A stretch of 64,000 nt of DNA from Bacteroidales bacterium. Its GTDB lineage: Bacteria > Bacteroidota > Bacteroidia > Bacteroidales > P3. Every line of letters begins with the position of its first letter. Position 1 is the stretch's first letter. Below, piece by piece: positions 1 to 64,000 of the stretch. The position numbers were made by a program, and so were the translations under genes. The stretch spans positions 175,179 to 239,178 of the forward strand of contig JAFRTM010000013.1 in the NCBI GenBank assembly GCA_017439185.1, written 5' to 3'. The notes under the pieces are model-generated. The model did no database searches. It was not told the origin of the DNA and saw only the letters and a list, made by a program, of their open reading frames with translations.

Positions 1-2
1 CG

Positions 3-152
3 ACGATAAACCATTTCGAGGACGACCCGGAGATTCCGTCGCTCGACTATACCTTCAACGAAGGACGTGCGCGTGAGGTCAACTTCGCGCTGAGCAACGC
101 TTTCGGCTTTGGGGGACACAACGTTTGTCTTGCTTTCCGCAAATGTCGTTAA
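3..152 (+). CDS. fabF: 3-oxoacyl-ACP synthase II, C-terminal end (partial)
   Basis: Only the last 49 codons are in the window; the gene enters from the left edge in frame 3 and stops at 150-152. The tail reads [12 protein letters not shown], then [17 protein letters not shown], the C-terminal block of FabF/KAS II. Its asparagine-phenylalanine-glycine-rich segment closes the condensing-enzyme active site. The enzyme elongates acyl-ACP with malonyl-ACP in cytosolic fatty-acid synthesis. The last ten bases overlap the proposed start of rnc, so the two are translationally linked. The catalytic Cys-His-His residues lie outside the window. Confidence 0.93.
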
Positions 153-889
153 AGGCAATTTCTACTGTTTTCAGTCATCGCCACGACAGGATTGTTGTAT
201 TCTGCCGCAGTAGGCTTGGCTTTGTGCCGCACAACCTGGAGCTTTACCGTACGGCGTTCACCCACAAGTCCTATTTCAACCGCAAGGGCGCCGACCCGAC
301 TGGCAAGGTGAACAACGAGCGGCTGGAGTATTTGGGCGACGCGTTGCTGAGTGCCGTGGTGGCGGACTATATCTACAGGAGTTACCCCGACAAGGGCGAG
401 GGATTCCTCACCGAGCTGCGGTCAAAGATAGTGAGCCGCCAGAGCCTGAACGGAGTGGCCAAGATGCTCGGGCTCGACGAGCTGGTGCTGTGCGACAGCC
501 AACATCCCGCGAGCCACCCCAAGTCGATAGCCGGCAACACGCTCGAGGCGCTGGTGGGGGCGATATACCTTGACCGGGGCTATGCGTTTGTGAGCAAGAT
601 TATCACGCGGGAGTTCCTGGGCAAGTTGATCGACGTGAGTCAGCTTGCCGTGACCGACTGGAACTACAAGAGCAAGCTCTACGACTATTGCCAGCGGGCG
701 CGGCTGCCGTTGGAGTTCCAGGTGGTAAAGACCAGCTACCAGGGGCGCGACCACCGGCCCTGCTACGAGGTGGAGGTGGTGATCGCCGGCGAGGCGCAGC
801 AAAGTGGCAAAGGGTCCACCATAAAAGAGGCGGAGCAGCAAGCAGCCGAGGCGACATACAAGCGTATGATGGAGAAAACTGAGTTTTGA
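143..889 (+). CDS. rnc: Ribonuclease III
   Basis: A 248-residue double-strand-specific endoribonuclease for rRNA precursor and structured RNA processing. The RNase III signature [13 protein letters not shown] spans about residues 57-69 and holds the conserved acidic metal ligands; the second catalytic block [12 protein letters not shown] follows near 135-146. The C-terminal third (about 178-245) is a double-stranded RNA-binding domain ending in the [12 protein letters not shown] helix. I chose the ATG at 143, which overlaps the fabF stop by ten bases. An ATG at 125 would add six residues read entirely inside fabF and is less likely. fabF-rnc pairing is common in Bacteroidota. Confidence 0.95.
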
Positions 890-1547
890 GTTTTAAGTCT
901 TAAGTTTTGAGTCTTGCTCTGCTCTTGCTCGCAAGAGTAAGACGTCCATTATCGGACCTCACCTTATGTTCACCTTGAGGTGACCTTAATCAATATCGAA
1001 TCTACGTTGGTTAATAGTCCATTAATATTTGGTTAAAGGTTGGTTAATGGTTTTGCTTTAGGCAAAGCAAGGCGTTAGTCGGAAATGTTAAATGTTGGGA
1101 AAGTGTGCTAACATTCCGCTGAGTTGAGGCGTTTTTGAGACTATATAGCAGGAGGCGATGAAAAAAAATTGAAAAAAAGTGTGTCCGAAAAACGGACTTG
1201 AAAGGTTCTATATATGCGAGGGGATTTTTAGGAGAGCGAGAGACGACAGACGCGAGTCTGGCGGACGAGCCGTCGGAGGCTGAGAGGACTTTGACATATC
1301 AGAAAAAGAGGTTGGCGGCAGCCAGTGAGGCTGCCGCCCCGTCGGGGGTGCGTGGCGGGAGAGGACCGTCACGTCCCGGCTGGAAAGGGGAGAAAAAAGA
1401 TTTTGGGATTTCAAAAAAAGTTGTATCTTTGCAAGTGGAAGAAATAATGGGATTAAGTAATAAGTTGCTGAGAGATAAAATGATATATTGGAAATGGGTA
1501 GGAAGTAAAGTGTTTTTGGGATTTATAAAAGGATAGAAAAATATAAA
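890..1547. repeat. Intergenic region with repeat-family copy and hairpin cluster
   Basis: There is no convincing gene in these 658 bases. Positions 971-1002 match 38891-38922 at 29 of 32 positions in the same orientation. A hairpin TTGCTTT/AAAGCAA at 1053-1070 is a reversed copy of a module also found at 38986-39001 and 42418-42435. Positions 1113-1209 are an inverted relative of 38752-38858, sharing GTTTTTGAGACTATATA and AGTGTGTCCGAAAA. Further right are three GC-rich hairpins (1247-1260, 264-274 plus 1000, and a perfect 10-bp stem 1314-1323/1329-1338). A promoter at 1401-1432 reads toward the next remnant gene. A possible frame over 1198-1536 runs through that promoter and is rejected. Confidence 0.7.
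1401..1432 (+). promoter_or_regulatory. Bacteroidota-type promoter
   Basis: TTTTG at 1401-1405 and TATCTTTGC at 1424-1432, 18 bases apart, fit the phylum consensus. It drives the Bro-N remnant at 1548 and perhaps the restriction-modification genes beyond. Confidence 0.7.
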
Positions 1548-1805
1548 ATGACACAGCAGAACGCCATACAGCTTTTTGAAGGGAAGCAAGTTAAAATGTC
1601 GTGGAACGAAGAGGATGGAAAATACATCAAGCGCATGCGAGCTTGCGACATCGAACTCGACTCCAGTAGGGGTACAATTTGTACCCCTACTGAAATGACT
1701 GCCATAGATGGGAAGAAGATTCTTGCGACGCTGTCGCAAACATTTACCATCAATTTTGCGGAAGGCTGGAGTTACAATTGGAGAATACTGTCTCGACAGA
1801 AATAG
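1548..1805 (+). pseudogene. Truncated Bro-N/phage antirepressor-like remnant
   Basis: An 85-residue frame beginning MTQQNAIQLFEGKQVKMSWNE, which is the characteristic opening of Bro-N (BRO family, phage antirepressor-like) proteins of Bacteroidota. In the family this is followed by a WYFSIVDVV-type DNA-binding core. Here the sequence jumps from the WNEEDGKY part straight to YIKRMRACDIEL and a TPTEMTAIDGKK segment that normally lies further on, and then ends early. This looks like an internal deletion plus truncation of a gene usually well over 100 residues. It has a good promoter upstream, so a short product could still be made. The family call rests on recall of the conserved start. Confidence 0.55.
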
Positions 1806-2000
1806 AGCAATTCCTAATTGCACAAATGACACAATCCTAAAATAGGCAATAAATTATAAACAGGAATAAATACAATCATATACAAAAAGACAAAGAAAGA
1901 TAGAATAATAATAAATTAATAACATAGCGCGAGCGAATTATTCGGCATACCTTGAAACTTCGGAAATTTCAATCGTATAAATGCTAATAAGTCAGCAAGC

Positions 2001-2134
2001 GTCTGCGTTGGTGCAGGCGAGACTTATCTGTTTATACGGGCATCCGAAGGCCTCAAGGTGCAGAGAATCGAACCTGCACCTTTTGTTTTGGATGCCTGTA
2101 CCGCTGAATGGGTCAATCGCCAGCAAACGCAGAC
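2001..2134. repeat. 134-nt nested palindrome before the RM locus
   Basis: Arms pair in nested order: GTCTGCGTT 2001-2009 with AACGCAGAC 2126-2134; GGCGA with TCGCC just inside; TACGGGCATCC 2035-2045 with GGATGCCTGTA 2090-2100 (one mismatch); AAGGTGCAG 2055-2063 with CTGCACCTT 2074-2082. The minus strand of the tip contains GGTTCGATTC, like a tRNA T-loop, but the flanking stem does not pair as a tRNA would. The reading frame of the downstream gene is open through it. Confidence 0.8.
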
Positions 2135-2136
2135 GT

Positions 2137-3933
2137 ATGGATAGATACACAATGGTACAAACTGTGGGGCAGCAATACCTCAGCTCAAATATTGAAAATA
2201 ACGAGTTTAGTTACCAGCAAGCATTTAACGCTGTTCATAAGGATTTTTCATCGGCAAAAATCGGCTCGTATAAGGATTTGGATATCCGTTTTGTGGATAA
2301 GGACTCACGAGTGGCTGTTCTTATTGAAACAAAAGCAAATTTCGACAGAGCATTAAAGAAAGCAAAAGAACAACTTAATGCCTATATGTCGTATGAGCAA
2401 GTTCTCACAGGGTATAAAATAATTGGTATAATTGCCAACACTTCGGATAATCGCATCCGTGTGTGGCGTGATTGCGTGTCAGACGAGACATTTCTCCCCG
2501 ACCAACAAACACTTACATCTTTTAGTGACTATCGGAACATTGTGTCTCCTGCCCGTGTTAACAACAAAGAGCAGGTTATTAAAAGCACTTACCGTCTAAA
2601 TGAAACCTTACACGGATTAGGTATCGACGAGAAACTCCGTAGTCAATTTGTGGGTACATGTATTCTCGCTCTCAAAAACCATCTCATATACAAAGGACTT
2701 TCTACTGCCCAAATATTACAGGGAATATACGATGTTTTAAGCTCGCTTCTTAATGATGACCTCAACCGAGCCAACAAACTATCAATTCTTCACACAAAAG
2801 TTCTCCAAAGTCAAAAGATAAGGCAACTAAAATCGGAAGACATCACTATGGTTCTTGACGATATAAGTCGAGAAATCATGCCCTACATAAATGAAGAAAC
2901 GACAAAAGGTCAGGACTTGCTAAACTTGTTTTTTACCACATTCAATAAATATGTGGGCAAAGCGGATAAAAACCAAGCATTTACGCCTGATCATATAGTT
3001 TCGTTCATGTGCGATGTGATAGGTATCAATCGCAATTCGCGTGTGCTTGACCCTTGTTGTGGTAGCGGAGCTTTCCTTGTTCGTGCAATGACAAATGCTC
3101 TCAATGACTGTCAGAATAAAGGTGAACGCATGGAGGTAAAAAAACATCACATATATGGCATAGAGACAGAAGAAGCAGCTTTTGGTCTTAGTACTACAAA
3201 CATGCTAATACATAGTGACGGCAATTCTAATGTTGTTATGGAAAGTTGCTTTGATATGGAGCAATGGATTAAAGATGCGCATATAGACCGTGTACTAATG
3301 AATCCACCTTATAATGCACAGCGTCCATTCTGCCAACCGTCCTATGTAAAACAATGGAAAAAAGATTGCAAAGAAGATCCCAGTAAGGGATTACACTATT
3401 TGTACTACGTGGCTGAAACGGTTGGTACTGGTAAATTGGCAATCTTACTACCCATGCAATGTGCAATCGGAGACAAAGGGGACATTAAGAAATATAAAGA
3501 GTTGATGATGCAACACCACCGACTCGATGCTGTTTTTTCGCTTCCAGCAGAAATGTTCTATCCCGGTGCAAGCGTGGTTGCATGTTGCATGATTTGGGAA
3601 TTAGGAGTACGGCATGAAACCGCTAACACCGAAACATTCTTTGGCTACTTTAAAGAAGATGGTTTTGTCAAACGAAAAAATCTCGGTCGGGTGGAACGTA
3701 TTGACCCACAAACTGGCGAAGGGGCTTGGGCGGCAATACATGATAAGTGGCTTAATCTTTACAAAACTCGTACCGCTGAGGTGGGTTTGTCTGCTGTGAA
3801 AAAAGTTACATTTGAAGACGAGTGGTGTGCTGAAGCATATATGGAAACTGATTATAGCACCCTTTCCGATAGCGACTTTATATATAAGCTGGTTAATTAT
3901 GCCGCTTTTTTGGTGCAAAACGAGGAGGTATAA
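2137..3933 (+). CDS. BcgI-like restriction-modification A subunit (nuclease plus N6-adenine methylase)
   Basis: About 598 residues from the ATG at 2137. The N-terminal 150 residues look like a PD-(D/E)XK nuclease of the HSDR_N kind: D49 in DLDIRF, then E64-T-K66 in VLIETKANF. After a helical linker comes an HsdM-like methylase with the TPDHIVSFM helix, the SAM-binding motif DPCCGSGAF near residue 304 and the catalytic NPPY near 388. A nuclease and methylase in one chain beside a separate specificity gene is the BcgI (type IIB) plan. The frame stays open upstream to an ATG at 1981 (650 residues), but that start would translate the palindrome at 2001-2134. The gene is AT-rich compared with its neighbours, suggesting transfer. 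No separate HsdR is visible. Confidence 0.8.
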   Translation: MDRYTMVQTVGQQYLSSNIENNEFSYQQAFNAVHKDFSSAKIGSYKDLDIRFVDKDSRVAVLIETKANFDRALKKAKEQLNAYMSYEQVLTGYKIIGIIANTSDNRIRVWRDCVSDETFLPDQQTLTSFSDYRNIVSPARVNNKEQVIKSTYRLNETLHGLGIDEKLRSQFVGTCILALKNHLIYKGLSTAQILQGIYDVLSSLLNDDLNRANKLSILHTKVLQSQKIRQLKSEDITMVLDDISREIMPYINEETTKGQDLLNLFFTTFNKYVGKADKNQAFTPDHIVSFMCDVIGINRNSRVLDPCCGSGAFLVRAMTNALNDCQNKGERMEVKKHHIYGIETEEAAFGLSTTNMLIHSDGNSNVVMESCFDMEQWIKDAHIDRVLMNPPYNAQRPFCQPSYVKQWKKDCKEDPSKGLHYLYYVAETVGTGKLAILLPMQCAIGDKGDIKKYKELMMQHHRLDAVFSLPAEMFYPGASVVACCMIWELGVRHETANTETFFGYFKEDGFVKRKNLGRVERIDPQTGEGAWAAIHDKWLNLYKTRTAEVGLSAVKKVTFEDEWCAEAYMETDYSTLSDSDFIYKLVNYAAFLVQNEEV

Positions 3934-3934
3934 T

Positions 3935-4999
3935 ATGGATACAGGCAAATGGAAATGGTTTCGTTATGACGAGGTTTTTGAAATAAAGCATGGTTTCTAT
4001 AACAAAAAACCAGAAGATAATCCCAATGGGGATATTCCGTTTATTGGGGCTACTGATTCAAATAATGGGATTACCTCTCATTCTGATTTGGATACAATAG
4101 ACGCAACAACAAAAACAGGAGATGGCAACAATGCTCCGTTATGCGAGAAGATATTTGATAATTGTATAGCAGTTACAAATAATGGATCAGTTGGGTATGC
4201 ATACTACCAAAAGAAGCCCTTTACCTGTACGCACGACGTAAATCCTTTGTATGTAAAAGGGATTGAGTTAAATCCTTATGTTGCTCTATTTTTATGTACC
4301 CTGATAGAAAAAGAACGATTCCGTTGGGCTTATGGCCGGAAATGGCGACCCATTCGTATGCCATCTTCTCTTATCAAACTGCCCGTAACTACTGATGGTA
4401 CTCCGGACTGGAAATATATGGAGAAATATATAAAAGAAACCATCATTCCCAAGCTTCCTCGGAAAGCACAGAATATTTGGCTGAAAAAATACGAAACAGA
4501 TTCTATCAATAACGACGATATTCAACTTAATACCGATGAATGGCACTGGTTTAAATGGAAAGATCTATTTGATATAAAAAAAGGAAAACGACTGACGAAG
4601 GAAGATATGATAGTTGGAGACATTCGTTACATTGGAGCAATCGATTCAAACAACGGATTATCTGCATTAATTGGGAATAATATGCATCTGCATAAAGGAA
4701 ACACAATTTCTGTTTCTTATAATGGTTCTATTGGCTATGCATTCTATCAAGACCAAGAATTTTGGGCGACGGACGATGTTAATGTATTGTATCCCAAATT
4801 TACGCTAAATCAGTATATCGCATTATTTATATGCACATTGATTGAAAAGGAACAATACAGATTTTGTTATGGCAGAAAATGGGATTTGGAAATGATGAAA
4901 GACTCTCGTCTAAAATTGCCGGTAACAACGGCAGGAACTCCCGACTGGAAATTCATGGAAGATTATATAAAGTCTCTTCCATACTCAAAGAATATTTAG
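3935..4999 (+). CDS. Specificity (S/B) subunit of the BcgI-like system
   Basis: 354 residues, starting one base after the A-subunit stop and preceded by a GAGGAGGT ribosome-binding site at 3922-3929, so the two are clearly co-translated. The protein is an internal duplication. Each half opens with a W-W/F-x-x-D/E-x-F-E/D-I-K block (WKWFRYDEVFEIKHG and WHWFKWKDLFDIKKG), continues with FIGATDSNNG or YIGAIDSNNG, and closes with VTT-GTPDWK-ME-YIK. These are two target-recognition domains of the type I/BcgI DNA-specificity family, each reading half of a bipartite site. The size is close to that of BcgI B. An in-frame ATG upstream at 3812 lies inside the methylase and is not used. Confidence 0.85.
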   Translation: MDTGKWKWFRYDEVFEIKHGFYNKKPEDNPNGDIPFIGATDSNNGITSHSDLDTIDATTKTGDGNNAPLCEKIFDNCIAVTNNGSVGYAYYQKKPFTCTHDVNPLYVKGIELNPYVALFLCTLIEKERFRWAYGRKWRPIRMPSSLIKLPVTTDGTPDWKYMEKYIKETIIPKLPRKAQNIWLKKYETDSINNDDIQLNTDEWHWFKWKDLFDIKKGKRLTKEDMIVGDIRYIGAIDSNNGLSALIGNNMHLHKGNTISVSYNGSIGYAFYQDQEFWATDDVNVLYPKFTLNQYIALFICTLIEKEQYRFCYGRKWDLEMMKDSRLKLPVTTAGTPDWKFMEDYIKSLPYSKNI

Positions 5000-5374
5000 C
5001 ACCTCATGCCACGAAAGAACAAATACCGCCATCAGGATAGGATTGCCATGCAGCATTACTGCTCGATATAATTGGTATTTATGGATGACATTTTAGGTTA
5101 AAGGTAGTAGAGATGGGGAGTAGTTGTTTGTTTTTTGAGGCCCTCGTTTTTTTGTCTGAAGTAAAACATATGTAAAACACGGTTCAACCATATCTCAACC
5201 ATATATGTGACATGGTTGGAGCAGGGGTGTTGGGGATGGGTGTATTAGAGAGGAATCAAGGGTTGATTTTGGAGGGGGATATAATATTTTATGCGATAAA
5301 TAATGATTATTGCAAAAAAATGTTGTATCTTTGCAAAATTGTTTTAATAGATATTTATTATAAAAAATATTGTT
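5000..5374. other. Intergenic region between RM locus and ribBA
   Basis: AT-rich, with no supported gene. It holds a short imperfect repeat of TCAACCATAT units around 5178-5216 ending in AACCAT/ATGGTT inverted arms, loosely like the 11-base tandem units at 42322-42354. The ribBA promoter lies at 5310-5334. Confidence 0.6.
5310..5334 (+). promoter_or_regulatory. ribBA promoter
   Basis: The -7 box TATCTTTGC at 5326-5334 matches the phylum consensus. The upstream TTG at 5310-5312 is closer than usual (13 bases), so the -33 element is uncertain. Confidence 0.65.
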
Positions 5375-6586
5375 ATGGATTTCAAACTCAATACTATAGA
5401 GGACGCGCTGGAGGATTTCAGGGAGGGGAAATTTGTGATTGTGGTGGACGATGAGGACAGGGAGAACGAGGGTGATTTTATAATGGCGGCGGAGAAGGTG
5501 ACGCCTGAGGCGGTGAACTTTATGCTGAAGAACGGAAGGGGTGTGCTGTGTGCCCCGATCACCGAGGACCGTTGCCGTGAGCTGAACCTGGACATGCAGG
5601 TGCATGACAACACGTCGCTGCTTGGCACGCCGTTCACGGTGACGGTGGACCGTCTGGGCCAGGGTTGCACGACGGGTGTGAGCATGCACGACAGGGCTAC
5701 GACCATCAGGGCGTTGGCTGACCCGGAGACCAAGGCGTCGGACCTGGGAAGGCCGGGACATGTGAACCCGCTGAGGGCAAGGAACGGCGGTGTGCTGGTG
5801 AGGGCCGGCCACACGGAGGCGTCGATAGACCTGGCGAGGCTGGCTGGATTGTATCCGGCAGCTGCGCTGATAGAGATCATCAACGACGACGGCACTATGG
5901 CGAGGATGCCGCAGCTGCAGGAGGTGGCGAAGAAATTCGGATTGAAGATTATCACAATAAAAGATTTGATAGCCTACAGGGTGGCGCACGAGACGCTGAT
6001 TAGGAGAGAGGAAGAGGTGGGACTTCCGACGAAGTGGGGCGACTTCAGACTGCTGGCCTACACGCAGCTGGACAACGGTGCGACGCACATGGTGCTGAGG
6101 AAAGGAGAGTGGAAAGAGGGCGAGCCGGTGCTGGTGAGGGTGCATTCGAGCTGTGCTACGGGCGACATCTTCGGGTCGTGCAAGTGTGACTGCGGCGACC
6201 AGCTGCACAGGGCTATGGAGATGATAGAGGAGGAGGGTCGCGGCCTGGTGGTGTATATGAGCCAGGAGGGCCGGGGCATCGGACTGGTGAACAAGCTGAA
6301 GGCCTACCACCTGCAGGAGGAGGGGCTGGACACGGTGGACGCGAACCTGCAACTGGGTTTCAAGGCCGACGAGAGGGACTACGGCATCGGAGCTCAGATA
6401 CTGAGAGATTTGGGAGTTACGAAGATGAGGCTCATCACTAACAACCCGGTGAAGAGGAGCGGTCTGGAGGGCTACGGCCTGGAGATAGTGGAGACGGTGC
6501 CGATAGTGATAGAGCCGAACAAGTTCAACGAGAGGTATCTGAAGACAAAGCAGGAGAGGATGGGGCACGATTTGCACCTGGATTAG
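5375..6586 (+). CDS. ribBA: Bifunctional 3,4-dihydroxy-2-butanone-4-phosphate synthase / GTP cyclohydrolase II
   Basis: 403 residues making both precursors of riboflavin: ribulose 5-phosphate to the four-carbon unit, and GTP to the diaminopyrimidine. The RibB half (about 1-200) has the acidic loop [11 protein letters not shown] at 25-35 and the TGVSMHDRA segment. The RibA half (about 205-400) has the zinc ligands in HSSC...[10 protein letters not shown] and the GTP-binding EGRGIGL block. The start follows a long A/T leader from the promoter at 5326. Length is usual for the fusion. Codons are markedly G- and AGG-rich. It is a single-gene unit here with no other riboflavin gene nearby. No FMN riboswitch is apparent in the 40-base leader. 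Confidence 0.97.
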
Positions 6587-6660
6587 GTGATGGAGACAAA
6601 AAAACTTTAGGTGCTAAACGGTTGAAAGAGCATTAATTAGATTTATATATAAAAAGTTTT

Positions 6661-6693
6661 TTTGTCAGATATAAAAATTATTAGTAATTTTGC
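6661..6693 (+). promoter_or_regulatory. Promoter of the coiled-coil gene/zapA unit
   Basis: TTTG at 6661-6664, then 20 bases, then TAATTTTGC at 6685-6693. Transcription would start about 20 bases before the ATG at 6714. Confidence 0.75.
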
Positions 6694-6713
6694 ACGAATT
6701 ATTGTAACGAAGT

Positions 6714-7016
6714 ATGGCAGAACTGGAGGACATGGAAAGGGCGCTGAAAGAGGTGGGCGAGAAGGTAGGACGTCTGGTGGAGGAGAATGCCCGTCTGAGA
6801 AGGGAGAGAGCGGAATGGACGGCGAAGCTGGCGGAGTTGCAGAAGAAAATAGAAGATAAAAACATAATAATAAACAAATTAGAACAAGAAAAAGGAATAA
6901 TTAATCAAGGTAATGCGCAGACAGGAGGAGAGGGGACAGCAGAGATGAAGAGGCGTATAGACCAACTCATAAAAGAGATAGAGAAGAGTTTGGCAATATT
7001 GGCAAAGGTAGATTGA
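6714..7016 (+). CDS. Small coiled-coil protein, probable cell-division accessory
   Basis: 100 residues, almost entirely charged and helical. Heptad-like runs of L, I and V in 1-60 (ERALKEVGEKVGRLVEENARL, EWTAKLAELQKKI) predict a coiled coil, a short GNAQTGGEGT linker follows, then a second helix. There is no signal peptide or membrane segment. It is the first gene of a unit with zapA starting six bases later, so a division role like that of ZapB is plausible by position and architecture, but sequence similarity to ZapB cannot be shown by eye. Such small partners upstream of zapA are common in Bacteroidales. Confidence 0.8.
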   Translation: MAELEDMERALKEVGEKVGRLVEENARLRRERAEWTAKLAELQKKIEDKNIIINKLEQEKGIINQGNAQTGGEGTAEMKRRIDQLIKEIEKSLAILAKVD

Positions 7017-7021
7017 AGGCA

Positions 7022-7342
7022 ATGGAACAAGACACAGGACAGACCACGGTTACGATATTGGGACGCAGCTACCGGTTGAAGATAGCTGAGGAAGACCGTA
7101 AGTATTTGTGTGAGGCGGCAGAGCGGATAGAGCAGCAGGCGCGCCAGTACGGCAAGCGCTATGCCTATCACGACAATCAGGATTTGCTGGCGATGGTGGT
7201 GTTGTCGAAACTCACTCAGTTTTATAAGGCTCAAGAATTGTTGGAGGGGCAGGAGAGGCGGATGAAGGAAGAGCTGAGCCGGATAGACGGGCTGCTGGCA
7301 GCGGCGTTGGAGCAGCCGGAGAGGAAGGAGGAAGACCAATGA
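7022..7342 (+). CDS. zapA: Cell division protein ZapA
   Basis: 106 residues. ZapA binds FtsZ and promotes bundling at the Z-ring in the cytosol. The N-terminal globular part has the family pattern VTILGRSYRLKI (residues 9-20) followed by YLCEAAERIEQ. The C-terminal half is a long amphipathic helix (LLAMVVLSKLTQFYKAQELL onward) for dimerisation. I use the ATG at 7022, since the TTG at 7013 would add three residues and overlap the previous stop. The gene is followed by the 6S RNA candidate and rny, an order often seen in Bacteroidales. Confidence 0.9.
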   Translation: MEQDTGQTTVTILGRSYRLKIAEEDRKYLCEAAERIEQQARQYGKRYAYHDNQDLLAMVVLSKLTQFYKAQELLEGQERRMKEELSRIDGLLAAALEQPERKEEDQ

Positions 7343-7380
7343 GAAGAGGGTCAAGATATGAGTTGGCGAAAAGGAGAAAT

Positions 7381-7535
7381 ACTGCATCGAACCTGAAACA
7401 GTTTGTAAACTCAACAGTATTTACAGACCGAGTAAGCTCAGGGGTGGGTAGATTGTATAATTGAGACACCCGGCACTCAAATCCTATCAGAATTGGGGTT
7501 TCAAAACTCTTGGAGGGTTCGGATGCAGTTTTTTT
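7381..7535 (+). ncRNA. ssrS: Probable 6S RNA
   Basis: The 259-base zapA-rny gap folds as 6S RNA should. A closing stem pairs 7381-7393 (ACTGCATCGAACC) with 7516-7529 (GGTTCGGATGCAGT, one bulge) and is followed at once by a run of seven T. Inside are two largely unpaired strands (about 7394-7429 and 7479-7515) forming the central bubble that mimics an open promoter. Beyond them is a terminal arm with GAGT 7430-7433/ACTC 7475-7478 and GGGTG 7442-7446/CACCC 7467-7471. Length is about 155 nt. It binds the housekeeping sigma-RNA polymerase in known cases. The location next to zapA supports the call; sequence identity to a 6S model was not tested. Confidence 0.65.
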
Positions 7536-7601
7536 GAAAGAGAGGGATGCTGAGAGAAGAAAGGCCTGGAAAGCGCAGAGCCACAAAAAAGTAAAATCAC
7601 T

Positions 7602-9158
7602 ATGAGTACTACATTAATTTGGATAATCGGAATTGTAGCCGGATTGGTCGTAGGCGGCGGCGTAGCCGTGTGGCTGGCGACTTCGGTGATGAGAAAGAGA
7701 CTTCTGGCAAAGAGCGAGCAGGTGCTGAAAGACGCCGAGGAGAAGGGCGAGATGATGAAGAAAGAGAAGGCGTTGCAGGCCAAAGAGAAATTCCTGCAGC
7801 TGAAAGCCGAGCACGAGAAACAGTGCAACGAGAGAAACAACAAGATACAGCAGGCCGAGCAGAAACTGAAACAGAGAGAGCAGGTGCTGACGCAGAAAGT
7901 TGACGAGTTGCAGAAGAAGAGCAACGAGCTGAAAGGGGTGAGCGAGAACCTGAACAACCAGATAGCGGTGCTGAACAGGAGACAGGAAGAGGTGGAGAAG
8001 GTGTACAGGCAGAGCGTGGAGAAGCTGGAGCACATAGCCGGCATGAGCGCCGAAGACGCCAAGAGCCAGCTGATAGAGATGATGAAAGACGAGGCGAGAG
8101 CCGAAGCGTCGAACAGCATCATCGACATCGTGGAAGAGGCCAAGATGACCGCCAACGAGCAGGCCAAGAAAATCGTGATACAGTCGATACAGAGGACCGC
8201 GACGGAGAACGCCATTGAGAACACCGTGAGCGTCTTCAACCTGGAGAACGAAGAGGTGAAAGGCCGCATCATAGGCCGTGAGGGAAGAAACATCAGGACC
8301 TTTGAGAGCCTGACGGGAGTGGAGGTGATCATCGACGACTCGCCCGACGCCATCATCCTGTCGGGATTCGACCCGGTGAGAAGAGAGATAGCCCGTCTGT
8401 CGCTGCACAAGCTGGTCACCGACGGACGTATCCACCCCGCACGCATCGAGGAGGTGGTGAGCAAGACGAGAAGACAGATAGAGCAGGAAATCAATGAGGT
8501 GGGCAAGAGGACTTGCATAGACCTCGGAATCCTGAACATGAACCACGAGCTTATGAGGATGGTGGGAAGGATGAAATACCGTTCGTCCTACGGACAGAAC
8601 CTGCTTCAGCACTCGAGGGAGGTCGCTAACCTGGCCGCCACTATGGCGTCGGAGTTGGGACTGAACCCGAAGCTCGCCAAGAGAGCCGGACTGCTGCACG
8701 ACATAGGCAAGGTTCCCGAGAACGAGCCTGAGCTGCCGCACGCAATACTGGGTATGAAGCTGGCGGAGAAGTACAAAGAGAATCCCGACGTGTGCAACGC
8801 CATAGGAGCGCACCATGACGAGATGGAGATGACCAGCCTGATAGCGCCCATCATACAGGTGTGCGACGCTATCAGCGGAGCAAGGCCGGGAGCCCGCCGC
8901 GAGGTGGTGGAGGCCTATATCAACAGGCTGAACAAGCTGGAGCAGATGGCTATGACCTATCCCGGAGTGGTGAAGACCTACGCCATACAGGCCGGTAGGG
9001 AGCTGCGCGTGATAGTGGGAGCCGACAAACTGAACGACGCCGAGGCCACGAAGCTGAGCTACGACCTGTCGAAACAGATACAGAGCGAGATGACCTATCC
9101 CGGACAGATAAAGGTGACGGTAATCCGCGAAACAAGAGCCATCAACTACGCTAAATAA
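7602..9158 (+). CDS. rny: Ribonuclease Y
   Basis: 518 residues; a membrane-anchored endoribonuclease that starts mRNA decay. One N-terminal transmembrane helix (about residues 4-27) is followed by a very long charged coiled coil to about 205. Next are a KH RNA-binding domain with [13 protein letters not shown] near 225 and an HD domain with the metal-binding LLHDIGK near 367 and AHHDE near 405. Length and domain order match the family. lgt begins two bases after the stop, so it is probably co-transcribed. Confidence 0.96.
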
Positions 9159-9160
9159 CG

Positions 9161-10054
9161 ATGCTGGAAATACTCGCAATATACTGGAATGTGGATCCGA
9201 TAATGTTCCATATCGGTGGCTTCGGGCTACGGTGGTACTCGTTCGGATTCTTGTTCGCCTTCGGAGTGGGCTATTGGCTGGTGTCGCGGATGTACAAGAA
9301 AGAGGGAGTGAGCACCAAGTATGCCGACGCCTTCCTGGTGTACATGTTTCTGGGAGTCCTCTTTGGCGCACGCTTGGGGCACTGCCTGTTCTACGAGCCC
9401 GACTATTACCTCACGGCAAAGCATTGGCACGAGATGATAATACCGATAAACGGGAAAGGAGAGTTCACCGGTTATATGGGTCTGGCGAGCCACGGAGCAG
9501 CGATAGGCGTGCTGATAGCGCTGTGGCTCTTCTACAAGATAAAACACATCAACGCTTGGTGGGCCATAGACAGGATGGTCATAGCGGTGGCGTTGGGCGG
9601 TGCCTTCATAAGACTCGGAAACCTTATGAACTCGGAGATTTGGGGCTACGAGACTTCGTTGCCGTGGGGATTCGTGTTTATGAGAGACCCCGAAGCCGGT
9701 ATGGTGCCGAGGCATCCCAGCCAGCTCTATGAGTCGCTGTGCTACATAGTGATATTTGTGGTGAGCCTGCTGGTGTATAAGAAGAAGCAGGGGAAGCTGC
9801 ACAACGGACGGTTGTTCGGCTGGTGGCTGATAGCGCTGTTCTCGGTGAGGATACTGATAGAGTTCACCAAGGCGCGCTCGGTGGATATGGGCGACCACTT
9901 CTACAGCTTCTTCAGTATGGGCCAGTGGCTGAGCGTGCCGCTGATACTGCTGGGAGCCACGCTGGTGGTGCTCTCGCACAAAGGGGTGCTGCACGAGGGA
10001 ATATACGTGAAAGGCTACGAGCACAAGATAATCAAAGACAAAAAGAAGCAATAA
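9161..10054 (+). CDS. lgt: Prolipoprotein diacylglyceryl transferase
   Basis: 297 residues, polytopic inner-membrane enzyme that moves diacylglycerol from phosphatidylglycerol to the lipobox cysteine of preprolipoproteins. About seven hydrophobic segments are visible. The family signature region GGAFIRLGNLMNSEIWG lies near 146-162, and the HPSQLYESL motif near 186-194. It starts two bases after rny. It would act on the many lipoproteins in this window (for example those at 12122, 14164, 21822, 25336, 40289 and 41477). Confidence 0.95.
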   Translation: MLEILAIYWNVDPIMFHIGGFGLRWYSFGFLFAFGVGYWLVSRMYKKEGVSTKYADAFLVYMFLGVLFGARLGHCLFYEPDYYLTAKHWHEMIIPINGKGEFTGYMGLASHGAAIGVLIALWLFYKIKHINAWWAIDRMVIAVALGGAFIRLGNLMNSEIWGYETSLPWGFVFMRDPEAGMVPRHPSQLYESLCYIVIFVVSLLVYKKKQGKLHNGRLFGWWLIALFSVRILIEFTKARSVDMGDHFYSFFSMGQWLSVPLILLGATLVVLSHKGVLHEGIYVKGYEHKIIKDKKKQ

Positions 10055-10066
10055 AAAAGCAAAGAT

Positions 10067-10813
10067 ATGAAGAGACTTATTTTGGTACGCCACGGCGAAA
10101 GCGAATGGAACAAGCTGAACCTTTTTACAGGTTGGACCGATGTGGATTTGAGCGAGGCTGGAGTGAAAGAGGCCTACGAGGCAGGTAAGCTGCTGAAGAA
10201 AGAGGGCTTCAAACCCCAGATGTGCTACACGTCGTATCTGAAGAGGGCGGTGAAGACTCTGAATGAGATTCTTGACGCCATGGATATGGACTACCTGCCG
10301 GTGGAGAAGAGCTGGAGACTGAACGAGAAGAGCTACGGCGCAATACAAGGCCTGAACAAGGCCGACACCGCGGCCAAGTACGGCGACGAGCAGGTGCTGT
10401 TGTGGCGTAGGAGTTTCGATGTGCAGCCGCCGGCACTGGACATGCACGACGAGAGGAGTCCGAGGATGGACGCGCGTTATGCCGAGTTGAGCGACGAGGA
10501 GATACCGCTGACCGAGTCGCTGAAAGACACCATCGCACGCCTGCTGCCTTATTATAACGGCACGATAATGAAATCGCTGGAGAAGTATGACGAGGTGATG
10601 GTGGTGGCCCACGGCAACAGCCTGCGCGGCATAGTGAAAGAGCTGAAAGGGATGACCAACGAAGAGATAATAAAGTTCAACATACCTACTGCAACACCGT
10701 ATATTTTTGAGTTCAATAATGAGAAAAAACTCGAAAAAGATTACTTTTTAGGAGACCCGGAAGAGATAGCAGCAAAAATGCAAAGTGTTGCAAATCAGGC
10801 GAAAAAGAAATAA
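10067..10813 (+). CDS. gpmA: 2,3-bisphosphoglycerate-dependent phosphoglycerate mutase
   Basis: 248 residues interconverting 3- and 2-phosphoglycerate in glycolysis. The phosphohistidine motif LVRHGESEWN is at residues 6-15 with H9 as the phosphorylated residue. The FTGWTDVDLSEAG segment and the second histidine in VVAHGNSLRG near 181 complete the active site. Length is standard for the cofactor-dependent enzyme. It lies 12 bases after lgt and precedes the tRNA cluster. Enolase, the next step of glycolysis, is at the far end of the window. Confidence 0.96.
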   Translation: MKRLILVRHGESEWNKLNLFTGWTDVDLSEAGVKEAYEAGKLLKKEGFKPQMCYTSYLKRAVKTLNEILDAMDMDYLPVEKSWRLNEKSYGAIQGLNKADTAAKYGDEQVLLWRRSFDVQPPALDMHDERSPRMDARYAELSDEEIPLTESLKDTIARLLPYYNGTIMKSLEKYDEVMVVAHGNSLRGIVKELKGMTNEEIIKFNIPTATPYIFEFNNEKKLEKDYFLGDPEEIAAKMQSVANQAKKK

Positions 10814-10825
10814 TTTGAAAATAAA

Positions 10826-10858
10826 TTTGCACAGAATAAAAAAAGTTAGTACTTTTGC
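10826..10858 (+). promoter_or_regulatory. tRNA cluster promoter
   Basis: TTTG at 10826-10829, 20 bases, TACTTTTGC at 10850-10858. It begins just after the gpmA stop and reads into the three tRNA genes. Confidence 0.8.
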
Positions 10859-10911
10859 ACCCGATTTCGAGAACAGGAGAGAAGTCCTGAAGTAAGGAAT
10901 CGGACAGCTAC

Positions 10912-10999
10912 GGAGAGGTGGGTGAGTGGCTGAAACCAACAGTTTGCTAAACTGTCGTACTCGATTAGGGTACCGGGGGTTCGAATCCCCCCTTCTCCG
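10912..10999 (+). tRNA. tRNA-Ser (GCT)
   Basis: 88-nt cloverleaf with acceptor GGAGAGG/CTTCTCC (one G-U), anticodon arm ACAGT-TTGCTAA-ACTGT giving anticodon GCT, a long variable arm as expected for serine, and T arm GGGGG-TTCGAAT-CCCCC. CCA is not encoded. It reads AGC/AGU codons. Confidence 0.95.
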
Positions 11000-11007
11000 C
11001 GAAAGAA

Positions 11008-11045
11008 AAGAGGTCCTTACAATAGAGCAAGGGCCTCCTCTTTTT
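11008..11045 (+). terminator. Hairpin after tRNA-Ser
   Basis: AAGAGG near 11008 pairs with CCTCTT near 11036 with a partly paired interior, followed by five T. It is probably a processing or attenuating hairpin between tRNAs. Confidence 0.5.
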
Positions 11046-11074
11046 GAGGGTCGGGAGATCCGAAGAAAGAGAAC

Positions 11075-11151
11075 CGGGATATAGTACAGTTGGTTAGTAT
11101 GCATGCTTTGGGAGCATGAGGTCGCCCGTTCGAGTCGGGCTATCCCGACCA
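11075..11151 (+). tRNA. tRNA-Pro (TGG)
   Basis: Acceptor CGGGATA/TATCCCG, anticodon arm CATGC-TTTGGGA-GCATG giving TGG, and T arm GCCCG-TTCGAGT-CGGGC. The bases after the discriminator A read CCA, so the tail appears to be encoded, unlike in the two neighbours. Confidence 0.95.
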
Positions 11152-11216
11152 GAGAGGAGAGAAAGGATAACCCGAGGAGGGAGGAATGGACGGGTTATTC
11201 AGGGGTCTCTCCTCAC
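11152..11216 (+). other. Nested hairpin between tRNA-Pro and tRNA-Arg
   Basis: Outer arms GAGAGGAGA near 11152 and TCTCTCCTC near 11206 enclose inner arms ATAACCCG and CGGGTTAT. There is no T-run, so it is probably a processing structure rather than a terminator. Confidence 0.55.
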
Positions 11217-11219
11217 GAA

Positions 11220-11293
11220 GGTTCCGTAGCTCAGCTGGATAGAGCAACTGCCTTCTAAGCAGTAGGTCCTGCGTTCGAATCGCAGCGGAATCA
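11220..11293 (+). tRNA. tRNA-Arg (TCT)
   Basis: Acceptor GGTTCCG/CGGAATC (one G-U), D arm with GCTCAGCTGGATAGAGC, anticodon arm ACTGC-CTTCTAA-GCAGT giving TCT, and T arm CTGCG-TTCGAAT-CGCAG. CCA is not encoded. It reads AGA/AGG, the arginine codons favoured in nearby genes such as ribBA and rny. Confidence 0.95.
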
Positions 11294-11294
11294 C

Positions 11295-11322
11295 AAAGCC
11301 AGGCAATTATTGTTTGGCTTTT
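11295..11322 (+). terminator. Terminator of the tRNA unit
   Basis: AAAGCCA and TGGCTTT form a 7-bp stem followed by a T-rich end, directly after tRNA-Arg. Confidence 0.7.
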
Positions 11323-11334
11323 ATAGTTTAACCA

Positions 11335-11925
11335 ATGAAAGCCTTGTTTTCTACAATATTATTACTGACCGGTATCTTTGCGGGAAGCTATAGTGTGGTG
11401 GCGCAGGAAGTTGGCGATATGCTCAGTAATGGGAAACAGGCTGTGACGGAGAATCCGATGAGTTGGGAGTTTTCGGGGGTGGGCTATATGGGAGTGGCGG
11501 CGATACCGATACCATATCCGTCGGTGCAGGTGTCGCTGGGAGTGATGAAGAACGAGAAGTATTTCCTCGGAGCAGGCGTTGGGACGTTCTGTATGATGGC
11601 CAGGTATCATGATGCAGATCCTGAGAATAAAGGTATGTGGGTGTTGCCGGTCCCGATGGTGTATGGGCAGGTGGATCTCTATATGAAGCGGCTGAAGCAT
11701 AGCACGCCATATTTTACGATAGCTGTAGGCGGCACTTATTTTTTCAAAGCGGGCTATTGTAAGTTGGGGTTCGGATGGGACTGCCGGTCGTTTGTGTGGG
11801 AGTTGGCGTTTACTCCCGCCAGTTTTTCCTTTGCTTTTGTGCCGGGGGCGTCGTTCAGTTTCGGCTACCGTTTCTATACGGCGAAGCATTACGGACGGAA
11901 AAATTTGGAGAAAAAACAGGAATAG
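11335..11925 (+). CDS. Outer-membrane beta-barrel-like protein, unknown function
   Basis: 196 residues with an N-terminal signal peptide (hydrophobic 4-20, likely cleaved after VVAQ at 24). The mature part alternates polar and hydrophobic residues with many glycines and aromatics (VSLGVMKNEKYFLGAGVG, YFTIAVGGTYFF, FAFVPGASFSFGYRFYT), as in small eight-stranded barrels. No family was recognised. It follows the tRNA terminator by 12 bases and I see no clear promoter, so transcription may be read-through. The short distance to the next unit is filled by an AT-rich spacer. Confidence 0.7.
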   Translation: MKALFSTILLLTGIFAGSYSVVAQEVGDMLSNGKQAVTENPMSWEFSGVGYMGVAAIPIPYPSVQVSLGVMKNEKYFLGAGVGTFCMMARYHDADPENKGMWVLPVPMVYGQVDLYMKRLKHSTPYFTIAVGGTYFFKAGYCKLGFGWDCRSFVWELAFTPASFSFAFVPGASFSFGYRFYTAKHYGRKNLEKKQE

Positions 11926-12006
11926 GGAATAAGGTGTGAGAATCAGCGGGATAGGGGAGAGTGTGATGAGGATTTACGATTTATTAAGTTATTTTTTTAG
12001 TGGAAA

Positions 12007-12038
12007 TTTGCGTGATTAATAAAAAAGTTGTATTTTTG
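12007..12038 (+). promoter_or_regulatory. Promoter of the small lipoprotein unit
   Basis: TTTG at 12007-12010, 20 bases, TATTTTTG at 12031-12038, giving a leader of about 80 bases before the ATG at 12122. Confidence 0.75.
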
Positions 12039-12121
12039 TATCGTCGTAGTAAGACCTAAAAAAGGCTTTCACGGCGTGGAAACGATTAGGAAACAATAAA
12101 ATACACCAAATTATCGGGGTT

Positions 12122-12322
12122 ATGAAAAAGGCAATAAAGATAACGATGGCGGTTCTGATGGTAGCGGGATTGGTTGTAGTATGCGGAACGACGAGCTCGT
12201 GCAAGCAAAGCCAGGGCGAGGTGATGTACAAGAGCCATTATGAGAACACCAAGACGGTGAACAAACATTACAGGGTAAAGGGTACGAACGAGAGAAACAG
12301 CCAGACGTACCGTAGCTATTAA
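12122..12322 (+). CDS. Small lipoprotein, unknown function
   Basis: 66 residues. Positive N-terminus (MKKAIK), hydrophobic stretch 8-21 and lipobox TSSC with the lipidated cysteine at residue 27, the relaxed S-S-C form seen in Bacteroidota. The mature part is about 40 residues, hydrophilic, rich in lysine, asparagine and serine, with no recognisable domain. It has its own promoter, and its stop codon shares one base with the start of the thioredoxin-like gene (TAATG). It is probably envelope-anchored and co-expressed with that redox protein. Confidence 0.75.
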   Translation: MKKAIKITMAVLMVAGLVVVCGTTSSCKQSQGEVMYKSHYENTKTVNKHYRVKGTNERNSQTYRSY

Positions 12323-13275
12323 TGTTTGGAAAGCCAGGAGTTAGCAGGTGTGGCAGACGAAGTCTGTTGCTCCTGCTATTGTTGTTTTCTATGGTGAGGG
12401 TGAGCGGACAAGGCGAGTTTGTGTTGAGTGGGGAGTGTGGCAAGCGGATGGGGAAGGTGGTGACGCTGAAGATCTATGACGGCGACTCTACGGCACGTGT
12501 GCTGTACGGCAAGGTGAAGGGGGGCGTGTTCTCGATAAAAGGGACGCTGAAGAGGACTGCGCCGGCGGTGTTGCGTTTCGGGAACGGGCAGGAGCTGGAG
12601 TTGGTGATGGAGGCAGGGGAGCTGACGGTGGCAGTGGATGGGGAGTCGGTGGCACGGTCGAAGGTGAACGGCTCTCGGAGCAACAGCCGTTACCGTTATG
12701 CCATGCAGCAGATAGGCGAGGGCAAGAGCGTGGGAGAGTTTGTGGGAGAGAATGCCGATTGGGAGATTACTCCTTATGTGGTTTACCGAAGTATGGGTGC
12801 TCTGACTGCCGAGGAGGTGGAGGAACTTATGGGGAAGATAGACAGCGGTGCGAGGAGTTGTTACCATTATTGGGCGATAGGGAAGAAGTTGGCTGAGATG
12901 GCCGCGGTGACCGAGGGGAGCGTGATGCCGGACTTTGAATATATGACAGATAAAAAGAAGAAAGTGCATTATAGAGACAGCGTGTGGAAGGGATGTCCGA
13001 CGGTGCTGCTGGTGGGAGCCACGTGGTGCGGGAAATGCAAGGAGGTGGAGAGTGAGGCGAGGAAGCAATGTGGCGAAGAGGCGCGGCTGGTGGCGGTGGA
13101 GATGGACCGGGACCCGAAAGGCTGGGATGCGGATTTTATGAAGGTGCTGGGAGTGGAGAAACTGCCCTATCTGATGGTAGTGGATAGGGAAGGGAAGATA
13201 TATGCAAGAGATGTGAGGGTGTGGGAGCTGGGTCGCCTGCTGTCGGCAGAGCGTAGAGAGAAGGAGAAAAGATAA
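12322..13275 (+). CDS. DUF4369/thioredoxin-like secreted thiol-disulfide protein
   Basis: 317 residues with a signal peptide (leucine run 15-22, cleavage probably after VSG). The N-terminal half resembles the DUF4369 beta domain often fused to periplasmic thioredoxins of this phylum (GKVVTLKIYDGDSTARVLYGKV). The C-terminal third is a thioredoxin fold with the redox pair in WCGKC, cysteines about 236 and 239, followed by the cis-proline loop near KLPYLMVVD. It probably reduces or isomerises disulfides in the periplasm. CGKC is less common than CGPC. It is coupled to the upstream lipoprotein by TAATG. Confidence 0.8.
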   Translation: MFGKPGVSRCGRRSLLLLLLLFSMVRVSGQGEFVLSGECGKRMGKVVTLKIYDGDSTARVLYGKVKGGVFSIKGTLKRTAPAVLRFGNGQELELVMEAGELTVAVDGESVARSKVNGSRSNSRYRYAMQQIGEGKSVGEFVGENADWEITPYVVYRSMGALTAEEVEELMGKIDSGARSCYHYWAIGKKLAEMAAVTEGSVMPDFEYMTDKKKKVHYRDSVWKGCPTVLLVGATWCGKCKEVESEARKQCGEEARLVAVEMDRDPKGWDADFMKVLGVEKLPYLMVVDREGKIYARDVRVWELGRLLSAERREKEKR

Positions 13276-13302
13276 GAAGTGAGCTTCTGTAGAGGGAGTT
13301 TG

Positions 13303-14133
13303 TCAGAAAGAATAGGAGTAGTCGGCGCCAAGCCAACCCATAAAGCCTTTCTCGAAGGCGAAAGACTTGAGTTTAGTGCCTTTGGCATTGGCGTCTATGG
13401 TCTTATCCCGGTAGTAGTCGCCCATAAAGTAGAAGGTGAGGGTGTTGCGTTTGTTTATGTTCCAGTCGATGCCGACGGAGCCGCGTAGGCGGTTGACGTA
13501 AGAGCCGTCGTATCCCGAGAGGAACCAGCCCGCTTCTCCTTTTGAGTTGCCCGCGGCAGTGAAGTAGGCCCCGAGGTCGCTGTCGTAGAAGGCCGAGACC
13601 ACAGGAGCGTTGAAAGTGTTGCGTATCTCGAAATAGGCATAGGGCTCCACCTTGCGGAAACCTTTGTACTTGACCGTCAGACGGCTCTTGAGCTCTACGA
13701 GGTTGGTAGTGTTCTGGAAGGGATTGAACGAGCCGGCGCGGTGGGTGAGTTGGACTCGCTCTTTGACAGAGAGTCGCCAGTCGCCAAAGCGTACAGAACC
13801 TATAAGGTCGAGGAAGAAGCGGTGGCGCGAGCCTTTGAAGCGGGAAGAGTCGGAGTCGAAGGGGTTGATAAGAGAATAGCCCGTGCCGATGCGGAAATAG
13901 TCGTTGACCTTATAGGAGAGGTTGAGGGTGGTGTGGAATCGGTTGAAGGCGGTGAAGTTGTTGTCGAAGCGCAGCTCCTCGCCGAGCGAGATGTGCAGGC
14001 CTTTGACGATTTTTTTGTCGAGTTCGAACGACAGGCGTCCGCCGACCTCGGGGTCGAGGGTAGCCTCGGTCTGTGCAAGCGAGTATAGCGGTAGCAGAGC
14101 GATGGCGAGATGTATAAAGAAATATTTTTTCAT
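13303..14133 (-). CDS. DUF2490-type outer-membrane protein
   Basis: 276 residues with a signal peptide (to about SLAQ at 21). The mature protein shows alternating barrel strands and the DUF2490-like pattern: an early SFELDKKIVKGLHISLGEELRFD strand pair, an FRIGTGYSLINPF block, a SVKERVQLTHR strand, and a final strand ending in the aromatic F expected at an outer-membrane barrel terminus. The family's function is unknown. It is the last gene of a minus-strand unit after the Cthe_2159-like lipoprotein (30-base gap). It converges with the thioredoxin-like gene, whose stop is 27 bases away. Confidence 0.8.
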   Translation of the reverse strand: MKKYFFIHLAIALLPLYSLAQTEATLDPEVGGRLSFELDKKIVKGLHISLGEELRFDNNFTAFNRFHTTLNLSYKVNDYFRIGTGYSLINPFDSDSSRFKGSRHRFFLDLIGSVRFGDWRLSVKERVQLTHRAGSFNPFQNTTNLVELKSRLTVKYKGFRKVEPYAYFEIRNTFNAPVVSAFYDSDLGAYFTAAGNSKGEAGWFLSGYDGSYVNRLRGSVGIDWNINKRNTLTFYFMGDYYRDKTIDANAKGTKLKSFAFEKGFMGWLGADYSYSF

Positions 14134-14163
14134 AGTAAAAGGTATAGAGAGAATAATAGCAGG

Positions 14164-15879
14164 TTAGTGGTTGCCTGGTCCGCCGCCGGGATTGCCGCCG
14201 CCGCCCGATTCGCCGGAGTAGGAACTGAGCGAGACGGATGAACCGCCCGAGTAGGAACCTACGATGATTGCGCCGTTGCAGTAGGGAGTGCCGCCGTTGG
14301 CCGTGACGCCCGAGAAGAGTGACGGGGTGGAAGAGCCGGAGACCACGAGAGGAGTGCCGGCCGAAGAGGGAGTGGTGAAGATGTAACTGGAAGAACCTAC
14401 GGTGAGGGCGTAAGTGGTGTTTTGGGACCACGAGGAAGCTTGGTAGCACGACTGCGAGAGCGAGGCTCCTCTTTCGAGGCCGCCGATGGCGATGAGGGTG
14501 CCGCCTTGCACATAGAGCGAGAATCCTCCTTCGGTGTTGGCGTCGATAGCCACTTCGGGTGTAGTGGCGCTGTAGGCATAGACCACACCTCCTTTGATGT
14601 AGCAGTTGCCGTTGGCGTCGAGTCCGTCGTTGGCGGGAGAGTGGGCACAGACATATCCACCGGAGATGGTCATGGTGGAACCTGAGTTTATGGCGTCGTC
14701 GGCAGCGGAATAGCTATATACCTGGCCTCCTGAGATGGTCATCTCTCCTTTACACTCGATGCCTTCGTGGGATGAGCAGGAGACGGTGATGGAGCCGCCT
14801 GCAATGGTAAGGTTGCCGTCGAACTTTATAGCTTTGGAGGACACGCTGTTGTCGCTGTCGGCTTTGTGGCCTGGACCGCCGCTAGGGCCACCACCGGGAT
14901 TGTTGCCGCTGCTGGAAGAGCCGTAGTTGGCACCTGTGGTGGTGACGGTGACTGTGCCGCCATAGAAGTAGGCGTCGGCGTCGCCGCTGATGCCTTTGCC
15001 GCCGGTGCCGGAATTGGTAATGGTGACTGTGCCGCCGTTCATCACGAAGTTGCTGCCTGCCTTGATGCCGGCAGTTCCAGAATACGTGTTGTCGGAATTG
15101 AGGGCGACAGAGCCGGTGACTGAGACGGAGAGTGTGCCGCCGTCGATGCGTACCAGACCTTCGGAGGTGAGTCCTTTCTTGGTGTTGGCCGAGGATGAGG
15201 CGACTATGGAGCCGGAGTTTACAAGGATGTAGTCTTTTCCGCGAAGGGCGTGGCCGGCCGAGGAGTTGGCTGTTAGGGACGGCGATTCATAGAAGAAGAG
15301 GTAGTCGTCGGAGGCTATGGCCGAGCTGCCCGAGGCAGAGACGGTGAGCGAGCCGCTGCCGAGGAAGATGAGAGCCCCTTCTGAGAAGAGGGCGGCTTTC
15401 TCGTCCTCGCCCGAGGGGGTGGAGGTGTAGGACGTGCCGTCGGAGATGGTGTTGGATGTGGAAGTGAGGATGACGAAGGTGTTGGCGCCGGAGGATGGTG
15501 ATGCCTGCGGCCCCTGGATGTTGATGGCGGCGCCGGAGGGGTTGGAAAGGTTGAGTCCTTCGAGGAAGAGGGATTGGTCGGCACCGCTATAGATTTTGAG
15601 GAATCCGTTGGAGGAGGAGCCGGAGAGGTGATAGTTGATTTTTGTGGCCGTGTTGTTGACGATGGTCACGGCCGCCGCAGAGCGTGAGATGGCGAGGTTG
15701 GAGGTGTCGCCCGTGATGGAGACTGAGGAGGAGGCGAAGACGATATAGACGTCGGTGGTGAAGTCGGCGGCATTGTAGGTCTCGCCCACTGCGGCGCTGA
15801 TGTCTGAGATGGAGTCTTTGCCGCAGGAGGCGAGAAGTCCAAGCGCAACGAGGAACGGGAGGAGGCGATGCGTTTTCAT
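14164..15879 (-). CDS. Cthe_2159-like carbohydrate-binding surface lipoprotein
   Basis: 571 residues. Signal with lipobox LLASC (Cys about 19). The mature protein is very rich in serine, glycine and threonine, with repeated short beta-helix rungs (GGTLSVSVTGS, GGTVTITNSG, GGSITVSCSSHEG, GGQVYSYSA, GGYVCAHSPANDG, GGVVYAYSA). These match the parallel beta-helix carbohydrate-binding family typified by Cthe_2159. A GGGPSGGPGHK linker sits mid-protein and the C-terminus is a glycine-proline tail. In the family the role is polysaccharide (cellulose or pectin) binding; the substrate here is unknown. It lies between a DUF5362-type membrane protein and the DUF2490 protein in one unit. Confidence 0.8.
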   Translation of the reverse strand: MKTHRLLPFLVALGLLASCGKDSISDISAAVGETYNAADFTTDVYIVFASSSVSITGDTSNLAISRSAAAVTIVNNTATKINYHLSGSSSNGFLKIYSGADQSLFLEGLNLSNPSGAAINIQGPQASPSSGANTFVILTSTSNTISDGTSYTSTPSGEDEKAALFSEGALIFLGSGSLTVSASGSSAIASDDYLFFYESPSLTANSSAGHALRGKDYILVNSGSIVASSSANTKKGLTSEGLVRIDGGTLSVSVTGSVALNSDNTYSGTAGIKAGSNFVMNGGTVTITNSGTGGKGISGDADAYFYGGTVTVTTTGANYGSSSSGNNPGGGPSGGPGHKADSDNSVSSKAIKFDGNLTIAGGSITVSCSSHEGIECKGEMTISGGQVYSYSAADDAINSGSTMTISGGYVCAHSPANDGLDANGNCYIKGGVVYAYSATTPEVAIDANTEGGFSLYVQGGTLIAIGGLERGASLSQSCYQASSWSQNTTYALTVGSSSYIFTTPSSAGTPLVVSGSSTPSLFSGVTANGGTPYCNGAIIVGSYSGGSSVSLSSYSGESGGGGNPGGGPGNH

Positions 15880-15913
15880 AGTATATTGTTGTTAAGGATC
15901 TGCAGTGGCTGTA

Positions 15914-16396
15914 TTACAATGATGCCGCTGCCGCCACGAAGGCCACGATTGGGACGCAGAGGAGCGCGAAGGCTATGCTGCAGATGACGAGGATTCCGTA
16001 GAAACGCCAGAATTTCTTGGTGGCGGTGAGGTAGTCGAGTGCGCTGTGGTCGGTAAGGTTCTCCGAGGCTTCGCGTGCGCTCTTGGAAGCACGGAAAAGG
16101 TAGATGGTATAAGGAATATAGAGGCCGCCGAAGATGAGGTAAACCAAGGCGTAAATCCAGATGATGGCGATGGGAGAAACCGACGGGTATTGGTCGGCGA
16201 AAGCCGAGGCGATGGCTTCGGCGATTTCACCGCTGGCTATGGACAGTACTATGCCGCAGATGAAGCAGCACACGCCGACTAAAAGCATAAAGATGACTCC
16301 TATGAGCTGGAGTATGGCGAAAAATGTGGTCCAACGGCCGATGGAACGTAGCTGGTTGGAGGCCTCTCCCTTGAGGAAAAAATTGTTGTCTTCCAT
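15914..16396 (-). CDS. DUF5362-like membrane protein
   Basis: 160 residues from the ATG at 16396; a longer frame to 16498 would start upstream of the likely transcript start and is rejected. Three or four hydrophobic segments: about 20-50 (FFAILQLIGVIFMLLVGVCCFICG), 70-90 (AIIWIYALVYLIFGGLY) and a C-terminal pair ending near the last residue. The amphipathic ASKSAREASENLTDHSALDYLTATKKFWRFYG loop between them is a common feature of this Bacteroidota family. Function unknown. It is first in the minus-strand operon leading to the two surface proteins. Confidence 0.75.
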   Translation of the reverse strand: MEDNNFFLKGEASNQLRSIGRWTTFFAILQLIGVIFMLLVGVCCFICGIVLSIASGEIAEAIASAFADQYPSVSPIAIIWIYALVYLIFGGLYIPYTIYLFRASKSAREASENLTDHSALDYLTATKKFWRFYGILVICSIAFALLCVPIVAFVAAAASL

Positions 16397-16494
16397 AATT
16401 GTCTTTTTTTGGGTTAATATTATATTTATATGTGATGTGTTAAACGCAGTAAGGGGGCAAATTATTACACGGTCCCTAAATTTTTTTCGAGACT

Positions 16495-16528
16495 GCAAAG
16501 ATACGAAGATTTTTTATATTGGAACAAA
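16495..16528 (-). promoter_or_regulatory. Minus-strand promoter of the DUF5362 operon
   Basis: Read on the minus strand, TATCTTTGC (plus 16495-16503) lies about 21 bases after TTTG (plus 16525-16528). It is arranged back to back with the ptb promoter. Confidence 0.75.
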
Positions 16529-16543
16529 AAAAAGTAAAAATTG

Positions 16544-16573
16544 TTGTATATGAAATAATTTTTGTATATTTGC
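16544..16573 (+). promoter_or_regulatory. ptb promoter
   Basis: TTG at 16544-16546, 18 bases, TATATTTGC at 16565-16573. Confidence 0.75.
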
Positions 16574-16630
16574 AGATTGGTTTATTAGGCAATAAATAAA
16601 GTATTAACAATATAAAAAATTAAAAACAAG

Positions 16631-17545
16631 ATGATTACAAAACTTGACGATTTGCTGGAACTGGTGAAGACCAAAGGCAAAAAAAGGCTGATTGCGGCAT
16701 ACGCAAATGATTCTCACACTATAGGTGCTGTAAGCATGGCCATAGACCGTGGTATCGTGGATGGCACACTGGTCGGAGACATCGAGACCATCAAGAAGGT
16801 GTGTGCCGAGGAAGGTATCGACGTAAACAAGTTCGAGCTGGTGCAGGAAGCCGACGAGACCAAGGCCGGCGTGAAAGCCGTGGAGCTGGTCAACGAAGGC
16901 GGCACCGACGGCAAGTTCCTGATGAAGGGTCTGTTGAGCACCGACAAATATATGCGCGCCATCCTGAACAAGGAAAAGGGCCTCATGCCTGGCAAGAAGA
17001 CCGACATGCTGACTCACATGGCTGTGTTTCAGGTGCCGGCTTATCATAAGCTGCTGGTTTGCTCTGACGTGGCCATCGTGCCTGCTCCCGACATGAAGCA
17101 GAAACAGGCCATCCTGGGATATCTGATCCAGACCGCCAAGAGCCTCGAAATCGCCAAGCCGAAGGTCGCCGTGTTGGCTGCTACCGAGCAGGTTTCGACT
17201 GGCATGCCCGCCTGTGTCGAGGCTGCCATCATCAGCAAGATGGGTGAGAGAGGCCAGATCAAGGGTGCCGTGATCGACGGACCTCTGGCTCTCGACGTGG
17301 CCATCGACAAGGAGAGCGCCCAGACCAAGAAGGTGGGCGGCGAGGTGGCCGGCGATGCCGACTGCATCCTCTTCCCCAACATCGAGAGCGGCAACGTGTT
17401 CTACAAGACCTGCACCAAGTTCGGCGGCGCCGAGTTGGCTTGCATGGTCGTGGGTGCCAAGGTGCCGTGCGTGCTGACCAGCCGTGGCGACAGCATCACC
17501 ACCAAGCTCTACAGCATCGCCCTCGCTGCTCTGAACGCAAAATAG
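16631..17545 (+). CDS. ptb: Phosphate butyryltransferase
   Basis: 304 residues of the phosphate acetyl/butaryl transferase family, which convert acyl-CoA and phosphate to acyl phosphate and CoA in the cytosol. Family features include the N-terminal AAYANDSHTIGAV, GKTDMLTH-type loop (GKKTDMLTHMAVF near 117-129), and the C-terminal NIESGNVFYK...GGAELACMVVGAKVPCVLTSRGDS phosphate/CoA site. Length about 300 fits butyryl- rather than the longer phosphotransacetylases. No butyrate kinase gene is adjacent, which is unusual because ptb is generally paired with buk. It has its own promoter and a strong terminator, so it is monocistronic. Confidence 0.9.
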   Translation: MITKLDDLLELVKTKGKKRLIAAYANDSHTIGAVSMAIDRGIVDGTLVGDIETIKKVCAEEGIDVNKFELVQEADETKAGVKAVELVNEGGTDGKFLMKGLLSTDKYMRAILNKEKGLMPGKKTDMLTHMAVFQVPAYHKLLVCSDVAIVPAPDMKQKQAILGYLIQTAKSLEIAKPKVAVLAATEQVSTGMPACVEAAIISKMGERGQIKGAVIDGPLALDVAIDKESAQTKKVGGEVAGDADCILFPNIESGNVFYKTCTKFGGAELACMVVGAKVPCVLTSRGDSITTKLYSIALAALNAK

Positions 17546-17568
17546 TATTCATCACTTGATAGTAAAGT

Positions 17569-17608
17569 AAGCGGTCGGCTGGCATTGTCGGCTGACCGCT
17601 TTTTTTTT
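17569..17608 (+). terminator. ptb terminator
   Basis: AAGCGGTC 17569-17576 pairs with GACCGCTT 17594-17601, extended by GGC/GCT, and is followed by nine T. Confidence 0.92.
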
Positions 17609-17622
17609 AATAGGAATTAAAT

Positions 17623-17967
17623 ATGGACAAATTTATCGAAGGACTGGAGAAGGTGGCGATCACCGTGTGCGACAGGGAAGGCAACATTTTGGACATGAAC
17701 CAGGCGTCGGCCAACGTGAACAGCCACGGGCAGAAGATCGTCGGCAACAACCTCTTCGGCTGCCATCCCGAACGTGCGGCAGCGATTCTGCGTGACCTGC
17801 TGGAGAACCATAAGACTAACGTCTATACGGTGGAGAAGAACGGCATCAAGAAGCTGATCTACCAGGTGCCGTGGTATGACAACGGCGAGTTCGGCGGCCT
17901 TATGGAGATTTCGCTGCCTATACCTTACGAGATGCCAAACTACGTAAGACAGCCTAAAGAAAGCTAA
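17623..17967 (+). CDS. Small stand-alone PAS-domain protein
   Basis: 114 residues, cytosolic. The sequence follows a PAS fold: beta strands KVAITVCDREGNILDMNQASA (9-29), the helix before GNNLFGCHPE, and strands NVYTVEKNGIKKLIYQVPWY and GLMEISLPI near the end. No output domain (kinase, GGDEF or DNA-binding) is attached. It may bind a small ligand or interact with a partner encoded elsewhere. It sits just beyond the ptb terminator and probably depends on read-through, since no clear promoter is visible in the 15 bases between. Confidence 0.7.
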   Translation: MDKFIEGLEKVAITVCDREGNILDMNQASANVNSHGQKIVGNNLFGCHPERAAAILRDLLENHKTNVYTVEKNGIKKLIYQVPWYDNGEFGGLMEISLPIPYEMPNYVRQPKES

Positions 17968-18017
17968 AGTTCGCGCTCTTGGAGGTCTCACTTAGGAAAA
18001 ATAGGGAAAATCTCAGG

Positions 18018-18048
18018 GTTTTTCCTGAAAAAAAAGTTGTAGTTTTGC
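18018..18048 (+). promoter_or_regulatory. Promoter of the TonB-dependent receptor
   Basis: The -7 box TAGTTTTGC is at 18040-18048 after an A-rich spacer. The -33 region is only a T-rich run near 18018-18022. Confidence 0.6.
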
Positions 18049-18093
18049 AAGGTGAATAAAAGCAGATTTACTGCAACAAAAAAGCAAAGATAG

Positions 18094-20661
18094 ATGATAA
18101 ACAGAAAGTTACAGGCAATAATCGCAGTGTTGGCAGCCGCCAATGTGGTGCTGGCACAAGGCAAGGTAACCGGTAGGGTGGTGGAGAATAGCGGTGCGGC
18201 GGTGGAGTATGCGACGGTGGCATTGCTGAAGATGAGCGACTCGTCGATGGTGGCGGGCAATATGACCCAGGAGGGTGGAAACTTTACGGTGACGCAGGTA
18301 CCTTACGGCACATACATCCTAAGGGTAAATATGATGGGATTCAAACCCTATTACCATCCCCAGCATGTCACGGTGAGCCAGAATAGGCCAGTAGTGAGTG
18401 TGGGTAAGATATTGCTGACCCCGACGGCGACGATGCTGAAGGCCGCCGAGGTCACGGCAGAGCGGTCTATGATGGAATACCAACTGGACAAGAGGGTGAT
18501 CAACGTGGACAAGAACATAGTGACTGGAGGTGGTACGGCAACTGACGTGCTGGACAATGTGCCGAGTGTGTCGGTCGATAACGACGGCGAGGTGACCCTC
18601 CGTGGCTCGTCGAACGTGAAGGTTCTCATCAACGGCCGCCCCTACGAGCTGATGGGAAGCGAGTTGGATGTCCTTCTGGAGCAGATCCCGGCGAGCTCTA
18701 TAGAAAATGTGGAAGTAATCACCAACCCTTCGGCAAAATATGACCCCGAAGGCATGTCGGGCATCATAAACATAAAACTCAAAGACCAGACCAGCGGCTC
18801 GCTGGGCCTGAGCGGCACGGTGAACGTGAACGTGGGAGCTCCACTGCCATTCCAGATTCCCAATCTCGAGGGCTTCAACACGGGCAATGCCGGCGACCCC
18901 GACTACACCAAGTTCATACCCACCGCCATGGGTACCGTCAACCTCACCTACGCCACCGAGAAATGGAACGTCTTCTTCAACGCCGACGGTGGCATGCGCG
19001 GACGAGGCAACCGCTCCACCACTCACCTGCAGCGGTTCGATAACGGTACCATGGCCTCGTTCGACACCCTCCTCGAATACAACCGGCACAACAACATGAT
19101 GAGCAGCGCCAAGATAGGTGGCGAGTACTATTTCACGCCTCGCACCTCGCTGCTGCTCTCCTACCAGATTAACGGCGGAAAACGCACCAGAATGAGCTAT
19201 ATCGACGCTACCGACTACCTCTACAACGGCCTCTACAACTACCGCCAGACCGACACCAACAACACCAACCGTCTGAACCAGACCGCCTACCTCCTTTTCC
19301 TCCACAAGTTTGGAAAAGACCAGCAACTCAGCATTGACCTCACCTACACCCACCGTCACGGCACGGGCGGCGGCGACCAACGTCAGTTCTACGACATAGA
19401 CTCCATTAACCTCGACAACTACTATTGGCGCATTACCGACAACCAGCGCGGTGGCAACTCTCTCAATGCCAAGGTGGACTATACCCATCCTTTCGCCGAC
19501 CGCTTCAAACTCGAGGTCGGCTACGAGGGCTTTGTCAGCCGCTCGACGCTGAAGTCCTACTACTATATGAACACCTACGACAGCACCGGCGCTTTGAACC
19601 GCGAACTCGACAGCCGTTCGTCGGTAGAGGAGGACTACAACCAGCAGATCCACGCCATCTACGCCACCTTCGGAGGTAAGATAGTGGGCAACCTCACCGG
19701 CCAGGTGGGACTCCGCGGTGAATACTCCATCATCGGTGGCAAGGACCATATGCACTCCCATACCGTGGTGGACAAGGACTACTGGCAGCTCTACCCAACC
19801 GTCCACCTCTCCTACAACATCACCGACAAGCAGAGTATCCAGCTCAGCTACAGCAAGCGCGTACGACGCCCAAGGATGCAGTCGCTCGACGCCTACATCA
19901 ACATTCGCCAGGGCCGTGAGATGAGTTTCGGAAACCCCAACCTCGACCCCGAATACACACACGCCATCGAGCTCTCCTACAACGTGGGTTTTAAGCAGAC
20001 CAACATCTTCACCTCCGCCTACTTCCGCCAGACCAACAACAAGATGACCATGTATGGCTTCGTATGGGATTCCAACACCGTCAGCCAATATGCCGACTGG
20101 ATGATCTACAACCCCGACTACGACGGCTACTGGGCCTCCACATGGCAGAATCTCAATAAGGGCATCAACTATGGCCTCGAGTTCATCCTCGACCAGCAGA
20201 TACTGAAATGGTGGAAAGTCAACCTCAGTGTCAACCTCTACGGCGAATACATCGAAGCACCCGAAAAATTCGCTCTCGAGTCGCAGAACTCCCTGCGCGT
20301 AAGCGGCAAGCTCAGTTCCTTCATGAACCTCCCCAAGGATTGGGCTATACAGCTCTCCGGACAGTTCCGGCCCGGCTTTACCGACCTCCAGACCACCATG
20401 AAGAGCTCCTTCTGGTTTGACCTTGCCGTCAAGAAAGACGTCCTCAAAAAACAAGGCACCGTCAACCTCCGCGTAAGCGACGTCTTCTGCACCGGCGGTT
20501 TCGGCCACGACACCCACAACGACCAGCTGCGCCGCTACTTCCGCGGCAACCGCATAGCCCCCACTATCACTCTCGGCTTCACCTACAAGATCAACAACGG
20601 CCTCAAACAGGAGAAGAAAGCCGAGCAACGCACCGACGACGACAACTACAACGTAGAGTAG
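18094..20661 (+). CDS. TonB-dependent receptor-like outer-membrane protein
   Basis: 855 residues. Signal peptide to about LAQ at 22. Residues 24-110 form a CarboxypepD_reg-like domain (GKVTGRVVENSGAAVEYATVALL). A plug domain follows (about 120-230: RVINVDKNIVTGGGTATDVLDNVPSVSVDNDGE, then VLINGRPYEL and IENVEVITNPSAKYDPEGMSGIINIKL). The rest is a barrel of the OMP_b-brl_3 kind with many aromatic, alternating strands. The architecture fits import of an unknown substrate, driven by TonB. No SusD partner is adjacent, so it is not a classical Sus locus. Third-base composition changes inside the gene near 18850, from G/A-ending codons to C-ending ones. Confidence 0.9.
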   Translation: MINRKLQAIIAVLAAANVVLAQGKVTGRVVENSGAAVEYATVALLKMSDSSMVAGNMTQEGGNFTVTQVPYGTYILRVNMMGFKPYYHPQHVTVSQNRPVVSVGKILLTPTATMLKAAEVTAERSMMEYQLDKRVINVDKNIVTGGGTATDVLDNVPSVSVDNDGEVTLRGSSNVKVLINGRPYELMGSELDVLLEQIPASSIENVEVITNPSAKYDPEGMSGIINIKLKDQTSGSLGLSGTVNVNVGAPLPFQIPNLEGFNTGNAGDPDYTKFIPTAMGTVNLTYATEKWNVFFNADGGMRGRGNRSTTHLQRFDNGTMASFDTLLEYNRHNNMMSSAKIGGEYYFTPRTSLLLSYQINGGKRTRMSYIDATDYLYNGLYNYRQTDTNNTNRLNQTAYLLFLHKFGKDQQLSIDLTYTHRHGTGGGDQRQFYDIDSINLDNYYWRITDNQRGGNSLNAKVDYTHPFADRFKLEVGYEGFVSRSTLKSYYYMNTYDSTGALNRELDSRSSVEEDYNQQIHAIYATFGGKIVGNLTGQVGLRGEYSIIGGKDHMHSHTVVDKDYWQLYPTVHLSYNITDKQSIQLSYSKRVRRPRMQSLDAYINIRQGREMSFGNPNLDPEYTHAIELSYNVGFKQTNIFTSAYFRQTNNKMTMYGFVWDSNTVSQYADWMIYNPDYDGYWASTWQNLNKGINYGLEFILDQQILKWWKVNLSVNLYGEYIEAPEKFALESQNSLRVSGKLSSFMNLPKDWAIQLSGQFRPGFTDLQTTMKSSFWFDLAVKKDVLKKQGTVNLRVSDVFCTGGFGHDTHNDQLRRYFRGNRIAPTITLGFTYKINNGLKQEKKAEQRTDDDNYNVE

Positions 20662-20665
20662 CCCT

Positions 20666-21106
20666 ATGCTCGAGCCTCCACACACCCGCCAGACACCTGC
20701 CGGAACCGAAGTCCTCGACATAGTCCGCCGCCGTTGGGTGGCGCTCACTCCCGAGGAGTGGGTCCGCCAGACTCTCATCCACCACCTCCATCACGACAAA
20801 CTCTACCCGCTCGAACTGATGCAGGTCGAAGGCTCCATCTCTGTCAACAACATGAGCCGCCGCTGCGACATCGTCATCTATAACCCACAGATGAAACCGC
20901 TCATCATCGTCGAGTGCAAGCGCCCCAACGTCCCCATCAACCAGCAGGTCGCCGACCAGGCTTCGCGCTACAACACAGCCCTCCACGTCCCCTATCTCCT
21001 CCTCACCAACGGCCGTCAGACTCTCCTCCTGCGGGTCGACGCCGCCTCCGCCAGCCTCCAGGCGCTACCCGCAATACCCTCATGGCCTGAACTCCTGGAG
21101 TCCTAA
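20666..21106 (+). CDS. HSDR_N_2-type PD-(D/E)XK nuclease-fold protein
   Basis: 146 residues, beginning four bases after the receptor stop. The core matches the type I restriction enzyme R N-terminal family: a helical lead (LTPEEWVRQTLIHHL), then D68 in RRCDIVIYN, E83-x-K85 in IIVECKRP, and a QASRYN helix followed by YLLLTNG. The D...ExK residues of a PD-(D/E)XK nuclease are therefore intact. Single-domain proteins like this are widespread in Bacteroidota and their role is unknown; no methylase accompanies it. Codons are strongly C-ending, like the end of the preceding gene. Confidence 0.82.
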   Translation: MLEPPHTRQTPAGTEVLDIVRRRWVALTPEEWVRQTLIHHLHHDKLYPLELMQVEGSISVNNMSRRCDIVIYNPQMKPLIIVECKRPNVPINQQVADQASRYNTALHVPYLLLTNGRQTLLLRVDAASASLQALPAIPSWPELLES

Positions 21107-21166
21107 CACATAGACTCTATTCCCAACTTAAACCGGTCATGTCCCAAAAGAGATTTCATTGACGTC

Positions 21167-21633
21167 CTCATACATAAGTACGATGATGGGTGATTCTAAA
21201 TCGCATTTTTTTGGAGCAAAACGGGGAATTTTAGGATTTTTTAACCTTTTTGTTATTGGTGGTCAGTGGATAGTAATTTGATCTTGTTTTTTTGAATGGG
21301 GTCCATGGCACACATATTGCACTCACATAGCACACACATAGTAGGCATATTCGGGAATTCTCATAGTTTTGTCTTACTGGGGAGTACTTTTATTCTACTT
21401 GGGCTTGGTTGAGATTCGTGGCTGTGGATTGGGACGGTGTGATAGATTTCATAGAATATATGGAGTCGATAGAGGCTATAAAATTGACTGGGAGCAGAGG
21501 TCAATGCTGTTGTTGAAAAATATTTTTTACTGCTCGTATTTATTTGTATTCCAAATCATTAAAGAGAAGAGTTGTATTCTTTGGGACGTAAAAGTGCGAT
21601 TTAGAATGAGGGTCTTTCGTACTTATATATGAG
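21167..21633. mobile_element. Inverted-repeat-bounded element, MITE-like
   Basis: The two ends are imperfect inverted repeats of about 40 bases. The left end at 21167-21205 reads CTCATACATAAGTACGA, a variable gap, then ATTCTAAATCGCA. The reverse complement of 21595-21633 reads CTCATATATAAGTACGA, gap, ATTCTAAATCGCA. About 467 bases are enclosed, AT-rich and without a convincing gene; an 87-residue frame at 21369 resembles nothing. There is no transposase, so it would be non-autonomous if mobile. I could not identify a clean target duplication. Confidence 0.6.
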
Positions 21634-21708
21634 AGGCGACTTGAGCGAGAGTTCTTTGACACGACTGAATAAAATTAGACAAATAAGTGATATGTAGAAT
21701 ATTATTTG

Positions 21709-21717
21709 TATATTTGC
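21709..21717 (+). promoter_or_regulatory. Promoter -7 box of the first FISUMP-like gene
   Basis: TATATTTGC at 21709-21717. The -33 element is unclear. Its position shows that the ATG at 21687 cannot be the start of the lipoprotein. Confidence 0.6.
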
Positions 21718-21821
21718 AGAATATTAGTTTGTGCGAAAACAGTGTCAATTGCCTGAGAGGCAACAGATTGGGTGTTTATCGGACAGATATTTGTACGCAA
21801 TATATGACAAAAATGACTGAT

Positions 21822-22736
21822 ATGAAGAGATATATGTGGCTGTGGGTGGCTGTGCTGGTGTGCGGACTGCTGTGCGGCTGCGACCCAAAGGAGGACCCGG
21901 TGGAGCCTGACGACTCGATCCCCAGCTGGGATGACGACGAGGAGTATGACGAGCCGGTGACGGTGAGCAACGGACTGTTCTCGGTGTCGGAGAGTCGCCA
22001 GGTGTACTTCTCGGCCGGGAACCTGCAGTACAAGGCGTCCTCTGGCACATGGAGGATTGCACCGAAGCAATATGAATGCATTGGTGACGACAATGCGAGA
22101 ATCGGAGCGTCGTATGACGGATGGATAGACCTCTTCGGGTGGGGCACGAGCGGATGGAGCAGCGGAGCCAACGCCTACCAGCCCTACGCGACGAACAATA
22201 TGGCGACGGACTACACTCCCGGCGGCAATGCGTCGAACAACCTGACCGGCAGCTATGCCAACAGCGACTGGGGAGTGTTCAACATAGTGTCGAATCTCTC
22301 GCCTACCAGCGGCTGGCGGACCCTTACGCAACCCGAATGGGGCTACCTGCTGGGGAGTGCCGGGAAGAGGTTCAACAAGTGGGGAGCCGCGACGGTTGAC
22401 AGCCGGTACAGAGGTATAGTGATACTGCCCGACGACTGGACACAGCCTTCGAAGGTAAACTTCACGGCAGGAAACGGGCAGGAGTACAACACCAATATGT
22501 ACACGCTGAAGCAGTGGGAGCGAATGGAGAGTGCGGGAGCCAAGTTCCTGCCTGCAGCAGGCTACAGGGTAGGAACGTCGGTATATGGTGTAGGGACCTA
22601 CGGATACTACTGGTCGGCAAGCGCGAAGGATGAGAACTATGCCTTCGGCATGAACTTCTATGCCACCTATCTGACGGGGCAGTACCCGCTGTACAGAGAC
22701 TACGGGCGGTCGGTGAGGCTGGTGCGAGACAAGTAG
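21822..22736 (+). CDS. FISUMP-like surface lipoprotein (paralog 1)
   Basis: 304 residues from the ATG at 21822 (an ATG at 21804 is also possible). Signal with lipobox GLLCGC followed by an acidic linker (PKEDPVEPDDS, WDDDEEYDEP). The body has the FSVSESRQVYFSAGNLQY strand, the GWIDLFGWGTSGW block, WRTLTQPEWGYLL, and a C-terminal GYYWSAS...GRSVRLVRD motif like the FISUMP (Fibrobacter succinogenes major paralogous) domain. Function unknown, probably surface-exposed. Paralogs are at 25336 and 40289. MATE transporter follows 15 bases later. Confidence 0.8.
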   Translation: MKRYMWLWVAVLVCGLLCGCDPKEDPVEPDDSIPSWDDDEEYDEPVTVSNGLFSVSESRQVYFSAGNLQYKASSGTWRIAPKQYECIGDDNARIGASYDGWIDLFGWGTSGWSSGANAYQPYATNNMATDYTPGGNASNNLTGSYANSDWGVFNIVSNLSPTSGWRTLTQPEWGYLLGSAGKRFNKWGAATVDSRYRGIVILPDDWTQPSKVNFTAGNGQEYNTNMYTLKQWERMESAGAKFLPAAGYRVGTSVYGVGTYGYYWSASAKDENYAFGMNFYATYLTGQYPLYRDYGRSVRLVRDK

Positions 22737-22751
22737 TGCCAAGGAGGGAGG

Positions 22752-24101
22752 ATGTTCGACAATAGAGACAGCATAGATTTTCGCAACAGCGAAATTCCCA
22801 AGATATTTCGCAGCCTATTCATCCCTACCCTGCTAGGGATGATGTTCAACGTGGCGTTCACTTTGACCGACGGCATCTTCGTGGGGCACGGAGTAGGACC
22901 CGAGGGCTTGGCGTGCGTGAACCTGGTGGCTCCGATAATGATGGTGGTCACGGGACTGGGGATGCTTTTCGGGATAGGAGGCAGCGTGGTGGCCGCCATA
23001 CACCTGGGCAAAGGGAACGAAAAAGCTGCAAGAATCAACGTCACACAGGCCTTCGGGTGCTCGATCGCAGTGGCGGTGCTTATGGGTACGGTCTTTTACT
23101 GCTTCCCCGACGACATGCTGAAATTGCTTGGAGTTTCCGGGAACCTGATGCCGCTGGCGAAAGAATACTATATGTGGTTCATCCCCACCTGCCTGTTCCT
23201 GATGTTCCAGCTGGTGGGAGAGTTTATGATAAGGCTCGACGGATCGCCACGCTATGCGATGTATGCGAACATAATACCCGCCGTGGTGAACATCGTGCTG
23301 GACTATGTGTTCATAATCCCGATGCAGATGGGGCTAAAGGGTGCGGCACTTGCCACCGACATAGGGACTGCCGTAGGCATGGCGATGGCATTCTACTATA
23401 TGTTTTTCCGCTGCCGCACGCTGCGGTTCTACAGAGTCAAAGGTACCAAGACCAGTGTGAGACTCACCGTGCGCAACGTGGCATATATGGCGAAACTGGG
23501 GTTCTCGGCCTTCATCGGAGAGATAGCCATCTCGGTAATGATGCTCACCGGCAATCTGGTGTTCGGCCGCTACCTCGGCGACGAAGGGATAGCCGCCTAC
23601 AGTGTGATCTGCTATATTTTCCCTTTGGTTTACATGATATATTGTGCCGTGGCGCAGTCGGCGCAGCCAATCATAAGTTACAACCACGGAGCCGAACAGC
23701 CCGAACGGTCGCGCAAGACATTTGTACACAGCGTGAGCATAAGCCTGGCCTTTGGTGCGGCGATGACGCTGGTGTCGCTGTTTCTGGCCCCGGCGGTGGT
23801 CTCAGTCTTTATCGGCAGAGCCTCATCGGCAGCACAGCTGGCGTCCGGAGGACTGCCGCTCTACTCGCTCGGCTTTGTCTTCGTGGCATTCAACGTGTCG
23901 GCGATAGGATACTACCAAAGCACAGAGCAGGCGACCTGGGCGACAGTGCTGATGGTGCTGAGGGGCATAGTGCTGTTAGTGGCGGCATTCCTGTTGCTTC
24001 CCCTGGCGTTCGGGCAATATGGACTATGGCTGGCAGTGCCGGTAGCCGAGGCAATCACGACGTTGGTCATTGCTGTACGCTACATTTTCAGCAGGAGATA
24101 G
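22752..24101 (+). CDS. MATE family multidrug exporter
   Basis: 449 residues with twelve hydrophobic segments arranged as two homologous halves, typical of multidrug and toxic-compound extrusion proteins that export organic cations or drugs using Na+ or H+. Family features include FNVAFTLTDGIFVGHGVGPEGLA (28-51), GIGGSVVAAIHLGKGN (74-89) and, in the second half, GDEGIAAYSVICYIFPLVYMIYCAVAQSAQPIISYNHGA. It is inner-membrane. It lies 15 bases after the FISUMP-like gene and so may be co-transcribed with it. The substrate cannot be told. Confidence 0.9.
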   Translation: MFDNRDSIDFRNSEIPKIFRSLFIPTLLGMMFNVAFTLTDGIFVGHGVGPEGLACVNLVAPIMMVVTGLGMLFGIGGSVVAAIHLGKGNEKAARINVTQAFGCSIAVAVLMGTVFYCFPDDMLKLLGVSGNLMPLAKEYYMWFIPTCLFLMFQLVGEFMIRLDGSPRYAMYANIIPAVVNIVLDYVFIIPMQMGLKGAALATDIGTAVGMAMAFYYMFFRCRTLRFYRVKGTKTSVRLTVRNVAYMAKLGFSAFIGEIAISVMMLTGNLVFGRYLGDEGIAAYSVICYIFPLVYMIYCAVAQSAQPIISYNHGAEQPERSRKTFVHSVSISLAFGAAMTLVSLFLAPAVVSVFIGRASSAAQLASGGLPLYSLGFVFVAFNVSAIGYYQSTEQATWATVLMVLRGIVLLVAAFLLLPLAFGQYGLWLAVPVAEAITTLVIAVRYIFSRR

Positions 24102-24110
24102 CTGCAAGAT

Positions 24111-24142
24111 TTTGCCACTTATAAAAAAATGTGTATCTTTGC
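24111..24142 (+). promoter_or_regulatory. prfA promoter
   Basis: TTTG at 24111-24114, 19 bases, TATCTTTGC at 24134-24142. Confidence 0.85.
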
Positions 24143-24189
24143 AAACGAAAATAGACGGAACGGAAATAGATATATAGATAATTACCAAT

Positions 24190-25260
24190 ATGTTAGATAA
24201 ACTTGAAGCGATATACAGCCGTTATAAAGAGATAGAGCAGCAGATGAATGACCCCGACATCACGTCGGACATGAAGCGCTACGTAAAAATCAGTAAGGAC
24301 TACAAAGACTTGCAACCTGTGGTGAAGGCCTATCACGACTACAAGTCTTTGCTCGACACCATTGCCGAGTGCAAGGACCTGTTGGAAAACGAGAAAGACC
24401 CGGAACTTCGCGAGATGGCCAAAGAGGAACTCGTAGCCAGCCAGGAACGTCGCGAAACCATGGAAGACGAGATACGCATACTCCTCATCCCTGCCGACCC
24501 GACCGACTCGAAGAACGCCGTTGTGGAGATACGTGGCGGTACGGGAGGAGACGAGGCCTGCATATTTGCGGGAGACCTTTTCCGCATGTACTCACGCTAC
24601 TGTGAGAAGAAACACTGGAAAGTGGAGGTCACCGACTTCAACGAAGGCACTTCGGGCGGCTACAAAGACATCACCTTCACCGTTACGGGTGAAGGAGTCT
24701 ATGGCCTGCTGAAATATGAGAGCGGCGTGCACAGAGTGCAGCGAGTGCCTGCCACCGAGACCCAGGGACGAATACACACTTCGGCCGCGGGCGTAGTGGT
24801 GCTGCCGGAGGCCGAAGAGTTTGACGTGGAGCTGAACATGAACGATGTGAGAATCGACACATTCTGTGCCAGCGGTCCTGGAGGCCAGTGCGTGAACACC
24901 ACCTATTCGGCAGTCCGCCTGACCCATATACCCACCGGCATCGTCGTCTCGATGCAGGACCAGAAGAGCCAGATAAAGAACAAGGAGAAAGCCATCGCCA
25001 TACTGCGTACCCGCCTCTACGAACGCGAGTACAACAAATACATGGAGGAGCTCTCCAGCAAGCGCAAGACCATGGTGGCCACCGGCGACCGCAGCGAGAA
25101 GGTGCGTACCTACAATTACCCCCAGAGCCGCGTGACCGACCACCGCATAGGCTGGAGTATGCACAACCTGCCTGCCTTTATGGATGGCGACATTGAGGAC
25201 TGCATCGAAGCGTTGCAGCTGGCCGAGAATGCAGAGAAACTGAAAGAGGCTGTAGGATAA
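24190..25260 (+). CDS. prfA: Peptide chain release factor 1
   Basis: 356 residues; recognises UAA and UAG in the ribosomal A site and triggers peptide release. The tripeptide anticodon PAT occurs in RVPATETQGRIHTSAAG, which marks RF1 rather than RF2. The catalytic GGQ is in SGPGGQCVNTTYSAVRLTH near residue 230, with cysteine after the Q where many homologues have H or S. The C-terminal RTYNYPQSRVTDHRIG block is conserved. Own promoter. No prmC (GGQ methyltransferase) gene is adjacent. Confidence 0.97.
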   Translation: MLDKLEAIYSRYKEIEQQMNDPDITSDMKRYVKISKDYKDLQPVVKAYHDYKSLLDTIAECKDLLENEKDPELREMAKEELVASQERRETMEDEIRILLIPADPTDSKNAVVEIRGGTGGDEACIFAGDLFRMYSRYCEKKHWKVEVTDFNEGTSGGYKDITFTVTGEGVYGLLKYESGVHRVQRVPATETQGRIHTSAAGVVVLPEAEEFDVELNMNDVRIDTFCASGPGGQCVNTTYSAVRLTHIPTGIVVSMQDQKSQIKNKEKAIAILRTRLYEREYNKYMEELSSKRKTMVATGDRSEKVRTYNYPQSRVTDHRIGWSMHNLPAFMDGDIEDCIEALQLAENAEKLKEAVG

Positions 25261-25335
25261 AATAAAGCAAGCCCACCAGCCGACTCCTAAAAGTCAAAGA
25301 CATCTGCCCGTACAAAGTAGAAAATACGCAGGAAT

Positions 25336-26481
25336 ATGACACAGTATTATAAGAAGCCGATTTCTATTATTGCAGCCATGATTGCTGTGATGTTTCTTTG
25401 TGGATGCAAGGACAATATTAGGAGCATAGAACTGTTGAACCACCATGTAAACATGAATGTGGGAGACACCTATCAGCTGGCCTACATCGCAAACGGAGCA
25501 AACAAGACTCCAGAATTGACATGGACGAGCAGCGATCCCCACATAGTAACGGTTGACGAGGACGGCCTGTTGCTGGCGCTTGCAGCCGGGAGCGCTATGG
25601 TGACCGTGGAAGTGGACGGGCACAGCGACACGTGCTCGGTAGATGTTACGCCCGGCACCTCGCCATACGCATCGGATGTGAACATTACCAGTTATGGGGC
25701 AGTAAACTCACATTTCTCGGTAAGTCCGGGCGAGATGGTACAGTTTTCGAGGGGTAACCTGCAGTATCAGCCGAGCAGCGGACTGTGGCAATTTGCCGAG
25801 AACCAATTCCAATACATAGGACGCGACAACACCAACGCCTCAGCCTCGTACAATGGTTGGATAGACCTGTTCGGCTGGGGTACCAGTGGGTGGAACGGCG
25901 GCATCGCCGCATATGAGCCGTGGGCGACCTCGACAGATGACACCCAATACCAACTTGGAAATGCGACGGCCAACATCACCGAGACATACGCCTTGGGAGA
26001 CTGGGGGCTGTACAACAGCATAGAGAACGGAGGCAGGCGACAAGCGATGTGGAGAACGCTGACACAAGAGGAGTGGGCATACCTGTTGACCACCGACACC
26101 AACAACCATAACAGATACGGGAAATGGGGCCTTGCCACAATAGCCGACATATACCGAGGCATAGTGATAGTGCCGGACACGTGGACCAAACCCACCGATG
26201 TGGACTATTCCCACGGTTCTGCCCACGGATACAGGACCAACCGCTACACCTATCAAGAATGGCTTTCGATGCAGGCATCGGGGGCGGTGTTCCTGCCTAA
26301 CGCCGGACAACGAGAAGGCACGACCACTTCGGCATTGGGAGCAGACGGCTATTATTGGTCAAGCACAGCCGATGGGGCCACCGCAGCCTACGCGCTGTTC
26401 CTTGTGGGCGGCACAGTGAACGCCACAGCTAGCCGGGCCCGCCATTCGGGGTTGTCGGTAAGATTAGTGTCAAATTATTGA
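25336..26481 (+). CDS. Big-2 plus FISUMP-like surface lipoprotein (paralog 2)
   Basis: 381 residues. Signal with lipobox FLCGC. Residues 30-105 form a bacterial Ig-like (Big_2) domain: ELLNHHVNMNVGDTYQLAYIA, then LTWTSSDPHIVTVDEDGLLLALAAGSAMVTVEVDG. After a linker comes the same body as in the proteins at 21822 and 40289: QFSRGNLQYQPSSGLWQFAENQ, GWIDLFGWGTSGWNGG, WRTLTQEEWAYLL, and the ending GYYWSSTADG...GLSVRLVSN. It probably acts at the cell surface; substrate unknown. The stop overlaps the convergent namZ stop by seven bases. Confidence 0.8.
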   Translation: MTQYYKKPISIIAAMIAVMFLCGCKDNIRSIELLNHHVNMNVGDTYQLAYIANGANKTPELTWTSSDPHIVTVDEDGLLLALAAGSAMVTVEVDGHSDTCSVDVTPGTSPYASDVNITSYGAVNSHFSVSPGEMVQFSRGNLQYQPSSGLWQFAENQFQYIGRDNTNASASYNGWIDLFGWGTSGWNGGIAAYEPWATSTDDTQYQLGNATANITETYALGDWGLYNSIENGGRRQAMWRTLTQEEWAYLLTTDTNNHNRYGKWGLATIADIYRGIVIVPDTWTKPTDVDYSHGSAHGYRTNRYTYQEWLSMQASGAVFLPNAGQREGTTTSALGADGYYWSSTADGATAAYALFLVGGTVNATASRARHSGLSVRLVSNY

Positions 26482-27644
26482 TATAGCAGATATTTCTGCC
26501 GCATAACCTTGAACTCGCTGAGTGCAGGTTCCCAAGAAGCACGGATAGAATCCTCACTGACGCCCTCCTCGATCTGTTTTCGCAGGAGCCTGGTGCCGGC
26601 AAGTTTGTCGAAGAATCCGTTGGAGAGGAAGAAATCGTTGTGGCGACTATACCTATAAAGTTCGAAAAGCCATTTCAACTCAAATCGGTCGGGCGCTTTA
26701 ACGCGACTGAGGTCTATGCCGTAACAAGTCTTGCCGTTGAATAACGGGTTGTCGCTTACCCCCGGGATAGTCTTGGGTTTGAACTCAAACGCAACCGCCG
26801 GCGGCATAAAATTGGGGCTGCCGACGATGCAGAACGGATGGTCAGTACCACGGCCGACACTGACATTGGTTCCCTCGAAGAGGCAGAGGCTGGGGTATAG
26901 CGCGATGGCCTGGTCGTTGCGGAGATTGGGGGAAGGCGGAATAGGCAGAGAGTAGCGCATCGAATGGTCATAACCTTCCATTGTGATGATAGTAAGCATA
27001 CAAGTGTCGGCCGACTTAATCCAATGCTCGCCATTAATCATGCGGGCGTACTCGCCAATGGTCATACCGTGCACGATTGGCACCGGGTGCATGCCCACGA
27101 AGGACCGCAGCGAGAGGTCGAGCACCGGCCCGTCAACATAACGACCGTTAGGATTTGGGCGGTCGAGTACGATCACTCTGACATTATTTTCTGCGCACGC
27201 CTCCATGACATAATGAAGGGTAGAGATATAGGTATAGAAGCGGCAACCAACGTCCTGGATGTCGAAGATGACATAGTCGAGACCTTTGAGTTGCTCGGGA
27301 GTGGGCTTTTTGTTCTGTCCATAGAGAGAGACTATCGGCAATCCAGAAGAGGCGTCTTTACCGCTAGCCACCGAGCCGCCCGCTTCGACATCGCCACGAA
27401 AGCCGTGTTCGGGACAGAAAATCTTGACCACCTTTACCCCACGCGAGAGGAGAGTGTCGAGGAGGTGGACATAGGTAGTGTCCGAACGGAACACTACCGA
27501 AGTCTGGTTTGCCACGATTGCCACCTTCTTTTTCTTGAGCAACGGCAAATAGGCATCGGTGCGATTGGCACCCACAGTCTGTCCGATGGCTACCGGAGCG
27601 GCCAACAACAGAACAGCGAACAATATGACAACAATATTTCTCAT
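26475..27644 (-). CDS. namZ: Exo-beta-N-acetylmuramidase NamZ (DUF1343)
   Basis: 389 residues from the ATG at 27644; a longer frame to 27806 would run through dut and is rejected. Signal peptide (residues 2-23, [18 protein letters not shown]). DUF1343 features: [83 protein letters not shown]. NamZ proteins (GH171) remove terminal N-acetylmuramic acid from peptidoglycan fragments. It overlaps dut by four bases (ATGA) and is last in the M23-trmD-clpP-dut string. Confidence 0.88.
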
Positions 27645-28075
27645 ACGCCAGTATGTCCGAAACCGCCCGAACCACGTTCGGTCTGGTTGAGTTCCTCGCA
27701 GAGTTCCCATTCGGCCCGCTCGTGGCGGGCTATGACCATCTGAGCGATACGCTCGCCATCGTTGATGACAAACGGTTCCTGCGAGAGGTTTATGAGGATG
27801 ACACATATCTCGCCACGGTAGTCGGCGTCTATGGTTCCCGGCGAGTTGAGTACCGTGATGCCTTTCTTGAGAGCCAAGCCGCTACGGGGACGGACCTGGG
27901 CCTCGAATCCGACAGGCAACTCAATATGAAGTCCCGTAGGCACCAGGCAGCGCTGCAACGGTTCAAGAGTCATCGGGCCTTCAGACAGATAGGCACGAAG
28001 ATCCACGCCTGCCGACTGAGCAGTCTCGTAGTGCGGCAGGTCGTGGTGCGAGTGATTTACAATTCTTATCTTCAT
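27641..28075 (-). CDS. dut: dUTP diphosphatase
   Basis: 144 residues, the usual size of trimeric dUTPase, hydrolysing dUTP to dUMP and pyrophosphate to keep uracil out of DNA. The five motifs are present: AGVDLRAYL (1), [11 protein letters not shown] (2), [14 protein letters not shown] (3, with the catalytic aspartate), GERIAQMVI (4), and [10 protein letters not shown] at the C-terminus (5). It overlaps the namZ start by four bases and follows clpP by six, so the genes are translationally connected. Confidence 0.96.
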
Positions 28076-28081
28076 CGGGCA

Positions 28082-28780
28082 TTATTTCTTGTTGAGAACC
28101 TCATCGATCATACCATATTCACGAGCCTCTTCGGCGGTCATCCAGTAGTCGCGGTCGGCATCCTTCCATACCTGCTCATAATCTTTGCCGCTATGCTTGG
28201 CGATGATCTCGTAAAGCTCTTTCTTGAGTTTCTGAATCTCACGAACAGTGATCTCCATATCGGTAGCCTGTCCTTCGGCACCACCCATCGGCTGATGAAT
28301 CATCACACGGCTATGAGGCAGCGCACAACGTTTACCCTTGGTGCCAGCGCAGAGCAGTACCGAAGCCATAGAGGTGGCAAGACCGGTGCAAAGAGTTGCC
28401 ACTTCGGGACGTATATACTGCATAGTGTCATAGATACCAAGGCCGGAATAGACCGAGCCTCCCGGAGAGTTGAGGTATATCTGGATATCCTTCTGCGGAT
28501 CCATACTTTCGAGGAACAGTAACTGTGCCTGAATAACATTAGACGTGTAGTCGTCAATTGCGGTGCCGAGGAATATGATACGATCCATCATCAAGCGTGA
28601 GAATACATCCATTTGCGTCATATTCAGTTGGCGCTCCTCGATGATGTATGGAGTAAGAGAATTGTCGACTCCGCGACTCATACTGTGTATGGCACGGTTG
28701 GAAGCCGAGACATATTTGTCGTAAGTTGTACTGCTGACACCGCAATGGCCGGTGGCGAATTTTTCGAATTCAGATTTCAT
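28082..28780 (-). CDS. clpP: ATP-dependent Clp protease proteolytic subunit
   Basis: 232 residues; the tetradecameric serine protease chamber that works with ClpX or ClpA-type ATPases. Catalytic serine in GLATSMASVLL, histidine in RVMIHQPMGG, with the oxyanion segment NSPGGSVYSGL before them. An N-terminal extension of about 40 residues precedes the conserved IIEERQ start of the mature protein, typical of Bacteroidota ClpP and probably self-processed. clpX is not adjacent here; the gene is embedded between trmD and dut. Confidence 0.96.
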   Translation of the reverse strand: MKSEFEKFATGHCGVSSTTYDKYVSASNRAIHSMSRGVDNSLTPYIIEERQLNMTQMDVFSRLMMDRIIFLGTAIDDYTSNVIQAQLLFLESMDPQKDIQIYLNSPGGSVYSGLGIYDTMQYIRPEVATLCTGLATSMASVLLCAGTKGKRCALPHSRVMIHQPMGGAEGQATDMEITVREIQKLKKELYEIIAKHSGKDYEQVWKDADRDYWMTAEEAREYGMIDEVLNKK

Positions 28781-28802
28781 AAGGTTGTTGTTTTATTTGT
28801 TA

Positions 28803-29486
28803 TTATTCATTTTCGTTCAAGAGGTTGGGGCGGCGTTCACGAGTGCGTTGGAGAGCTTGCTCATAGCGCCATTGTTGAATCTTGGCGTGATCGCCCGAGA
28901 GCAGGACCTGAGGAACCTGCCAGCCCCGGAAGTCGGCCGGTCGGGTGTACTCGGGGGGAGCTACAAGACCGTCCTGGAAAGAGTCGCCGAGAGCGGACTG
29001 CTCATCGCCCAAGACGCCAGGAATAAGACGCACCACTGTGTCGCATATCACGGCGGTGGCCAACTCTCCACCGGTGAGCACATAATCGCCTATGCTTATC
29101 TCGCGAGTGACGAAATGCTCCCTTATACGTTCATCCACCCCTTTGTAGTGGCCGCAGAGAATCATGAGGTTCTGTTTCAGAGAGAGTGTGTTGCTGACAG
29201 GCTGCGAGAGGAGTTCTCCGTCAGGAGCGGTATAAATAATATCGTCATAGGTCCGTTGGCTCTGGAGGTCCTCGATGCAGTTGGCCAGCGGCTCGACAGC
29301 CATAACCATACCGGCACCGCCGCCATAGGGATAGTCGTCGACACTGCCATAGCGAGTGAGAGAATAGTCGTGAAGGTCGTGCAACACGATTTCCACAAGC
29401 CCTTTTTTCTGAGCACGGCTGATGATGGATTCGTCGAAGAACATCCGCATCATATTGGGGAAGAGAGTGAGAATATCTATTCGCAT
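28803..29486 (-). CDS. trmD: tRNA (guanine-37-N1)-methyltransferase
   Basis: 227 residues from the ATG at 29486 (an ATG three codons earlier, at 29495, is also possible). It adds a methyl group to G37 next to the anticodon and prevents frameshifting. The trefoil-knot SAM site is seen in [14 protein letters not shown] and [13 protein letters not shown]; the early [10 protein letters not shown] and [13 protein letters not shown] loops are also conserved. Length is close to the usual 230-250. It follows the M23 peptidase gene by about 20 bases in the same direction. Confidence 0.96.
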
Positions 29487-29507
29487 AGCCTGCACAGAGT
29501 TTGAATG

Positions 29508-30539
29508 TTACCTCACCCTAAGTTTACGTCCTATAGAGAGGACCGTGGTTTCCTTTATACCATTGAGTTGGCAGAGACGGCGGACCGTAGTGTGGTTGCG
29601 AGCTGCGATTTTGCCGAGCGTATCGCCGCTGCGTACTTTGTAATATTGAGCGCCGTTGGAAGAAGCCTTTGCTCGGCTGGGAGTTGTAGAAGAAGACGCA
29701 TTAGTCTGCGTGGCCACTTTACGGAAGGAGTTCTGAGTCAGGCACAGCTCGTTGCTGCGGAGCTTGTGGGCATTACAGTCGATGACATGTTCGGGATTGA
29801 TGGCGTTGCCCATATAGCGCACCTCAAAATGGAGGTGACTGCCGTAACTGCGGCCAGTGTTGCCGCACAATCCTATCACATCGCCCGCCTTGACCCGCAT
29901 ACCAGGTTTGGCATAGCGGAGCGACAGGTGTGCATAATATGTCTCGAGCCCGTTGTCATGGCGGATAATGATAAGGTTGCCATACGACTTATTGAACTTA
30001 GAGACACGCACCACGCCGTCAAAAGCCGCATAGATGTCTTTCCCTGTGGGCTGGGCAATATCGACACCATAATGGAAGCGGCGACGACGAGGGCCGAAAT
30101 GGGAAGTGGCACGAGCCTCGGGAGGAGTGGGATAGGCAAATTTATGCTTGGCATCGGTGAGAGTGATTCTGACTGTGTCGTTGGGGCCGAATATCTTGCG
30201 TGGGTAGTGGATAAGAGAGGAGTCCAATCCTGCATATAGAATATCGTTCTCGCTGTCCACTCCTTCATCCTCGTTTTCCTGTATCATAGGAATTTCACCC
30301 TCGTCGCCATCTTCGTATTTGATTGGAGGAGGAGCCAGTAGATTGGGTCTCTTTCGCTCGTCTTGGGTGCGGTCGTCGATAATCAGGCCTTCATAGTCGG
30401 CATCATCGTATATCACATCCATCTCATCAATCTTAACCTCAGTCTTCTTGGTTCCATTGTTTTGGGCCAAGAGTTCGCTTTGCGACATAAACAGCAATAT
30501 GACAGACAATAAGGCTCCAATTTTTGCGTAGTACTTCAT
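29508..30539 (-). CDS. M23 peptidoglycan endopeptidase with LysM domain
   Basis: 343 residues. Signal peptide (to about LLAQ at 26), then an acidic low-complexity stretch (about 30-100). The M23 zinc metallopeptidase domain has FHYGVD near 155 and HLHFE near 237, giving the H-xxx-D and HxH zinc ligands. A C-terminal LysM repeat (about 298-343: YYKVRSGDTLGKIAARN) binds glycan. It probably cleaves peptide cross-bridges in the periplasm during growth or division. It heads the minus-strand string that continues into trmD. A -7-like TACTTTTTTGC (plus 30623-30633) may be its promoter. Confidence 0.9.
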   Translation of the reverse strand: MKYYAKIGALLSVILLFMSQSELLAQNNGTKKTEVKIDEMDVIYDDADYEGLIIDDRTQDERKRPNLLAPPPIKYEDGDEGEIPMIQENEDEGVDSENDILYAGLDSSLIHYPRKIFGPNDTVRITLTDAKHKFAYPTPPEARATSHFGPRRRRFHYGVDIAQPTGKDIYAAFDGVVRVSKFNKSYGNLIIIRHDNGLETYYAHLSLRYAKPGMRVKAGDVIGLCGNTGRSYGSHLHFEVRYMGNAINPEHVIDCNAHKLRSNELCLTQNSFRKVATQTNASSSTTPSRAKASSNGAQYYKVRSGDTLGKIAARNHTTVRRLCQLNGIKETTVLSIGRKLRVR

Positions 30540-31146
30540 ACAGTTTTCAATTAGTTAGCAGTTGTGCAATTAAATGGGAATCGTTCCCGTCCACGTTCAA
30601 TAGTATAATAACGGACAATGTTGCAAAAAAGTATGTGCGCCTATAAAAAATATATAATATTTTTTTCAACAGGTAAGAGATATCTGTGGATAACCATGAG
30701 CCAGCATAGTCGAATCCGTAGGGGTAAAACATATAACAGCCGACTCCCGTCGACTGTTATATGCTTTAAACCAAACTATAATCTCTAGGGGAATACACAT
30801 TGGGTGTAATAGATTTATGACTTCTTATCACACCATCGAGGCAAACCAACAAAACCTCTTAATGCCTCCTAGAAATCGTTGCAAAATTACACACATTTTC
30901 AAATCCACCTATTACCTTTATAGGTGATTTTATATACAAAAATGCTGATTGCTTTACTGCAAAGGATTTCGGAAGGTCGTTTGATTGTATTTTAACATTT
31001 TATAAATGCTATCTTGCTGTATTTTAGGACTTGATAATTTAGGCCACTCGATGAAAAAACGGCATTTTTGCACATTTTCGGTGGTTTTTTTTGGCTTTTT
31101 TGTGATTTGTACTTATAAATCAGGAATTTATACAGAAAAACGACAC
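30540..31146. other. Intergenic region containing a structured RNA candidate
   Basis: 607 bases without a gene between two minus-strand units. It holds the RNA candidate at 30723-30877. A separate hairpin CACCTAT/ATAGGTG at 30907-30927 lies just upstream of that RNA's promoter. The rest is AT-rich. A plus-strand frame from 31006 is antisense to the msr gene and is rejected. Confidence 0.6.
30723..30877 (-). ncRNA. Unassigned structured small RNA with own promoter and terminator hairpin
   Basis: On the minus strand a -7 box TAATTTTGC (plus 30881-30889) precedes a compact fold. P1 pairs TTTCTAGG with CCTAGAGA (plus 30868-30875 with 30782-30789). Inside are P2, AGGCA/TGCCT (plus 30863-30867 and 30839-30843), and P3, GGTGTGATA/TATTACACC (plus 30826-30834 and 30803-30811), making a three-way junction. 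Last comes a 14-bp stem with one mismatch (plus 30731-30744 and 30749-30762), followed by GTTTTA. Length about 155 nt. The -33 element is weak. I could not match it to a named family; a Bacteroidales-1-type RNA is one possibility. It could also be a leader of the M23 gene, but the terminal stem argues for an independent transcript. Confidence 0.6.
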
Positions 31147-32142
31147 TCATTCCGACATGGACGGATCACTCGCATTACGCGCCACGTCGAAGAGGTGGAG
31201 AGGGATGTGGCAATAGCCCGATGGGTTTTTCCTCAGATATTCCTGATGGCTATCGTCAGCGGGATAAAAATTAGAGAGCGGCAATACCTCGATTGCCGAA
31301 GGTACCTGCAGCGAAGATTGGAGCCGGCGCAACTGGTCGAGGATGACAGGAAGATCCCGGTCGGGATACGAATAGTATATACCTGTCCGATAACGTGTGC
31401 CGCAGTCTTCCCCTTGTCGGTTGAGAGATGTAGGATCTATGGTTTTGAAGAAAAGCTGCAGGAGGAAAGCCAGGGAGATTCGATTAGAGTCATATGTTAC
31501 GGCGACAGCTTCGGCGAAGCCGGTCTGGTCGGTATATACCTGTTCATAGGTCGGGTTGGTAATATTGCCGTTGGCGAATCCCACCTGTGTGGAGAGGACA
31601 CCGGAAATAAGAGAGAGAAAGTGCTGGAGACCCCAGAAACATCCGCCGGCAAGGCAGATGTGATATACGGGACTATGGTGGCGGCTGCGGAAAAGCGATA
31701 TAATGTCGGTCATGGCAGATAGGTTGCTCTCGTCGATATGATCGAAGGCCGCGAGGCGGTCACTGTCGATATCAAGAACTCCCCACACATGATCTTTGTC
31801 GTCGAGGAGCGGTACCACTATCTCGCTGCGGGAAGCACTGCTGCAGGCTATGTGACCAGGGAACTGTTCCACGTCATCGACACAGAGAGTCTTGCGTTGC
31901 TGCCATGCCGAGCCGCAGACGCCCTTGCCGAAAGAGATGCGTGTACATGCTATGGGCCCTTGAAAGGGGCCGAGGATTAATTCCTCACCAGAGACGAGGT
32001 AGAAGCCAGTCCACCAGAATCCGAGTGAACTGTGGAGGAGACTGGCCGTGTTGGCCAAGAGAGAGGTCAGAGATGGGGCCGATTCCGCAAGGGCGGACAT
32101 TTGAGGCAGGAGTTGACTGTATGTGGCAGACTTGTCTTCCAT
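31147..32142 (-). CDS. Fused free-methionine-R-sulfoxide reductase / MsrA
   Basis: 331 residues. Residues 1-152 are a GAF-type free methionine-(R)-sulfoxide reductase (fRMsr/MsrC) with GPFQGPIACTRISFGKGVCG. Cysteines 66, 76 and 100 keep the 10 and 24 spacing of the E. coli enzyme's three redox cysteines. Residues 158-331 are MsrA, with catalytic C168 in GGCFWGLQHF, then GNITNPTYEQVYTDQTGFAEAV and EDCGTRYRTGIYY. The fusion would reduce both the free R epimer and S epimers of oxidised methionine. No signal peptide, so it is cytosolic. It follows the DUF2147 gene by 26 bases in the same direction and is probably co-transcribed. Confidence 0.88.
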   Translation of the reverse strand: MEDKSATYSQLLPQMSALAESAPSLTSLLANTASLLHSSLGFWWTGFYLVSGEELILGPFQGPIACTRISFGKGVCGSAWQQRKTLCVDDVEQFPGHIACSSASRSEIVVPLLDDKDHVWGVLDIDSDRLAAFDHIDESNLSAMTDIISLFRSRHHSPVYHICLAGGCFWGLQHFLSLISGVLSTQVGFANGNITNPTYEQVYTDQTGFAEAVAVTYDSNRISLAFLLQLFFKTIDPTSLNRQGEDCGTRYRTGIYYSYPDRDLPVILDQLRRLQSSLQVPSAIEVLPLSNFYPADDSHQEYLRKNPSGYCHIPLHLFDVARNASDPSMSE

Positions 32143-32168
32143 GGCGAAGATTGGGGTTTATGAAACTA

Positions 32169-32630
32169 CTATTTTATCCGTTTCCATTTCATCGTGATGC
32201 CGATAGATGGAGTGCCCATGTAGTAACGGGCCTCAATGTCGGAAGTTGTTTTGCCTGGTTTGAGCTTTACGCCGAAAGTCTTGCCGCTGTAGGGATCGTA
32301 GAGGTCGCCCTTTACCCACTCGCCGTTTTTGAACTGGAGGTTCCAGCAGAGAATGACCTCGTTCCACTTGCGAGTGCGGAGTTTTGGATTTTTGTTCTTC
32401 ACGTCACAGCGGATAGAACCATCGTCGTTGGTTGGATGGTTGGTCCATACCACGATGCCTGAGTACAGTCCGTCAGAACCACGGGTAATGCGTACATGGG
32501 CCGTATCGTCATTGAAAGGAGAGGTGGTGCGCCAAACACCAAGGATATCGTCAGCGTTGGCCTGTGCCCATACATGAGAGGAGCAGAGAAACAGGAGCAT
32601 GACAATTATGATTCTTGATATATTCCGCAT
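32169..32630 (-). CDS. DUF2147 secreted protein
   Basis: 153 residues with a signal peptide (to about VWAQ at 23). The DUF2147 pattern is clear: DILGVWRTTSPFNDDTAHVRI, GLYSGIVVWTNHP, then NPKLRTRKWNEVILCWNLQFKNGEWVKGDLYDPYSGKTFGVKLKP, and the closing YYMGTPSIGITMKWKRI. The family is a small periplasmic beta-barrel of unknown function. It is the first gene of a two-gene minus-strand unit with the fused methionine sulfoxide reductase, and it is divergent from cysS. Confidence 0.88.
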   Translation of the reverse strand: MRNISRIIIVMLLFLCSSHVWAQANADDILGVWRTTSPFNDDTAHVRITRGSDGLYSGIVVWTNHPTNDDGSIRCDVKNKNPKLRTRKWNEVILCWNLQFKNGEWVKGDLYDPYSGKTFGVKLKPGKTTSDIEARYYMGTPSIGITMKWKRIK

Positions 32631-32748
32631 AGATTATATATTATGCATAAATAACGCCGAAGTCGGTGTTTTATTGTGTTTTGTGCATGTTTTTTTATTA
32701 AGAAGGTTGTTCTACTACGTGTTGATGGAGACGAGACTGGCAAAAAAA

Positions 32749-32780
32749 TTTGTGGTTTTGAGAATTATTTGTATCTTTGC
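32749..32780 (+). promoter_or_regulatory. cysS promoter
   Basis: TTTG at 32749-32752, 19 bases, TATCTTTGC at 32772-32780. It fixes the start of cysS downstream at 32804. Confidence 0.85.
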
Positions 32781-32803
32781 AAACTGAATTAAAACTAAAA
32801 AAC

Positions 32804-34270
32804 ATGGAAAGTCTTTTGATATACAATACATTAAGTCATCAAAAAGAATTATTTAAACCCCAGACCGAAGGGAGAGTTGGAATGTATGTGTGCGGTCCTA
32901 CGGTATATGGCGACGGCCATCTCGGTCATGCGCGTCCGGCTATCACGTTTGACGTGGTGTTCAGGTACCTGAGCCACCTTGGCTACAAGGTAAGATATGT
33001 GAGGAATATCACTGACGTGGGACATCTGGAGCACGATGCCGACGAAGGAGAGGACAAGATTGCGAAGAAGGCCCGCCTGAAGCAGTTGGAACCGATGGAA
33101 GTTGCGCAATATTACACCAACCGCTACCACGCGGCCATGGATGCGCTGAACGTGCTGCGGCCGAGCATCGAGCCGTTGGCGAGTGGCCACATCATTGAGC
33201 AGATAGAGCTGGTGCAGAAGATTCTGGACAAAGGATTTGCCTACGTAAGCAACGGGAGCGTATATTTCGACGTGAGAAAATATCAGGAGGCGACCGGCAA
33301 ATACGGGCAGTTAAGCGGCAGGGTGATCGAAGAGATGCTGAGCACGACGAGAGAGCTGGACGGGCAGAGCGAGAAGAGAGAGACGGCGGACTTTGCGCTG
33401 TGGAAGAAAGCTTCGCCGGAGCATATCATGAGGTGGAATTCGCCATGGAGCGTGGGATTTCCCGGATGGCATACCGAGTGCACGGCTATGGGTACGAAAT
33501 ATCTTGGCGAGACATTCGACATCCACGGAGGTGGGATGGACCTGATGTTCCCGCACCACGAGAGCGAGATAGCGCAACAGACGGCCGTTACGGGACACGG
33601 CCCTTGCCGTTACTGGATGCACAACAACATGATCACCATCAACGGGCAGAAGATGGGCAAGAGCTTGGGTAACTTTATCACCCTTGACGAGTTCTTCAAC
33701 GGTAGCCACAAGCTGCTGGACCAGGCCTACAGCCCGATGACAATAAGATTCTTCATACTGCAGGCACACTACCGCAGCACCGTAGATTTTAGCAACGAGG
33801 CACTGCAGGCGGCGGAAAAGGGCTACGGAAGACTGATGCAGGCCTACCACACGCTGAAGGGACTGCAGGTCTCGAAGAGTTCGTCGATAGACGTGAAAGG
33901 CTATCGGGAGAAATGCTACGAGGCGATGAACGACGACTTGAACACGCCGATAGTGATAAGCCACCTGTTTAATGCCGCCAAAGCCATCAACACGGTGAAC
34001 GACCACAACGCTACGCTGACACAGGAAGACATCGACGAGCTTAAGGGATTATTCGACACGTTCGTGTTCGAGATCATGGGGCTGAAAGACGAGGAGAGCA
34101 GCGACAACACGGCGCTGATAGACGGTCTGATGAAGATGATACTGGAAGTGAGAGCCAACGCCAAAGCCAACAAAGACTGGGCGACTAGCGACAAGATAAG
34201 AGACGCCCTCGGAGAGTTGGGTGTGACCGTAAAAGACGGAAAAGACGGAGCTACTTGGCAATTAAAATAG
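32804..34270 (+). CDS. cysS: Cysteinyl-tRNA synthetase
   Basis: 488 residues. Class I synthetase charging tRNA-Cys. The zinc-binding cysteine C30 in [10 protein letters not shown] and the HIGH-type motif HLGH at 39-42 are near the N-terminus; GWHTECTAM and [15 protein letters not shown] complete the zinc and active site; the KMSKS-type loop is KMGKS near 282. An in-frame ATG at 32777 lies inside the -7 box and is not used. The C-terminal end [16 protein letters not shown] is the usual terminus. Confidence 0.97.
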
Positions 34271-34356
34271 ACTGATAGAGAGTTCGTTGGAAATATTTTT
34301 TGAATTTTTAACATTTCAATACAATAAAAAAGAGGAAACGCCGTTTTAGTATTGTT

Positions 34357-34947
34357 ATGAAAAAGGAGAAACAGTTGTATATCATAGCCGGATGCAACGG
34401 AGCCGGGAAGACCACGGCTTCGTACACTGTGTTGCCCGAGATATTGGACTGCCAGGAGTTTGTGAATGCCGACGAGATAGCACGAGGACTTTCTCCGTTC
34501 AACCCCGAAAGCATGACGATACAGGCCGGCCGGCTGCTGATGAAGCGCATTGACGAGCTGCTGGCGGTTGGTGCGTCCTTTGCGGTGGAGACAACCCTTT
34601 CCCCGAGAACCTACAAAAGCCTTGTTCTGAGAGCGCAGAAGATGGGCTATAAATGCAGCTTGCTTTTCTTCTGGCTGGAATCGCCGGAGATGGCAGTGAT
34701 GAGGGTGGCGAAAAGAGTGGAAGCCGGTGGCCATAATGTGCCGTCAGACGTGGTCAAACGCCGCTACAGGCTGGGGTTGGAGCATTTGTTTGACTTGTAT
34801 ATGCCCTGCGTGGACTATTGGATGTTGTTCGACAACTCGTGCCTGTCGCGAGTGCTGGTCGCAGAAGGCGGCAAGGACATGGGGACAATCATCCACGACG
34901 TGGAGATATATGAACATATCGAAAGCTATGTCAGAAGAAGAAGTTAA
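34357..34947 (+). CDS. Zeta-toxin-like P-loop kinase
   Basis: 196 residues. The Walker A motif GCNGAGKTT is at 12-20, followed by a VNADEIARGLSPFNPES segment, the AVETTLSPRTY substrate loop near 74-84, and R-rich VPSDVVKRRYRLGLEHL near 128-144. This is the layout of zeta-toxin/UDP-GlcNAc kinase-like proteins, which in proven cases phosphorylate UDP-N-acetylglucosamine and block wall synthesis. Whether this one is toxic is unknown. A 66-residue gene overlaps its end by 20 bases and is the probable partner. No clear promoter in the 86-base gap after cysS. Confidence 0.78.
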   Translation: MKKEKQLYIIAGCNGAGKTTASYTVLPEILDCQEFVNADEIARGLSPFNPESMTIQAGRLLMKRIDELLAVGASFAVETTLSPRTYKSLVLRAQKMGYKCSLLFFWLESPEMAVMRVAKRVEAGGHNVPSDVVKRRYRLGLEHLFDLYMPCVDYWMLFDNSCLSRVLVAEGGKDMGTIIHDVEIYEHIESYVRRRS

Positions 34948-35128
34948 GGAATTAAGAAGTAAGATATTCTACGGGCTGGCCCTCTCGGACTGGCGCATGC
35001 TGAAGGAGAAATCGTCAAGGAACGAGACCATAGTGACGAAGACCGACGGCAAGGTGGTGGAATTGTCGGCGCGAAGCGCTTTCCGACGTCTTTTCGGCGA
35101 CAGCAAAGAGTTTCCCAAAATATACTAA
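34928..35128 (+). CDS. Small partner of the zeta-like protein, possible antitoxin
   Basis: 66 residues from the ATG at 34928, overlapping the upstream gene's end by 20 bases in another frame; an ATG at 34910 would give six more residues. It begins MSEEEVKELRSKIFYGLALSDWRML, a likely helix pair, then SSRNETIVTKTDGKVVELSAR and a basic tail. Small proteins with a KxxxxSELVVxxDGKVV-like strand commonly accompany zeta-like kinases in Bacteroidota. An antitoxin role is inferred only from size and overlap, and it does not resemble the classical epsilon antitoxin. Confidence 0.65.
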   Translation: MSEEEVKELRSKIFYGLALSDWRMLKEKSSRNETIVTKTDGKVVELSARSAFRRLFGDSKEFPKIY

Positions 35129-35165
35129 AGAGACACCGTTGCGCTACCTTCTGAGCGCAGTCCGC

Positions 35166-35225
35166 CATGGACTGAAATCCATGTATGTTTATTGAATGAT
35201 CCTCCGGCGGGAGATTCCGCTGGAG
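35166..35225. terminator. Convergent hairpins between zeta pair and yicC
   Basis: Two stems: CATGGA/TCCATG at 35166-35183, and CTCCGGCGG 35202-35210 with CCGCTGGAG 35217-35225. The second abuts the yicC stop. T-runs are weak, so it may serve both directions only partly. Confidence 0.5.
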
Positions 35226-36095
35226 TCAGAGGATGTTGCCCAACTGTTCCTTTATCTTCTCCAACTCGTCTTTCATCTCTACCACTAGGCGCTGAATTTC
35301 CACGTGGTTGGCCTTTGAGCCGATGGTGTTGATCTCCCTTCCCATCTCCTGAGCCACGAAGCCCAGTTTCTTGCCGCTCACCTCCTCCTCGTCCATCGTG
35401 TGGCGGAAGAAGTCTATATGTTTTGCCAGCCTCACCTTCTCCTCGGTGATGTCCAGTTTTTCGAGATAGTAGATAAGTTCTTGTTCGAAACGGTTCTGGT
35501 CGACCTCCTTCACTGCCAACTCGGCGAAATATTTACGTATCCTGTCTTTCGCCGTCTCAATGCGCTCGCCCTCATACTGAGGAATAACTTTGAGCTTGGC
35601 TTCGATGGTGTCCACATGTTTGACGAAGTCGGCGGCGAGCACCGTTCCTTCGTGTTGGCGGAAAGACTGCACGTCCCCGATGGTGTCGAGCAGGCATTGG
35701 GAGAAAGTCTCCCATTGATCGTCCGGCATCTCCCCGTCGGTGGAGGAGGCCCAGATGTCGGGTTGCCTCACTACACACTCCAGCATCTTGCTGTCGTCGA
35801 TGTCAAGATGCGTCTGGGCGGCCAGTTCTCGCAACATCTGCAGTCGTGCCACGGCGAGGTCCTTGTTGAGCGAAGCGTCGGTCTCGGCGTTGCTTTCCTC
35901 GCTTATCACCACGTCGATTTTTCCTCTCATGAGAACTGTGAGCATGGCCCTGATTTCTATATCCTTGCTCCTGTAGGCGTTGGGCATCTTCACGTTGAGG
36001 TCGAGCTGCTTGCTGTTGAGGGTCTTGATTTCCACGTTAACCCTTGTGCCGCCGAGGGTGCACTGCCGTTTGGCATATCCTGTCATCGATTTCAT
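35226..36095 (-). CDS. yicC: YicC/YloC family endoribonuclease
   Basis: 289 residues. The family start MKSMTGYAK is exact, followed by VNVEIKTLNSKQLDLNVKMP and the DIEIRAMLTVLMRGKIDVVIS block. The C-terminal DUF1732 portion carries FEQELIYYLEKLDITEEKVRLAKHIDFF and GFVAQEMGREINTIGSKAN, ending in the usual MKDELEKIKEQL helix. In E. coli the protein is an endoribonuclease in small-RNA decay. It is second in a minus-strand unit, ten bases after apbE. gmk, a frequent neighbour, is absent. Confidence 0.94.
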   Translation of the reverse strand: MKSMTGYAKRQCTLGGTRVNVEIKTLNSKQLDLNVKMPNAYRSKDIEIRAMLTVLMRGKIDVVISEESNAETDASLNKDLAVARLQMLRELAAQTHLDIDDSKMLECVVRQPDIWASSTDGEMPDDQWETFSQCLLDTIGDVQSFRQHEGTVLAADFVKHVDTIEAKLKVIPQYEGERIETAKDRIRKYFAELAVKEVDQNRFEQELIYYLEKLDITEEKVRLAKHIDFFRHTMDEEEVSGKKLGFVAQEMGREINTIGSKANHVEIQRLVVEMKDELEKIKEQLGNIL

Positions 36096-36105
36096 AGATA
36101 GTATA

Positions 36106-37131
36106 TTATTCTTTAATTAATTCTTTGAATATTCCGGTGTAGCTGGTCTTGTTGGTGCCATGGTCGTCATAGATGAAGTAGGCGCCCATGACGTCGTCGT
36201 GTTCGGCGATAAAGGCTTTTGCATCTTCCATTCCCATGACCATAAAGGCTGTGGCGAGGGCATCGGCGCGCCAGGCTGCGCTGTCGATTACCGAGACGCT
36301 GAGCAGCGAGTGTTCCACCGGGCGACCGGTGCGCGGGTCGATGGTGTGGGAATAGCGCACGCCGTCCTTCTCGTAGTATTTCCTGTAGTTGCCCGACGTC
36401 ACAATAGCGAGGTCGCGCAGTTCCACCGCGGTCATCACCTCTTGCGGGCTTACGCTGTCGCGTGCCGGCTTCTCTATGCCTACAGTCCACAGCTTGCCGC
36501 CCTGCTTGGTGCCGTGGGCCAGGACTTCGCCGCCCACGTCAACGAGGTAATTCGTGATGCCTTTGCTTTCGAAGAAGGCGCCGATCTTGTCGGAGGTATA
36601 GCCTTGGGCGATGGCGTTGAAGTCCAGCTCGGTATTCTTGTTGTAGCGGTGATATACCATGGTGCCGTCGTCCTGCCATTCAATTTCTATGACTTCCTGC
36701 GAGGCCTTGAGGAGGCGGTTGAGGAGGCTGTCCGGGAGCGGCTCGCGTTGGCGGAAGCTGAATCCCCAAGCGCTCACCAGAGCACCCACGCGGCAGTCGA
36801 ACGCCCCGTGTGTGTATTTCCACATATCCAAAGACAGGCTAAGCAACTCTTCCATGTCGTTGTTGATGACGCTGTCTTCGCCGCTGTTGAGGCGGCGGAC
36901 CAGGGAGTATTCCTCCCATAGCGAGGCGGTCATGTCGAAGTCACGGAATATAGAGTCAATCTGATGCGCGAAGTTCCTGTTGCACGAGTCGTAGTAGGTG
37001 ATGCTGTAGTAGGTGCCCTGGGCCTTGCCGTTGAGGTGAATGGCCGGGTCGTTGGTCTGGCTGATGCCCGAGCAGGAGCCCAGCAGCGCCGCGAGGGCGA
37101 GTGCGATGGTCAGGGAGAGTCTTGTGGTCAT
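36106..37131 (-). CDS. apbE: FAD:protein FMN transferase (ApbE lipoprotein)
   Basis: 341 residues. Signal with lipobox LLGSC (Cys about 20), so it is lipid-anchored in the periplasm. It transfers FMN from FAD to threonine residues of exported flavoproteins such as Nqr or Rnf subunits. Conserved regions: GTYYSITYYD, LSLDMWKYTHGAFDCRVGALVSAWGF, LDFNAIAQGYTSDKI, VDVGGEVLAHG, and the HTIDPRTGRPV loop with metal-binding residues near the ADALATAFMVMG segment. The nqr or rnf genes are not nearby. A terminator hairpin separates it from the T9SS gene upstream. Confidence 0.95.
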   Translation of the reverse strand: MTTRLSLTIALALAALLGSCSGISQTNDPAIHLNGKAQGTYYSITYYDSCNRNFAHQIDSIFRDFDMTASLWEEYSLVRRLNSGEDSVINNDMEELLSLSLDMWKYTHGAFDCRVGALVSAWGFSFRQREPLPDSLLNRLLKASQEVIEIEWQDDGTMVYHRYNKNTELDFNAIAQGYTSDKIGAFFESKGITNYLVDVGGEVLAHGTKQGGKLWTVGIEKPARDSVSPQEVMTAVELRDLAIVTSGNYRKYYEKDGVRYSHTIDPRTGRPVEHSLLSVSVIDSAAWRADALATAFMVMGMEDAKAFIAEHDDVMGAYFIYDDHGTNKTSYTGIFKELIKE

Positions 37132-37150
37132 ACCGGATGGTGGTTATCAA

Positions 37151-37182
37151 AAAAGCGCCCGGTAGTACTACCGAACGCTTTT
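37151..37182 (-). terminator. Terminator of the T9SS-cargo gene
   Basis: AAAAGCG 37151-37157 pairs with CGCTTTT 37176-37182 and encloses the perfect palindrome CGGTAGTACTACCG (37160-37173). A/T-flanks on both sides make it usable in either direction; on the minus strand it closes the gene ending at 37204. Confidence 0.85.
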
Positions 37183-37203
37183 GTTTGTTATAGATGTCTT
37201 TTT

Positions 37204-38538
37204 TTATTTCTTTACGATGACTTTCTTGCTGGTGGCGGTACCGTCGGCCATGCGGAAGTTGAGCATATAGACGCCGTTATTGTAGTTGGCGAAGTCTATG
37301 GTGCTGCGCACTCCGAGGTTACGGAGAGTCTCGACGCGCTGTCCTGCCATGTTGTATATGGCTATTTCCTCCACTGCCGAGGCGCTCTCGATCATAAGTC
37401 TTGCAGCCGTCGGGTTGGGGTAGATCACCACGCCGAGCTGTTCTATCTCGTCGATTCCGACGTAGGGGCTGGCCATCACGGTGACGCTAGTGGTGCGCGA
37501 GCAACCTTCGTTGGTAGCGGCGGTGAGCGACACGTCGGTGTTCTGCTGTACGTTGGTGAGTGTTATGGTGCTGTCGTGGGATGTCTGACCGTTGTAGTTC
37601 CAGGTGAGAGTTGCAGGCTGGTCGCACTCGGCTTTCAGTGTGGTGCTGGCACCGGTGAGTATGTCGAGTTCGCCCACAATAGCCACACTGATGTCGTTCT
37701 TCACGGTGAGGTTGAGGACTATCAGGCTGTCGCAGCCGTAGATGTCCTTACCTGCGCGGAGGGTGTCAACCGAGCTCTCTTCGGAGGAGTAGTTGCCCCA
37801 TACGAATGTGCCGCAGGAGACGGTGTCTCTGGGAACATACTGAGTCTTGTGGACTACGAGGTGGATATTGATCACGCTGTCTCTGCAGGCGCCATTGGCG
37901 GTGATGAGGATGTGGCGGTTGGTGTCGATGGTTTCCTCGGAGAGGATGCGGTTGCCGGTAGCTCCGAAAGCGGCGTAGTTGCAGCCCTCGACGGTGGTGT
38001 CGATGGAGGAGACATCAGGCGTGTTGATGGTGAGGGTCAGCTTGAAGGTGGAGTCGCAGGCGGTAGCCGAGGAAGCGGACACGGTGTCGTAGAAGGTGCC
38101 GTTCTCGGTGTAGAGGGTGCCGCGCCAGCGGAACTGCTTGCACACCGTGGTGTCTATCACGATCTTCGCAGTGTCCATGATTGAGAGGGTGATGGTCACG
38201 GTGCTGTCGCAACCGTTACCGTCGGTGAATGTGTGGGTGTAGGTGCCGTTGGTGGCATATACAGAGTCGCCCCAAGCGTAGGAGCAGCCGGCCTCCACGG
38301 GTTCCGACACGGTTATCGTGGATGAATGATTGACTTTGAGGTCGAGCACATAGAGAGTGTCGCCACTCAGATAGACCACTGCGGTGTCGCGGGTGTAGGT
38401 CTCACCGTTGATCCACTCATAGCTGTCGCATACGGTCACGGGCATTACTTCGTGATTGGTAGCCTTGGTCTGTGCCTTTACCGCCATCGGCATAAGAAAT
38501 GCCACAAGTACTAAGCCAAACAATACTTTTTTCATCAT
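37204..38538 (-). CDS. Secreted repeat protein with type IX sorting domain
   Basis: 444 residues. Signal peptide to about VKAQ at 23. Residues 30-330 contain about five imperfect cysteine-containing repeats of the form VC..Y.W.G..YT..G.Y..T....GCDST..L.L.I, seen in Bacteroidota surface proteins. The last 75 residues (from VVIYPNPTAAR, near 371) are a type A T9SS C-terminal sorting signal, with IYNMAGQRVET, GVYMLNFRM and the basic end SKKVIVKK. The protein should be exported through type IX secretion and attached to or released from the surface. Function otherwise unknown. Confidence 0.88.
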   Translation of the reverse strand: MMKKVLFGLVLVAFLMPMAVKAQTKATNHEVMPVTVCDSYEWINGETYTRDTAVVYLSGDTLYVLDLKVNHSSTITVSEPVEAGCSYAWGDSVYATNGTYTHTFTDGNGCDSTVTITLSIMDTAKIVIDTTVCKQFRWRGTLYTENGTFYDTVSASSATACDSTFKLTLTINTPDVSSIDTTVEGCNYAAFGATGNRILSEETIDTNRHILITANGACRDSVINIHLVVHKTQYVPRDTVSCGTFVWGNYSSEESSVDTLRAGKDIYGCDSLIVLNLTVKNDISVAIVGELDILTGASTTLKAECDQPATLTWNYNGQTSHDSTITLTNVQQNTDVSLTAATNEGCSRTTSVTVMASPYVGIDEIEQLGVVIYPNPTAARLMIESASAVEEIAIYNMAGQRVETLRNLGVRSTIDFANYNNGVYMLNFRMADGTATSKKVIVKK

Positions 38539-38636
38539 CTTGTGCTATTATTTATTACTATTATTATTTACCTTATAAATTGTTTATCAAAATGTTACAG
38601 CGCCAAGTGGCACTTTTGGACTTTTGATATTGGAAA

Positions 38637-38668
38637 GCAAAGATACAAAGTTTTTTTTATCTGCACAA
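38637..38668 (-). promoter_or_regulatory. Promoter of the T9SS-cargo gene
   Basis: On the minus strand, TTG (plus 38666-38668), 20 bases, TATCTTTGC (plus 38637-38645). The leader is about 90 bases. Confidence 0.75.
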
Positions 38669-38751
38669 TTTTTTTTCCAAAAACTTTTATATTTTTTTTA
38701 TTCCTTGTCGCTAAAGGTTGGATTTCAGCAGCCTCCTGGTTTTGTGTTAAT

Positions 38752-39091
38752 AGAACCGATTAAAAGCAGTTTTCGGACACACTTTTCCCATTTTTTTATC
38801 TTTTTTATTTATATAGTCTCAAAAACGCACCAACTCGGCGGAAGGTTAACATTTTTTTCTCCAACCCCAACCTTGCCATATCCTTACCGTCACCTTAATG
38901 TGACCTTAATGAATATCGAATCGCCGTTTCCGAAAAAGCGAGAGCAATGGAAGCTAGCTTTCATTGCCAAGTTAAAGGAAACGTCTTGCTCGTAAGAGCA
39001 AAACCTTTAATCAACTATTAAGAGACCTTTAACCATCCCTTACCAAAATTTTTCAAAAAACCGTGTCTGAAAATCGGCCTTGTCCGGTTCT
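38752..39091. repeat. Intergenic repeat element with inverted ends
   Basis: The 674-base gap between the T9SS gene and the acyltransferase gene contains a 340-base element with related inverted ends: AGAACC at 38752 plus TTTCGGACACAC, and GTGTCTGAAAATCGG at 39063 plus GGTTCT at 39086-39091. The left third is an inverted relative of 1113-1209. Positions 38891-38922 are a direct relative of 971-1002. Positions 38925-39001 carry the two-hairpin module (stem CGTTTCC/GGAAACG and stem TTGCTC/GAGCAA). No gene is contained. Confidence 0.75.
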
Positions 39092-39146
39092 GTTGGCAAA
39101 CGGGCAAAGCAAATCCTCCACTCACGCAATTTATAGCCGCAAATTC

Positions 39147-39177
39147 TTGTCAGTTTGAAAAATGTTAGTATCTTTGC
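39147..39177 (+). promoter_or_regulatory. Promoter of the acyltransferase gene
   Basis: TTG at 39147-39149, 19 bases, TATCTTTGC at 39169-39177. It excludes the upstream ATG at 39162 as a start. Confidence 0.8.
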
Positions 39178-39212
39178 ACAATCTATTCAACGCCTCAAAA
39201 CGTAGTAACTCA

Positions 39213-40184
39213 ATGCAAGACAACAGAAATACAGCGATAGACCTGCTGAAATGCCTGGCGATGATTCTTATCACCAACTCTCATTTCGGCCTACTCTATG
39301 GGCGCTTCGACTACCTCGCCACGGGCGGCACTATCGGCGACGCTCTGTTTTTCTTCTGCTCGGGTTTCGCCCTCTTCCTCAAGCCCATGGACGGCCTGAA
39401 AGGCTTCGCCGACTGGTACAAGCGCCGCATCAACAGGATTTACCCGCCGGTCATAGCCGCCGCGCTGGTGGGAACGCTCTTCTTCGCCCGCCATTATGGT
39501 CTGCTCGACATCGTCCTCGCGAGGGACTACTGGTTCGTCGGCTGCATCATGCTCTACTACGTGGCGATATACCTCATCGGCTCCTACCTCCGTAAGGCGG
39601 TGCCGTACATCGGACTGGCGGTGCTTGTCGGCGCTGCCGTATGGTTCCACCTCATAGACTATGCCGGCTTCCAGCTCTTCGGCGGCCACTACATCCGCTG
39701 GCTCGTCTTCTTCGCCTTTATGCTCGCAGGCTCCTGGCTGGGCATGCATGCCGGGAAACTCAGGTGTCGTCCGGTCCTCGACGCTGTCCTGGCAGTGGCG
39801 TCGGTGGCGCTCTTCTACGCAATTCTGCTCGTGTCTGCGCGCTATGGGGTCCTGGCAAGGGTGCAGTATCTGAGTGTCGTGGCTCTCCTCGCCGCGGTAT
39901 ATTATATATATAAGGTATGTGCAAACCCGCTTGCCGTACGTCTGTTCGGCAGCAAAGGGTGGAACAAGGTCATACGGGCTTTCGGCGGTCTCTGTCTCGA
40001 AGTCTATCTGGTGCAGTATTTCCTTATCACCGACCGCCTCAACAACCTCTTCCCGCTGAATGTCGTGATTGTGGCTCTCGGTGTGCTGCTGCTGGCCTAC
40101 CTCACCCGTTGCCTCGCCCGCTTCCTGAGCCAGACTTTCTCCCGCGAGCCTTACAACTGGAAAGAGATAATACGCCTCTACTGA
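39213..40184 (+). CDS. Acyltransferase 3 family membrane protein
   Basis: 323 residues with ten or so transmembrane helices. The family opens with a short cytoplasmic segment (NRNTAIDLLKCLAMILITNSHF, residues 4-25, where H24 corresponds to the conserved membrane histidine) and a FFFCSGFALF helix; the KRRINRIYPP motif near 70-79 holds the conserved arginines. These proteins transfer acetyl or other acyl groups to sugars of lipopolysaccharide, peptidoglycan or exopolysaccharide. The acceptor is unknown and no glycan operon is adjacent. It is monocistronic, with its own promoter and terminator. Confidence 0.85.
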   Translation: MQDNRNTAIDLLKCLAMILITNSHFGLLYGRFDYLATGGTIGDALFFFCSGFALFLKPMDGLKGFADWYKRRINRIYPPVIAAALVGTLFFARHYGLLDIVLARDYWFVGCIMLYYVAIYLIGSYLRKAVPYIGLAVLVGAAVWFHLIDYAGFQLFGGHYIRWLVFFAFMLAGSWLGMHAGKLRCRPVLDAVLAVASVALFYAILLVSARYGVLARVQYLSVVALLAAVYYIYKVCANPLAVRLFGSKGWNKVIRAFGGLCLEVYLVQYFLITDRLNNLFPLNVVIVALGVLLLAYLTRCLARFLSQTFSREPYNWKEIIRLY

Positions 40185-40216
40185 GAATCGTCACAAGTCG
40201 GACAACTATAAAAACG

Positions 40217-40242
40217 AAGCCGGAGCATTTGCTCCGGCTTCT
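40217..40242. terminator. Convergent terminator hairpin
   Basis: A perfect 11-bp stem, GAAGCCGGAGC (40217-40227) with GCTCCGGCTTC (40232-40242), between the acyltransferase and the convergent FISUMP-like gene. Moderately T-rich after the stem on the plus strand. Confidence 0.85.
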
Positions 40243-40288
40243 GTTGTTCTATCGTAATCTCGTGTTGTATCCTTGCTAAACCCTGTCG

Positions 40289-41194
40289 TTAGTCTTCCTG
40301 TACGAGACGTACTGCGCGGCCACGCTGACGACGGTTGCCGGCGTCAGGACGTATGAGGTTCTTCGAGAAGTTGGCGGCGTAGGCATCGTGCTCGTCGTTG
40401 TAGGTGGAGGACCAATAGTAACCGTCCTCGTTGAGGTAATACAGAGCCTTGCCGTTGCGAAGTCCGCTGGCGGGCAGAAATACAGCACCGCGGGTCTCCA
40501 TACGTTTCCACTGCTCCACAGTGTAGATGTTGGTGGCATAGTGCATCTGCACTCCCGGACGGAAGGAGAGGCCGTAGGGCTGGTTCCACTTGTCGGGGAG
40601 GATGATGAGGCCGTGGATGGTGTCGATGGTGGCAAGACCGTATTTGTCGATACGCTTCTCGCTGTTGCCCAGGAGGTAGGTCCACTCGCTGTTGGTGAGG
40701 GTGCGCCATTTGCCTGCCTGGTCGCCGCCGTTGCTGATAGCGTTCTGGATACCCCAGTCGGCTTTGTCAAAATCACCGGTTATGTTGTTGGTGTAGTTGC
40801 CGCCAGGATTGTACTCGAGGGGATTGCTGGAGATGTTGTAAGGCTCGTAGGCTGTTGCTCCGCTGTTCCATCCCGAAGTGCCCCAGCCGAAGAGGTCGAT
40901 CCACTCGGCATAGGTGTTGGAGGTATTGGCGTTGCCGGCTCCGATATAGTCATACTGGTTCTCGGCGAAACGCCAGGTGTTGGTGCTGGCTTGGTATTGG
41001 AGGTTACCGCGTGAGAAACGGACCTGCAGGTCGTCGCTGACCGAGAAGAGGCTGTTGATGGCACCGTCATTGGTGATGCGGTTATCGATCTCTTGCGGGG
41101 TTTCGAGGTGGTTGATCACTTCGTCGCGGCAGGACCACAGTGCGGTTAGGGTCATCAGGGCTAATGTTGCCACTAAAATTGTCCTTGTTTTCAT
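40289..41194 (-). CDS. FISUMP-like surface lipoprotein (paralog 3)
   Basis: 301 residues from the ATG at 41194; a longer frame to 41272 lacks a signal peptide at its start and is rejected. Signal with lipobox ALWSC. After a short linker comes the shared body: LFSVSDDLQVRFSRGNLQYQAS, WRFAENQYDYIG, WIDLFGWGTSGWNSG, WRTLTNSEWTYLLGN, and the ending GYYWSSTYND...GRAVRLVQED. Same family as the proteins at 21822 and 25336. Surface-exposed role unknown. Confidence 0.8.
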   Translation of the reverse strand: MKTRTILVATLALMTLTALWSCRDEVINHLETPQEIDNRITNDGAINSLFSVSDDLQVRFSRGNLQYQASTNTWRFAENQYDYIGAGNANTSNTYAEWIDLFGWGTSGWNSGATAYEPYNISSNPLEYNPGGNYTNNITGDFDKADWGIQNAISNGGDQAGKWRTLTNSEWTYLLGNSEKRIDKYGLATIDTIHGLIILPDKWNQPYGLSFRPGVQMHYATNIYTVEQWKRMETRGAVFLPASGLRNGKALYYLNEDGYYWSSTYNDEHDAYAANFSKNLIRPDAGNRRQRGRAVRLVQED

Positions 41195-41350
41195 TGTTGT
41201 TATTATTTTTTTATATTTTTTCTCTTTAAATTGTGTGTTGCCTATTTCAATTTCTCGTGTGCTGGAAGTCATTGTAGATATATGATTGTCAATGTTATAC
41301 CGTATGTCTTAATCTCGCCTGCGGAGTCCGCAGGGCGAGTATTTGAAAAT

Positions 41351-41382
41351 GCAAATATACACACTTTTTTTTAATTGCCAAA
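41351..41382 (-). promoter_or_regulatory. Promoter of the third FISUMP-like gene
   Basis: On the minus strand, TTTG (plus 41379-41382), 19 bases, TATATTTGC (plus 41351-41359). The leader is about 150 bases. Confidence 0.8.
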
Positions 41383-41476
41383 TATTTTGGCATTTTTTTT
41401 GTCTTTTTTTTCAGAAAAAGGAGGAAAAAGTTTGCGCGAAGGCAATAAAGTGGGCAAGTCTGCGTTTATTAGGAGT

Positions 41477-41653
41477 ATGAAAGCAAAGATTGTCTTGATA
41501 TTGTTTTGCCTGTCGGTGTTGGGGATGAGTGTGGCAGGGTGCAGCAAGAAAGGGGCGGTGATGCCGAAACACAGGAAACGGACTCACTGCGACTGTCCCT
41601 ATTTCAGCAGTGTGACGGAGGTCGAGGAAGTGGAGGTTGCCGAATGGCGATAG
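41477..41653 (+). CDS. Small lipoprotein with C-terminal CDCP motif
   Basis: 58 residues from the ATG at 41477, preceded by AGGAG at 41471-41475. Signal with lipobox SVAGC (Cys about 22). The short mature part contains a basic run (KKGAVMPKHRKRTH) followed by CDCPYFSS. Similar very short lipoproteins with a CDCP end occur next to SprT-like genes in Bacteroidales, but the function is unknown. Its end overlaps the SprT-like gene by ten bases, so the pair is co-translated. An in-frame start at 41375 would lack a leading signal peptide. Confidence 0.75.
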   Translation: MKAKIVLILFCLSVLGMSVAGCSKKGAVMPKHRKRTHCDCPYFSSVTEVEEVEVAEWR

Positions 41654-42288
41654 GGGAGGGGCAGAGTGAGAGGTTCGCCGCGGTGCTGGGAAGGTATGTT
41701 CCTGATTGTGTGGTGGAAGCGGCGGTGGCGATGGTGATGGAGGAGGGTGTTCATCTCAAGATTGTGAAAAGCCGGCTGACGAAGTTGGGCGATTACCGGC
41801 CTCCCGGGAAGGGGAGGCCGTGGCATAGCATCACGGTGAACGGGGATTTGAACCGGTACGCTTTTCTGGTGGTGTTTTTGCACGAGTTTGCACATCTGAG
41901 GGCGTGGAAGTTGTACGGCCGCAGGGTAAAGCCCCACGGCGAGGAGTGGCAGAGACTTTTCTGTGATGAGGTGGGGAGGTTCCTAGGCAAGGGAGTCTTC
42001 CCGCAGGATGTGGAAGGGGCACTGGCGAGATACATGTCGAGTGTGCCGTTGAGCAGGAAACTGGAGAGGGAGCTGGACGCATGCTTGAGGAATTATGACT
42101 GTGTCGGGGGTGAGTCGGTGACGGTGTTGGACGACTTGTCGGCCGGCGACGTGTTCCGCCTCAAGGGAAGGGAGGAGATGGTGTTCGTGGCGGAAGAGAA
42201 GAGGAGGACCCGGTGGCGTTGCCGGGAGTTGGTGAGCGGCAAGGTGTATCTGGTGAACGGGGCAAGTGTCGTGGAAATGGTGAACTGA
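41644..42288 (+). CDS. SprT-like zinc metallopeptidase domain protein
   Basis: 214 residues from the ATG at 41644. The HExxH motif is in VVFLHEFAHLRAW near residues 79-91, and the third ligand candidate H follows in KPHGEEWQRLF, the spacing seen in SprT/Spartan-like proteases. The C-terminal part (about 160-214) is a small beta domain (LSAGDVFRLKGREEMVFVAEEKRRTRWRC) seen in Bacteroidota homologues. Cytosolic, since there is no signal. It is translationally coupled to the small lipoprotein, an unexpected partner for a cytosolic protease. Confidence 0.85.
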   Translation: MAIGEGQSERFAAVLGRYVPDCVVEAAVAMVMEEGVHLKIVKSRLTKLGDYRPPGKGRPWHSITVNGDLNRYAFLVVFLHEFAHLRAWKLYGRRVKPHGEEWQRLFCDEVGRFLGKGVFPQDVEGALARYMSSVPLSRKLERELDACLRNYDCVGGESVTVLDDLSAGDVFRLKGREEMVFVAEEKRRTRWRCRELVSGKVYLVNGASVVEMVN

Positions 42289-42643
42289 GTTTATAGAGTT
42301 TTTTACGTAAGAGCAAACATAAATCAAACACGAATCAACCACGAATCAACCATGGAGCAACGTTATCGAAAAGTGAGAGCAAAAAAGTTTACTTTTATGC
42401 CGAGCGGAGATAACGTCTTGTTTTGAAAAAAACAAAACCAAGGTGTAACGTCGGTCCGTTTGGTGGAGTCGGATGTGAGATTTTAAGGTTTCGGGGAAGG
42501 GTTGCCGGAGGGGGTTGAAAAGTGGTTGATAACTTTTGTGTAAAGGCGAAAAATTTTGTGTTAAAATATTTTTGTAAGTATCGTATAATCAATGCCTCCA
42601 TAGGAATTTAAGTTTTTTTAACATTTGTAGTATAGGAAAATAT
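42289..42643. repeat. Intergenic region with third copy of the hairpin module
   Basis: There is no gene here. Three tandem 11-base units (AATCAAACACG, AATCAACCACG, AATCAACCATG) occupy 42322-42354. The module follows: CGTTATC 42361-42367 pairs with GATAACG 42409-42415 around an inner stem GCAAAAAAGT/ACTTTTATGC (379-388 and 391-400 of the block 42). Next is TTGTTTT 42418-42424 with AAAACAA 42429-42435. The rpsL promoter lies beyond, at 42644. Confidence 0.7.
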
Positions 42644-42675
42644 TTTGTCAGTATAAAAAAGTGTTGTATCTTTGC
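42644..42675 (+). promoter_or_regulatory. str/ribosomal supercluster promoter
   Basis: TTTG at 42644-42647, 19 bases, TATCTTTGC at 42667-42675. The leader is about 70 bases before rpsL; this is probably the main promoter of the str-S10 genes. Confidence 0.9.
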
Positions 42676-42752
42676 AATTCGTTTTGTGGGTGTAAAAACC
42701 TGCAAAAAATTGATGTAAAATAGTCAAAATTAATAATATAGAAAGAAAAGAA

Positions 42753-43136
42753 ATGCCTACAATTCAACAGTTAGTTCGCAAAGGGCGTCAGCAGATGGAG
42801 TACAAAAGTAAGTCTCCGGCATTGGACAGCTGCCCGCAGCGTCGTGGGGTTTGCACGAGAGTGTACACGACAACACCTAAGAAACCTAATTCGGCAATGA
42901 GAAAGGTTGCCCGTGTGAGATTGACCAACCAGAAGGAAGTCAACGCTTACATTCCTGGCGAGGGTCACAACTTGCAGGAACACAGCATAGTGATGATACG
43001 TGGCGGTAGGGTTAAGGACCTTCCGGGTGTGCGTTATCACATCATCCGCGGAGCTCTTGATACGTCGGGAGTTGACGGAAGACGTCAGCGCAGGTCTAAA
43101 TACGGTGCAAAACGTCCGAAGCAGGCTGCTAAATAA
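42753..43136 (+). CDS. rpsL: Ribosomal protein uS12
   Basis: 127 residues. S12 sits in the decoding centre of the 30S subunit and checks codon-anticodon fit. The decoding loop [17 protein letters not shown] is intact, with the lysines whose replacement gives streptomycin resistance, so a sensitive genotype is expected. The second loop GHNLQEHS and the [16 protein letters not shown] end are also conserved. It is the first gene of the str part: rpsL, rpsG, fusA, then directly rpsJ without a tuf gene. Confidence 0.98.
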
Positions 43137-43194
43137 ATTATAAAGGAATAAGGAAAATGCCCGAGAGGGGCTAAACCAGTAAAGATAAAGAAAA

Positions 43195-43662
43195 ATGAGA
43201 AAAGCGAAACCTAAGAAGAGAATAATTCTGCCGGATCCTAAGTATAATGACATTATGGTCACCAAGTTCGTGAACAACTTGATGCTTGGCGGCAAGAAGA
43301 CGATCGCATACAAGATTTTCTACGATGCAATCGATGTGGTAAGCGACCGTACTAAGGAAGACGGTCTTGAGGTGTGGAAGAAGGCATTGGCTAACATCAC
43401 CCCGAGCGTTGAGGTGAAGTCGAAGAGGATCGGCGGTGCCACGTTCCAGGTACCTACTGAGATCCGTCCCGAGCGCAAACAGTCGATCGGAATGAAGAAC
43501 CTTATCCTGTTCTCCCGCAAGCGCAGCGAGAAGACTATGGCTCTGAAGCTGGCTGCCGAGATCCAGGCTGCTTACAAGGAAGAGGGTGCTGCCTTCAAGC
43601 GTAAAGAGGACATCCACAGAATGGCTGACGCTAACAAGGCGTTCTCGCACTTCAGATTCTAA
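43195..43662 (+). CDS. rpsG: Ribosomal protein uS7
   Basis: 155 residues. S7 nucleates assembly of the 30S head by binding the 3' major domain of 16S rRNA, and contacts the E-site tRNA. Conserved segments: the MRKAKPKKR basic arm, [23 protein letters not shown], the [24 protein letters not shown] beta-hairpin, and the C-terminal [15 protein letters not shown]. The 58-base spacer from rpsL contains a short GCCC/GGGC hairpin at 43159-43171. Length is the standard one for the shorter bacterial form. Confidence 0.98.
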
Positions 43663-43706
43663 TATATATAATATAAGGTATATAAGAAAAGATATAGTAA
43701 AAGTTT

Positions 43707-45797
43707 ATGTCGGACCTCAAATATACGCGTAACATAGGCATTATGGCTCACATCGACGCCGGTAAGACGACGACGACGGAGAGAATATTGTACTATACGG
43801 GCAAGAACTACAAGCTCGGCGAGACGCACGAGGGTTCGGCAACGATGGACTGGATGGTGCAGGAGCAGGAGAGGGGTATAACCATCACTTCGGCTGCAAC
43901 GACGGTCTATTGGGAGTGGCACGGCGAGAGATATAAGTACAATATCATTGACACTCCGGGTCACGTGGACTTTACTGTGGAAGTGGAGCGGAGTCTCAGG
44001 GTACTGGATGGAGCGATAGCGATATTCTGTGCCGTAGGCGGTGTGGAACCTCAGTCGGAAACGGTGTGGAGACAGGCGGACAAGTATAACGTGCCTCGCA
44101 TCGCGTTTATCAACAAGATGGACCGTGCGGGTGCCGACTTCTTCTCGGTGGTGACCCAGATAAAGGAACGCTTGGGCGCCAATCCTATACCTATCGAGAT
44201 CCCGATCGGACAGGAAAACCTGTACAAGGGTGTTGTGGATTTGATATCGAACAAGGCTTTGATATGGGACGAGGAGTCTAACGGCATGCAGTTCTATGAG
44301 ATACCGATGCCGGAGGACCTGAAGAGCGTGGCTGAGGAGTACAGGCAGAAACTGATAGAGGGAGTCGCAGAGGAGAACGAGGAGCTTATGATGAAGTTCT
44401 TCGACGATCCCGACTCGATCACTGCCGACGAGATTATAGCCGAGATAAGAAAAGCTACACTTGCGAGAAAGATCGTGCCGGTGATGTGCGGCTCGGCGTT
44501 CAAGAACAAAGGAATCCAGACGTTGCTCGACGCGGTGGCTGCATTCCTGCCAAGCCCGCAGGATGTGGACGAGGTGAAAGGTGTGAACCCAAAGAACGAG
44601 AAGGAGGAGACGCGCCCGATAGACGCCAACGCTCCGTTTGCCGCTTTGGCGTTTAAGATCGCCACTGACCCGTACGTGGGAAGGCTTTGCTTCTTCAGAG
44701 TTTATAGCGGTTCGCTGGAGTCGGGCTCGTATGTCTATAATGCCAACACGGGCAAGAAGGAGCGTATCTCGCGCATCATGCAGATGCACTCGAACAAGCA
44801 GAATCCGCTCGACAGGATAGAGGCTGGCGACATAGCGGCGGCAGTGGGTTTCAAGGAAATCAAAACCGGTCACACGCTGTGCGACGAGCACCATCCGATA
44901 GTGCTGGAGTCTATGAAGTTCCCCGATCCGGTGATCAGCATCGCTGTAGAGCCACTGACACAGGGTGAGATGGACAAGCTGACCAACGCGCTCGCGAAAC
45001 TCGTGGAAGAGGATCCGACGTTCAGGGTGAAGACCGATGAGGTGTCGGGCCAGACCATCATAAGCGGAATGGGCGAGTTGCACCTGGATATCATCCTCGA
45101 CCGCCTGAGAAGGGAGTTCGGAGTGGAGGTGAACCAGGGTCGTCCCGAGGTGGCTTACAAGGAAGCCATCACGGCGACGGTGCGTCATCACGAGATCTAC
45201 AAGAAGCAGACGGGCGGCAAGGGCAAGTTCGCAGATGTGCTGTTCGAGATGGGTCCTGCCGATGACGGCGTGAGTGGTCTGCAGTTCGAGAACGAGGTAA
45301 AGGGCGGCAACATCCCGAAGGAATATATCCCGGCAATAGAGAAGGGCTTCAAAGAGGCCATGCAGAACGGAGTGCTGGCAGGCTATCCGCTTGACAGCAT
45401 GAAGGTAAGGGTGATAGACGGTTCGTTCCACCCGGTGGATTCGGACCAGCTGTCGTTCGAGGTGTGCGCCAAGATAGGCTTCAAAGAGGCTTGCCGTAAA
45501 GCACAGCCGGTGCTGCTGGAGCCGATCATGAAGCTGGAAGTCGTTACCCCGGACGCATACGTGGGCGATGTCACCGGCGACCTGAACAGGAGAAGAGGCG
45601 TGCTGGAGAAAATCGAGGCGAAGGTGGGCGTGCAGGCTATAGACGCCAAAGTGCCGCTGGAGCAGATGTTCGGGTATGTGACGAGCCTCAGAACGATTAC
45701 CTCGGGAAGGGCAACCTCGACGATGGAATTCTCGCACTATGCTGAAGTGTCGAAAGAACAGCAGGAATTAATATTGAAAAGTAAATACATTTATTAA
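43707..45797 (+). CDS. fusA: Elongation factor G
   Basis: 696 residues; the GTPase that moves tRNA and mRNA after peptide transfer. G1 [13 protein letters not shown] (14-26), switch [17 protein letters not shown]-type segment (here [19 protein letters not shown]), G3 DTPGHVDF, and G4 NKMDRAGA are intact. The domain IV tip and the [21 protein letters not shown] block are also conserved, so this is canonical EF-G1. It is followed after 20 bases by rpsJ. tuf, which normally lies here in many bacteria, is absent. Confidence 0.98.
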
Positions 45798-45817
45798 TAA
45801 AACAAATTTCAAAAATC

Positions 45818-46126
45818 GTGAGTCAAAGAATTAGAATTAAGCTGAAAAGCTATGACCACAATCTGGTTGACAAGTCAGCCGAGAAGATTGTGAAGACCGT
45901 CAAGATGACGGGTGCGGTGGTGAACGGACCGATACCGCTGCCGACGAACAAAAAGATTTTTACCGTGAACCGTTCTACGTTCGTGAACAAGAAGTCACGT
46001 GAGCAGTTTGAGCTTAGCAGCTACAAACGTCTTATGGACATCGAGATCAACGACAGAGCTAAAACGATCGACGCACTGATGAAGCTGGAGTTGCCCAGTG
46101 GCGTTGAAGTAGAAATCAAAGTGTGA
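45818..46126 (+). CDS. rpsJ: Ribosomal protein uS10
   Basis: 102 residues, starting at GTG (45818), which is needed because no ATG precedes the conserved [17 protein letters not shown] opening. S10 is a 30S head protein and, in other bacteria, NusE in antitermination. The loop [24 protein letters not shown] and the end SGVEVEIKV are typical. In the following 84-base spacer, nested stems TCAGC/GCTGA (46134-46138, 46176-46180) and GCGGC/GCCGC (46149-46153, 46163-46167) precede rplC. Confidence 0.98.
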
Positions 46127-46210
46127 ATTTAATTCAGCCAATGCAGAGGCGGCAGAAAGGGCGCCGCGGAAGTAAGCTGAGAAGTCTAATTAAAAACATC
46201 CAAACAAAAA

Positions 46211-46840
46211 ATGTCAGGATTAATAGGAAGAAAAATCGGAATGACTAGCCTGTTTGATGCCAATGGTAAGCAGATACCATGCACAGTTATAGAGGCCGGT
46301 CCTTGTGTGGTAACACAAGTTAGAACCATCGAGAAAGATGGTTATGAAGCAATTCAGTTGGCTTTCGGCGAGAAGAAAGAAAGCCGTACAAACAAGCCCA
46401 TGAGAGGCCATTTCGCAAAAGCGAACACAACGCCGAAATATCACTTGGCAGAGTTCTCGCGTTTCGAAGAGGGTCACAAGAAGAAATACGGAGAGGTGCT
46501 GACCGTTGAAGTGTTTCAGGAAGGCGAATTTGTAGATGTGGTAGGAACCTCGAAAGGTAAGGGTTTCCAAGGTGTGGTGAAAAGACACGGATTTGGTGGT
46601 GTTGGCGATTTGACTCACGGACAACACGACCGTCTGCGCGCCCCCGGTTCGATAGGTGCATCGTCCTATCCCTCGAGAATCTTCAAGGGTATGAGGATGG
46701 CAGGCCAGACCGGCAACCACAGAGTGAAGGTTCAGAACCTCCAGGTTGTTAAGATCATCGCTGAAAAGAATTTAATGTTAGTAAAAGGTTCTGTACCGGG
46801 ACCGAAAGGATCAATTATAAAACTTGAAAGATGGAGCTAA
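46211..46840 (+). CDS. rplC: Ribosomal protein uL3
   Basis: 209 residues. L3 is an early-assembly 50S protein with a long extension reaching the peptidyl-transferase centre. The conserved start [17 protein letters not shown] is present. The extension is [56 protein letters not shown] in pieces around 113-168, holding the glutamine that is methylated in E. coli. It overlaps rplD by ten bases, so the two are translationally coupled. Confidence 0.98.
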
Positions 46841-47466
46841 AAGTATATAACATCAACGGAAGCGAGACCGGTAGGACCATCGCTTTGGAGGATTCTATCT
46901 TTGCGATAGAGCCCAATGAGCACGCAATCTATCTGGATTGCAAACAGTATCTGGCAGACCAGCGTCAGGGAACGCACAAGGCTAAAGAGCGTAGCGAGAA
47001 CGCACACAGCACCAGGAAGCTGAAAAGGCAGAAGGGAACTGGAGGCGCCCGTTCGGGTGACTACAAGAGCCCGGTGTTCGTGGGTGGCGGTACGATATTC
47101 GGACCCAAACCGCGCGACTATCGCTTCAAACTCAATATCAAGGTGAAACGTCTGGCCAGACGTTCGGCCCTGAGCCTCAAGGCTGCGAACAGCGAAATGA
47201 CGGTTTTGGAGAACTTCACCCTCGAGGCTCCCAAGACGAAAAAGATGGTTGAGATTCTGAACAATCTGAAAATAAATGATAAAAAATCATTGATTGTTGT
47301 TGAAAATCAAAATAAATTCGTATCTTTGTCTGCTCGTAACCTCCAAAACGTGAAGGTTGTAACTGTCACTGAGTTAAATACTTACGACATTATGAATGCT
47401 AAAAACATAGTGATTTCGGAAGGCTCAATGGCAGAAATTAACCGTGTTTTGGCGACGAAAAAATAA
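46831..47466 (+). CDS. rplD: Ribosomal protein uL4
   Basis: 211 residues. L4 lines the exit tunnel and in E. coli also represses the S10 operon; whether that holds here is unknown. The tunnel loop is the [37 protein letters not shown] region around 47-83, and the globular part ends in [16 protein letters not shown]. It overlaps rplC by ten bases. A Bacteroidota-type promoter sequence lies inside its 3' part (TTG 47300, TATCTTTG 47321), described separately. A GTTAA/TTAAC hairpin (47482-47497) follows before rplW. Confidence 0.98.
47300..47328 (+). promoter_or_regulatory. Candidate internal promoter within rplD
   Basis: TTG at 47300-47302, 18 bases, TATCTTTG at 47321-47328. The local sequence is unusually AT-rich for this gene. 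It would serve rplW onward. Confidence 0.4.
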
Positions 47467-47500
47467 AGAAAAGTAGAAAACGTTAAGATTTTTTAACATT

Positions 47501-47851
47501 ATGAATATAATAGTAAAACCCCTGATAAGTGAAAAGATGACGAGACTGAGCGAAGCAGCCGCGTCGCCTCGTTTGACTTACATACAGAGGAAAAAAGGCA
47601 AGACGCTCTCTGACGCCAACAACCGCTACGGTTTCATCGTGGACAAGAGGGCTAACAAGATAGAGATCAAGAATGCCGTGGAGCAGTTCTACAATGTGAA
47701 GGTATTGGATGTCAACACGATGAACTACTCGGGCAAGAACAAGTCGCGCTACACGAAGGCTGGTTTCCTGACGGGACGCACTAACGCCTACAAGAAAGCT
47801 ATCGTGACTCTGGCAGCTGGCGATTCAATCGATTTCTACGCAAACATCTAA
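47501..47851 (+). CDS. rplW: Ribosomal protein uL23
   Basis: 116 residues, slightly longer than the roughly 100 of E. coli. L23 lies at the tunnel exit and docks trigger factor and the signal recognition particle. The start MNIIVKPLISEKMTRL and the YGFIVDKRANKIEIKNAVEQFYNVKVLDVNTMNY core are typical. An insertion (SEAAASPRLTYIQRKKGKTLSDANN) separates them, as in other Bacteroidota homologues. It is followed by a 72-base spacer with a GCGC-AAAAA-GCGC hairpin (47860-47872) before rplB. Confidence 0.96.
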   Translation: MNIIVKPLISEKMTRLSEAAASPRLTYIQRKKGKTLSDANNRYGFIVDKRANKIEIKNAVEQFYNVKVLDVNTMNYSGKNKSRYTKAGFLTGRTNAYKKAIVTLAAGDSIDFYANI

Positions 47852-47923
47852 GAAAGAAGGCGCAAAAAGCGCAATTGTTTAATAGTAAAAGTCCACTGAT
47901 AAGAGACTAAAAAAAGAAAAGAA

Positions 47924-48748
47924 ATGGCATTAAAAAAGATTAAACCCACCACCCCCGGTCAGCGTCACAAATTAGTTGTGACCAACGATGACATCACGAC
48001 CAACAAGCCGGAGAAAAGCTTGGTTATTGGTTATGGCAAGTCGGGCGGAAGAAACAACGAGGGTAAGATGACCATGCGCTATATCGGCGGTGGTCACAAG
48101 AAACTGTACCGTTTTATTGACTTCAAGAGAGAAAAAGACGGTATCCCCGCAGTAGTAAAAACCATAGAGTATGACCCGAACCGCAGTTCGAGAATAGCAC
48201 TCGTGTGCTATGCCGACGGTGAGAAGCGTTACATCATCGCTCCCCAGGGCTTGAAGGTCGGACAGCAGATCTTGTCCGGTAAGGGTGCTGCTCCCGAGGT
48301 CGGAAACACTCTGACCTTGGCAGAGATTCCTTTCGGAACGCTGATTCACAACATTGAGTTGCGTCCGGGACAGGGAGCCAAGATGGTACGTTCGGCTGGC
48401 GCTTACGCCCAGTTGATGTCGAGAGACGACAAATATGCAATCATCAAGATGCCTTCGGGCGAGATGAGAATGATCCTGCAGGCTTGCCGCGCAACTATCG
48501 GTATCGTTTCAAATCCTGAGCATAACCTCGAAGTCGGAGGTAAAGCCGGAAGAAACCGCTGGTTGGGCCGTCGTCCGAGGAACCGTGGCGTTGTTATGAA
48601 CCCAGTGGATCACCCGATGGGCGGTGGTGAAGGACGTCAGTCTGGAGGACACCCGCGTTCACGCAAGGGTATTCCTGCTAAGGGTTACAAGACACGTGCT
48701 CCTAAGAAACAGTCGAGCAAGTACATAGTAGAAAGAAGAAAGAAGTAA
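47924..48748 (+). CDS. rplB: Ribosomal protein uL2
   Basis: 274 residues. L2 is a primary 23S rRNA-binding protein needed for subunit joining and peptidyl transfer. Conserved features are the [11 protein letters not shown] start, [19 protein letters not shown], the KMPSGEMR and CRATIG region, and the [12 protein letters not shown] loop with the functionally critical histidine near 230. The basic tail ends in [11 protein letters not shown]. The next gene, rpsS, begins 20 bases later. Confidence 0.98.
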
Positions 48749-48768
48749 ATAAGTAAAAAAAAGAAACA

Positions 48769-49047
48769 ATGAGTCGTTCATTAAAGAAAGGTCCGTATAT
48801 TTTCCATAAACTGGAAAAGAGAGTAATAGAGGCACAGGAGTCCAACAAGAAGGTCACCATCAAGACTTGGTCGCGTGCATCTATGATATCGCCCGATTTC
48901 GTAGGACAGACGATCGCCGTTCACAACGGGAACAAGTTCATCCCGGTGTACGTGACGGAGAACATGGTCGGTCACAAATTGGGAGAGTTTGCACCGACGC
49001 GTATCTTCAGAGGCCACGCCGGTTCGAAGGACAAAGGTAAAAAATAA
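48769..49047 (+). CDS. rpsS: Ribosomal protein uS19
   Basis: 92 residues. S19 is a 30S head protein that pairs with S13 and contacts the large subunit. The [10 protein letters not shown] start, the [46 protein letters not shown] core (in parts) and the [11 protein letters not shown] tail are conserved. The following spacer has an AGGGG/CCCCT hairpin (49065-49069 with 49082-49086) before rplV. Confidence 0.98.
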
Positions 49048-49103
49048 GAGAATAAGAAACGTAGAGGGGTGAAAAATGCAGCCCCTGCAAAAGAAAAAAG
49101 AAA

Positions 49104-49541
49104 ATGGGACGTAGAAAACACAATAGTGCAGAAGCACGCAAAGAAGCCAATAAGAGCTTGTACGTTGCGAAACTGATGAACAATCCCACCTCGCCTAGGA
49201 AAACCCGTCTGGTAGCAGACCTGATAAGAGGCGTTGACGTGGACAAAGCATTGGGTATCCTTCAGTATAACCCGCGCGAGTCGGCACCCAAGATGCGTAA
49301 ACTTCTCCTTTCGGCTATCGCAAACTGGCAGGCCAAGAACGAAGGCAAGCGCATTGAAGACAGCCAGCTGTATGTGAAACAAATTATGGTCGACGAAGGT
49401 CGCACGATGAAACGTATGCGCACCGCTCCCCAGGGAAGAGGTTATCGCATCCGCAAACGTAGCAACCATATCACTGTAATATTGGGAAGCAGGGTGGAAG
49501 AAGGCGTTGCAGCAACCAATACAGAAGAAACAGAAAAATAA
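49104..49541 (+). CDS. rplV: Ribosomal protein uL22
   Basis: 145 residues. L22 reaches into the exit tunnel with a long beta-hairpin, here around [27 protein letters not shown], the region altered in macrolide-resistant mutants of other species. The helical core [25 protein letters not shown] is typical. A 35-residue more variable tail ([18 protein letters not shown]) makes it longer than the 110-residue E. coli protein, as usual in this phylum. The spacer after it carries the GGAGA-GCCG/CGGC-TCTCC hairpin (49551-49575). Confidence 0.97.
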
Positions 49542-49595
49542 TAAAATGGTGGAGAGGCCGGCAACGGCAGTCTCCTTAAAAAGAAGAAAAGAAGA

Positions 49596-50348
49596 ATGGG
49601 ACAAAAGACTAACCCAATTGGAAACAGATTAGGAATCATCCGCGGATGGGATTCTAACTGGTATGGCGGAAAGAAATTCGAGCAGAAGCTGGTGGAGGAC
49701 GACAAGATTCGCAAGTATCTGAACGCTCGTCTCGCCAATGCGGCAATCTCGAAGATCTACATTGAGAGAACTCTGAAACTGCTCACGATCACTATCAACA
49801 CAGCAAAACCCGGTGTTATCATCGGAAAAGCTGGTTCGGAAGTTGACAAGTTGAAAGAAGAGTTGAAGAAAATCACCGCCAAGGATGTGCAGATCAACAT
49901 TTCGGAGGTGAAACATCCGGAAGTTGACGCAGTGCTCGTGGCTCAGAACATAGCCAAGCAGATCGAAAACAGGATTCAGTATCGTCGCGCTATCAAGAAC
50001 GCTATCGGTTCGACGATGAGAATGAATGCAGAAGGCATCAAGGTGTCCATCTCCGGCCGTATCGGAGGCGCTGAAATCGCCCGTACCGAGCATTTCAAAG
50101 AGGGACGCACCCCGCTGCATACCCTGAGAGCTGACATCGACTATGCATTGGCTGAGGCTCACACTACATACGGCAGAATCGGAATCAAGGTATGGATTTG
50201 CCGTGGAGTGGTTTACGGAAAACGCGAGTTGGTGCAGTCCACCGTGGGCGGACAGCGCAACGAAGGCGGCCGCATGGGCGGCGAGCGTCGCTCGATGTCG
50301 GGAGGAGCCCGCAGAAGACCTGCCAGCAACAGAAGTAATAACAAGTAA
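49596..50348 (+). CDS. rpsC: Ribosomal protein uS3
   Basis: 250 residues. S3 is at the mRNA entry channel of the 30S head. The start [23 protein letters not shown], the type II KH domain with [16 protein letters not shown] (71-86), and the [29 protein letters not shown] block are standard. The tail is arginine- and glycine-rich. A perfect AGGTGTC/GACACCT hairpin (50365-50383) lies in the 59-base spacer before rplP. Confidence 0.98.
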
Positions 50349-50407
50349 AAGAGTTGTAGTGGAAAGGTGTCAGATAGACACCTGAAACGTAAGAAAGGAT
50401 AAAAGAA

Positions 50408-50830
50408 ATGTTACAACCAAAGAAAACAAGATATAGAAAGCAGCAGAAGGGCAAAATTAAAGGAAATGCTTTTCGTGGTCACGAACTGGCATTTGGCACC
50501 TTTGGAATTAAATCCCTGGAGACCTGTTTCATCACCGGCAGGCAAATAGAGGCTGCTCGTCAAGCTGTAACGCGTCACATGAAACGTGAAGGACAGATAT
50601 GGATCAGGATATTCCCGGACAAGCCTATTACCAAGAAACCTAACGAGGTACGTATGGGTAAAGGTAAGGGTGCTCCCGAGTATTTTGTGGCAAGGGTAAT
50701 GCCTGGCACGATATTGTTCGAGTGCGAGGGTGTGCCGATGGATGTTGCGAAAGAGGCTCTCCGCCTGGCCGCACAGAAGTTGCCGATATCCACAAAGTTC
50801 ATTGTCAAGAGAGATTATATTGAAGAATAA
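50408..50830 (+). CDS. rplP: Ribosomal protein uL16
   Basis: 140 residues. L16 organises the A-site region and central protuberance of the 50S subunit. The [19 protein letters not shown] start, the [32 protein letters not shown] core, and the [15 protein letters not shown] motif with the arginine-rich A-site loop are conserved. rpmC starts 18 bases later. Confidence 0.98.
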
Positions 50831-50848
50831 ACAGAAAGGAGAACTGAC

Positions 50849-51052
50849 ATGAAGAACGAATTAGTATTGAAAGAGCTTTCGACAGCTGAATTGAAAGAGA
50901 AGTTGGATACCGAGCGCGCACAGTATCAGAAGATGCTGTTGAACCATGCAGTGTCGCCTCTGGAGAACCCCAACAAAATAAAAGAAAGTAGAAAAACGAT
51001 TGCCCGTTGTCTGACTGAGCTCAGAGCTCGCGAAATAGCTGAACAGAAATAA
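50849..51052 (+). CDS. rpmC: Ribosomal protein uL29
   Basis: 67 residues, two helices. L29 sits beside L23 at the tunnel exit. The pattern ELSTAELKEKLDTERAQYQKMLLNHAVSPLENPNKI followed by RKTIARCLTELRARE is the family signature. A Shine-Dalgarno-like AGGAG lies at 50837-50841. Placed between rplP and rpsQ as usual. Confidence 0.96.
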   Translation: MKNELVLKELSTAELKEKLDTERAQYQKMLLNHAVSPLENPNKIKESRKTIARCLTELRAREIAEQK

Positions 51053-51076
51053 GGCAATTAATAATCCGAATCTAAG

Positions 51077-51331
51077 ATGGAAAGAAATTTAAGAAAAGAA
51101 AGAATCGGTGTTGTGGTGAGCAATAAGATGGACAAGTCGATTGTCATCATGGTGGAGCGCAAAGTGAAGCACCCCAAGTATGGTAAATTCGTAAAGAAAT
51201 CGACCAAGTTCATGGCTCACGACGAGAAGAACGAATGCAACATCGGAGACACCGTAAGAATTATGGAGACCCGTCCTCTCAGCAAAAACAAATGCTGGCG
51301 CCTGGTCGAAATAGTAGAAAGAGCCAAATAA
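51077..51331 (+). CDS. rpsQ: Ribosomal protein uS17
   Basis: 84 residues. S17 is an early-binding 30S body protein with an OB fold. The start [50 protein letters not shown] and the [25 protein letters not shown] end are standard, allowing for breaks. It is followed by a 53-base spacer before rplN. Confidence 0.98.
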
Positions 51332-51384
51332 GGTGTGGGAATAGTTGCTCGCACAATGCAAAAAAGTAAAAAAAGCAAAAAGAG

Positions 51385-51753
51385 ATGATACAACAAGAAA
51401 CAAGAATGACGGTTGCCGACAACAGCGGAGCAAAGAGTGCGCTTTGCATACGTGTACTCGGGGGCACAAAGAAACGCTATGCGTCGATAGGTGACACTAT
51501 CGTAGTGGCTATAAAGGATGCGCTTCCTTCGGGCAACATTAAGAAAGGTGCTGTTTCCAAAGCAGTGGTGGTACGCACAAAGAAAGAGATCCGTCGCGCA
51601 GATGGTAGCTACATCCGTTTCGACGACAACGCATGCGTGCTCCTCACGGCTGCAGACGAGTTGCGCGGAACCCGTATCTTCGGACCCGTGGGACGTGAGC
51701 TGCGTGAGAAACAATTCATGAAGATAGTCTCATTGGCACCTGAGGTATTGTAA
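51385..51753 (+). CDS. rplN: Ribosomal protein uL14
   Basis: 122 residues. L14 bridges to the 30S subunit and contacts release and silencing factors. [24 protein letters not shown], the [36 protein letters not shown] hairpin and [28 protein letters not shown] are conserved in sequence. Length is exactly standard. Begins the spc segment with rplX 23 bases on. Confidence 0.98.
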
Positions 51754-51776
51754 AAAATTAATAAAGAAGAAAAACG

Positions 51777-52091
51777 ATGAAATTGCACATTAAAAAAGGA
51801 GATATGGTGAAAGTCATTGCAGGCGATGACAAAGGCACCATAGCGAAAGTCCTCAAGGTTTACCCTGAAAAGAACCGTGCGATAGTGGAGGGAGTCAACG
51901 TGAACAAGAAACACACGAAACCCAATGCCAAGAACACGCAGGGCGGTATCGTGGAACAGGAGGCTCCGATCCACATATCCAATTTGATGGTGGTGGAAGG
52001 TAAGACCGCTACAAGGGTTGGCCGTAGGATAGATGAAAAGACAGGAAAATTAGTACGTTATTCTAAAAAAACAGGGGAGGAAATTAAATAA
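51777..52091 (+). CDS. rplX: Ribosomal protein uL24
   Basis: 104 residues. L24 is one of two assembly initiators of the 50S subunit. The KOW motif [21 protein letters not shown] (9-29) and the conserved [35 protein letters not shown] stretch are clear. The final A of its TAA stop is the first base of the rplE ATG, giving translational coupling. Confidence 0.98.
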
Positions 52092-52651
52092 TGGCATACG
52101 TACCCGCATTAAAAACAAAGTACAAAGAGGAGATAGTAAGTGCTCTCATGAAAGAGTATAACTATAAGACTGTCATGCAGTGTCCTCGTCTATTGAAGAT
52201 AACGTTGAACCAGGGTCTTGGCAAGGCCGCTATCGCCGACAAGAAGGTCATCGACAAGGGCATCGAGGAGATGACTCTCATTTCGGGTCAGAAGGCTGTC
52301 GCCACCAAGTCCAAGAAGGATATCTCGAACTTCAAACTGCGTAGAGGAATGCCTATCGGAGTAAGAGTCACGCTGAGAGGCGAGAGAATGTACGAGTTTC
52401 TGGAGCGTCTGGTGACCGCTTCCATCCCTCGTATCAGAGACTTCCGCGGCATCAACGACAAGGGATTCGACGGAAAGGGTAACTACACTTTCGGAATCTC
52501 CGAGCAGATCATATTCCCCGAAATCGACATCGACAAGATCGACCGCATCCAGGGTATGGACATCACCTTTGTGACGTCGGCAAAGACTGACAAAGAGGCA
52601 ATGTCGCTGCTCAAACAGTTTGGTTTACCGTTCAAGAATCAGCAAAAATAA
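52091..52651 (+). CDS. rplE: Ribosomal protein uL5
   Basis: 186 residues. L5 binds 5S rRNA and contacts P-site t[17 protein letters not shown], the [12 protein letters not shown] segment, [39 protein letters not shown] and the [17 protein letters not shown] end are typical. It shares one base with rplX, and rpsN starts six bases after its stop. Confidence 0.98.
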
Positions 52652-52657
52652 AGTATA

Positions 52658-52957
52658 ATGGCAAAAGAATCAATCAAAGCAAGAGAACGTAAAAGAGCCA
52701 AGATGGTTGCTAAATATGCAGCTAAGAGAGCGGCTCTGAAGGAGATTGTGCGCAAAGGCGAGCCCGAGGAGGTCGAAAAAGCAGTCATGGCCCTGCAGAA
52801 ACTCCCCAAGAATGCACTGCCCGTGAGAATGCACAATCGTTGTCAGTTGACCGGACGTCCGAAAGGATACATGCGTCAGTTCGGCATCTCCCGTATCAAT
52901 TTCCGCGAGATGGCATTGGCTGGCTTGATCCCCGGTGTTAAAAAGTCAAGTTGGTAA
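52658..52957 (+). CDS. rpsN: Ribosomal protein uS14, zinc-free form
   Basis: 99 residues, the long form of S14. Only one cysteine occurs ([20 protein letters not shown]), and the CxxC pairs of the short zinc-binding type are absent, so this is the C-minus form. The [17 protein letters not shown] end is conserved. S14 is in the 30S head. A 67-base spacer with a promoter-like sequence follows. Confidence 0.97.
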
Positions 52958-52980
52958 TTAACAATAATTGGTAGTTTTGC
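52951..52980 (+). promoter_or_regulatory. Candidate internal promoter before rpsH
   Basis: TTG at 52951-52953, 18 bases, TAGTTTTGC at 52972-52980, at the rpsN end. The transcript would start about 40 bases before rpsH and serve the rest of spc and alpha. Confidence 0.55.
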
Positions 52981-53024
52981 AAGTTGGAACGCCAAAACTA
53001 CAAAACTTAAAATCAAGAAAAAAT

Positions 53025-53426
53025 ATGGTAACAGATCCTATTGCAGATTATCTGACCAGAATGCGTAACGCGATTGCCGCCAAGCACAGAGTGGTGGAGA
53101 TTCCTGCATCGAAAATGAAAAAAGAAATCACGAAAATCCTCTTCGAGAAGGGTTACATCCTGAACTACAAGTTCGAGAACGAGGGTTCGTACAACCAGTC
53201 GATCAAGATTGCGTTGAAGTATCATCCCGCAACGAAGATGTCCGCGATATCTGAGTTGAAGAGAGTCAGTACTCCCGGTTTGAGAAAGTATGTGTCGGTA
53301 GAGGAAATGCCGAGAGTTCTCAACGGCTTGGGAATCGCAATCATCTCGACTTCGAAAGGTTTGATGACCGACAAGGAGGCTCGCTCTCTCAATGTCGGCG
53401 GTGAAGTAATTTGTTACGTCAGTTAA
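53025..53426 (+). CDS. rpsH: Ribosomal protein uS8
   Basis: 133 residues from the ATG at 53025. An upstream in-frame start at 52968 precedes the promoter-like element and would add a non-conserved segment. S8 binds helix 21 of 16S rRNA and in E. coli represses the spc operon. The [18 protein letters not shown] start, the [41 protein letters not shown] core and GGEVICYVS end are the family's. Confidence 0.97.
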
Positions 53427-53447
53427 TTAAAAAGAGGAGGAAAAGAA

Positions 53448-54002
53448 ATGTCAAGAATTGGAAAAATGCCTATACATCTTCCTAAGGGAGTTGATGTTGC
53501 AATATCGGATGATAACGTGTTGACGGTAAAGGGCCCCCTCGGAACGCTGACGCAGAACGTGAACCCTGTGATAAAGATGAAACTCGAGGACAACACCCTC
53601 TATTTCGAGCGTCCTGACGATACCAAAGAGGTGAAGTCGATGCACGGCCTCTATCGCGCTCTGGCTGCCAACATGGTAAAAGGCGTGTCGGAAGGTTTCA
53701 AGACCGTCCAGGAGGTAATCGGAGTCGGATACAAGGTTCAGGCCAACGGCAATGTGATGGAGATGGACCTGGGTTATTCCCACAAGATCTATTTCGAACT
53801 TGCCCCTGAAATCAAAGTGGAGACCGTTACCGAGAAGGGTAAGAACCCGATCATTACGATGACCTGCTGCGACAAGCAGATCCTCGGCCTGGCTGCGGCA
53901 AAGATCCGTTCTCTCCGCAAACCCGAGCCTTACAAAGGTAAAGGTATTCGCTTCCAGGGTGAAGAGATTCGTAAGAAAGCTGGTAAAGCAGCTGCTAAAT
54001 AA
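53448..54002 (+). CDS. rplF: Ribosomal protein uL6
   Basis: 184 residues. L6 is near the sarcin-ricin loop and factor-binding site of the 50S subunit, with two homologous domains. MSRIGKMPIHLPKGVDV, VKGPLGTL, the MHGLYRALAANMVKGVSEGF helix and the KPEPYKGKGIRFQGEEIRKKAGK end are conserved. A GAGGAGG-like sequence lies at 53434-53440. Then a 61-base spacer with TTCTGC/GCAGGAA before rplR. Confidence 0.98.
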   Translation: MSRIGKMPIHLPKGVDVAISDDNVLTVKGPLGTLTQNVNPVIKMKLEDNTLYFERPDDTKEVKSMHGLYRALAANMVKGVSEGFKTVQEVIGVGYKVQANGNVMEMDLGYSHKIYFELAPEIKVETVTEKGKNPIITMTCCDKQILGLAAAKIRSLRKPEPYKGKGIRFQGEEIRKKAGKAAAK

Positions 54003-54063
54003 TAGTTAAGAAGAATTCTGCAAAAAGACAAGCAGGAAAGAAACAAGCCAAAAAGATAAGACA

Positions 54064-54417
54064 ATGGCAACAAGAAAAGACATAAGAAGAACAAAGATTA
54101 AGTATCGCATCCGTCATAAAGTATCCGGTACGGGAGAAGTGCCGAGATTGTCTGTGTTCAGAAGCAACAAAGAAATATACGCACAGGTGATAGACGATGT
54201 GAAAGGGGTGACCCTGACAGCAGCCTCCTCCTTGGAGAAGGGTGTAGAAAAGAGCGGCACCAAAAGTGAAATGGCAGCAAAAGTGGGCAAGCTCCTCGCT
54301 GAGCGCGCCTTGGCAGCCGGAATTAGCAACGTGGTATTCGACCGTAACGGTTACCTCTACCACGGACGTGTAAAATCATTGGCCGATGGAGCCAGAGAAG
54401 GTGGTTTAAAATTCTAA
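54064..54417 (+). CDS. rplR: Ribosomal protein uL18
   Basis: 117 residues. L18 carries 5S rRNA to the 50S central protuberance with L5. [31 protein letters not shown], the [19 protein letters not shown] helix and the [26 protein letters not shown] end are standard. rpsE begins seven bases later. Confidence 0.98.
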
Positions 54418-54424
54418 AAGTACT

Positions 54425-54943
54425 ATGGCAGAAGTAAACATAAAAAGAGTAAAGTCAAGCGATATCGAACTGAAAGATCGTCTTGTAGCAGTAAACCGTG
54501 TAACGAAGGTTACAAAGGGAGGTAGAACATTTACGTTTGCCGCCATAGTGGTGATAGGTGATGAAAACGGTGTTGTGGGTTATGGCTTAGGCAAGGCAAA
54601 GGAGGTCCAGGCAGCAATACAGAAAGGTGTTGACGATGCTAAGAAAAACCTCATCAGGGTTCCCGTCCTCAAAGGAACTATACCTCACGAGCAGACTGGT
54701 AAATATAGTGGCGCACGAGTATTTCTGAAACCGGCAGCCCCCGGAACCGGAGTTATCGCCGGTGGTGCTATGCGTGCCGTATTGGAGAGCGTCGGCGTGA
54801 AAGACGTGTTGGCAAAGTGCAAGGGCTCCTCGAACCCGCACAGCGTGGTGAAAGCCACCATCAACGCGTTGCTGCAGATGAAAGATCCTTATATGGTCTC
54901 CCAGTTGCGCGGAATACCTCTGGACAAAGTGTTTAACGGTTAA
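54425..54943 (+). CDS. rpsE: Ribosomal protein uS5
   Basis: 172 residues. S5 sits at the mRNA entry site and affects accuracy. The dsRNA-binding-like N-terminal domain has [30 protein letters not shown] with the loop changed in spectinomycin-resistant mutants intact. The second domain has [44 protein letters not shown]. rpmD follows after 17 bases. Confidence 0.98.
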
Positions 54944-54960
54944 TTAATGGAGGATTTATA

Positions 54961-55146
54961 ATGGAAGTCAAGACATTAAAAATCAAGCAAGTTAGAAGTA
55001 TCATTGGTCGTCCCGCCCGTCAGAAAAGGACGATGGAGGCTCTTGGGTTAAGAAAGATTAACCACGAACGCGAGGTGAAGGCAACACCGCAGATTCTCGG
55101 CATGATAGAGAAGGTGAAGCATCTCATCACGGTAGAAGAAATGTAA
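54961..55146 (+). CDS. rpmD: Ribosomal protein uL30
   Basis: 61 residues, the short bacterial form. LKIKQVRSIIGRPARQKRTMEALGLRKINHEREVK followed by TPQILGMIEKVKHLITVEE is the family pattern. The preceding GGAGG at 54949-54953 is one of the few good ribosome-binding sites in the cluster. Lies between rpsE and rplO as usual. Confidence 0.97.
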   Translation: MEVKTLKIKQVRSIIGRPARQKRTMEALGLRKINHEREVKATPQILGMIEKVKHLITVEEM

Positions 55147-55173
55147 TTGTGTAACAAAGAAAAATTGAAGATA

Positions 55174-55626
55174 ATGGATTTAAGTAATCTAAAACCTGCG
55201 GAAGGTTCAATAAAGCACTCCAAAAGAATCGGTAGAGGTGCCGGTTCCGGAAAAGGCGGCACTGCAACTCGCGGTAACAAAGGTGCCAAGGCCCGTTCGG
55301 GTTACCATCAGAAAGTTGGCTTCGAAGGCGGTCAGATGCCGTTGTACCGTAGGGTACCGAAATTCGGTTTCAAGAATATCAACCGTGTAGAGTACGTGGG
55401 TATCAACCTCGACACTCTCAACAAACTGGCTGAGGCTAAGAACATCACGAATTTCGACATCGAGACGTTGTGCCAGAATGGTCTGATCTCTGCTAAGGAC
55501 AAGATCAAGATCCTTGGACGCGGCGAGCTGAGCAAGGCTATCAACGTCACCGCTCACGCTTTCTCGGCCAAGGCCAAGAAGGACATCGAAGAGAAGGGTG
55601 GAGTCGCAACGGTTATTGAAAAGTAA
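55174..55626 (+). CDS. rplO: Ribosomal protein uL15
   Basis: 150 residues from the ATG at 55174; a TTG at 55147 would add nine non-conserved residues directly after the rpmD stop. L15 is a late 50S assembly protein. MDLSNLKPAEGSIKHSKRIGRGAGSGKGGTATRGNKGAKARSG, in parts, and the glycine-rich GFEGGQMPLYRRVPKFGF segment are conserved. A GGTGCCAGT/ACTGGCGCC hairpin (55637-55661) lies before secY. Confidence 0.97.
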   Translation: MDLSNLKPAEGSIKHSKRIGRGAGSGKGGTATRGNKGAKARSGYHQKVGFEGGQMPLYRRVPKFGFKNINRVEYVGINLDTLNKLAEAKNITNFDIETLCQNGLISAKDKIKILGRGELSKAINVTAHAFSAKAKKDIEEKGGVATVIEK

Positions 55627-55636
55627 ATATTCTAGT

Positions 55637-55661
55637 GGTGCCAGTCCAACCCACTGGCGCC
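55637..55661 (+). other. Hairpin between rplO and secY
   Basis: A 9-bp stem with one G-U pair, GGTGCCAGT (55637-55645) with ACTGGCGCC (55653-55661), no T-run after it. It may reduce or separate ribosomal and secY expression. Confidence 0.6.
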
Positions 55662-55683
55662 CTAAATTTGAAATCTAAATTAA

Positions 55684-57036
55684 ATGAAGAGATTTATTCA
55701 GACACTGAGGAATATCTGGTCGATTGAGGACCTGAGAAAACGTATACTCTATACCATCGGTTTGGTATTGGTGTACAGGATAGGTTCGTATGTCGTCCTT
55801 CCGGGTGTCGATCCTACCCAGTTGGGTGCACTCCAGAACCAGGGCCGCGAAGGACTGCTCGGCCTCCTGAACATGTTCTCCGGTGGTGCATTCTCCAATG
55901 CTTCGATATTTGCATTGGGAATAATGCCGTACATCACAGCATCTATCGTCATTCAGCTGTTCGTGATGGTTATCCCTTATTTCCAGAAAATGCAGAGAGA
56001 CGGAGAGAGCGGGCGTAGGCTTATGAACCAGATCACGCGTATGCTTACCGTCGTGGTCACCGGTCTGCAGGCTCCGGCTTACATCACCAACATGATGTAT
56101 CAGCTGGGCGCCACCACAACCGCTATCTATCCGTTCACGGGAGCTCAGCCCTCTATCTTCTTCTGGGTGTCCAGCATCATCATCCTGATAAGCGGCACTC
56201 TGTTCGTGATGTGGCTGGGAGAGAGAATCACCGAAAATGGAGTAGGCAATGGAATTTCGCTTCTGATTATGGTCGGTATCATCGCCCGTCTGCCGTTCGC
56301 TCTGTCGGCAGAGTTTGCCTCGAGGTTGACGGAAGGCGGCCTGGTGATGTTCCTGTTCGAGATAGTGGCCCTGTTGGTGGTCATCCTGCTGGTCATCCTG
56401 CTGGTTCAGGGTACCCGCAGAATACCGGTACAGTATGCCAAGAGGGTGGTCGGAAACAAACAGTATGGCGGTGTCCGTCAGTATATACCTCTGAAGGTCA
56501 ACGCTGCCGGCGTTATGCCCATCATCTTCGCCCAGGCCATCATGTTCATTCCTATCACGGTTATGGGCTTCTCCAACAACACCGACAACAAGTTTGCCAT
56601 GGCGTTCGCTGATTTCAACGGTTTCTGGTATAACCTCGTATTCGCAATCCTGGTTATCCTGTTCACCTATTTCTACACCGCCATCGCAATCAACCCGAAT
56701 CAGATGGCTGAGGACATGAAGAGAAACGGCGGGTTCATCCCCGGCGTGAAGCCCGGCAAGAAGACCGCCGAGTATCTCGACAACATCCTTTCGCGAATCA
56801 CGTTGCCGGGTTCCTTCTTCCTGGCTATCGTGGCCATCCTGCCTGCGGTAATCCGTCTGTTTGGAGTGAACACCCAGTTCGCTCAGTTCTATGGTGGTAC
56901 CTCGCTGCTCATCCTCGTGGGCGTCATCCTCGACACCCTGCAGCAGATCGAGAGTCACTTGCTGATGCGCCACTATGACGGACTGACCAAGACTGGCCGA
57001 ATCAAAGGTAGATCATCAATGTCGGTACAAGCATAA
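55684..57036 (+). CDS. secY: Preprotein translocase subunit SecY
   Basis: 450 residues, ten transmembrane helices forming the channel of the Sec translocon with SecE and SecG. MKRFIQTLRNIWSIEDLRKRILYTIGLVLVYRIGSYVVLPGVDPTQL and the plug-region helix with GGAFSNASIFALGIMPYITASI (in parts) are conserved, as are the GTRRIPVQYAKRVVG cytoplasmic loop and the C-terminal KTGRIKGRSS. The membrane topology and length are standard. It lies in the spc segment as in most bacteria. Confidence 0.97.
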   Translation: MKRFIQTLRNIWSIEDLRKRILYTIGLVLVYRIGSYVVLPGVDPTQLGALQNQGREGLLGLLNMFSGGAFSNASIFALGIMPYITASIVIQLFVMVIPYFQKMQRDGESGRRLMNQITRMLTVVVTGLQAPAYITNMMYQLGATTTAIYPFTGAQPSIFFWVSSIIILISGTLFVMWLGERITENGVGNGISLLIMVGIIARLPFALSAEFASRLTEGGLVMFLFEIVALLVVILLVILLVQGTRRIPVQYAKRVVGNKQYGGVRQYIPLKVNAAGVMPIIFAQAIMFIPITVMGFSNNTDNKFAMAFADFNGFWYNLVFAILVILFTYFYTAIAINPNQMAEDMKRNGGFIPGVKPGKKTAEYLDNILSRITLPGSFFLAIVAILPAVIRLFGVNTQFAQFYGGTSLLILVGVILDTLQQIESHLLMRHYDGLTKTGRIKGRSSMSVQA

Positions 57037-57049
57037 GGAGACTGTTGGG

Positions 57050-57823
57050 ATGATATTGCTCAAGACCAAAGAAGAAGTGGAACTGATAAGGGCGAGTGCC
57101 CAGCTCGTCGGCAAGGCTCTTGCCGAAGTGGGCAAGCACGTGTGCCCCGGCGTCACCACTGCCTTCCTCGACAAGATCGGCGAGCAGTTCATCAGGGACA
57201 ACGGTGGAATCCCGCTGTGCAAGGGCTATGAAGGCTTCCCGAGCGCTTTCTGCATATCGGTCAACGATGTCGTCGTCCACGGCATACCCAGCGAAAAGGT
57301 GTTCCTCAACGAGGGCGACAACGTGTCGGTCGATTGCGTGATCGAGCTCAACGGCTATGTGGGCGACTCGGCCTACACCTTCACCGTGGGAGAGGTAAGC
57401 GCAGAGATGCAGCGGCTGCTGAAGGTAACCAAGGAGTCGTTGTATCTTGGCCTTGACCGCTGCAAGGAGGGCAACCGCGTGGGCGACATCGGAAACGCCG
57501 TACAGCAGCACTGCGAGAAAAACGGCTACTCCGTAGTCCGCGAGCTCTGCGGCCACGGAGTCGGATTCAAGATGCACGAGTCGCCGAACGTCCCCAACTA
57601 CGGGGTGCCCGGAACCGGCGCCTTGCTGAAAGAGGGTATGGTCATCGCGGTCGAGCCCATGATATGTATGGGTTCCAAGAACGTCAAGTTCTCGCAGGAG
57701 GACGGCTGGACCTGCCGCACCAAAGACGGGAAACCGGCTGCCCATTTCGAGCATACCGTGGCAATCACCAAGAACGGTCCCGACATCCTCTCGACCTTTG
57801 AATTTATAGAGAACAAACAATAA
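57050..57823 (+). CDS. map: Methionine aminopeptidase, type I
   Basis: 257 residues. Removes the initiator methionine from nascent proteins. The five metal ligands are visible: the aspartates in NVSVDCVIELNGYVGDSAYTF (two), the histidine in CGHGVGFKMHE, and glutamates in AVEPMICMGS and AHFEHTVAI. It follows secY by 13 bases and precedes infA by 21, the normal Bacteroidota order secY-map-infA. Confidence 0.97.
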   Translation: MILLKTKEEVELIRASAQLVGKALAEVGKHVCPGVTTAFLDKIGEQFIRDNGGIPLCKGYEGFPSAFCISVNDVVVHGIPSEKVFLNEGDNVSVDCVIELNGYVGDSAYTFTVGEVSAEMQRLLKVTKESLYLGLDRCKEGNRVGDIGNAVQQHCEKNGYSVVRELCGHGVGFKMHESPNVPNYGVPGTGALLKEGMVIAVEPMICMGSKNVKFSQEDGWTCRTKDGKPAAHFEHTVAITKNGPDILSTFEFIENKQ

Positions 57824-57844
57824 TAAAGGAATAAAAAGAAGCAA

Positions 57845-58063
57845 ATGGCAAAACAGTCGTCAATACAAGTGGACGGGACCGTGGTAGAGTCTTTGGGCAA
57901 TGCGATGTTCCGCGTGGAATTGGAAAGCGGACACCAGATCATAGCGCATATCTCCGGCAAGATGAGGATGCACTACATCAAGATACTGCCTGGCGACAAG
58001 GTCCAGGTCGAGATGTCCCCCTACGATTTGACGAAAGGTAGGATCACATACCGTCACAAATAA
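57845..58063 (+). CDS. infA: Translation initiation factor IF-1
   Basis: 72 residues, one OB-fold domain. [41 protein letters not shown], in parts, then [27 protein letters not shown], is the exact family layout. IF-1 blocks the A site during initiation with IF-2 and IF-3. It is followed by rpmJ after 54 bases. Confidence 0.98.
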
Positions 58064-58117
58064 AAGAGTGCCGTTCCAAGTTAAAACAGAAAATAACAAA
58101 AAGAAAAAATAAGAATT

Positions 58118-58234
58118 ATGAAAGTAAGAGTTTCTGTCAAAAAGAGATCTCCCGAGTGCAAGGTTGTACGTCGGCACGGGGTCGTTTATGTAATTAACAA
58201 GAAAAATCCCAAGTTCAAACAAAGACAAGGTTAA
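58118..58234 (+). CDS. rpmJ: Ribosomal protein bL36, single-cysteine form
   Basis: 38 residues: [19 protein letters not shown] at the start and [14 protein letters not shown] at the end. The typical zinc ligands (CxxC and C-x4-H) are reduced to one cysteine, so this is the zinc-independent form. L36 is a small late-assembly 50S protein. It occupies the usual place between infA and rpsM. Confidence 0.95.
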
Positions 58235-58350
58235 TAAAAGACAAGCGCCGGGAACCGCTGTCCGCGAACCTATCGGAAGCACTCCCCAGATTCCGGGCCG
58301 TTCTACGGTAGTGGCGACAGGCAGAGTCTAAAAAAACAAAAAAAGAATTT
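58235..58350 (+). other. GC-rich spacer rpmJ-rpsM
   Basis: A 116-base spacer, long for this cluster and richer in G and C than its flanks, with several short complementary segments but no single dominant stem that I can define. Possibly a leader for the alpha segment (rpsM-rpsK-rpsD-rpoA-rplQ). Confidence 0.4.
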
Positions 58351-58728
58351 ATGGCAAGAATTGCAGGTATTGACTTACCCAAAAACAAGAGAGGAGTTAT
58401 AGGTCTGACCTATATCTATGGCATTGGAAGAAGCCTCGCCTCCGAGATCCTGGCCAAGGCCGGCATCGACGAGAACAAGAAGGTTCAGGACTGGACCGAC
58501 GACGAGCAGAACACCCTTCGTAACATCATCAACGATGAGTACAAAGTGGAAGGAGCTCTCCGTTCCGAAGTTCAGATGAACATCAAACGACTGATGGATA
58601 TCGGCTGCTATCGCGGCATCCGTCACCGTCTGGGTCTTCCTCTGCGCGGTCAGAGCACCAAGAACAACGCTCGCACACGTAAGGGTAAGAAGAAAACTAT
58701 CGCAAACAAGAAGAAAGCTACTAAGTAA
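58351..58728 (+). CDS. rpsM: Ribosomal protein uS13
   Basis: 125 residues. S13 forms intersubunit bridges and touches P-site tRNA with its tail. [34 protein letters not shown], in parts, the [40 protein letters not shown] end and lysine-rich tail are conserved. It begins the alpha segment. The 101-base spacer after it carries CCAGCG/CGCTGG (58749-58754 with 58788-58793). Confidence 0.98.
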
Positions 58729-58829
58729 GTAAATCCATAAAGTAGCGGCCAGCGACGGACCATAGCCTACGGGCACGAATCAAGGAGCGCTGGTGGAGTA
58801 ATGTAAAATCAAGCAAGAAAAAGAAAAGT

Positions 58830-59219
58830 ATGGCAAAAACTTCAAAGCCGACCAAAAAAAGAGTCGTAAAAGTTGAACCTCTTGGAAGAGCGTGCATCTT
58901 CGCTTCTTTCAACAACGTAATCGTTTCGTTGACGAATAACGCCGGTCAAGTGATTTCTTGGTCGTCAGCAGGAAAAATGGGCTTCCGCGGATCGAAGAAA
59001 AACACTCCGTATGCTGCACAGATGGCTGCGGAAGATTGCGGCAAAGTTGCTTATGATTTGGGCCTAAGAAAAGTGAAGGTCTTCGTAAAAGGACCTGGTT
59101 CGGGACGTGAATCTGCAATAAGGGCAATCAATGGATGTGGGATCGAAGTGACGGAGATAGTGGACATCACTCCGCTGCCTCACAACGGCTGCCGTCCTCC
59201 GAAACGTCGTCGCGTGTAA
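58830..59219 (+). CDS. rpsK: Ribosomal protein uS11
   Basis: 129 residues. S11 lies on the 30S platform near the E site. The N-terminal basic arm [55 protein letters not shown] (in parts), [18 protein letters not shown] and the [15 protein letters not shown] end are conserved, including the isomerised NG site. rpsD follows after 35 bases. Confidence 0.98.
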
Positions 59220-59254
59220 TAACTAAAGTGTAAAACGTAAACAGTAAAAGAAAA

Positions 59255-59860
59255 ATGGCAAGATACACTGGTCCTAAAACCAAAATAGCAAGAAAGTTCC
59301 ACGAGCCTATCTACGGCCCGGACAAGAATTATGAAAAGAAGCCTTACGCTCCTGGCATGCACGGTCAGAACAAGCGCCGCGGCAAGACCTCGGAGTACGG
59401 CACCCAGCTGCAGGAGAAACAGAAGGCCAAATATACCTATGGCATCCTTGAGCGCCAGTTCCGTAAACTCTATGCCGAAGCTTCCCGTCGCGGTGGCGTT
59501 ACCGGTGAAGAGCTCATGAAACTCATCGAGGCCCGCCTCGACAACGTGGTCTATCGTCTCGGCATCGCCAAGAGCCGCGCACAGGCCCGCCAGCTCGTCT
59601 CTCACCGCCACATCGCCGTCAACGGTAACGTGGTCAACATCCCTTCCTACTCCCTCAGGGAAGGCGACGTCATCTCGGTCAGAGAGCGCTCCAAGTCGCT
59701 GGAGATCATCGCCGACTCGCTGGCTTCCCGTACCAACAGCTATTCGTGGCTGGAGTGGGACGCTGCCAACATGAGCGGAAAGTTCCTCAACTTCCCCCAG
59801 CGCGCTGAAATACCTGAGCCGATTAACGAGCAGTTGATCGTTGAGCTGTATTCTAAGTAA
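59255..59860 (+). CDS. rpsD: Ribosomal protein uS4
   Basis: 201 residues. S4 starts assembly of the 30S body and in E. coli represses the alpha operon. [67 protein letters not shown] (in parts), and the S4 RNA-binding domain [30 protein letters not shown] are conserved. Cysteine-free zinc-less form. A small CCGGG/CCCGG stem (59888-59904) lies before rpoA. Confidence 0.98.
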
Positions 59861-59942
59861 TAACACTTGACCTCAGCTGAGAAATGGCCGGGAAACAGTC
59901 CCGGATAGTAAAAAATGAAATATAAACGAGAAAGGAAATAAT

Positions 59943-60935
59943 ATGTCAATATTAGCATTTCAAAAACCCGATAAGGTAATCATGCTGGAATCCGATGATT
60001 TTCGCGGAACATTCGAGTTCCGTCCATTGGAGCCGGGTTATGGTATCACTATCGGTAATGCGTTGAGGAGAATCCTTCTCTCGTCTCTCGAAGGTTTTGC
60101 CATCACTTCGGTGCGCATCGACGGCGTGGACCACGAGTTCTCGTCGCTGCCCGGCGTGGTCGAGGACATGACCGACATCATCCTGAGCCTCAAACAGATC
60201 AGGTTCCGTCGTCAGGTCGAAGACACAGAGAGCGAGAAGGTTTCATTTGAGGTGAGCGGTCAGACGGTATTGAAGGCAGGCGATTTGAACAACTATTTGA
60301 ACGATTTTCAGGTTCTCAACCCCGAGGTCGAGATCTGCCACATGGAGTCCTCCACGTCGCTGCGTATCGAGCTTACCATCGACAAGGGCCGCGGCTACGT
60401 CCCCTCCGAGGAGAACAAGAAACCGAACGATCCCATCGGAGTCATCGCCATCGACTCCATCCATACTCCCATCAAGAACGTGAAGTACGAGGTCGAGAAC
60501 TATCGTGTGGAACAGAAGACGGACTATGAGAAGTTGGTATTTGACATAGAGACCGACGGCTCCATCCATCCCAAGGACGCCCTCAAAGAGGCCGCCACCA
60601 TTCTCATCCAGCACTTCATGCTCTTCTCCGACGAGCGCATAACCCTCGAGGTCGAGACCAAGCAGGTGTCCGACGAGTTCGACGAGAACACACTCCACGT
60701 CCGCCAGCTCCTCAAGACCAAGCTGACCGACATGGACCTCTCCGTCAGGGCTCTCAACTGCCTCAAGGCCGCCGAGGTCGAGACTCTCGGCGAGCTCGTG
60801 GCTTTCAACAAGGTGGACCTCCTCAAGTTCCGCAACTTCGGCAAGAAGTCGCTCACCGAGCTGGAAAACCTCGTGGAGTCCAAAGGCTTGGAGTTCGGTA
60901 TGAACATCGCAAAATATAAGTTAGATAAGGAATAA
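59943..60935 (+). CDS. rpoA: RNA polymerase subunit alpha
   Basis: 330 residues. The N-terminal domain (about 1-235) dimerises and holds beta and beta-prime: [61 protein letters not shown] in parts. The C-terminal domain (about 265-320), with [39 protein letters not shown] in parts, binds UP elements and activators. Standard length. The 80-base spacer to rplQ has nested complementarity (GCCGG near 60948, CCGGC near 60992). Confidence 0.98.
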
Positions 60936-61015
60936 AACAACCAGCCGGAAAGCACAGCGGTCTGAAAAGGATTATCAGCCGTCGGGAAGCGCCGGCATAA
61001 ACAAAGAAGAAGAAA

Positions 61016-61519
61016 ATGAGACACGGTTGCAAAGTAAATCATTTGTCAAGAACCCACTCGCACAGGGTGGCAATGATGTCGAACATGGCGACGTCGTTGA
61101 TATTGCATAAGAGAATCGAGACGACACTGGCCAAGGCCAAGGCGTTGAGAGTCTATGTCGAGCCCATCATCAGCCGCTCGAAAGAGGACTCCACCCACAA
61201 TCGTCGTATCGTGTTCAGCTACCTCCACAGCAAAGAAGCTGTCAACGAGCTGTTCCGCGAGGTATCGCAGAAGGTGGCCAACCGCCCCGGCGGTTACACC
61301 CGCATCCTCAAGACCGGCATCCGCCAGGGCGACAACTCCGAGATGTGCATCATAGAACTCGTGGACTACAACGAGAACATGCTGAAGGAAACCAAGGCCA
61401 AGAAGGCTAAGAGCACCCGCCGTAGCCGCACCAAGAAGGCCGAGGCTGCCGCCGAAGCTCCCGTAGCCGAGGCTCCCGCAGTCGAAGAGCCCGTAGCCGA
61501 GGCACCTAAGGCAGAATAA
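61016..61519 (+). CDS. rplQ: Ribosomal protein bL17 with acidic-alanine tail
   Basis: 167 residues. The core (1-120) is standard L17: [52 protein letters not shown] in parts, and the [29 protein letters not shown] end. The last 45 residues are low-complexity, first lysine- and arginine-rich, then repeats of A-E-A-P-V. Such tails occur in Bacteroidota L17 and are absent in E. coli (127 residues). It is the last gene of the cluster, followed by a terminator. Confidence 0.97.
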
Positions 61520-61544
61520 GGGTAGTCTATCGCGCAAACAGAGG

Positions 61545-61584
61545 AAAAGGGATTGCGGGACATCGGTTCCGGAGTCCCTTTTTT
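61545..61584 (+). terminator. Terminator of the ribosomal supercluster
   Basis: AAGGGA (61547-61552) pairs with TCCCTT (61575-61580), with an inner CGG/CCG extension, followed by six T. Confidence 0.85.
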
Positions 61585-61687
61585 CTTTACTCTCTGAAAC
61601 CGCCAGCCTCGCCGCTATGACGGAAACGGCTGGCAATCAGAGCTCAAAGACACAAAAGAGACAACAAATACAATAATCATATAATAA

Positions 61688-62989
<1,302 letters not shown>

Positions 62990-63002
62990 GAAAAGACAGG
63001 GT

Positions 63003-63035
63003 CCAAGCGGCGCCAGCGGCGCCGCTTGGCTTGTT
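63003..63035 (+). terminator. eno terminator
   Basis: A perfect 12-bp stem, CCAAGCGGCGCC (63003-63014) with GGCGCCGCTTGG (63018-63029), then CTTGTTTTT. Confidence 0.93.
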
Positions 63036-63059
63036 TTTAAGCATTAATACAAAAAAACA

Positions 63060-63605
63060 ATGAGTACGTTAGTAACTTGTATCATAGTAGTAGCCACCGC
63101 GCTGTTGTCAGCCGGATTGGCGGGGTTGTTTTTCCTGCTTATAGCCAAACGATATTTCGCCAACGAGCAGAAGGGTCGTCTCCTCGACATGAAGATCGAT
63201 GAGCGCAAGGAGACTCTCAAAGTGGTGTCCCCCATCAGGTTGCAGGCGTACGAGCGTATGGCGCTGTTTTTGGAACGTATCTCGCCCAACAGCCTGATAC
63301 TTCGCTGCTACCGCCCGGGAATGGACATGGTGGCGTTGCAGAGTGTGCTGACGAAAACCATACGCGAAGAGTGGGAGCACAATCTCAGCCAGCAGGTATA
63401 TCTCTCGTCCGAGGCATGGAACCGCATCCGCGAAGCCAAAGAAGAGATGATCAACCTCGTCAACGCCTCCGCCACCACCCTGAAAGAAGGCGCCGAACCC
63501 ACCGAGCTCGCCGGCATGATATTCGCCACCAGCACCAAAGGCGGCGTCCCAACCGACTCGGCACTCGAATTCCTCAAAACCGAAATCAAAGAATATTTCG
63601 AATAA
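63060..63605 (+). CDS. Membrane-anchored hypothetical protein
   Basis: 181 residues. A single N-terminal transmembrane helix (about 4-28, VTCIIVVATALLSAGLAGLFFLLI) and a cytosolic, charged, mostly helical domain: LKVVSPIRLQAYERMALFLERISPNSLILR, then EWEHNLSQQVYLSSEAWNRIREAKEEMINLVNASA. The pattern recurs as a conserved gene near eno in Bacteroidota, but its role is unknown and I name no family. It lies 30 bases after the eno terminator with no visible promoter. Confidence 0.8.
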   Translation: MSTLVTCIIVVATALLSAGLAGLFFLLIAKRYFANEQKGRLLDMKIDERKETLKVVSPIRLQAYERMALFLERISPNSLILRCYRPGMDMVALQSVLTKTIREEWEHNLSQQVYLSSEAWNRIREAKEEMINLVNASATTLKEGAEPTELAGMIFATSTKGGVPTDSALEFLKTEIKEYFE

Positions 63606-63621
63606 GGGAAAGTCTTCTCTA

Positions 63622-63810
63622 TTAGAAGGTATAGGCAAATTTTGTTGCGAGCAGTATTGGCTGCTGAGGAGCGAGATCGACGGTCTGATGTACTTGGGCC
63701 GGTTCGGAAAACGAGGTGTTGACTGTGGCGTCGTCTTTTACGGCAAGGATTCCTTTGCCGAGGTAGTAGAAGAGCAGCGAGACCGAGAGGTGGGAGGTAA
63801 TGTTGAGACC
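63622..63810 (-). pseudogene. C-terminal fragment of an outer-membrane barrel protein
   Basis: On the minus strand about 60 codons end at 63622 with GILAVKDDATVNTSFSEPAQ, then LLATKFAYTF and a stop. Alternating strands and a final aromatic F are typical of an outer-membrane barrel terminus. Upstream of GLNITSHLSVSLLFYYLG the frame stays open but turns into alanine-rich sequence without barrel character, exactly where the plus strand begins to encode a different recognisable domain. It therefore appears cut off near 63800-63815. Confidence 0.5.
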
Positions 63811-64000
63811 GACGGCGGCGGAGCCCTCGTCAGCAGCCGCGGAATCTGCTGGAGCACCAGCCACAACCCGACCCTCGCCGGCAGCAGTCAACTGGAAGGC
63901 AACGGCACAGGCTCATATAGCTGCACGATGACAGGCCTGCAACCCAACACCACATATTATGTGAGGGCTTATGCCGTCAACAAGGCTGGCATCGCCTACG
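63790..64000 (+). CDS. Internal fragment of a fibronectin-III-like surface protein (partial)
   Basis: From about 63790 the plus strand reads GGNVETDGGGALVSSRGICW, then STSHNPTLAG, TGSYSCTMTGLQPNTTYYVR and AYAVNKAGIAY, continuing off the right edge. This is the short Ig/fibronectin-type module (GGNVTxDGGxxVTxRGVCWSTSxNPT...GLxxNTTYYVRAYAxNxAGTAYG) that in Bacteroidota often precedes FISUMP-type domains. The frame is open further left but has no start codon, signal peptide or related sequence. It is therefore an internal fragment joined to the barrel remnant. Confidence 0.55.
   Translation, partial: MGGNVETDGGGALVSSRGICWSTSHNPTLAGSSQLEGNGTGSYSCTMTGLQPNTTYYVRAYAVNKAGIAY

Follow-up and report, generated by a model that had tools for sequence, protein, structure and literature searches.

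The window, i.e., the whole stretch of 64,000 nucleotides analyzed here, belongs to a Bacteroidales genome of 2.15 Mb in 28 contigs that is 92% complete. It carries two main copies of a module made of a long and a short hairpin, at the places where the initial annotation had located them, and a search of the whole window with the covariance model R2 (described below) retrieved both. Copy 1 lies between divergent genes that, according to Pfam, encode a Por-secretion-tail protein (minus strand) and an acyltransferase (plus strand), and it is preceded by GC, not AA. Copy 2 is preceded by AA; its Pfam-annotated neighbors are a SprT-like gene that ends 73 bp upstream and rpsL, located ~315 bp downstream. 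The features are as follows.

38925..39004, plus strand: copy 1 (R2, 78.7 bits, E = 2e-15; also matched by model R1)
38925..38931, plus strand: 5' arm of the outer stem of copy 1, CGTTTCC
38944..38967, plus strand: inner hairpin of copy 1, GCAATGGAAGCTAGCTTTCATTGC
38977..38983, plus strand: 3' arm of the outer stem of copy 1, GGAAACG, followed by TC at 38984-38985
38986..39001, plus strand: short hairpin of copy 1, TTGCTC-GTAA-GAGCAA, followed by AAC
42361..42438, plus strand: copy 2 (R2, 76.0 bits, E = 8e-15)
42361..42367, plus strand: 5' arm of the outer stem of copy 2, CGTTATC
42379..42400, plus strand: inner hairpin of copy 2, GCAAAAAAGTTTACTTTTATGC
42409..42415, plus strand: 3' arm of the outer stem of copy 2, GATAACG, followed by TC at 42416-42417
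42418..42435, plus strand: short hairpin of copy 2, TTGTTTT...AAAACAA, followed by AAC
1050..1113, minus strand: candidate decayed 3' remnant that retains just the short hairpin and the AAAC tail (9.5 bits), not a supported copy

The two copies differ by compensating changes, as noted initially, in both the outer stem (CGTTTCC/GGAAACG versus CGTTATC/GATAACG) and the short hairpin (TTGCTC/GAGCAA versus TTGTTTT/AAAACAA). The core coordinates of the module agree with the earlier delimitation; the unit, with its AA tail included, is slightly longer. A reversed third copy had also been proposed at positions 1053-1070, and this did not hold up: it was absent from the R2 matches in the whole window at E ≤ 10, and when only 351 bases of this region were searched with filters off, it scored 9.5 bits (E = 0.062) and the central loop motif was missing. 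This sequence may at best be a decayed 3' remnant, or else a chance likeness. A stretch, TGACCTTAATNAATATCGAATC, is common to positions 905-1000 and 38895-38925, both of which are intergenic, and a short-hairpin fragment lies near 905-945. At positions 38500-39100 and 42290-42480 of the window, as well as at loci L002, L004, L008, L145, and L147, the copies are found inside short degenerate arrays. The array types seen around many copies are ATTAACCAACC, ACCACTGACC, AACTCAAAACTT, and AACTCATAAC, and the arrays run on past both ends of the element.

We aligned 19 copies from the source genome, including window copies 1 and 2 (set A1), assigned a structure, and derived from them the covariance model R1. 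A second model, R2, was built from 49 sequences (set A4), from which the window copies are absent and in which close kin from the same genome are present; the E-values of both models are approximate. Three further sets were compiled, namely, 44 distinct rows retrieved by R1, which come from relatives within the genus except for L086 of genome G055 (A2), 36 distinct rows from the source genome (A3), and 34 rows that R2 found beyond the genus (A5; L086 is also in the R2 seed). A number of features of the element can be derived from these alignments. (i) The unit consists, in this order, of AA, a long hairpin with the internal loop CGAGAGC...GCCGAG, usually TC, a short hairpin, and AA. (ii) In the long hairpin, an outer stem of 6 to 7 bp is followed by an A-rich internal loop, two pairs, the segment CGAG-A-GC facing GC-C-GAG, and the inner hairpin. 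The facing CGAG/CGAG motif could, we presume, form tandem G-A pairs between Watson-Crick pairs, with one A bulged, and the pair that flanks it covaries, changing from G-C to A-U in 5/49 and 6/34 rows. (iii) The stem of the short hairpin mostly comprises 3 to 6 bp, and its loop is often GAA or GCAA. (iv) Units are 62 to 87 nt long, apart from a single nested match of 98 nt. In nested copies, one module holds another; the internal position of the insertion is constant, and the inner stems differ (CCCATTC/GAATGGG and CTCCTTC/GAAGGAG). (v) In sets A3, A2, and A5, respectively, the 5' AA is present in 20/36, 37/44, and 30/34 copies, the TC linker in 33/36, 27/44, and 25/34, and the 3' AA in 34/36, 44/44, and 31/34; all three occur together in only 20/36, 24/44, and 21/34 copies. 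The 5' end is least regular in the source genome, where 16 of the 36 copies are without AA and GC or AC is also found in its place.

The fold is conserved while the sequences of its stems turn over. Compared to dinucleotide shuffles, the plus strands of copies 1 and 2 had z-scores of -5.1 and -4.0, respectively, when folded as RNA and of -3.2 and -3.3 when folded as DNA; L086 was the only one of five folded members no more stable than its shuffles (z of -0.7 and -1.1). In the alignments, 97.0% (A3), 93.3% (A2), and 94.3% (A5) of the cells in stem positions were paired, as against 78.6%, 69.3%, and 64.1% in shuffles and, for A5, at most 46.3% in slid controls. The covariation score was 0.547 for A2 (0.161 shuffled and at most 0.095 slid) and 0.658 for A5 (0.171 shuffled and at most 0.111 slid). 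Since fitting the alignments to the model favors the structure, we also scored all column pairs by the G statistic with average-product correction; like the controls, this statistic ignores phylogeny. Fifteen of the 21 scored stem pairs of A5 exceeded all 2,315 background column pairs, and 10/21 of A2 exceeded all 2,166; among the top 25 column pairs, 16 (A5) and 15 (A2) belonged to the structure. In both sets, many stem changes are from U-A to A-U or from G-C to C-G and hence amount to more than simple wobble steps. The arms might stay matched in part through templated correction of quasi-palindromes; however, such correction should also erase the unpaired internal loop, and that loop is among the best-kept parts.

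Covariance model searches of the source genome and of related Bacteroidales revealed many further copies in both. R1 produced 54 matches at E ≤ 1 in the source genome, 48 of them at E < 0.01, and blastn with copy 1 plus flanking sequence as the query gave 42 matches at E ≤ 10, of which 18 were below 1e-4. The proposal of a dispersed element that is copied and whose structure itself is kept is therefore borne out, by these 48 matches and by covariation far above shuffles and slid controls; the outcome that would have spoken against it, namely, only three loci and an absence of covariation, was not observed. At E ≤ 1e-3, R1 detected the element in 45/80 genomes, including the source genome (41/48 within the genus and 4/32 others), and with the best 60 candidates per genome scored, copy numbers within the genus ranged from 0 to at least 58, the highest being that of G038 (58). 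In the survey of the order with R2, at least 30/295 genomes, the source genome included, contained matches at E ≤ 1e-4; this survey used stricter filters and scored the best 16 candidates per genome, so that its counts are lower bounds. A search for an exact pattern in named GTDB genomes returned 81 stretches, 78 of which were in Bacteroidales or Bacteroidetes records (or their genera), many from rumen metagenome-assembled genomes and with names that include Candidatus Colimorpha merdihippi and bacterium P3. The other three, one each from Alloenteromonas, Caballeronia, and an alphaproteobacterial metagenome-assembled genome, may be due to chance or contamination. The element is thus scattered across gut and rumen Bacteroidales genomes, in a sample of one genome per species. 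Its sublineages differ between genomes, and some are present as identical dispersed copies; G008, for example, contains four identical copies and one variant in unlike surroundings, several of them inside short degenerate arrays. One pattern had no exact match in viral contigs, and one consensus gave no blastn match at E ≤ 1e-5 in phages.

The boundaries of the unit became apparent from the comparison of filled and empty sites within genes. At four genic sites, the insert corresponds precisely to one unit, measures 69, 69, 69, and 78 nt, and is in frame; filled sites read AA-unit-AA, and empty sites contain a single AA. The AA at both ends could reflect either a 2-bp target duplication or the reuse of the target AA. 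(i) The first site is in an IS5-type transposase gene (DDE_Tnp_1; public relatives are annotated as IS1168 and IS1169), which contains the module in G039 (L066, L212, and L429), in G027 (L184 and L430), and in the records of L225 and L247. The site is empty in G347, in G356, and in a copy on contig 17 of the source genome, where the 69 nt are absent and the sequences are otherwise collinear; the flanks of the filled L225 and the empty G356 are identical as far as printed. In G047 (L063), the module is present as well, in a broken copy of the gene. (ii) A second 69-nt site further along the same gene is filled in this L063 copy and is empty in G027, G347, and the L247 record, which read GCCAACAT or GCTAACAT; the corresponding sequence of G039 is GCTGACAT. 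(iii) In a macrodomain gene, the insert encodes 23 residues between LLRALM and N[IV]WE. The search for this gene had matches in 50/99 genus genomes; from 30 fetched loci, 29 sequences were extracted, of which 5, including that of the source genome, are filled and 24 are empty, 20 further genomes being outside this count. The match in G039 spans query residues 3-272, and the alignment of a query from G046 with the solved relative 8rsi_A is likewise interrupted at the insert. (iv) In a gene family that starts with MEQEPILNEHN, one paralogue with a 78-nt module and three without it are located on a single contig of G043; one member matches tRNA_SAD, and the others are without a Pfam match. At L073 and L239, adjoining genes share the leader MEQEPILNEHN...EYPPMHT ahead of different proteins, with or without the module. 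In addition, queA of another species (L210; Queuosine_synth, E = 1.9e-94) contains an in-frame module without the AA ends. These in-gene cases were found via open frames, and disruptive insertions would therefore be missed; rows L179, L204, L177, and L236, which have the same reading frame, were excluded from the in-gene count. Both this in-frame seating and the precise insertable unit lie beyond the reach of the initial annotation. A weaker copy is antisense within an open frame of 1,165 codons around G000:C15:84862 (L384). Adaptation of the whole family to reading frames was considered and rejected, as the length is divisible by three in only 9/36 (A3), 24/44 (A2), and 12/34 (A5) copies. The AAC-GTT frame is open in 20/36, 31/44, and 11/34 copies of the same sets, and only the genus set A2, which includes genic copies, leans to frame compatibility.

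The arrangement of neighboring copies also bears on the unit. Among the matches listed in the R1 and R2 surveys, all 12 abutting pairs have the same orientation, and 9 of them overlap by exactly one base of the match; the period is therefore the unit with its AA, as if the AA were shared. In G006, four starts are spaced by 67, with the last copy cut by the contig end. Each of the seven clusters of copies within 1.5 kb in the source genome has a single orientation. Close copies of opposite orientation occur in G038 (L150), where a plus copy is located 45 bp from minus copies, and in G321 (L252), with 142 bp between opposite-facing copies. A replication-strand bias was discarded as a feature of the element: it was weak in the source genome (24/39 clusters; Wilcoxon p = 0.04, with p = 0.03-0.04 for orientation by GC skew) and was not reproduced in six relatives (21/48 copies, p = 0.79).

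Comparisons of sequences thus far point to a small noncoding mobile element that belongs to a Bacteroidales-wide family and would work like the Rickettsia palindromic elements (RPEs), a reading to which we assign a probability of roughly 0.8. It is a discrete unit that sites of otherwise matching sequence either contain or lack to the exact base, and we consider it likely that this mobile unit is recognized by its shape. An enzyme acting in trans would recognize a folded single strand, most simply single-stranded DNA (ssDNA), because AA flanks both ends and the TC linker can face either AA across the base of a hairpin. In IS200/IS605 elements, guide sequences face the cleavage sites in the way proposed here for TC and AA. 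The enzyme would cut after AA and place the unit behind an AA of the target. Since pairing would be the only demand on the stems, a founder with a newly paired sequence could start a new burst of copies. Intergenic copies are probably for the most part neutral passengers, and the copies in genes that survive selection would be those whose length is a multiple of three and which bring no stop codon into the reading frame of the gene. ssDNA appears to us the likelier form of the mobile unit, with a confidence that stays somewhat short of even. More speculatively, a non-Y1 enzyme might read the folded AA-hairpin-TC-hairpin-AA strand, with a single TC addressing both cleavage sites, and insert it at AA; if it is mainly the shape that is read, stem sequences would drift widely and each species would come to have its own sequence version, and those versions with an open frame would repeatedly be spliced into proteins.

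The label "REP-like" of the initial annotation fits only if it is taken broadly, for any small repeat with a structure. In a narrower sense, the module would be a REP or REPIN mobilized by a RAYT (TnpA_REP, a Y1 HUH enzyme) that has been lost from the source genome, a loss that would leave the copies stranded. Small, structured, and dispersed, the element would suit this origin, as would the inverted close pairs of G038 and G321, and Bacteroidetes RAYTs of subclass 2.6 have, according to an excerpt of PMC6006769, "atypical secondary structures" on their flanks that recur at other places in the genome. Several observations argue against this possibility. (i) No match to PF01797 (Y1) was found at E ≤ 0.1 in the source genome, which is 92% complete, so that the absence could reflect either a loss or a gap in the assembly. 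(ii) At E ≤ 1e-3, Y1 was absent from 15/48 genus genomes, among them G038 with its 58 copies, and from four of the nine genus genomes with at least 10 copies (G000, G014, G017, and G038). (iii) Among the matches listed, 92 loci around Y1 genes contained no supported module, the best E-values being 0.5 to 2; these loci comprise sets of 30 and 33 (all 63 of which were rescanned with R2) and a set of 29, were scanned with R1, R2, or both, and include two genes twice. (iv) The genes that resemble subclass 2.6 by motif (L323, L333, L334, and L162) adjoin a different palindrome, CGGATTGCAAATCCG or a variant of it, which at L162 was read on the downstream side only. (v) The GTAG foot starts no row in any of the five alignments; inside the rows, GTAG is scattered over 2/19, 1/48, 4/42, 2/49, and 6/34 rows of A1 to A5, respectively. 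Mobilization by a RAYT is thus not supported as a direct explanation, and we regard it as improbable. An autonomous version of the element with a gene next to it was also considered and rejected: inspection by eye of the 25 largest clusters among 1,189 open reading frames (ORFs) beside copies disclosed no recurrent mobility gene except the module-carrying IS5-type transposase, and these searches yielded no mobilizing enzyme. As a separate observation, L323, L333, L334, and L162 are RAYT genes with YIHQNP or YIHNNP motifs, for which the CGGATTGCAAATCCG-type palindrome is a candidate cognate REP. L095 contains a Y1 gene of the Y..NQ..HH or a similar kind with multiple copies of GAAAGAAAGGCCCTACGGGCC on its flanks; subclass 1.2, the nearest to this gene, is tabulated without a REP in the excerpted text of PMC6006769.

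Spread through RNA, in which a folded transcript would be copied by a reverse transcriptase and then inserted, has a similarly small probability in our estimation. The lower z-score with RNA than with DNA parameters (-5.1 versus -3.2 for copy 1) would be in keeping with it, as would the loop motif, which is compatible with the tandem sheared G-A pairs that are common in RNA, and the G-U steps between stem states, which RNA tolerates. However, many stem changes are from U-A to A-U or from G-C to C-G, which G-U steps leave unexplained, and both the CGAG loop motif and GAA loops are stable in DNA as well. In a shallow inspection by eye, one representative from each of the 25 largest ORF clusters was read over its first 150 residues, and no reverse transcriptase was recognized.

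Part of the spread does not call for mobility of the module itself. In G232, which belongs to another genus, the module lies within an insertion of ~280 bp, a CGTCATTCCG...CGGAATGACAG unit that is absent in G128 and G321, and in G003 it is part of a GGTAACC-ended repeat with versions that contain one or two modules; some of the spread is therefore due to hitchhiking. These carriers, together with the in-frame modules in the IS5-type transposases of G039, G027, G047, and the L225 and L247 records, could suggest that the module is entirely passive, travels solely as cargo of IS5-type elements and of miniature elements (MITEs) with terminal inverted repeats (TIRs), and is shed as copies by recombination. 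Against such an exclusively passive life, which we consider unlikely, stand the clean gains (69 or 78 nt) by the transposase gene, the macrodomain gene, and the leader genes, which consist of the module alone. Moreover, the flanks of 26 copies of the source genome, inspected by eye, showed no common carrier beyond the short arrays, and the AA ends and tandem periods fit the module's own termini. In G003, loci L137 to L143 contain a GGTAACCTCTAA...TTAGAGGTTACC repeat that encloses either one or two modules; the seven copies printed do not differ in their main module. Beside the module of L258, a repeat of ~145 bp (query 872-1015) matches many places in G128, G232, and G321.

Lastly, the initial annotation had mentioned a functional RNA. 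Copy 2 points in the direction of rpsL; among 29 relatives fetched of 48 matched, the copy of G014 points the opposite way, G013 has a 29-nt fragment on the other side of the gene, and 27 gave no match, so that a copy in the same orientation was found upstream of rpsL, the one site compared, in 0/29. According to a simple longest-ORF caller, copies are located between divergent, convergent, and codirectional genes as well as inside coding genes; a role as transcription terminator or untranslated-region element is not supported because copies also sit between divergent genes. Rfam matched only two tRNAs in the window at the gathering cutoff, and its four matches in seven further loci (E of 0.35 or more) did not fall on the module. 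A conserved structured RNA with a host function, such as an attenuator, terminator, or regulatory hairpin, would account for the strong covariation and the strongly conserved internal-loop motif, but it is very unlikely in view of an rpsL site that is not kept in relatives, the presence of copies in every kind of gene context and in coding genes, copy numbers from 0 to at least 58 within a genus, and the lack of Rfam matches on the elements.

Among known systems, the mobile element proposed here most resembles the RPEs, which are small, dispersed palindromic DNA elements of 105 to 146 bp that lie between genes and have also entered 19 reading frames in frame; the product of the gmk gene that carries one is translated and active (PMC2229807, excerpt). 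The module has the same dual siting, with the intergenic copies of the window on the one hand and the in-frame copies in the macrodomain gene of the source genome, the IS5-type transposase, and queA on the other, and clean in-frame empty sites were found for the IS5-type gene, the macrodomain gene, and the paralogue family. It differs from the RPEs in its phylum, its length of ~65 to 87 nt, its two hairpins, its CGAGAGC...GCCGAG loop, and the AA that is mostly present at both ends, and in its case exact empty sites and order-wide covariation have been shown; the likeness is one of description, and common descent is not claimed. In-frame insertion is also reported for palindromic repeats of Wolbachia (PMC2229807, excerpt). 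Enterobacterial repeats of the RU/ERIC type are likewise small and found inside genes with open frames, according to excerpts of PMC2759123 and PMC2229807; compared by description, they differ in their lengths of 127, 168, and 103 bp and in their enterobacterial hosts.

Several structured repeats share individual traits with the module. In CGTC-tagged REPs, which also occur without a known transposase (Di Nocera et al. 2013; PMC3733652, excerpt), an unpaired CGTC precedes a stem of 8 to 9 bp. Within the genus, the short hairpin of the module similarly follows CGTC, often has a 4-nt loop, and begins with T-A pairs; however, the CG is paired in the outer stem, the tag is mostly lost outside the genus, the stem mostly has 3 to 6 bp, a long hairpin is added, and abutting copies are arranged head to tail, so that the module does not conform to this type. 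GTAG REPs and REPINs with their RAYTs are also structured, dispersed, and probably mobilized in trans (PMC6006769, excerpt), whereas the module has no GTAG foot, and no Y1 gene was found in the source genome or seen adjacent to copies elsewhere. A MITE of Porphyromonas gingivalis is another small Bacteroidales repeat and is set apart by its description, since it holds a minisatellite (PMC4596501, excerpt); a further MITE is that of Cardinium (PMC9769881, excerpt). Among open-license PMC articles on palindromic or small mobile elements of Bacteroidetes or Bacteroidales, whether or not inserted in frame, none of the titles and abstract beginnings listed described the element. With respect to TIR-type MITEs, the arms of the outer stem are not terminal to the unit, and the AA ends could be a 2-bp duplication. 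IS200/IS605-type elements and their nonautonomous derivatives have subterminal hairpins and short ends resembling cleavage sites, and they insert at a short target without a long duplication. The module shares the subterminal hairpins, the short cleavage-site-like ends, and the short target with this general description, and it differs in having no transposase gene, no known guide tetranucleotides, and no reproducible replication-strand bias.

In-frame small palindromic repeats are best known from Rickettsia and have also been reported for Wolbachia and for enterobacterial repeats (PMC2229807 and PMC2759123, excerpts). Gut and rumen Bacteroidales now show a comparable process, in which the sites before and after insertion are exact and the covariation is strong enough to define the active fold. 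Since the element can be specified by its minimal unit, ends, target, and fold, and since identical copies exist, the mover of such elements becomes directly testable. The element also adds a source of peptides of 23 to 26 residues that are grafted into proteins.
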